A stretch of 21,306 bases of DNA from a virus. The position numbers and the translations under genes are program-made. This document shows, in pieces, positions 1 to 21,306 of the stretch (its first letter is position 1; the number at the start of each line of letters is the position of its first letter). The stretch covers positions 1-21,306 of IMG/VR virus record IMGVR_UViG_3300029319_000613. One strand, 5' to 3'. Below the pieces are notes generated by a model. It saw only the letters and a list, made by a program, of their open reading frames with translations, ran no database searches and was not told the origin of the DNA.

Positions 1-2
1 AC

Positions 3-131
3 GTAGATGCAACTGGTAGTTCTGTTCAAGGAAATGGATCAGAAGCTGATCAGTTAGGTGGTTTGATTGCTTCTCTAGTGCAGGCAACTATAATTGATGA
101 ACAAAGGGCAGGAGGTTTATTAAATAGATAA
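3..131 (+). CDS. C-terminal end of probable tail tape-measure protein (partial)
   Basis: An open frame enters from the left edge and stops with TAA at 129-131. Only 42 residues are visible, ending in IIDEQRAGGLLNR. Its stop overlaps the next ATG by one base (TAATG), so the two genes are translationally coupled. In lambda-type tails the gene directly before gpM is H, the tape measure, and that position is the main reason for the call. The visible residues carry no diagnostic motif. It could also be a small tail gene unrelated to H. Confidence 0.5.
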   Translation, partial: VDATGSSVQGNGSEADQLGGLIASLVQATIIDEQRAGGLLNR

Positions 132-697
132 TGGCAACATTTCCATCAATAACTCCCACTTATGGGATGAGAAAACAAAGCAAACCAAAAGTAAGAGTTA
201 CTACACTTGGTGATGGTTATGAGTTCAGGGCTTTATATGGCCTTCCATTATCTCAAGACCCTAAAGTATATGATCTTACTTTTAACGTGTCTGAAACTAA
301 TGCGGATGTCATAGAAGCATTTTTAAGGAGTAGGGTTGCAGATCAGGCAAGTTTTACATTTACTCCACCAGCAGAAGGTTTTACAAAAACAGGTACATAT
401 TCGCAAAGTGGAACAACTGTAACTATTAGTATCACCTCACATGGCGTTGCTATAGGTGATGTCTTGACCATAGATTATACTTCTGGCAGCGCAACAGATG
501 GAACTTTTGTTGTTGCCTCATCTGCTGATTCAGACACTTTCACTGTAACTGCTGCTAGCTCTGCAACTAATAGTGGAAACGTATCAATTACTCTTTCTGG
601 GGCTGGTCAATATGTTTGTGATTCTTGGACAAAAACTATTCCTTATAACAACAGAGCAATAATAAACTGTTCTTTTAGAGAAGTATTTGAACCATAA
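131..697 (+). CDS. M: minor tail protein, lambda gpM family, with inserted beta domain
   Basis: Tail-tip subunit of the lambda gpM family (Phage_min_tail). The family pattern is split: residues 21-80 contain VRVTTLGDGYEFRA and the DLTF...AFL...ASFTFTPP segment, and residues 161-188 contain YVCDSWTKTIPYNNRAIINC and the terminal FREVFEP. Between them, residues about 89-154 form a Thr/Ser/Val-rich beta domain with a SHG...GD...DYTSGSATDG...DTFTVT pattern. Lambda gpM has no such insert (about 109 residues against 188 here). The same domain occurs in the gpL and gpJ genes downstream. The gene starts on the TAATG overlap with the preceding stop, and its own TAATG joins it to gpL. Confidence 0.85.
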   Translation: MATFPSITPTYGMRKQSKPKVRVTTLGDGYEFRALYGLPLSQDPKVYDLTFNVSETNADVIEAFLRSRVADQASFTFTPPAEGFTKTGTYSQSGTTVTISITSHGVAIGDVLTIDYTSGSATDGTFVVASSADSDTFTVTAASSATNSGNVSITLSGAGQYVCDSWTKTIPYNNRAIINCSFREVFEP

Positions 698-1515
698 TGG
701 CAGTTCCTACAAGCGCACTTCAAGGCTTAACAAATAAATCTATTATTGAGTTATATTCTGTTGAATTAAAACCTGACATTCATTATACAAAATCTGCAAA
801 AACAGCTACTTACAGTCAATCATCTACAACTATCACAATCACACTAAACAGTCATGGTTTTTCTGCTGGTTTGATTCTTAGCCTAGATTTTACTTCTGGA
901 AATGGAATTGATGGGATATATACAGTCCAAACAGTCGCAACAAATACTTTTACTGTTACTGGTACAACGTCACAGTCAACAAGCGGAAATGTTTCTTTTA
1001 ATGTAAATGCAACGATAACAGATCCTACTGTTTATTTATTTCACAGTGGAAATAATATGAAAGATAGTCTAGATATAATATGGCAAGCAAATACTTATTC
1101 AAGAATGCCTGTTAAAGCTGATGGTTTTAAATACTCTGGGAAAGGTAAACTGCCAAGACCAACTTTAACACTTTCAAATTTATTAGGAACAATTACTGCA
1201 ATATTACAACTAACAAATCAAACTACAGCATTGTCTGATCTTGCAGGGGCTAAAGTGACAAGGCGTAGGGCATTAAGCAAAGACCTTGATGAGGTAAATT
1301 TTCCATCTAATGTAAACCCATATAAAAGTGGTTCTGTTGATCCTTCTGCAGAGTTACCAAGAGAAGTTTATTTTGTTGAAAGAAAAACTATTGAAAATAG
1401 AAATATCGTACAATTTGAGCTTGTAAGTTCTTTTGATTTGTTTGGCCTATCCGCACCAAAAAAGCTTGTAACAAAAGATGACTTTGCAGGTGTTGGAACA
1501 TTTGTTAATTTTTAA
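697..1515 (+). CDS. L: minor tail protein, lambda gpL family, with inserted domain and no cysteines
   Basis: Tail-tip protein of the gpL family, identified from its place between gpM and gpK and from family-like stretches: IIELYSVEL near the N-terminus, GKGKLPRPTLTLSN (about 148-161) and ELPREVYFVERK...VQFELVSSFDLFGL (about 219-251). Residues about 38-101 are a second copy of the beta domain seen in gpM (SHG at 52-54, LDFTSG, NTFTVT, SGNVSF). The protein ends soon after the conserved core and has no cysteine, whereas lambda gpL has a cysteine-coordinated iron-sulfur cluster near its C-terminus. The next gene begins after 2 bases. Confidence 0.8.
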   Translation: MAVPTSALQGLTNKSIIELYSVELKPDIHYTKSAKTATYSQSSTTITITLNSHGFSAGLILSLDFTSGNGIDGIYTVQTVATNTFTVTGTTSQSTSGNVSFNVNATITDPTVYLFHSGNNMKDSLDIIWQANTYSRMPVKADGFKYSGKGKLPRPTLTLSNLLGTITAILQLTNQTTALSDLAGAKVTRRRALSKDLDEVNFPSNVNPYKSGSVDPSAELPREVYFVERKTIENRNIVQFELVSSFDLFGLSAPKKLVTKDDFAGVGTFVNF

Positions 1516-1517
1516 AT

Positions 1518-2225
1518 ATGTATTGGAAAGAATCTTTTACTAAATATGCAAAAGAACAAGCACCAGAAGAGGCTTGTGGTTTGTTGGCTATAATTAAAGG
1601 CAAAGAAACTTTTTGGCCTTGTAAAAATTTAGCAGAAGGAAAATTTGAGTTTTTTATTCTTGATCCTGATGATTGGGCAGAATGTGAAGATACTGGAGAA
1701 GTTATTGGAGTAATACATAGTCATCCTGTAGGGGCTGCAACACCATCAGATAATGACAGGGCAGCTTGTGAGCATTTAGGTTTTCCATATTTTATTTACA
1801 GTATTGAGCATGACCATTGGGAATCTTTTGAGCCTACAGGTTGGAAAGCACCGTCATTAATTGGTAGAAAATTTATCTGGGGCAAATATGATTGTTGGTC
1901 TATAGTTACAGATTGGTTTAAAGAAAATAAAAATATTAATATAAAATATTGGAAAAGACCAAAAAAAATAAAAGATTTTATAAATAATCCAGAATTTGAA
2001 TTTGCTTTGCCAAAATTAAACTTTGTAAAACAATCTAATATTAAAGATATAAAAGTTGGAGATGTTTTGCTTTTTCAATCTGTCACAGGCAATTTAAATC
2101 ATGTCGCTGTTTATATAGGTGATAATATGATACTGAATCATAATATAAAAGCATTGAGTTGTAGAGAACTTTTTGATTTAAGATACCAACAGGCACTTAG
2201 AGGAGTTTACAGATATGCAGCTTAA
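1518..2225 (+). CDS. K: tail-tip peptidase, gpK family (JAMM domain + NlpC/P60 domain)
   Basis: Two-domain enzyme of the lambda gpK type. The N-terminal JAB/JAMM metalloprotease domain (about 1-105) has the full signature: Glu18 in EEACGLL, then H67-S-H69, seven residues, S77, two residues, D80. The C-terminal NlpC/P60 cysteine peptidase domain (about 112-235) has Cys126 in YDCWS and His195 in NHVAVYIG, with His208 as a likely third catalytic residue. Such proteins are thought to process a tail protein and/or open peptidoglycan during tail assembly and infection. No separate endolysin is visible in this window, so this is its only recognisable potential cell-wall hydrolase. It overlaps gpI by 11 bases. 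Confidence 0.9.
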   Translation: MYWKESFTKYAKEQAPEEACGLLAIIKGKETFWPCKNLAEGKFEFFILDPDDWAECEDTGEVIGVIHSHPVGAATPSDNDRAACEHLGFPYFIYSIEHDHWESFEPTGWKAPSLIGRKFIWGKYDCWSIVTDWFKENKNINIKYWKRPKKIKDFINNPEFEFALPKLNFVKQSNIKDIKVGDVLLFQSVTGNLNHVAVYIGDNMILNHNIKALSCRELFDLRYQQALRGVYRYAA

Positions 2226-2826
2226 AAAAATAAAAGTTTATGGAAAATTAAGGCAATTTTTAGGAAAGTCATATTTTATGGCTGCTGTTAAATCACCGCA
2301 ACAGGCAATGAGTTTTTTGATTGCAAATTTTGAAGGAATACAAAAACATATGAATGATCAGATTTATAAGATAAAAATGGGCGGTAGGGTGATTACAGAA
2401 GAATATCTTTCAATGTCTGGTCAGGGTGATATACAAATTATTCCTATCGCAACAGGATCAATAATTAAAGGTATAATAGTTGGAATAGCTGCTGTTGCTG
2501 GTGCAGGTGCTGTTGGGGCTGCTGTTGGTGGTCTTTTAGGTTCAGCTTTGGTAGGCACTGTAGTTACTGCAGCATTAACAACTATTGGAACTTCAATGAT
2601 AATTGGAGGTGTTACAGAATTAATATCACCACAACCTCCAGTTCCTAATGTTTCAAGTGTTAGTGATTTTGATCCAGCTATAAGAGGTTCATATTCATTT
2701 AGTGGCATTCAGAACGTTAGTTCAAGTGGTGTTCCAGTTCCTATAATTTATGGTTCTGTATTTAGTGGCTCAATTATAATAAGTTCAGGAACAGATTCTA
2801 CTCAAGTAGTTAAGAGTATAACCTGA
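2215..2826 (+). CDS. I: tail assembly protein, gpI family
   Basis: Tail-tip assembly protein placed between gpK and gpJ as in lambda. The first 80 residues fit a ubiquitin-like fold (KKIKVYGKLRQFLG...AMSFLIANFEG...GDIQIIPIATGS). Residues about 81-136 are a long Gly/Ala/Ile/Val-rich hydrophobic stretch, typical of the family and probably one or two membrane-interacting segments. The C-terminal part contains PVPIIYGSVFSGSIIISSGTD, which resembles the conserved end of gpI proteins. The start overlaps the gpK end by 11 bases, and its TGA overlaps the gpJ start by one base (TGATG). Confidence 0.85.
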   Translation: MQLKKIKVYGKLRQFLGKSYFMAAVKSPQQAMSFLIANFEGIQKHMNDQIYKIKMGGRVITEEYLSMSGQGDIQIIPIATGSIIKGIIVGIAAVAGAGAVGAAVGGLLGSALVGTVVTAALTTIGTSMIIGGVTELISPQPPVPNVSSVSDFDPAIRGSYSFSGIQNVSSSGVPVPIIYGSVFSGSIIISSGTDSTQVVKSIT

Positions 2827-5800
2827 TGCCTAGATTAGTTGATGATCAATTATTTGGAACTGACAGAAAGGTAGTTGATCCTGATCTGATAGATGGTGGC
2901 CTTAGAAGTAAACAGTTTGCAACAGTATTAGATCTGTTAGGTTATGGAGAAATAGATTCGATAATAGATGCGGGTGGTGCTGGAACTAATACTTTCAGAA
3001 AAAATGTTTTTTTTGATGGTACACCATTACAAAACGCAAATGGCGAAGAGAATTTTTCTGATGTAGAAGTTTTTTTTAAAAATGGAGCGTCAAATCAAAC
3101 AGCATTACAGGAAATAAACGCAATAGAAAATACAGTTCCTGTTAGTGTTGAAGTTACAAATGCTTCCTCTGTAACAAGATCAATTACTGATTCTAACGTT
3201 GATAAGGTTAGAGTAACTATACAAATTCCATCTTTACAAGAATTTAAAGACAACGGAGATATTATTGGTGCTGAAGTAAAAATTTCAATAAGAATTACAG
3301 AAAACGATAGCACTATTCATAATCCTGTAGTTGAAGATGTAATAAATGGAAAAGCAACAAGTCCTTTTTTAAAAGATTATGAAATAAAGTTTGAAAAAAC
3401 AATGAGTTTTCCAGTTTCAATAACAGTTATTAGAAATACAGCAGATGGTACAGACACAAGATTACAAAACAAAACAAATTTTTTATCTTTTACAGAAATA
3501 AATACAGATACTAGTGCTTATCAAGGTTTTGCTTATGTTGCTGTAAGATTCAATGCACAGGAATTTCAGAGCTATCCAAAACGTATGTACAGGATTAAAG
3601 GAACTAAGATTCTTGTACCAAATGGAACGACAGTTGATAGCAATAATGGAAGGATTATATATCCTGATGATTATGTCTTTGATGGTACTTTTAAAACAAA
3701 TAAAGAATGGTGTGCAGATCCAGCATGGATTTTGTATGACATTTTGACAACAGATAAAGGTTTTGGTGGTACAGATGGTGTTATTGATGCGGACACATTA
3801 GATGTTTTCAGCTTTTATTCTGCTAGTGCTTATGCAAGTACTTTAATAACTGATCCAATAACAAATACAACTGAACCAAGATTTAGCTGCAATGTAATTC
3901 TTAATCAAAAAAATAATGCCTATTCCTTGATTAATGATTTATGTTCTGTGATGAACGCTATGCCATTTTACAGTAATGGATCATTACAAATATCTCAAGA
4001 TAGACCAATAAATATTTCAACAAATACATCTGATCCTCAATATATTTTTAATAATTCAAATGTAACAGAAGAAGGTTTTACTTATCAGGGTGTAGGACAG
4101 AGAACAAAATATACAGAAGTTGAGGTTGCTTATTTTGATAATGACACACAAAAAATAGATTTGGAACTTGTAACAACTGCTGATATAACAGCCTTGTCAG
4201 ATTCCATTTCTAAATTTGGTAGAACAAGAAAAACATTAAAAGCTTTTGCCTGTACATCAAGAGGTCAGGCAAATAGATTAGGTCGTTGGTTTTTGTACTC
4301 AAATTTAAGAGAATCTGAGGTGGTTTCTTTCACAACAACACTTGAAGCGGGTGTAATTGTAAGACCCTCTACAATTATTGCCATTGCAGATTCTTTAAGA
4401 GCGGGGGTTAGAAGAGGTGGGCGTATAAAATCTGTAACCAATACAACAACTATTGTTGTAGATGATGCAAATAATACTGATCTGACAACAGAAAATTCCG
4501 CTACATTATCAGTTGTTTTATCTGATGGTTCTGTTGAAAGTAGGTCAATAAGCTCAATAAGTGGAACAACAATTGTAGTTTCTTCTGCTTTTTCTTCGGC
4601 ACCTTTAGCAAACAGTGTTTGGGCGATTGAAAATACTTCTGTTGAGTTTCAGATTTATCGTGTTGTTTCCATTGAAGAAAAGAATGATTCTGAATATACA
4701 ATTACAGCAGTAATTCACGACACGAATAAATATGCACAAGTAGAAGATACTACTGTTGCTGCTAATCCAAGAACAATAACTACTTTATTAAATGAAAAAC
4801 CTTCTCCAAGTAATTTAACTGCAACAGAAGAAATTGTAGTTTTGAATGATAGGGCTGTTTCAAAAATATTTATTTCATGGCAACCAGTACAGGGTGTTAA
4901 GGAATATCTTGTTGAATTTCAGTATGAAAATGATAATCCTGAAAGAATAAGAGTCGCTAGGCCAAGTTTTGAGATATTTGAATCAAGGTTAGGTACATAT
5001 AAAATTGCTGTTAAATCTGTTAATACATTAGGTAAATTAAGTAGTGGTACTTCAAATTTTACATTTGTTGCTCAGGGAAAAACAGCTTTACCAGAAGATC
5101 CTTCAGGGTTAACAATAGAACCTGTTTCAGAGGATTTTGTCAGATTACGATTTAACCCTTCAACCTCTGTTGATGTTTTGCATGGTGGCACAATTTCAGT
5201 AAGACATACACCCTCTGTAGATAGGACAACAGCAACATTTCAAAATTCTACGGAAATAATTCCCAAACTTTCTGGGAATATTACAGAAACACTTGTCCCT
5301 TCATTAACGGGAACTTATAGCATCAAGTTTATTGATGATGGAGGACGTAAATCAGAAAATGCTGCAAGAGTAATAGTTACTCAACCAGATCCACAACCTC
5401 ATCAAGTTATTTTAACTGAAAGAGAAGATACAGACTCACCTCCATTCCAAGGGAACAAAGTAAAAACATTTTTTGATTCAGATTTAGATGGTTTATTACT
5501 AGATGGAACATTGCTAATAGATGATGTAACACAAAATATTGATGATTTATCTAATATTGATTTTGCTGGCCCAATTAACTCAAGTGGTTCATATGATTTT
5601 CAAAACATAGTTGATTTAGGAGCAATATTTAATCTTACTTTAAAAAGAAGATTTTTAACTTTTGGGATTTTACCAAATGATCTACTTGATTCAAGAACTG
5701 CAAATATAGATACATGGAGTGAATTTGATGGAGATTTAGCAGAAGATGTCAACGCAAAGATGTTAGTCGCGACAACTAATATAGATCCAGCAACTTCAGT

Positions 5801-6443
5801 TTCAGCTACTTATGAACAATCAGGAGTAACTATTACTATTAGTAAAACCTCTCATGGGTATTCTGTAGGAGATTTTGTTGTAATAGATTTTACGGCTGGT
5901 AGTGCAACAGATGGTAATTATGAAATTCAAACAGTGCCAAATGCAAACTCATTTACAGTAACAGCGAGTGTTAGTGCAACAATTTCAAGCGGTACTTCTT
6001 GCACTTACGGAGCAAACTTTACTCAGTTTAATATTTTTGCAAATGGAGAATATACAGCGAGAGGATATAAATTTAAATGTGAACTAGAATCAAATGATCC
6101 AGCACAAAATATTAAAGTAGAAGAATTAGGTTTTGAGGCAAGTATAAAACGTAGAACAGAAACCGTTAATACTGCTATTGCAAGTCAATGCGCAACAAAT
6201 AGTGCAGCTAAGACAGTAACATTTGGCGATCCATTTTTTGCTGGCACTGGATCTTTGGGAGGATCAACAACGGCATTTTTACCATCAATAGGAATTACTC
6301 TTGAAGGTGCTGTGTCTGGGGATTATTTTAAAATAACATCTGTTTCAGGAACACAATTTATCATAGAAACAAGAGACAAAAATGATGCTTTTAAAGATTT
6401 AAGTTTTAAATATACTGCAATTGGGTTTGGTAAAGGATCATAA
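2826..6443 (+). CDS. J: tail-tip attachment / host-specificity protein, gpJ family
   Basis: Central tail fibre of the tail tip, which in this family contacts the host receptor. At 1205 residues it matches the size of lambda gpJ (1132). The N-terminal hub region contains KQFATVLDLLGYGEI, YRIKGTKILVPNG and NAMPFYSNGSLQISQDRP, typical of the tip-attachment domain. Two fibronectin type III-like domains follow at about 656-745 and 752-850. Residues about 995-1060 are a third copy of the inserted beta domain found in gpM and gpL (SHGYSVGD...DFTAGSATDG...SFTVT). The last 90 residues (GDPFFAG...ITLEGAVSGDYFKIT...YTAIGFGKGS) look like the terminal domain common in such fibres. Receptor specificity probably lies in the C-terminal third. 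Confidence 0.88.
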   Translation: MPRLVDDQLFGTDRKVVDPDLIDGGLRSKQFATVLDLLGYGEIDSIIDAGGAGTNTFRKNVFFDGTPLQNANGEENFSDVEVFFKNGASNQTALQEINAIENTVPVSVEVTNASSVTRSITDSNVDKVRVTIQIPSLQEFKDNGDIIGAEVKISIRITENDSTIHNPVVEDVINGKATSPFLKDYEIKFEKTMSFPVSITVIRNTADGTDTRLQNKTNFLSFTEINTDTSAYQGFAYVAVRFNAQEFQSYPKRMYRIKGTKILVPNGTTVDSNNGRIIYPDDYVFDGTFKTNKEWCADPAWILYDILTTDKGFGGTDGVIDADTLDVFSFYSASAYASTLITDPITNTTEPRFSCNVILNQKNNAYSLINDLCSVMNAMPFYSNGSLQISQDRPINISTNTSDPQYIFNNSNVTEEGFTYQGVGQRTKYTEVEVAYFDNDTQKIDLELVTTADITALSDSISKFGRTRKTLKAFACTSRGQANRLGRWFLYSNLRESEVVSFTTTLEAGVIVRPSTIIAIADSLRAGVRRGGRIKSVTNTTTIVVDDANNTDLTTENSATLSVVLSDGSVESRSISSISGTTIVVSSAFSSAPLANSVWAIENTSVEFQIYRVVSIEEKNDSEYTITAVIHDTNKYAQVEDTTVAANPRTITTLLNEKPSPSNLTATEEIVVLNDRAVSKIFISWQPVQGVKEYLVEFQYENDNPERIRVARPSFEIFESRLGTYKIAVKSVNTLGKLSSGTSNFTFVAQGKTALPEDPSGLTIEPVSEDFVRLRFNPSTSVDVLHGGTISVRHTPSVDRTTATFQNSTEIIPKLSGNITETLVPSLTGTYSIKFIDDGGRKSENAARVIVTQPDPQPHQVILTEREDTDSPPFQGNKVKTFFDSDLDGLLLDGTLLIDDVTQNIDDLSNIDFAGPINSSGSYDFQNIVDLGAIFNLTLKRRFLTFGILPNDLLDSRTANIDTWSEFDGDLAEDVNAKMLVATTNIDPATSVSATYEQSGVTITISKTSHGYSVGDFVVIDFTAGSATDGNYEIQTVPNANSFTVTASVSATISSGTSCTYGANFTQFNIFANGEYTARGYKFKCELESNDPAQNIKVEELGFEASIKRRTETVNTAIASQCATNSAAKTVTFGDPFFAGTGSLGGSTTAFLPSIGITLEGAVSGDYFKITSVSGTQFIIETRDKNDAFKDLSFKYTAIGFGKGS

Positions 6444-6473
6444 ATATGTTTATATTTGAATTATAAACTATTA

Positions 6474-6479
6474 TATACT
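6474..6479 (+). promoter_or_regulatory. possible -10 element before the tail fibre gene
   Basis: The 57-base gap after gpJ is very AT-rich and holds TATACT at 6474-6479, 21 bases before the fibre ATG. No good -35 lies 16-18 bases upstream. AAAGG at 6487-6491 could serve as a weak ribosome site. It may be a phage late promoter or only an AT-rich spacer. Confidence 0.25.
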
Positions 6480-6500
6480 TATACAAAAAAGGTTTAAGTA

Positions 6501-7709
6501 ATGGCAACACATGATTATGTATTAGATAATGCCTCTGGTGCGGCATTTAGAACAGACTTAAATAATGCGTTAGCTGCAATCGTAAGTAATAACTCAAACA
6601 GTTCTAGTCCAGCTACTACATACGCTTATCAATGGTGGGCAGATACCACATCTGGTATTTTGAAACTTAGAAACTCTAGCAATAATGCATGGATTGATAT
6701 GCTCAATCTTGATGGTACTTTTGTTTTTGATTTAGAAGATGGAAGTGCTTCTGCACCCTCACTAAGGTTTGCAGACGATCTTGATACTGGGATATTTAGT
6801 GCTGCTGCTAATACTTTTAATGTGGCAACTTCTGGTACTGAAAGGATGGAGTTGTCAGCCTCTTCAACAATATTTAATGAAGATGGTCTAGATGTAGATT
6901 TTAGAATTGAAGGTGATTCTGAGGCAAATTTATTTTATCTTGATGCTGGTAATGACCGCATTGGTATTGGTCTTTCGACTCCACAAGTTTTATTACATTT
7001 AAATGGCACAAATGCAAGAATGCAGTTTACTGATAGCTCAACAGGCAGTGCTTCAGGTGATGGAGTTTTAGTAGGTTTAAATGGTGATGATGACTTTTTT
7101 ATTAATAATAGAGAATCTAGTAAACACATTTTATTTTTTACTGAAGGCGTTGAGCGTGTAAGAGTTTCGAATGGTGGGGGAGTTTTATTTCATCAATCAA
7201 CCAGTGGCACCCCCGGCTTTAGTAATACGACAACTGGTGCTGCTATAGAAAAAGTTTCTGGTTCGTGTTTATTTGTTTCGAGAGATGATCTTTTTTGTTG
7301 TCATTTGAATAGAAATAGCACAGGGACAATTCTACAATTTGCTAAATCTGGTAGTCAGGTAGGTTCAGTAACTACAGACGGCTCTGATGTTGCATATAAT
7401 ACTGGATCTTCTGACAGATCATTGAAAAAGAATTTTGAAACTTGGAATGAAAATACTTTAAATTTATTTAAAAATTTAAAACCCCAAAAATTTAATTTTA
7501 TATCTGAAGACGATACCGACACCAAACATAAAGGTTACATAGCACAAGATTTAGTTGATAGTTTTCCAGAAGCATATCCAAAAGATAATAGTGATAAATA
7601 TATGTTTAATCCTTCTGGTATGGTTGTTTATTTAATGAAAGCGTTACAAGAAGAAATTGTTAAAAGAGAAGCACTAGAAACAAGAATTGCAGCTTTGGAA
7701 GCTGCTTAG
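6501..7709 (+). CDS. tail fibre with C-terminal peptidase S74 intramolecular chaperone domain
   Basis: Probable receptor-binding or side tail fibre, 402 residues. The N-terminal half is Ser/Thr/Asn-rich with repeated beta motifs (SLRFADDLDTGIF, FYLDAGNDRIGIG, VGLNGDDDFFINN) typical of trimeric fibre shafts. From about residue 300 it has a peptidase S74 domain: SSDRSLKKN (Ser and Lys of the usual autocleavage pair), KPQKFNF, KGYIAQDLVDSFPEAY, and a terminal coiled coil (LMKALQEEIVKREALETRIAALEAA). In this family the chaperone trimerises the fibre and may cut itself off. Cleavage cannot be shown from sequence alone. The gene is separated from gpJ by an AT-rich gap and may have its own promoter. 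Confidence 0.88.
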   Translation: MATHDYVLDNASGAAFRTDLNNALAAIVSNNSNSSSPATTYAYQWWADTTSGILKLRNSSNNAWIDMLNLDGTFVFDLEDGSASAPSLRFADDLDTGIFSAAANTFNVATSGTERMELSASSTIFNEDGLDVDFRIEGDSEANLFYLDAGNDRIGIGLSTPQVLLHLNGTNARMQFTDSSTGSASGDGVLVGLNGDDDFFINNRESSKHILFFTEGVERVRVSNGGGVLFHQSTSGTPGFSNTTTGAAIEKVSGSCLFVSRDDLFCCHLNRNSTGTILQFAKSGSQVGSVTTDGSDVAYNTGSSDRSLKKNFETWNENTLNLFKNLKPQKFNFISEDDTDTKHKGYIAQDLVDSFPEAYPKDNSDKYMFNPSGMVVYLMKALQEEIVKREALETRIAALEAA

Positions 7710-7736
7710 TATCATTAGATAACTAGAATTTATTTT

Positions 7737-7943
7737 ATGACTTCACCTCAAGAAATTTATGACGAAACAAAAACTCGTCTTGATTTAAATATTGCAAAGG
7801 CACAGATACTTGAAAAAGAAATAAAAGAAAAAGTAGCAGAAAAAAACGCACTTATGCAACCAATTATGGAAGATCAGGGTGCATTAAAACAGTTTGCAAA
7901 ATTACCAGATGTTGTAACTGAAACTGTTCAAACAGTAGAATAA
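7737..7943 (+). CDS. small coiled-coil protein, unknown function
   Basis: A 68-residue, charged, helical protein (IAKAQILEKEIKEKVAEKNALMQPI), probably one coiled coil, with no signal peptide or catalytic motif. It begins 27 bases after the fibre gene and 29 bases before the next gene, in the same direction. I recall small helical proteins of this kind near tail fibre genes in marine phages, sometimes as fibre accessory proteins. That role is inferred only from position. Confidence 0.65.
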   Translation: MTSPQEIYDETKTRLDLNIAKAQILEKEIKEKVAEKNALMQPIMEDQGALKQFAKLPDVVTETVQTVE

Positions 7944-7972
7944 AAGTAAAATAAAACTAATCACTATTTATT

Positions 7973-8311
7973 ATGGCTGTAACTTGGGATGTACCTGCTT
8001 ACGATGGGGAAAAAACTGTTGGTTCTTTATCTGATGTAATAACAACTGTTCACTGGACTGCTAGTGATTCTGAAACCGTAGGTAGTGGTGATTCTGCTGT
8101 AACACACACAGGATCTAATTATGGTTCTGTAGGGCTTGCTGATGCTGATCCTGATTCGTTCATTGCCTTGGGTTCTGTTACAAGAGATAATTTAATTGCA
8201 TGGGCTAAAGCTGCTATTGGTTCTGATGAAGTAACAGCTATTGAAACAAGAATTGCTGCAGAAATAGCAGAATCAAAAACACCTACTAGATTTTCTGGTG
8301 TGCCTTCGTAG
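7973..8311 (+). CDS. conserved phage protein of unknown function (DUF7936-like)
   Basis: A 112-residue acidic protein beginning MAVTWDVPAYDG and containing VITTVHWTASDSE...ALGSVTRDNLIAWAKAAIGSDEVTAIETRIAAEI. A beta-rich N-terminal half is followed by a helix built on TRDNLIAWAKA. I recall this arrangement as a widespread small phage protein family of unknown function, common in cyanophages. No catalytic residues or membrane segments are apparent. It sits in the tail-end run of small genes and may be a virion or fibre-related component. The family assignment is from memory. Confidence 0.65.
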   Translation: MAVTWDVPAYDGEKTVGSLSDVITTVHWTASDSETVGSGDSAVTHTGSNYGSVGLADADPDSFIALGSVTRDNLIAWAKAAIGSDEVTAIETRIAAEIAESKTPTRFSGVPS

Positions 8312-8369
8312 TCATATAAGACATAATTAGGTACATTGGAGCAATTGTGGGGATAATAAGCAGACAAGA

Positions 8370-8375
8370 TATAAT
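8370..8375 (+). promoter_or_regulatory. possible -10 element in the 104-base gap before the small accessory genes
   Basis: The gap 8312-8415 holds a consensus TATAAT at 8370-8375, 41 bases before the ATG at 8416. The best -35 match is TTGTGG at 8345-8350 with a 19-base spacer, which is long and weak. A promoter for the 8416-9393 gene group is plausible but unproven. Confidence 0.3.
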
Positions 8376-8415
8376 TAATGTATGACTTATTGCTTTTAGT
8401 ATCGCGTTTTTGACC

Positions 8416-8634
8416 ATGTTTCAAAAAATTTGTCAGATAGCTTCATTGTTGTCTCTATTTCTTACCTTGTCAATGTTAGGCGGGTCATACTATGCTTTCC
8501 GCTTTGTTACTAGCGAACAGTTTAAGGCTAGAGTTATGAATGAGATTCTTGATAACGTATCTGGAATGATGCCAAAAGTATTAGACCAAGAGTTACCTAA
8601 AATAACAGGCCCATCAATGCCAGTAATAAAATGA
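8416..8634 (+). CDS. small single-helix membrane protein, cyanophage accessory type
   Basis: A 72-residue protein with an N-terminal hydrophobic segment (about residues 7-28, ASLLSLFLTLSMLGGSYYAF), then FVTSEQFKARVMNEILDNVSGMMPKVL and an end in PKITGPSMPVIK. I chose the ATG at 8416 over the TTG two codons upstream. The layout of one N-terminal helix followed by MMPK...LPK.TGPSMP closely matches my memory of a small conserved protein in marine cyanophages, function unknown. The first helix could be a signal anchor. Its TGA overlaps the next ATG (ATGA), so it is coupled to the zinc-ribbon gene. Confidence 0.7.
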   Translation: MFQKICQIASLLSLFLTLSMLGGSYYAFRFVTSEQFKARVMNEILDNVSGMMPKVLDQELPKITGPSMPVIK

Positions 8635-8792
8635 AATGTTACTGGTGCGATACTGAATTAATTTGGGGCGGGGATATTGATATAGATGAATCTATGCCAA
8701 CTTACCCTGAATTTTCTGTAATGACTAATTTATCTTGTCCTAAATGCTTCTCGGAGGTAGAGGTATTAAAGAAAAGAGATGCCTACGATTAA
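8631..8792 (+). CDS. small zinc-ribbon protein (two CxxC motifs)
   Basis: A 53-residue protein. Cys3-x-x-Cys6 (KCYWC) and Cys36-x-x-Cys39 (SCPKC) form a four-cysteine zinc ribbon around WGGDIDIDE and a short linker. It begins on an ATGA overlap with the preceding gene and ends 14 bases inside the next one, so it belongs to a three-gene overlapping unit. A short protein of this type follows the same membrane-protein gene in cyanophages as I recall them. The function is unknown; zinc ribbons of this size usually bind nucleic acid or a protein partner. Confidence 0.75.
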   Translation: MKCYWCDTELIWGGDIDIDESMPTYPEFSVMTNLSCPKCFSEVEVLKKRDAYD

Positions 8793-9393
8793 AGTTCCTG
8801 AAATAAAAATACCGAAGATAGATATACCAGAAACACCCCTTGTACCAGAACACGTTTTAACAGGTAATATCCCTGGTTGTAATTTATATCACAGAGATTT
8901 AGAAATAACAAAAAATCCTAGTATTTTATACAACGATAGAAACGCATATATAACTTGTCCAGAGGGAGAAATGCCTTCTTTTGATCCAATAGAATACGAT
9001 CCAAGTAAACTTATAAAAACAGTAACTCCTACACAATCGCCACAACAACCAGAATATAGACCTGTTATTCCAAAGAAAAAAGAAGAGAAAGAAACAATAG
9101 AAATACCTCCCTGTCCTGGTAAAAAAGATTTAAGAGTAGGAAGTTTTGTTAATGAAAAGCGTTTGGAGCGTGTAAAAGGCCATAAAAGGGGAGAAGATGG
9201 AATTGAATGTATCACTCTTTATGAAGACGTACCCTTCAAAGATCAATACATACCGAATCCTCCACAGCTTGTTAGCACTGCTATTATTGCTAGCGTTGCT
9301 GCCACTACTCCATTACTCCTTAATGTCGTAAAACCTTTGGTAAAAAATATTATAAAAAAACTTACAAATAAGAAAAAAGAAAAGGTAAAATAA
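8779..9393 (+). CDS. proline/lysine-rich protein with C-terminal hydrophobic segment, possible virion protein
   Basis: A 204-residue protein. The N-terminus is a beta-like repeat of Ile/Pro/Lys (VPEIKIPKIDIPETPLVPE). The middle is low-complexity Pro/Lys/Glu and includes two segments that may be paired by cysteines (GNIPGCNLYHRDLEI...YITCPEGE; IPPCPGKKDLRVGSFV...IECITLYED). Residues about 165-185 are hydrophobic (STAIIASVAATTPLLLNVV), followed by a strongly basic tail. I recall cyanophage proteins with this PxIxIP start and a membrane-proximal basic end, of unknown or structural role. It overlaps the zinc-ribbon gene by 14 bases and ends just before the double hairpin. Confidence 0.65.
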   Translation: MPTIKVPEIKIPKIDIPETPLVPEHVLTGNIPGCNLYHRDLEITKNPSILYNDRNAYITCPEGEMPSFDPIEYDPSKLIKTVTPTQSPQQPEYRPVIPKKKEEKETIEIPPCPGKKDLRVGSFVNEKRLERVKGHKRGEDGIECITLYEDVPFKDQYIPNPPQLVSTAIIASVAATTPLLLNVVKPLVKNIIKKLTNKKKEKVK

Positions 9394-9398
9394 AAGTA

Positions 9399-9460
9399 CC
9401 CTATTCGCCACGGCAATGGATAGGGCGTCTAGGTAGGCAAGTCTAACCGTGCTTGTCTAC
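9399..9460. terminator. two adjacent hairpins between convergent genes, probable bidirectional terminator or structured RNA
   Basis: Hairpin 1 pairs 9399-9406 (CCCTATTC) with 9418-9425 (GGATAGGG), 8 bp with one T-G pair and an 11-base loop. Hairpin 2 pairs 9433-9441 (GTAGGCAAG) with 9452-9460 (CTTGTCTAC), 9 bp with one G-T pair and a 10-base loop. The loops contain CACGG (9409-9413) and CCGTG (9447-9451), which are exact complements. Neither stem is followed by a strong T run. The position, at the end of the plus-strand block and overlapping the stop of the minus-strand block, favours transcription termination. Confidence 0.55.
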
Positions 9461-10083
9461 TGCTTTAATTTATGAGTATGTGGTAATACTTGATTAGGCA
9501 CAGTTGTTAAAACAACATTTCTACAACTAACAGCATCTTCCCCTACATACTTAACACCAAGTTTTAGTTGCTCGGCACATATTTTAAGACGATTAAGATT
9601 AACCTCTAATTTTTTAGCATCGAGCATAAATTCCTGATATTTTCTATAAGTCTGGGCTGCTTGTAAACATTCCTTGTTAAAACCTCCACCTCCAAGTGGT
9701 ATTTGAAAACTAGCAGTGATTCCATAATTTAAGTTATATACTGTTTGATCTAATCTTTCCTGTTCTGCAACATATAAAATGTCCCCAGGATTAAGCAACT
9801 GGCCTGTATCACTGTCTTTTGCAGTGTCATAAATATTGGTTCGAGAGATTGTACTTCTTGGAAGGGAAAAATTTTCTCCTTTAGTGACAAAGGGAGTAAT
9901 AGCCAAAGTGGGAAGTTGACATTGTATTCCATTTGAAAATCTATGAGTAGGAAAGTTTCCATTTATAGTCTGATATCCATTGTTAATAACCGTTCCAGAA
10001 CTGGATGCCGAAGGAGAACTTATTGTATTACTAGCATAAAGAGGACTTGTAAACAGTAATCCTATTGGGAAAAGATACTTAAG
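9457..10083 (-). CDS. exported protein of cyanophage accessory cassette; start codon unclear
   Basis: An open frame whose codon 51 (CTT, 10083-10081) begins a clear secretory signal, KYLFPIGLLFTSPLYA, with predicted cleavage after the Ala at residue 67 of the long frame. The mature part is about 190 residues and contains NNGYQTINGNFPTHRFSNGI, LNPGDILYVAEQERLDQT, a Gly run (PLGGGGFNKECLQAAQ) and a helical segment (KKLEVNLNRLKICAEQLK); four cysteines are spread along it. No ATG, GTG or TTG lies near the signal. The nearest in-frame ATG (10233) is deep inside the preceding gene and gives a low-quality N-terminus. I mark the frame from the CTT, where similar proteins would have ATG. Function unknown, possibly virion or periplasmic. 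Confidence 0.6.
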   Translation of the reverse strand, partial: LKYLFPIGLLFTSPLYASNTISSPSASSSGTVINNGYQTINGNFPTHRFSNGIQCQLPTLAITPFVTKGENFSLPRSTISRTNIYDTAKDSDTGQLLNPGDILYVAEQERLDQTVYNLNYGITASFQIPLGGGGFNKECLQAAQTYRKYQEFMLDAKKLEVNLNRLKICAEQLKLGVKYVGEDAVSCRNVVLTTVPNQVLPHTHKLKQ

Positions 10084-10490
10084 GAATTTGTTTGGGTTTC
10101 TATAGTTTGAGTTCGATTTATTACTGATACTGCATCTAATCCTGGAGCTAGAAAATTTTCTACTAAAGAAAAGTCCGAGCCTTGCGTTACTATTGTCCAC
10201 TGAGGTTTGCTTGTTAATTCTGGTGTTACCCATTGAAAATTAACTGCTCCATTTCCTGTATTCTGACTTGTTGTATATGTCGCATCAGGTGAGATATAAG
10301 AGTCTGTTTTAATATTATGGCCTTGTACTGTATAGCTGAAACCTGTTCTATAATTTTCAGTAACAATCGTTTCTTGAATTGTAGATACGCTACGACTGGA
10401 TGACTCCATTTGGCCTGTTGTAAATCTTGGTGTGATACTGCCTGCATATGCACTAGGCACTGTAAGAAACAGGCATAGAAACCACTTCAT
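10062..10490 (-). CDS. exported Ser/Thr-rich protein of cyanophage accessory cassette
   Basis: A 142-residue protein with signal peptide MKWFLCLFLTVPSAYA (cleavage likely after residue 16). The mature chain is beta-rich: SSSRSVSTIQETIVTENYRTGFSYTV, a middle ending in GAVNFQWVTPELTSKPQW, and a C-terminus VINRTQTIETQTNSLSIFSQ. I recall families with the same T-I-x-E-T-I-V-T-x-x-Y-x-x-G-x-x-Y and terminal S-x-F-S-Q features in marine cyanophages, sometimes labelled structural. Its ATG overlaps the preceding stop by one base (TAATG). The gene downstream overlaps its last 22 bases in another frame. Confidence 0.7.
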   Translation of the reverse strand: MKWFLCLFLTVPSAYAGSITPRFTTGQMESSSRSVSTIQETIVTENYRTGFSYTVQGHNIKTDSYISPDATYTTSQNTGNGAVNFQWVTPELTSKPQWTIVTQGSDFSLVENFLAPGLDAVSVINRTQTIETQTNSLSIFSQ

Positions 10491-11014
10491 TAATCAAGCC
10501 CAAGAGTAATAGTAGATTGAAGTGTAGCAGTTGTACCAGCACCCATATCAGATAGATTAACTGTCAATGCTTGTCCACTATCCAATGTAATAGCTACAGA
10601 TCCAACATCTCCTCCAGAGACTACAGTGTTTTTACCAAGTAAAGGTAATGAAGGAACAACACCATTAGTAACCGTGGCAGACAGTAAGCTTGGTACTGAA
10701 TCCGCTTGAATGTAGCTTTCCGATGCAGAAAAAGCATCGCCTTCATTGACAACATTAAAGCTAGTATCGTAGTCAACAGTAGGAACTCCATTAGTGATAC
10801 CAGCATCAGCTAAATCAAGAGAACCAATTTGTCCTGCAACTGTATTTGCTTTTGGTGTAACGTTAGTACCAGCTACAGAAATACTGGCTGAAATCCTCTC
10901 ACTTGTTGCTGAAGCTGCTACGGTGCTTACTGAAGCTACTGATTGTATAGAATGAGTTATGTCAGCGTAGGCTGGGCTTGAAATCAAAAACAAGAATGGG
11001 ATTAGTTTTTTCAT
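10490..11014 (-). CDS. exported Ser/Val-rich beta protein of cyanophage accessory cassette
   Basis: A 174-residue protein with signal peptide MKKLIPFLFLISSPAYA (cleavage likely between Ala17 and Asp18). The mature part is low in charge and rich in Ser, Thr, Val, Ala and Gly (SIQSVASVSTVAASATSERI, GDAFSASESYIQADSVPSL), ending in GAGTTATLQSTITLGLD. This suggests a beta-sheet surface or virion protein and matches my memory of a family found beside the 142-residue type in cyanophages. The start overlaps the upstream membrane-protein stop by 4 bases; the stop overlaps the next start (TAATG). No enzymatic motif is visible. Confidence 0.7.
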   Translation of the reverse strand: MKKLIPFLFLISSPAYADITHSIQSVASVSTVAASATSERISASISVAGTNVTPKANTVAGQIGSLDLADAGITNGVPTVDYDTSFNVVNEGDAFSASESYIQADSVPSLLSATVTNGVVPSLPLLGKNTVVSGGDVGSVAITLDSGQALTVNLSDMGAGTTATLQSTITLGLD

Positions 11015-11277
11015 TTGATACCAACTTTGTTTTTACTATTATCTACTATTTTAGGTGGATTTCCATTATTTGTGCCACTTTTCTTCTGTCCCACGGAAAT
11101 GCCGTAGCTTCCTAACACACCGCTTACTAACCCTGCCGTGAACGCTCCATCAATCCTTACCTTGCCCATGTACCCCAAAGTCATCATTGATAAACTCCAG
11201 GTCAAAATCATAAATCGAATAGTGTGACCAAACAGATCACCCCATTCAATACCTTCTTTTTCTTCTTGTTCTTCCAT
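11011..11277 (-). CDS. small membrane protein with two hydrophobic segments, holin-like by size only
   Basis: An 88-residue protein from the ATG at 11277. A longer frame to 11352 exists, but its extra 25 residues look unrelated to the acidic start MEEQEEKEG. Segment one is about 19-37 (TIRFMILTWSLSMMTLGYM). Segment two is about 44-62 (GAFTAGLVSGVLGSYGISV). The tail is polar and Lys/Asn-rich. It heads the minus-strand exported-protein operon and overlaps the next ATG. Size and topology would suit a holin or an assembly factor for the exported proteins; neither can be proved. No good Shine-Dalgarno sequence is visible. Confidence 0.6.
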   Translation of the reverse strand: MEEQEEKEGIEWGDLFGHTIRFMILTWSLSMMTLGYMGKVRIDGAFTAGLVSGVLGSYGISVGQKKSGTNNGNPPKIVDNSKNKVGIK

Positions 11278-11285
11278 ATAAAAAA

Positions 11286-11334
11286 AGCTGCTTGTGGGTA
11301 TCTCTAAGCATTGACCACTGCTTAACAAACAGCT
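11286..11334. promoter_or_regulatory. nested dyad in divergent promoter region
   Basis: The gap between the divergent genes at 11277 (minus) and 11389 (plus) holds an outer inverted repeat, AGCTGCTTG at 11286-11294 with CAAACAGCT at 11326-11334 (one mismatch), enclosing a perfect inner repeat, TAAGCA at 11305-11310 with TGCTTA at 11319-11324. A possible plus-strand promoter overlaps it (TTGACC 11311-11316, 17-base spacer, TATGTG 11334-11339; weak -10). It may be an operator serving both directions. Confidence 0.4.
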
Positions 11335-11388
11335 ATGTGCCAAATGTAGCAATTATTGGTATGTTTGGAAAGTAACACAAAAAAAACA

Positions 11389-11550
11389 ATGTCAAAGTTT
11401 CTAATCAACCTCTTCATCAGGTTCGGCAAAAGTGAATCGCTACGCAAAGCAGCTTTAAATCTTTTGAAAGACCTTGCAGAAAAGTCAGATAATGACGTTG
11501 ATGATGCCATCGTCAAGATGATTGAAGAAAAATTATTTCCAGTAAAATGA
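11389..11550 (+). CDS. small helical protein, unknown function
   Basis: A 53-residue protein from the ATG at 11389. An upstream TTG (11356) is open in frame, but MSKFLINLFIRFGKSESLRK is the better N-terminus. An amphipathic N-terminal helix is followed by a charged helix (AALNLLKDLAEKSDNDVDD). It ends with an ATGA overlap with the next gene, so the two are coupled. These two genes are plus-oriented between minus-strand neighbours. I do not recognise the family with confidence. Confidence 0.6.
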   Translation: MSKFLINLFIRFGKSESLRKAALNLLKDLAEKSDNDVDDAIVKMIEEKLFPVK

Positions 11551-11822
11551 AAATAACTAAATTTCTCAACATAAACATAGAACCAGCACCTCCTGAACTT
11601 GAACTGGAAATAGAAATGCAATGCAGGGAGATAATGAAGGCTGATGATTTAGTTGATATAAAAAGATATTGCACTCATCTTGTCAGAAAAAAATTCGATC
11701 AGGATATTTTTATGGCCTCAATATTAAACAGGCTTATAGAACTGGAAGCAAATCGTGTTGTAACAGAAATGAGGCAAAGAAAACCTAAGAATCCTTTGAA
11801 ACGCTTCTTTCGTATTCCTTAA
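11547..11822 (+). CDS. small acidic/basic protein, unknown function
   Basis: A 91-residue protein. The N-terminus KITKFLNINIEPAPPELELEI is followed by helical MQCREIMKADDLVDIKRYC, then LNRLIELEANRVV and a very basic end (RQRKPKNPLKRFFRIP). It is coupled to the preceding gene by ATGA and converges on the minus-strand gene ending at 11785, overlapping it by 38 bases. No recognised domain. The basic tail could contact nucleic acid or membrane. The ATGA coupling argues that the frame is real. Confidence 0.6.
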   Translation: MKITKFLNINIEPAPPELELEIEMQCREIMKADDLVDIKRYCTHLVRKKFDQDIFMASILNRLIELEANRVVTEMRQRKPKNPLKRFFRIP

Positions 11823-12069
11823 GTTCTTCTTTTGTAAAATCTTTTACTAACATTTTTTCAATCTTATCAATTTCAAAATTATACTTCAGGATTGATGTTC
11901 TGATGTGTTCAGTAACCCATGCACCATCTTTACTTACGACCTGGGCTTTGTTTCTATCATTGATAAAAACATAATGATCCTGACCTTTTAGCTGAACATC
12001 TAATAAGTTTTTTTCTAAGTTTTTACGTCTAATTTCTTTCAGCTTTCTAAGTTTTAAAGAATCACTCAT
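11785..12069 (-). CDS. small basic coiled-coil protein, unknown function
   Basis: A 94-residue protein beginning MSDSLKLRKLKEIRRKNLEKN, a highly basic helix. A beta-like middle (GQDHYVFINDRNKAQVVSKDG) is followed by a second helix (LKYNFEIDKIEKMLVKDFTKEELKEYERS). The two-helix layout suggests a homodimer. It is the last gene of the minus-strand small-gene run, overlaps the preceding gene by 8 bases, and its end overlaps the convergent plus-strand gene by 38 bases. No function can be assigned. Confidence 0.55.
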   Translation of the reverse strand: MSDSLKLRKLKEIRRKNLEKNLLDVQLKGQDHYVFINDRNKAQVVSKDGAWVTEHIRTSILKYNFEIDKIEKMLVKDFTKEELKEYERSVSKDS

Positions 12070-12208
12070 TTTCCAACTCTTGTATCCTTTTATTTATAGC
12101 ATCATATCTTACACAATATTCCTTGGTTTCCATACCTTCAAACCAGTATTGTTTCTGTAATTCTGCAAGCTGGTCATAATAATTTTTTATAAGATCTTTA
12201 TTTTTCAT
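12062..12208 (-). CDS. very small helical protein, unknown function
   Basis: A 48-residue frame (MKNKDLIKNYYDQLAELQKQ, then YWFEGMETKEYCVRYDAINKRIQELENE) read from the ATG at 12208. It fills exactly the space between two other small genes, overlapping the upstream gene by 11 bases and the downstream one by 8. This tight packing is the main evidence that it is translated. It is probably a two-helix hairpin; no motif is recognised. Confidence 0.55.
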   Translation of the reverse strand: MKNKDLIKNYYDQLAELQKQYWFEGMETKEYCVRYDAINKRIQELENE

Positions 12209-12380
12209 CTTTTTTTTCTATGTCATCTATGAACATTCCCAAAGATTGATGCCAAGATTTTAACCTTCGCAGTTGTCTTGGATTTTCATAAGCTTGTGCA
12301 ACCATTCTCAAGAGTACATTGCTTAATTGCTTAAAATCTTTTTCTTCTTTTTCGTGTTGTGAAAGTTTTTGTCTTTTCAT
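12198..12380 (-). CDS. small charged helical protein, unknown function
   Basis: A 60-residue protein (MKRQKLSQHEKEEKDFKQLS...NPRQLRRLKSWHQSLGMF...), very basic at the start and acidic/lysine-rich at the end. It is the first gene after the intrinsic terminator at 12393-12443, so it either has its own promoter within those bases or is reached by read-through. It overlaps the downstream 48-residue frame by 11 bases. Function unknown. Confidence 0.55.
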   Translation of the reverse strand: MKRQKLSQHEKEEKDFKQLSNVLLRMVAQAYENPRQLRRLKSWHQSLGMFIDDIEKKDEK

Positions 12381-12392
12381 TTTTTTGCTCCA

Positions 12393-12443
12393 TAAATAAA
12401 AGGGGTCTTACATGAAACTGCAACCATAAAGTTTCAATGCCCC
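12393..12443 (-). terminator. intrinsic terminator after the recombination operon
   Basis: Read on the minus strand, GGGG (12443-12440), CATTGAAACT (12439-12430), a 10-base loop, AGTTTCATG (12419-12411), TAAGA and CCCC (12405-12402) form a long stem with one bulged base and a small internal loop. The T-rich tail TTTTATTTA (12401-12393) follows. It lies just past the end of the gene at 12452 and separates the recombination operon from three small unknown genes. Confidence 0.7.
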
Positions 12444-12451
12444 ATATAAAG

Positions 12452-12757
12452 TTAGGCTCTCGGTGCTATCGTGCCACGGCCATCAACCCATTCCTCCTCA
12501 GAATGTGGATCAATAGACCATTGGCTGCCAAAGATGGTAAAACCAGGGATTTCTTCATAGTCTGTCCTTGAACTATACTTCCTGATTTTAGATCCTCCAG
12601 GAGTATCGCAGGCATCAGCTTGAGCGATAAGCCACTTGGCTGCCTTTCTTGCCTCTTCTGGAGTGTAGTCAATCAATAAATAACGGTCACAATCGTTTCC
12701 GCTTTTTTTCTTTCTGTTTGCAATGAATTTGAAACGTGCTGTAAATGCTGATTCCAT
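12452..12757 (-). CDS. unknown protein, last gene of the recombination operon
   Basis: A 101-residue protein beginning MESAFTARFKFIANRKKKSG. A helix DYTPEEARKAAKWLIAQADAC is followed by a beta-like Gly/Tyr/Trp-containing end (PGFTIFGSQWSIDPHSEEEW). It sits 9 bases after the excisionase-like gene and directly before the terminator, so it closes the exonuclease/Rad52 transcript. The mixed basic/aromatic composition would suit a nucleic-acid-binding accessory, for example a single-strand-binding or recombination helper. That is a guess from position; I do not recognise the family. Confidence 0.6.
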   Translation of the reverse strand: MESAFTARFKFIANRKKKSGNDCDRYLLIDYTPEEARKAAKWLIAQADACDTPGGSKIRKYSSRTDYEEIPGFTIFGSQWSIDPHSEEEWVDGRGTIAPRA

Positions 12758-12766
12758 TTGAATTAG

Positions 12767-12961
12767 TTAGTTAGGGTTGTTAGTTTTGTTTTGCCAATCC
12801 TCAATATCTTCTCGGTTGTACCGAATAGTGTTATTAAGGATGACAGTCCATTTTGGGCCACTAGGATGACCCTTGCGAGTTTTGGTTCTCCAAAGTCGCA
12901 CAGTTTGAGGTTTTACACCAAGCTCTTCAGCCAGTTGATCTGATGTGATCAGTTCATTCAT
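12767..12961 (-). CDS. excisionase-like winged-helix DNA-binding protein (HTH_17 type)
   Basis: A 64-residue protein with a MerR/excisionase-type helix-turn-helix: LITSDQLAEELGVKPQTVRLWRTKT (about 4-28), then a wing and IRYNREDIEDWQNKT (about 47-59). The TSDQLAEELGV...VRLWR...I.YNREDIEDW pattern is diagnostic of the fold. In phages such proteins act as excisionase (Xis), repressor or packaging/DNA-architecture factors. No integrase is present in this window, so an excision role is not supported here. Its ATG overlaps the Rad52 stop (ATGA). It may regulate this operon. Confidence 0.75.
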   Translation of the reverse strand: MNELITSDQLAEELGVKPQTVRLWRTKTRKGHPSGPKWTVILNNTIRYNREDIEDWQNKTNNPN

Positions 12962-13602
12962 GAATCCTCCTTCTCTAAAATAAGTGTCAGTAATCCATCT
13001 CTTTGATCTTCACTAATAGTTTTAGCTTCATATCGTTTAGAAATGTTTTTCTTTAATATTCCCAGCTTGGTTTTGTTAGCTGGTTTATTAATAAAGGCTT
13101 CACATTCTTTGATGAACTTATCACTTTCGGATCTATCAATTGGTTTATCACTGGAGGTGGTAGCTGGTTTGCTGTCCTCAGTTTTAGACCAAGCCTTGTC
13201 TTTATCATATAAAGACAGGCCAAATTGATTTCCAAAACTCATCAATGCACGTTTTTTTGCATCAGTTTCTGCTTCCTTTATTGCAGATTCATGATTGATA
13301 CCAATACCTTGTTTTGTATTGCCATGCCCTGCGCCTGTGCCTTCTCTTACTACATTACCAACGGTAATTCTTACTTTTGCCGTATAAGTAACATTGTCGG
13401 GTTCTGAATTAACACAGGTTGTTTCTATAGTTTCGCAAGACCAGCCATCAAAACCGAATATACGATTGGCCTCGTTTATAACGTGCCAACCTTCAACATA
13501 AGATAGTTGCAATGTACCATCTCTGTTGCCATCTCTTGTTTCTACATTTTTTTTGTCAATAGGTTGTTGTAGCAACTCAACCTGTTTTTCTGTAAAACTC
13601 AT
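12958..13602 (-). CDS. Rad52/Rad22-family single-strand annealing recombinase
   Basis: A 214-residue annealing protein. The Rad52 core (about 28-136) includes LQLSYVEGWHVINEANRIFG, FDGWSCETIE, VGNVVREGTGAGHG and the signature EAETDAKKRALMSFGNQFGL. Conserved aromatic and basic residues of the DNA-binding groove are present. The C-terminal 75 residues are a Lys/Ser-rich linker and a helical tail. I chose the ATG at 13602 because it makes an ATGA overlap with the exonuclease stop; the frame extends 25 codons upstream with unconvincing sequence. It anneals single strands made by the neighbouring exonuclease, as in the RecE/RecT and lambda Exo/Beta pairs. Confidence 0.9.
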   Translation of the reverse strand: MSFTEKQVELLQQPIDKKNVETRDGNRDGTLQLSYVEGWHVINEANRIFGFDGWSCETIETTCVNSEPDNVTYTAKVRITVGNVVREGTGAGHGNTKQGIGINHESAIKEAETDAKKRALMSFGNQFGLSLYDKDKAWSKTEDSKPATTSSDKPIDRSESDKFIKECEAFINKPANKTKLGILKKNISKRYEAKTISEDQRDGLLTLILEKEDS

Positions 13603-14402
13603 TTTTCTATGGGGGTTGAAAATGCCCATCGGGGCAGTGATAACGATTGAACTCCTGTTTGACACCAACTCGGCCAATCATCGAGCAGGCGGCATTCGGC
13701 AATCTTGTCCAAAGCTTCCCTGGACAATTTTTGACCTTCTTTCAAAGCATCATCATCAAGTTCCCATAATCCGACATCATATGGATATTCAGATTGCACT
13801 ACAAGAAAAATAAATCTTTTTGCTGATGGAATACCATTGAGATAATGTTTCGCCTGCAAATGATAGGTGAAATTGGCAACAGCCTTTGCAAAATCTCTAG
13901 GGTTTGCTCCTGATCTACTGGTTTTTAAATCCACAATAGTATCTTTGTTAAGCCAATCAGGTCGGCACTTACAAGTCAAACCAGAAGCCTTATCATCCCA
14001 CCAGTATGATTTCTCTGCAATACCAAAACTCAGCAAATTTTTGGCATGAGGTTCTGAAAAAACCGCATCTCTCATCTTGATCGCATTTTCCATATCAGCT
14101 TCAGTGACAGCTGTAAGACCTTTTGCTTCAGCTTCTTTTGCCTCCTCCTTACCTTTTTTGGTTGTCCTGGATGATACTGCAACAAATCTTTTTGTAAGCT
14201 CATCAGGTTCAAGAACCGCACAATGAGTCAATGTTCCCAAGAGCATGGCACTTGTCGGTTTATGTTCTGGTCTGTCAGGATTAAGAAAAGAGTTCCAATA
14301 AGCCTTTGGGCCATGCTTTACCATTGTTTTTTGCATTGATGCTGAGATCGCATCATCAGAATGATATTTTTCGTTTGAAATTTGAATTGATCCTGTTGTC
14401 AT
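13599..14402 (-). CDS. RecE-like PD-(D/E)XK exonuclease
   Basis: A 267-residue nuclease of the phage RecE/DUF3799 type. Visible motifs: GTLTH (His60), SYWW and KCRPDWL with Asp149, IVDLKTSR with Asp158 and Lys160 (the core D-x-K), and YHLQAKHYL (Gln183, Tyr187). These make up the PD-(D/E)XK site expected for a 5'-3' double-strand exonuclease. The product would be 3' single-stranded tails for the adjacent Rad52-like protein. The C-terminal Trp/Cys-rich end (DDWPSWCQTGVQSLSLPRW) is typical. It is coupled on both sides by ATGA overlaps. Confidence 0.88.
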   Translation of the reverse strand: MTTGSIQISNEKYHSDDAISASMQKTMVKHGPKAYWNSFLNPDRPEHKPTSAMLLGTLTHCAVLEPDELTKRFVAVSSRTTKKGKEEAKEAEAKGLTAVTEADMENAIKMRDAVFSEPHAKNLLSFGIAEKSYWWDDKASGLTCKCRPDWLNKDTIVDLKTSRSGANPRDFAKAVANFTYHLQAKHYLNGIPSAKRFIFLVVQSEYPYDVGLWELDDDALKEGQKLSREALDKIAECRLLDDWPSWCQTGVQSLSLPRWAFSTPIEK

Positions 14403-14644
14403 GATTTATCCTCTTGAAAACGATAATAATATTTAGTGCCATCAAAAATTACATCTTTCATATCATCATCAGTAAGATTGAGTTTTTTAAATAATGCCAC
14501 GATTTCTTGCATAATTTTGACGTTCTTTTTTGATTCTTTTTCATCTCTTTTTTCTTGTGCCTTGTGAAATTCGTCAGAAAGAAAAACATTAAATCTAAAA
14601 AGAGATCGTGCTAAAAGATGGCGTTCTCTGTCATTTAAATTCAT
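14399..14644 (-). CDS. small charged helical protein, unknown function
   Basis: An 81-residue protein with a helical, highly charged sequence (MNLNDRERHLLARSLFRFNV, then EFHKAQEKRDEKESKKNVKI). The C-terminal part FDGTKYYYRFQEDKS is aromatic. It is coupled by ATGA overlaps to the exonuclease downstream and to the 95-residue gene upstream. Its constant position before an exonuclease/annealing pair suggests an accessory in recombination or replication, but nothing in the sequence shows a specific role. Confidence 0.65.
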   Translation of the reverse strand: MNLNDRERHLLARSLFRFNVFLSDEFHKAQEKRDEKESKKNVKIMQEIVALFKKLNLTDDDMKDVIFDGTKYYYRFQEDKS

Positions 14645-14928
14645 GAGTCTGTATACCTTTTAGTATGAGGGCCGTATTGCATCATTATTCGAGGCCATGT
14701 TTTTAAAATAAGTGCCTTGTCTTGTGGCATTGCAACAAGACCAGCCTGTGCAAGTCTCTTAAGAAAAGGTGATGCGTCTGGAGAATCAATTACAGATGCA
14801 AATGTATTGAAGATTTCTTTATCGGTCATGGTTAAAATTGGGTTGCCGAGGTCGGAGCGTTCAGGGGTTGGTCGCTTCTTCCTCGGTGATTTATAGAAGC
14901 GTAAACCAAGATCATATTCACTCATCAT
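14641..14928 (-). CDS. unknown protein of the recombination operon
   Basis: A 95-residue protein. The N-terminus is basic (GLRFYKSPRKKRPTPERSDL), followed by two likely helices (TDKEIFNTFASVI; SPFLKRLAQAGLVA) and KALILKTWPRIMMQYGPHTK. There is no recognised domain. The start MM at 14928 overlaps the stop of the 44-residue membrane peptide (ATGA), and its stop overlaps the next start in the same way. The basic N-terminus is compatible with DNA binding. Confidence 0.65.
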   Translation of the reverse strand: MMSEYDLGLRFYKSPRKKRPTPERSDLGNPILTMTDKEIFNTFASVIDSPDASPFLKRLAQAGLVAMPQDKALILKTWPRIMMQYGPHTKRYTDS

Positions 14929-15059
14929 TTTCTGGCAAGCTCCTCACACGCAGCCTGGATATTATTTAGGCAATGGATTTCGGTAGAGCGTGTCAATGAA
15001 TCCGTGAGCGAGATATATCCGATGCCAAAAATGCAGAGATAGAGAAATAAATGTTTCAT
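14925..15059 (-). CDS. 44-residue single-helix membrane or exported peptide, first gene of the recombination operon
   Basis: A short frame: MKHLFLYLCIFGIGYISLTD, then SLTRSTEIHCLNNIQAACEE and LARK. The hydrophobic N-terminal segment (about 3-18) is a signal anchor or signal peptide; Cys30 and Cys38 could form a disulfide. The frame is supported by an ATGA overlap with the next gene and by a promoter whose -10 is 25 bases upstream of its ATG. A membrane peptide leading an exonuclease/Rad52 operon is unexpected. Spanin, holin-like or inhibitory roles are possible but unproven. Confidence 0.55.
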   Translation of the reverse strand: MKHLFLYLCIFGIGYISLTDSLTRSTEIHCLNNIQAACEELARK

Positions 15060-15084
15060 GGGGTTGGGTTTCAGGGGCTTTCTA

Positions 15085-15112
15085 ATGATAACTAACGGTC
15101 AACAGTTGTCAA
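15085..15112 (-). promoter_or_regulatory. sigma70-type promoter for the recombination operon, with tandem GTTGAC repeat
   Basis: On the minus strand, -35 TTGACA (15112-15107), a 16-base spacer and -10 TATCAT (15090-15085) precede the 44-residue gene. The -35 lies in GTTGACAACTGTTGAC (15113-15098), two GTTGAC units spaced 10 bases apart. The same arrangement occurs at the promoter near 15600, suggesting a shared regulator. Confidence 0.65.
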
Positions 15113-15115
15113 CTT

Positions 15116-15556
15116 TTATGACCACCATCTTTCTGGCCAGCTAAACTCAACACCTAGTTTTTCTAATTTTTCAATTAATCTTCTAGCTGTTGCTGCAACC
15201 TTACCGCCATATTGAGGACTTACTTCATCGCATCTATCCATAGTGCTACCAGAAATACAATCATCTAAAACCATTTTGTCAACTTTGTCTAACTCAGGTA
15301 ATGTCTTGTACTTTTTTAGATGGCTATATAGTTTGTGGCAACTATCCCATACTGCATCTTCTGGGTATACCTCACGTTCATGCTGAACGCCATTTTTATC
15401 TGTTGAATATTCAATAATAATGTCTTTTGTTTTATTGCTATCACCATAAACTTTGATTAGGTAATCTTCATAAAATTGACAAGAACATTCGACAATACAC
15501 TCTTCGGGTCTGTCTGTAATGATCTCAATTTCAAGTCCTGTAAATTTTGTAGTCAT
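15116..15556 (-). CDS. cysteine-rich acidic protein, unknown function
   Basis: A 146-residue acidic protein. An N-terminal cysteine cluster (Cys20, Cys24, Cys26) is followed by a beta-rich segment (DIIIEYSTDKNGVQHEREVY), further cysteines in WDSCHKLY, LDDCISG and MDRCDE, and a helical end KVAATARRLIEKLEKLGVEF with terminal WPERWWS. No catalytic signature is recognised. It has the best promoter of the window directly upstream, and its stop codon lies 3 bases from the -35 of the next promoter, so it is probably a monocistronic, strongly transcribed gene. Such genes are often early phage takeover factors; that is inference. Confidence 0.65.
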   Translation of the reverse strand: MTTKFTGLEIEIITDRPEECIVECSCQFYEDYLIKVYGDSNKTKDIIIEYSTDKNGVQHEREVYPEDAVWDSCHKLYSHLKKYKTLPELDKVDKMVLDDCISGSTMDRCDEVSPQYGGKVAATARRLIEKLEKLGVEFSWPERWWS

Positions 15557-15586
15557 TTAAATTAGGGGGTTGTCTCTATACCTTTA

Positions 15587-15615
15587 ATTATAGTCGAAGT
15601 GTCAACAACTGTCAA
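15587..15615 (-). promoter_or_regulatory. consensus sigma70 promoter with tandem GTTGAC repeat
   Basis: On the minus strand the sequence is a perfect -35 TTGACA (15615-15610), a 17-base spacer and a perfect -10 TATAAT (15592-15587). Two GTTGAC units, at 15616-15611 and 15606-15601, are 10 bases apart, the first overlapping the -35. The -35 also overlaps the stop codon of the VRR-NUC gene. It drives the cysteine-rich gene starting at 15556. Confidence 0.85.
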
Positions 15616-15851
15616 CAAGGTTTCATTACTTTTACATCAAATCCTTTTTCTTTTAATTCCTCAATCCTATATTTCTGGATTTCACTTAACCTTCCCTTTG
15701 GCCCTTTAACCTCAATAAATTTAACCTCATCTGGTTTCATACATACCAAGTCAGGTAAACCAGCTTTGTTGCACATAATTAACTTGATAACTGTCCATCC
15801 TTCTTTCTCGTGCTTGTCGATCAGCTTCTTCTGATATTGAGCCTCTGTCAT
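15612..15851 (-). CDS. VRR-NUC domain nuclease (stand-alone)
   Basis: A 79-residue protein that is essentially one VRR-NUC (PD-(D/E)XK superfamily) domain: Glu3 in MTEAQYQKKL, G31-L-P-D34-L-V, F-I-E47-V-K49-G-P and Gln59 in SEIQKYRIEEL. All expected active-site positions are present. Viral VRR-NUC proteins act on branched or structured DNA, and stand-alone copies are often next to a phage SNF2-like helicase, as here. The start at 15851 is fixed by conserved Glu3, which makes the gene overlap the helicase C-terminal coding region by 101 bases in another frame. Confidence 0.88.
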   Translation of the reverse strand: MTEAQYQKKLIDKHEKEGWTVIKLIMCNKAGLPDLVCMKPDEVKFIEVKGPKGRLSEIQKYRIEELKEKGFDVKVMKPC

Positions 15852-17064
15852 TTCTATAATGCTTGATCGTATAGCTTTCCTTTAATTTAACAACATCAAA
15901 TACTTTTGGCTCGATTCCCTTCTCTGCAAAAATATAATGTATTTTATTCTTTCTATCCCTGCCAAGAAAACTTGCTCTTTCCCTACCCTGCAAATAACTT
16001 AGTGCAGAATAATCTATCCCAAGAAATATGAGATGATCGGCACTGCTTAAATTAACACCCTCACGACAACTTTTGACCTGACCAATAAAAACAGAATTGC
16101 TTACAGCGTTAAATACATCAGGATCATCTGTTGCTCTATCTCCAAAATATTCTCTCAACATTTTGCCTTCTGCAATAAAGCAATATAAAATGGCAATCTT
16201 TCCACTGAAGTTTTCTTTAATATAATCAGCTTTACTTTTATCAAAAATTATTGCCCCATGTCTTTCTGTTATCACATGACCATTATAAATCTGACGTAAC
16301 TTGCTCATTACCTTTGCACCAGTATCTGCAACAACTGATCTTCTTCCAGGGCTGCCAATAACACCATCTTTGATTATCCTCAATGCCAACCTGTATGTTC
16401 TCCTCGACATCTTTACCGTATGCACTTCTTCCTCAACTTCCTGAGTAAAACCAGCTTCCTTTTGGGTCATTTGCACTGTATAAGGTTCAATATCTTTCAA
16501 TATTCTGCTTTGCCTTGCATCTGAATAATCTTTGATAACAATACCAGTTCCTACTCTTTTTTCCTTTACATCCACATAATCACTCGCCCATCTGTAAAAG
16601 TTCTGATAATGACTCCACAAAAAAGGTGTCAAAGACCATTGATGATAAAGTTGGCTAAAGCTTTCAGGGCTTGGTGTTCCACTCATCAAAATGATACTGT
16701 TGTATCTAAGTTTTAAAATATTCAGATATCTCTGCGATGGTTTTGGAAATGCTCCAACACTATGAGCTTCATCAACGATAATCATATTCCAACTTGATCC
16801 TCCGAACTTTTTTAACATTTCAAAGTTAGTGACAGATACTATCTTCTCAAGATTCATCTTTCTTATATCACTCTCAATACTTGGTATTGCTTTTTTCTTA
16901 GTAATTACCAACACTTTTTCAAGTGCCATATTTCTGACAACAGACAACGCCACCATTGTCTTGCCTGTTCTACATTCGCCACTTAAATATGCACATTTTT
17001 TGATCTGACAAAGCTTAGTCAACTTTTTGCTCGCCTTTTTTTGATAGTCTCGTAATTTAACCAT
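15751..17064 (-). CDS. SNF2/DEAH-type superfamily 2 DNA helicase
   Basis: A 437-residue SF2 helicase/translocase. Q-like LRDYQKKA at the start, Walker A GECRTGKT (29-36), DEAH (98-101), motif III SGTPSPES (128-135), a C-terminal RecA-like lobe with YCFIAEGKM and SCREGVNLSSADHLIFLG, and motif VI YLQGRERASFLGRDRKN. This is the usual arrangement of phage SNF2-like helicases that work in replication, recombination or fork restart. The terminal 33 residues overlap the VRR-NUC start region, and the gene pair is a familiar phage unit. The gene diverges from the ribbon-helix-helix gene with 58 bases between start codons. Confidence 0.88.
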   Translation of the reverse strand: MVKLRDYQKKASKKLTKLCQIKKCAYLSGECRTGKTMVALSVVRNMALEKVLVITKKKAIPSIESDIRKMNLEKIVSVTNFEMLKKFGGSSWNMIIVDEAHSVGAFPKPSQRYLNILKLRYNSIILMSGTPSPESFSQLYHQWSLTPFLWSHYQNFYRWASDYVDVKEKRVGTGIVIKDYSDARQSRILKDIEPYTVQMTQKEAGFTQEVEEEVHTVKMSRRTYRLALRIIKDGVIGSPGRRSVVADTGAKVMSKLRQIYNGHVITERHGAIIFDKSKADYIKENFSGKIAILYCFIAEGKMLREYFGDRATDDPDVFNAVSNSVFIGQVKSCREGVNLSSADHLIFLGIDYSALSYLQGRERASFLGRDRKNKIHYIFAEKGIEPKVFDVVKLKESYTIKHYRNDRGSISEEADRQARERRMDSYQVNYVQQSWFT

Positions 17065-17066
17065 TG

Positions 17067-17083
17067 ACCATACTGTATATGGT
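17067..17083. promoter_or_regulatory. palindromic operator between the divergent helicase and RHH genes
   Basis: ACCATA (17067-17072) and TATGGT (17078-17083) form a perfect 6-bp inverted repeat with a 5-base spacer. A plus-strand promoter may overlap it: TTGACC 17064-17069, 16-base spacer, TATCTT 17086-17091. A minus-strand promoter may lie just beyond it (TTGTTT, 16 bases, TAAGAT). A second small repeat, GGTA-TCT-TACC, spans 17084-17094. A regulator bound here could act on both genes. Confidence 0.5.
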
Positions 17084-17122
17084 GGTATCTTACCCTATAG
17101 TTATACATAAACAACCCTAGAT

Positions 17123-17266
17123 ATGGAACAAGAGCAAATTTTAAAAACAATCAATATTCAACTCTCCCAAGGTCAGATAAAATGGCTTGATGATAATAAA
17201 GGTTCTGAATCAAGATCCTGTTTACTTAGATTAATAGTTGCTGAAAAAATGGAGCAGGCTGCATAA
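17123..17266 (+). CDS. small ribbon-helix-helix (CopG/Arc-type) regulator
   Basis: A 47-residue protein matching the minimal ribbon-helix-helix fold: beta strand KTINIQLS (about 8-15), helix A QGQIKWLDDNKG, helix B SESRSCLLRLIVAEKMEQA. It would bind DNA as a dimer through the beta strand. The start at 17123 is the first in-frame ATG after the AT-rich divergent promoter; the gene ends 2 bases before the primase ATG, so the two are probably cotranscribed. The palindrome at 17067-17083 is a natural candidate for its operator, giving autoregulation plus control of the helicase. That link is inferred. Confidence 0.75.
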   Translation: MEQEQILKTINIQLSQGQIKWLDDNKGSESRSCLLRLIVAEKMEQAA

Positions 17267-17268
17267 CA

Positions 17269-19302
17269 ATGGATACAAAAGAAGAATTATTTCGCTTACC
17301 AAAGCACTGGGGTTTTGTTGCCGTCCAAAATAAAAGGCCATATCAAAATGATTGGCAAAATAACCCTCTTACACGTTCACAGTTATTTAAAGAAATTTCC
17401 TCTAAAAGATCAACAGGGATCGGTGTTTGCTGTGGTGTTCCTTCAGGTGGTTTACTTTTTCTCGATCATGATGGGCCATCAGCAGGGAAGATATTGGGTG
17501 AATGGGGTTTTTCTCTCTCCTCATTACCACCATCATGGATGGTCACATCTGGTCGTGTCGGTAGATTCCAAATAATCTATCAAGTTCCAGAAAAGTATTG
17601 GTCAAAGATAAAGACACGAAAATTCCAAACAGGTGTAAAAGATGAGGATGGTTCTGTTGAACAAATAGAGTTGCGATGGAATGGTACGCAATCCATAGTA
17701 TCTGGTAAACATCCAAAAACTGACGGTTACAGATGGATGGATGGTCGTTCACCCTCTGATCTTGAAATAGCAGAAGCTCCTCTCGAAATAATAAAAAAGA
17801 TGATGGAGCCGAAAAAGAAAAAAACACCACAAATTCAAACCCTTAATTCAGACATTGATAAGGCACGATCACTTCTCGAATCAATAAATCCAAATCGTTT
17901 AGATGATTATGATATGTGGCTTAAAATTGGTATGGCTGCTCATTCAGTTGGAGATGATTCTCTCCTTTTTGATTGGGAACAGTTATCACAAAAGAACAGC
18001 AAATATAAATCAGGAGAATGTGAAAAAAAATGGTCATCTTTCAAATCATCAGGTGTTTCTTTAGGTACACTCCAAAAGTTTGCATCAGAAGATGGTTGGA
18101 CTCCACCACCACGCATTTTTCCAACATCAATAGAACCAAAGGAAGAATCAACTCCTGTTCCTCGTAAATTAGAACAACTTACATCACAGGAACTTATAAA
18201 TTTTTTACGCAACCTCAAACAGGAAATTAGATTTAATACCTTCTCTCATTCAATCGAAATGGATGGCAAAGTTATAAAAAATATTGAAATTTTTTATCTT
18301 ACCCTCGCAGAGCTTGGTTACAAAGTGCCAAAAGAAATGGCGGTTGATTGTCTCCTGAAAGTAGCTCATGAAAATGAATATGATCCTGTAAAACTTTATC
18401 TTGATCACTGCTACAACGAAATCCAACCAGCTTACATTGAATCTCTAGCATCAACATATCTGAGGCCACAAGATCAAAGTCTTGCTGAACCGACAATATA
18501 TGACACCATGCTAAAACTCACACTCATAAACGCAGTAAGAAGAGTTTATATGCCAGGTTGTAAGCATGATACCGCCACCGTCTTGCAGGGGTCACAGGGA
18601 ATAAAAAAATCATCATTCTGGCAAACATTGTTCGGCCCCTTTTTCTCAGATGCTCTTGGTGATATTTCTTCAAAAGATGATCTTCTCGTACTTCACCGAT
18701 CATGGGGAATGGAGTGGTCTGAAATTGATGGCATCACATCAAGAAAACACGCAGGGGTGGTAAAGGCATTTTTATCAAGATCAACAGATCTTCTTAGAGT
18801 TCCTTATGGTAAAGCCGTAGAAGAATGGCCAAGGCGTGGCATTATTGTAGGAAGCAGTAACAAAGAATCAGGTTTATTGATAGATGACACTGGTAATAGA
18901 CGCTTTCATGTCATACCCTGTACTGCAAAATCTATTGATCTTGATAGTCTGCAATTAGAACGTGATGCTCTCTGGTCGGCTGCTATTCATGCTTTCAAAA
19001 ACAATGAACCTCATTTTCTTTCATATGAAGAGGAGCATCAGATTGAAAAAGAAAATTTATCTTACATGGTTGATTCTCCCTGGTCATCCGTTATCAGTCA
19101 TTGGTTAAATGATCCGTCAAATTCTGTAAAAGATATTACTATTGAAGTTTTGTTAACAGATGCTATTGAAAAACCTATCGAAAGACAAACAAAAAGTGAC
19201 ATGATGACCGTTAGTCAAATCTTACGCAGTCTCAAATATGATCGAAAAAAGAAAAGAGTGATGGGAACACCTAAATGGGTCTGGTTTCAAAAATCGTCCT
19301 GA
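17269..19302 (+). CDS. primase-polymerase fused to VirE-type replicative helicase
   Basis: A 677-residue replication protein. Residues about 1-175 are a prim-pol (AEP) domain, with catalytic FLDHDG (Asp66, Asp68), SGRVGRFQIIYQVP and SIVSGKHP. Residues about 195-278 form a PriCT-2-like domain (SLLESINPNRLDDYDMWLKI ... KKWSSFKSSGVSLGTLQKFA). Residues about 405-600 are the virulence-associated E (VirE) P-loop NTPase: Walker A-like GSQGIKKSS (441-449), Walker B-like GMEWSEIDG (480-488), VPYGKAVEEWPRRGIIVGSSN and GNRRFHVIP. It combines priming with helicase activity, as in several phage and plasmid replicons. The Walker A has Lys where most VirE proteins have Gly before the catalytic Lys. The repeat-rich region directly downstream may be its origin. 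Confidence 0.9.
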   Translation: MDTKEELFRLPKHWGFVAVQNKRPYQNDWQNNPLTRSQLFKEISSKRSTGIGVCCGVPSGGLLFLDHDGPSAGKILGEWGFSLSSLPPSWMVTSGRVGRFQIIYQVPEKYWSKIKTRKFQTGVKDEDGSVEQIELRWNGTQSIVSGKHPKTDGYRWMDGRSPSDLEIAEAPLEIIKKMMEPKKKKTPQIQTLNSDIDKARSLLESINPNRLDDYDMWLKIGMAAHSVGDDSLLFDWEQLSQKNSKYKSGECEKKWSSFKSSGVSLGTLQKFASEDGWTPPPRIFPTSIEPKEESTPVPRKLEQLTSQELINFLRNLKQEIRFNTFSHSIEMDGKVIKNIEIFYLTLAELGYKVPKEMAVDCLLKVAHENEYDPVKLYLDHCYNEIQPAYIESLASTYLRPQDQSLAEPTIYDTMLKLTLINAVRRVYMPGCKHDTATVLQGSQGIKKSSFWQTLFGPFFSDALGDISSKDDLLVLHRSWGMEWSEIDGITSRKHAGVVKAFLSRSTDLLRVPYGKAVEEWPRRGIIVGSSNKESGLLIDDTGNRRFHVIPCTAKSIDLDSLQLERDALWSAAIHAFKNNEPHFLSYEEEHQIEKENLSYMVDSPWSSVISHWLNDPSNSVKDITIEVLLTDAIEKPIERQTKSDMMTVSQILRSLKYDRKKKRVMGTPKWVWFQKSS

Positions 19303-19501
19303 TGTTCCTTACTGTTCCCTCCCTGTTCCTACCTTCGGGAACGCTCAAAACTCCCTCTATAACTACTATATATATATATGTTCCTTATGTTCCTAGTATA
19401 TTATATATAAATATATTATTAGTAAATATATGGAATATAGGGGATAAATATAACGCAAGGTAAGTTTGGTGCAAAGGTGGGAACATCGGGAACGTGGGAA
19501 C
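19263..19501. repeat. cluster of ten GTTCC/GGAAC repeats around an AT-rich core: candidate replication origin or packaging site
   Basis: TGTTCC occurs at 19303, 19313, 19324, 19379 and 19388. The reverse motif GGGAAC occurs at 19263, 19337, 19479, 19488 and 19496. Neighbouring units are 8-11 bases apart, about one helical turn. Left units mostly point one way and right units the other, flanking a strongly AT-rich stretch (about 19362-19455) with a TA run. GTTCC (19325-19329) and GGAAC (19338-19342) can also form a small hairpin. The region lies between primase and terminase genes and has no convincing ORF. Confidence 0.7.
19362..19455. other. AT-rich tract with TA run, possible DNA-unwinding element
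   Basis: This stretch contains an uninterrupted alternating run (ATATATATATAT within 19367-19379), further TATAT blocks at 19398-19430 and very few G or C bases apart from two GTTCC units. It lies inside the repeat cluster, the expected layout of an unwinding element beside initiator sites, or of a bendable segment in a packaging site. Confidence 0.5.
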
Positions 19502-19509
19502 ACTTGCTC

Positions 19510-19529
19510 AGTCTCAAACGAGTCTCAAA
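19510..19529 (+). repeat. direct repeat AGTCTCAAA x2 upstream of the terminase small subunit gene
   Basis: AGTCTCAAA at 19510-19518 and 19521-19529 are exact direct repeats 11 bases apart, about one helical turn, 47 bases before the gene start. They follow the GGGAAC cluster and could be binding sites for terminase or a regulator. Confidence 0.4.
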
Positions 19530-19575
19530 ATTAATAAATATTCATATTCTCGCTTTTCCGTGTAACATCTAAGTA

Positions 19576-19896
19576 ATGGCTAAAAAAGGTACAAAAATAG
19601 AAACTGTTATCAGGTCACGCAAACTTGGCGAGATCATCGCTAAAGGTGGCCGTAGATCCGATTGCGTTACATATGCTTCCAAAAATTGGGGGGTCAGTTC
19701 TAAAACAGCAGATAAATATTTAGAGATTGCTAGAGCCGAAATGAAAGCAGATTGGGATATGGAAAGACCTGAAATGGTGGCAAATCTTTTAGCGCAAGCT
19801 GCAACATTACAAATGGAAGCAAGAGAAAAAGGTCACTTGCATATTGCTCTTGGTGCAATCAATACAGCAGCTAGACTTGCACAGATTATTTCGTGA
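19576..19896 (+). CDS. terminase small subunit-like HTH protein
   Basis: A 106-residue helical protein. Residues about 26-53 (RRSDCVTYASKNWGVSSKTADKYLEIAR) read as a helix-turn-helix in which GVSSKTADKYL is the recognition helix. The rest is helical (ANLLAQAATLQMEAREKGHL, HIALGAINTAARLAQII), consistent with the oligomerisation region of small terminase subunits. It directly precedes and overlaps the terminase large subunit by 4 bases (GTGA), which is the main support. It would recognise the packaging start site, possibly the repeat cluster just upstream. Confidence 0.78.
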   Translation: MAKKGTKIETVIRSRKLGEIIAKGGRRSDCVTYASKNWGVSSKTADKYLEIARAEMKADWDMERPEMVANLLAQAATLQMEAREKGHLHIALGAINTAARLAQIIS

Positions 19897-21239
19897 GCAT
19901 TTTAGATACAGTTCAACCTGGAAAAGTTTTATATCAAATCGGTGCTTATGATTTGCCGACAGCAGATCAGGCAATAGAACGTATATCACAAGATTTACTT
20001 CCGCATCAAGCAGAGTTCTGCCAAGACATGGATCATAGAAAACTTGCTTTAGTCTGTGGTTTTGGTGCTGGCAAAACTCACGCACTAATTTCAAAATCTT
20101 GCATACTGGCAGCACTGAATGTTGGTCATGTGTCAGCAATTTTTGAACCAACTGCGCCAATGCTTAGAGATATTCTGCAAAGAACGATGAATGAACTGTT
20201 AGATCAATGGCAAATACCTTACAGTTTCAGAGCTTCTCCTTTAGCGGAATATACTTTGGAGTTTGCAGAGGGAACACATACGATCTTGCTTAGAACGATG
20301 CTTACTTATCAACGCTTACGAGGCCAGAATCTTTGTGCAGTGGGATTTGATGAGGCAGATACTATCCCGAAAAGGGAGGCAGAAAGCGCAATGAACATGG
20401 CACTTGCGAGACTTAGATCAGGTAATGTTCAACAGTTTTACGCAACAACAACTCCCGAAGGTCACGGTTGGGCGTTTGAAACATTTGAAAAAAATAAAAA
20501 ATCAGACACAGGATTAATCCAGGCAAGAACAAAAGATAACCCATATTTACCCGACAATTTTATTCAATCTCTTGAGGAAAACTATCCACCACAGTTAATA
20601 AAGGCTTATCTTCTTGGCCAATGGGTCAACCTCACAAGCGGTCAGGTTTATAACAGGTTTTCCAGGGAGCATCATGTCATCAATAAAATACCGTTTGATA
20701 TCAAGATGGAGACTTTACTTTGCGGTATAGATTTCAATGTGATGAACTGCAACTGCGTCATTGGTGTGAGAGATGGTGACAAGCTGGTGATCATTGATGA
20801 AATATCAAAACAAAAAGATACAGATGCGTTGGCACAGGAGATACTTAGACGTTATCCTTCAAACAGAATATTAGTTTACCCTGACGCTAGTGGTTCAGCA
20901 CGTTCAACGATTAACGCATCAAAGACAGACATTGCAATCCTCGAAAGTTACGGCTTCAGTTCAATGGCTCTCAAGAGCAACCCCTTTATCAAAGATAGAG
21001 TTGCAACCGTCAATGCGTTACTACAGAACGGCAAAGGGGAAAGACGTTTGGCGATTCATGCCAGTTGCACTCGTTTGATTGAGTGCCTTGAGTTGCAAAG
21101 TTACGATGAAAAGACAGGAGATCCAGATAAATTGAATGGGTATGATCACCATGTAGATGCGCTTGGTTATCTCTGTTACAGAGAATTTAATTTGCTTTAT
21201 GGTAGGGCAGGCAAGCCAACTGGTATTAGAATATATTAA
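19893..21239 (+). CDS. terminase large subunit (ATPase + nuclease)
   Basis: A 448-residue DNA-packaging motor. ATPase part: Walker A GFGAGKT (56-62), Walker B AVGFDEAD (149-156), coupling motif TTTPEG (185-190). RNase H-like nuclease part: Asp280 in CGIDFNV, Asp331 in VYPDASG, and Asp418/Asp422 in GYDHHVDALGYL. All expected acidic residues are present. It pumps DNA into the prohead and makes the terminal cuts. The start is GTG at 19893, overlapping the small-subunit stop by 4 bases; no earlier in-frame start fits. The order small subunit, large subunit, portal is standard. Confidence 0.95.
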   Translation: MSILDTVQPGKVLYQIGAYDLPTADQAIERISQDLLPHQAEFCQDMDHRKLALVCGFGAGKTHALISKSCILAALNVGHVSAIFEPTAPMLRDILQRTMNELLDQWQIPYSFRASPLAEYTLEFAEGTHTILLRTMLTYQRLRGQNLCAVGFDEADTIPKREAESAMNMALARLRSGNVQQFYATTTPEGHGWAFETFEKNKKSDTGLIQARTKDNPYLPDNFIQSLEENYPPQLIKAYLLGQWVNLTSGQVYNRFSREHHVINKIPFDIKMETLLCGIDFNVMNCNCVIGVRDGDKLVIIDEISKQKDTDALAQEILRRYPSNRILVYPDASGSARSTINASKTDIAILESYGFSSMALKSNPFIKDRVATVNALLQNGKGERRLAIHASCTRLIECLELQSYDEKTGDPDKLNGYDHHVDALGYLCYREFNLLYGRAGKPTGIRIY

Positions 21240-21265
21240 AAGTAATGGTACTATGAGGAAAAACC

Positions 21266-21306
21266 GTGTATAGCTCTCTGAATATTTACAATCAGCCTGT
21301 AACACT
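21266..21306 (+). CDS. start of next gene, probable portal protein (partial)
   Basis: A frame opens at GTG 21266 and runs off the window after 13 codons (VYSSLNIYNQPVT). A good ribosome site, GAGGAA (21255-21260), lies 5 bases upstream, unusual for this mostly Shine-Dalgarno-poor genome. ATG candidates at 21246 and 21253 stop after a few codons. The portal call rests only on position after the terminase large subunit. Confidence 0.45.
   Translation, partial: MYSSLNIYNQPVT

Follow-up and report, generated by a model that had tools for sequence, protein, structure and literature searches.

An endosialidase-like beta-barrel module inserted in gpM, gpL and gpJ of the lambda-type tail tip of an uncultured marine virus

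In phage lambda, gpM is present as a hexamer and gpL and gpJ as trimers (PMC10721106). In RcGTA, sugar-binding sites have been proposed in the corresponding Dit, hub and megatron proteins, in a 6+3+3 arrangement, and the particle is proposed to use these sites for passing through the capsule (PMC7296036). The tail tip of roseophage R4C is similarly equipped (PMC10276861), and pb9 of phage T5 is described as having an OB-fold in a position at which lambda gpM is not extended (PMC7291167). Among phage endosialidases, that of K1F has three polysialic-acid sites; its beta-barrel is one of them and also a hotspot of host discrimination, with contacts to sialic acid reported for residues S460 and S468 (PMC12632334).

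The DNA analysed here (the window) is the whole of the 21,306-base IMG/VR record IMGVR_UViG_3300029319_000613, from an uncultured marine virus of bacteria. Its first genes encode a lambda-type tail tip in the lambda order M-L-K-I-J, and the family profiles for such genes (PF05939, PF05100, PF24801 and phrog_31) are matched. All five genes lie on the plus strand, and three of them carry a barrel insert. The distal tail (Dit) protein gpM (131..697, 188 aa, with insert) matches PF05939 (Phage_min_tail, E=2.8e-14) and, by profile, the lambda gpM chain 8iyk_M (E=2.8e-12), and the hub protein (HDI) gpL (697..1515, 272 aa, with insert) matches PF05100 (E=6.4e-28) and TIGR01600. These are followed by a gpK-like fusion of JAB and NlpC/P60 domains (1518..2225; PF14464, PF00877) and the plug protein gpI (2215..2826; phrog_32, E=5e-33), both without a barrel in the window, and by the central tail fibre gpJ (2826..6443, 1205 aa; PF24801, PF13550 and, with E=7.5e-179, phrog_31), which has its insert near the C-terminus. 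The gene after gpJ, adjoining it, encodes a side tail fibre with an S74 chaperone (6501-7709). Farther along, consecutive ORFs occupy the minus strand at 9457-11014, and two of them begin with signal-peptide-like stretches, MKKLIPFLFLISSPAYA and MKWFLCLFLTVPSAYA. In the lambda literature a C-terminal four-Cys [4Fe-4S] domain is described as universal among gpL homologs; contrary to this, gpL of the window's marine clade is without it. By cysteine count the domain is absent from gpL of the window, and four or more Cys within the last 110 residues were found in 1 of 253 gpL-type ORFs (that of locus L268).

A first-pass annotation, made by reading the sequence alone, had claimed that segments of gpM, gpL and gpJ share a common framework and represent one beta-rich domain, and both claims are upheld. 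At the places it named we find homologous copies of about 67 residues each, all on the plus strand: residues 87-154 of gpM (389..592), 36-102 of gpL (802..1002) and 993-1060 of gpJ (5802..6005). They are pairwise roughly 50% identical, 23 of the 70 columns of their alignment (A1) are invariant, and no fourth copy exists anywhere in the 21.3-kb record. Their BLOSUM62 local scores (M-L 180, M-J 184, L-J 155) correspond to z = 18-20 against shuffled sequences, the comparison that the annotation had proposed as a test; 2000 shuffles gave means of 37-43, SDs of 6.5-7.1 and a maximum of 77, as against 155-184 for the copies. Chance similarity of Ser/Thr-rich sequence is ruled out by these shuffles together with the profile matches and structure models described below. 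A nucleotide comparison, likewise proposed beforehand, gave identities of only ~60-64% among the window copies, so the three are not recent duplicates. The statement that lambda gpM and gpL lack the domain was also accurate and extends to lambda gpJ, the best lambda match being a chance minus-strand ORF (E=0.08). The feature is real and well defined.

Each copy is a clean insertion, and relatives with empty sites exist for M, L and J. Proteins with the insert measure ~189 aa (gpM), ~272 aa (gpL) and ~1200 aa (gpJ), as compared to 114-130, ~192 and ~1120 aa in empty-site relatives, which for J include those of L233 and L234. When aligned with these relatives, the gpM insert falls between TPP..E and the YVCDSW strand, in keeping with the earlier claim that the gpM fold is cleanly interrupted there; the gpL insert occupies the loop that follows IIELYSVEL, the first strand of the framework, and the gpJ insert lies between ..TTxxDP and FTQFNxFxNGxYxARGFKF. 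A decorating domain within a loop of the core, the arrangement that marks evolved Dit and Tal proteins, is thus seen in the empty-site alignments of all three, and T5-type pb9 and lambda gpM are Foldseek matches of the gpM model over its whole length. Occupancy was surveyed with gpK as the anchor, and gpK itself carries a barrel at 0 of 80 anchored loci; in some relatives, one is found at the C-terminal end of gpI. Other insertions were encountered as well. Six gpJ proteins (L021, L126, L125, L214, L259 and L261) have additional copies of the barrel at about residues 145 and 290. A different insert, of ~140 residues and in another loop, is found in gpL of L234 (3567-4559), L239, L243 and L249; it appears cupredoxin-like by eye (YYCxxHGxxMG) and in L234 has no Pfam match. 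The gpL of L263 (2927-4558) has a large insert with a sub-threshold match to B_lectin (D-mannose lectin, E=4.7e-4).

Sequence profiles and two structure models identify the module as the beta-barrel of phage endosialidases, PF12195 (End_beta_barrel). The PF12195 matches in the window (6.5e-6 for gpM, 0.0016 for gpL and 7.9e-4 for gpJ) each fall under the curated cut-off of 35 bits; the profile also matches 33 of 35 gpM relatives, the best with 1.8e-10, and a homologous copy in the major capsid protein of cyanophage P-SSP2 passes the cut-off with 36.4 bits. A profile of the three window copies, which the annotation had suggested searching with, matches the endosialidases of phi92 (4hiz, 1.6e-5) and K1F (4.5e-4) in the PDB. 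AlphaFold2 models were made separately for gpM (pLDDT 88.7, above 90 in the barrel) and for the C-terminal part of gpJ (84.2, and 91-97 over the barrel); rather than showing unrelated folds, both match endosialidases (4hiz, 1v0e, 3gvj) in Foldseek, and for gpJ these are the top matches. The annotation had offered an E1-FCCH-like label, which stands as a resemblance in fold, since chains of the E1 enzymes Uba1 and Uba6 appear lower in both Foldseek lists (best E=0.02-0.06), and is ruled out by sequence, with no Pfam match to E1-FCCH at E<=1 in the window; a literature search found no report of FCCH in phage structural proteins.

The sialic-acid contact residues of K1F are not conserved in the module: S460 and S468 align with conserved Asp columns, in a mapping taken from one profile alignment, for which the numbering offset was deduced from the fact that both residues are Ser. 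Such contacts are features of a ligand site that the Pfam definition of PF12195 does not require. The module is acidic, with a mean net charge of -2.7 to -4.9, and has no Trp. The change of the contact serines to Asp, the charge and the lack of Trp together make sialic acid an unlikely ligand, and we conclude from the residues that the ligand is probably another one.

The module is not confined to tail tips. It is present in gpM and gpJ of Prochlorococcus siphoviruses, and in myovirus tail fibres, baseplate wedge proteins, T7-like major capsid proteins, a phrog_3287 virion protein and depolymerase-like tailspikes. L107, a close relative with inserts in M, L and J, encodes downstream of gpJ a pectate-lyase-like tailspike with one more copy; this is the same kind of setting as in the endosialidases. 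More distant copies were sought with single copies as queries, since their alignment (A7) was too variable. Larger records (13.7-51 kb) held copies in 12 of 13 cases, those listed being in open frames of tip-protein size, and a scan of genome contigs yielded only four loci: two are phage-like pieces of alphaproteobacterial assemblies, and the other two encode verrucomicrobial repeat proteins. The latter (L278:2-5431 and L279:2-5482) are ~1800 aa long, with 7-8 weak module matches each.

Apart from a few exceptions, tip occupancy among the relatives follows an almost nested series: none; J; M+J; M+L+J; M+L+I+J. A tree built by a quick method from 114 concatenated tip frameworks requires at least 1 change for L, 4 for M, 6 for I and 8 for J; gain and loss are indistinguishable in this count, MED4-184 sits on a long branch, and the window served as the seed for sampling. 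One clade, of 59 rows, has the L insert throughout. Among 222 copies compared, 201 lie in M, L or J, and each of these has its nearest neighbour in the same protein (80/80 for M, 59/59 for L, 62/62 for J). Identities between proteins within the same genome and between different genomes are 0.459 and 0.458 for L-M, 0.476 and 0.462 for J-M, and 0.481 and 0.489 for J-L; since same-genome copies are no closer than those of different genomes, the copies have been neither recently duplicated nor matched in sequence. Together with the low nucleotide identity, this equality rules out gene conversion and any recent duplication within the genome; a coordinated single acquisition is ruled out by changes that fall at different nodes and in different combinations. 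The proximity of same-protein copies and the lack of same-genome closeness thus point to three old insertions, separately acquired and retained at fixed sites. Two earlier proposals do not survive: that the three insertions were coordinated, the more so as gpI too carries one in some relatives, and that one genome's copies form a matched set, of which the identities give no sign.

Drawing on analogy with better-characterized systems, we favour, with a probability of roughly 0.55, the reading that the barrels are independently acquired, outward-facing domains for low-affinity, multivalent adhesion to surface or capsular polysaccharide. The lambda stoichiometry (gpM 6, gpL 3, gpJ 3) predicts ~12 barrels per tip (6+3+3), which would be displayed pointing outward like the distal-tail insertion domains of T5 pb9, RcGTA and R4C. 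The barrels would weakly grip the surface or capsular polysaccharide of the host, and this grip would attach the virion reversibly, allowing it to reach the receptor bound by the end of gpJ and by the side fibres. We infer glycan binding from the analogy with K1F, RcGTA and R4C, which renders plausible the role that the annotation had assigned to a decoration or glycan-binding ring; its further supposition, that the copies of the ring are matched, is not borne out. The tailspike copy in L107 and the copies in 12 of the 13 larger records count in favour of adhesion. Against it count the acidic, Trp-free character of the module, unlike many sugar-binding domains, and its presence in major capsid and baseplate wedge proteins, which would suit generic decoration. 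A bolder version, which we hold to be quite unlikely, envisages a near-homogeneous, 12- to 15-valent adhesion crown made from one module family in Dit, hub, central fibre and sometimes plug, in which the Asp pair replacing the sialic-acid serines (D115 and D123 in gpM) would form a new, perhaps Ca2+-dependent, lectin-type site.

The same features that weigh against adhesion, i.e., the occurrence in major capsid and other structural proteins, the composition and the unconserved contacts, could be expected if the barrels bound no ligand and instead braced neighbouring subunits or shielded and spaced the tip for stability or solubility, and the R4C Dit insertion domain does also mediate inter-subunit contacts. 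We nevertheless regard this as unlikely, because the tip proteins of empty-site relatives are otherwise similar, so that the barrels are dispensable for assembly, and because copies in one genome bear no sign of mutual matching. The spread over unrelated virion proteins and the fact that M, I and J have changed state repeatedly would also be explained by a promiscuous, nearly neutral domain that recombines into tolerant surface loops, like phage Ig-like domains; long retention at fixed sites, with the L insert kept throughout its clade, and the continued conservation of the HG turn and the Asp positions make this distinctly improbable. The position of the S74-chaperone fibre gene directly after gpJ raises the further idea that the barrels are docking sites for side tail fibres. 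The N-terminal domain of the fibre adjoins gpJ in 9 of 9 loci that lack all three inserts as well as in 64 of 64 that have them; docking is weakened as a reason for the inserts by this presence regardless of them, and we consider it very improbable.

Adhesion to polysaccharide, if correct, would give a probable function, along with the identified fold, to an insert of several hundred marine viral contigs, and the decorated Dit-hub-Tal architecture of GTAs and Gram-positive phages is seen to occur in lambda-type tips too. Natural relatives exist at every step of occupancy, which allows the decorations to be compared one by one for their effect, and for ligand screening the module provides a variant of PF12195 in which the known sialic-acid contacts are missing.

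Compared with the endosialidases (K1F 1v0e/3gvj, phi92 4hiz), the module belongs to the same sequence family and fold and keeps the HG turn and GD motif, whereas the endosialidases carry the barrel in a catalytic, capsule-degrading tailspike and the window virus carries it in tail-tip proteins, with Asp in place of the two contact serines of K1F. The nearest cultured systems are the cyanophages MED4-184, MED4-117 and P-HS2, whose J proteins show 41-42% identity over 758 aa. As in the window virus, gpM and gpJ of MED4-184 contain barrels, but its gpL has no insert; the record of this Prochlorococcus phage (NC_020847.1) encodes the J homologue at 34.7-38.3 kb, where the gpJ region is unannotated. 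T5 pb9 likewise consists of a Dit core and an extra small barrel domain, which is an OB-fold rather than an endosialidase barrel, and we found no report that the T5 hub has the same module. The evolved Dit and Tal proteins of Gram-positive siphophages have loop-inserted decorating modules, some shown to bind the host; these are BppA-type CBMs on galectin-type Dits, unlike those of the window. In R4C, a marine siphophage, the Dit insertion domain is barrel-like and protrudes outward, and several accessories are proposed to bind carbohydrate, but the Dit insertion resembles a T7 fibre domain and the megatron accessory is CBM11-like. RcGTA has homologous tip proteins, and the sugar-binding domains proposed for them are arranged 6+3+3, as predicted for the window; these domains differ in fold (OB-like in Dit, resembling LKA1 gp49 in the hub), in contrast to the one module family of M, L and J. 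Given the precedents of RcGTA, R4C and the evolved Dit and Tal proteins, all with unrelated folds, decoration of Dit, hub and Tal in one tip is not in itself unusual, although three coordinated insertions in one tip had looked so to the annotation; the principle is already known with other folds, and what looks unusual is the use of one module family in all slots of one tip.
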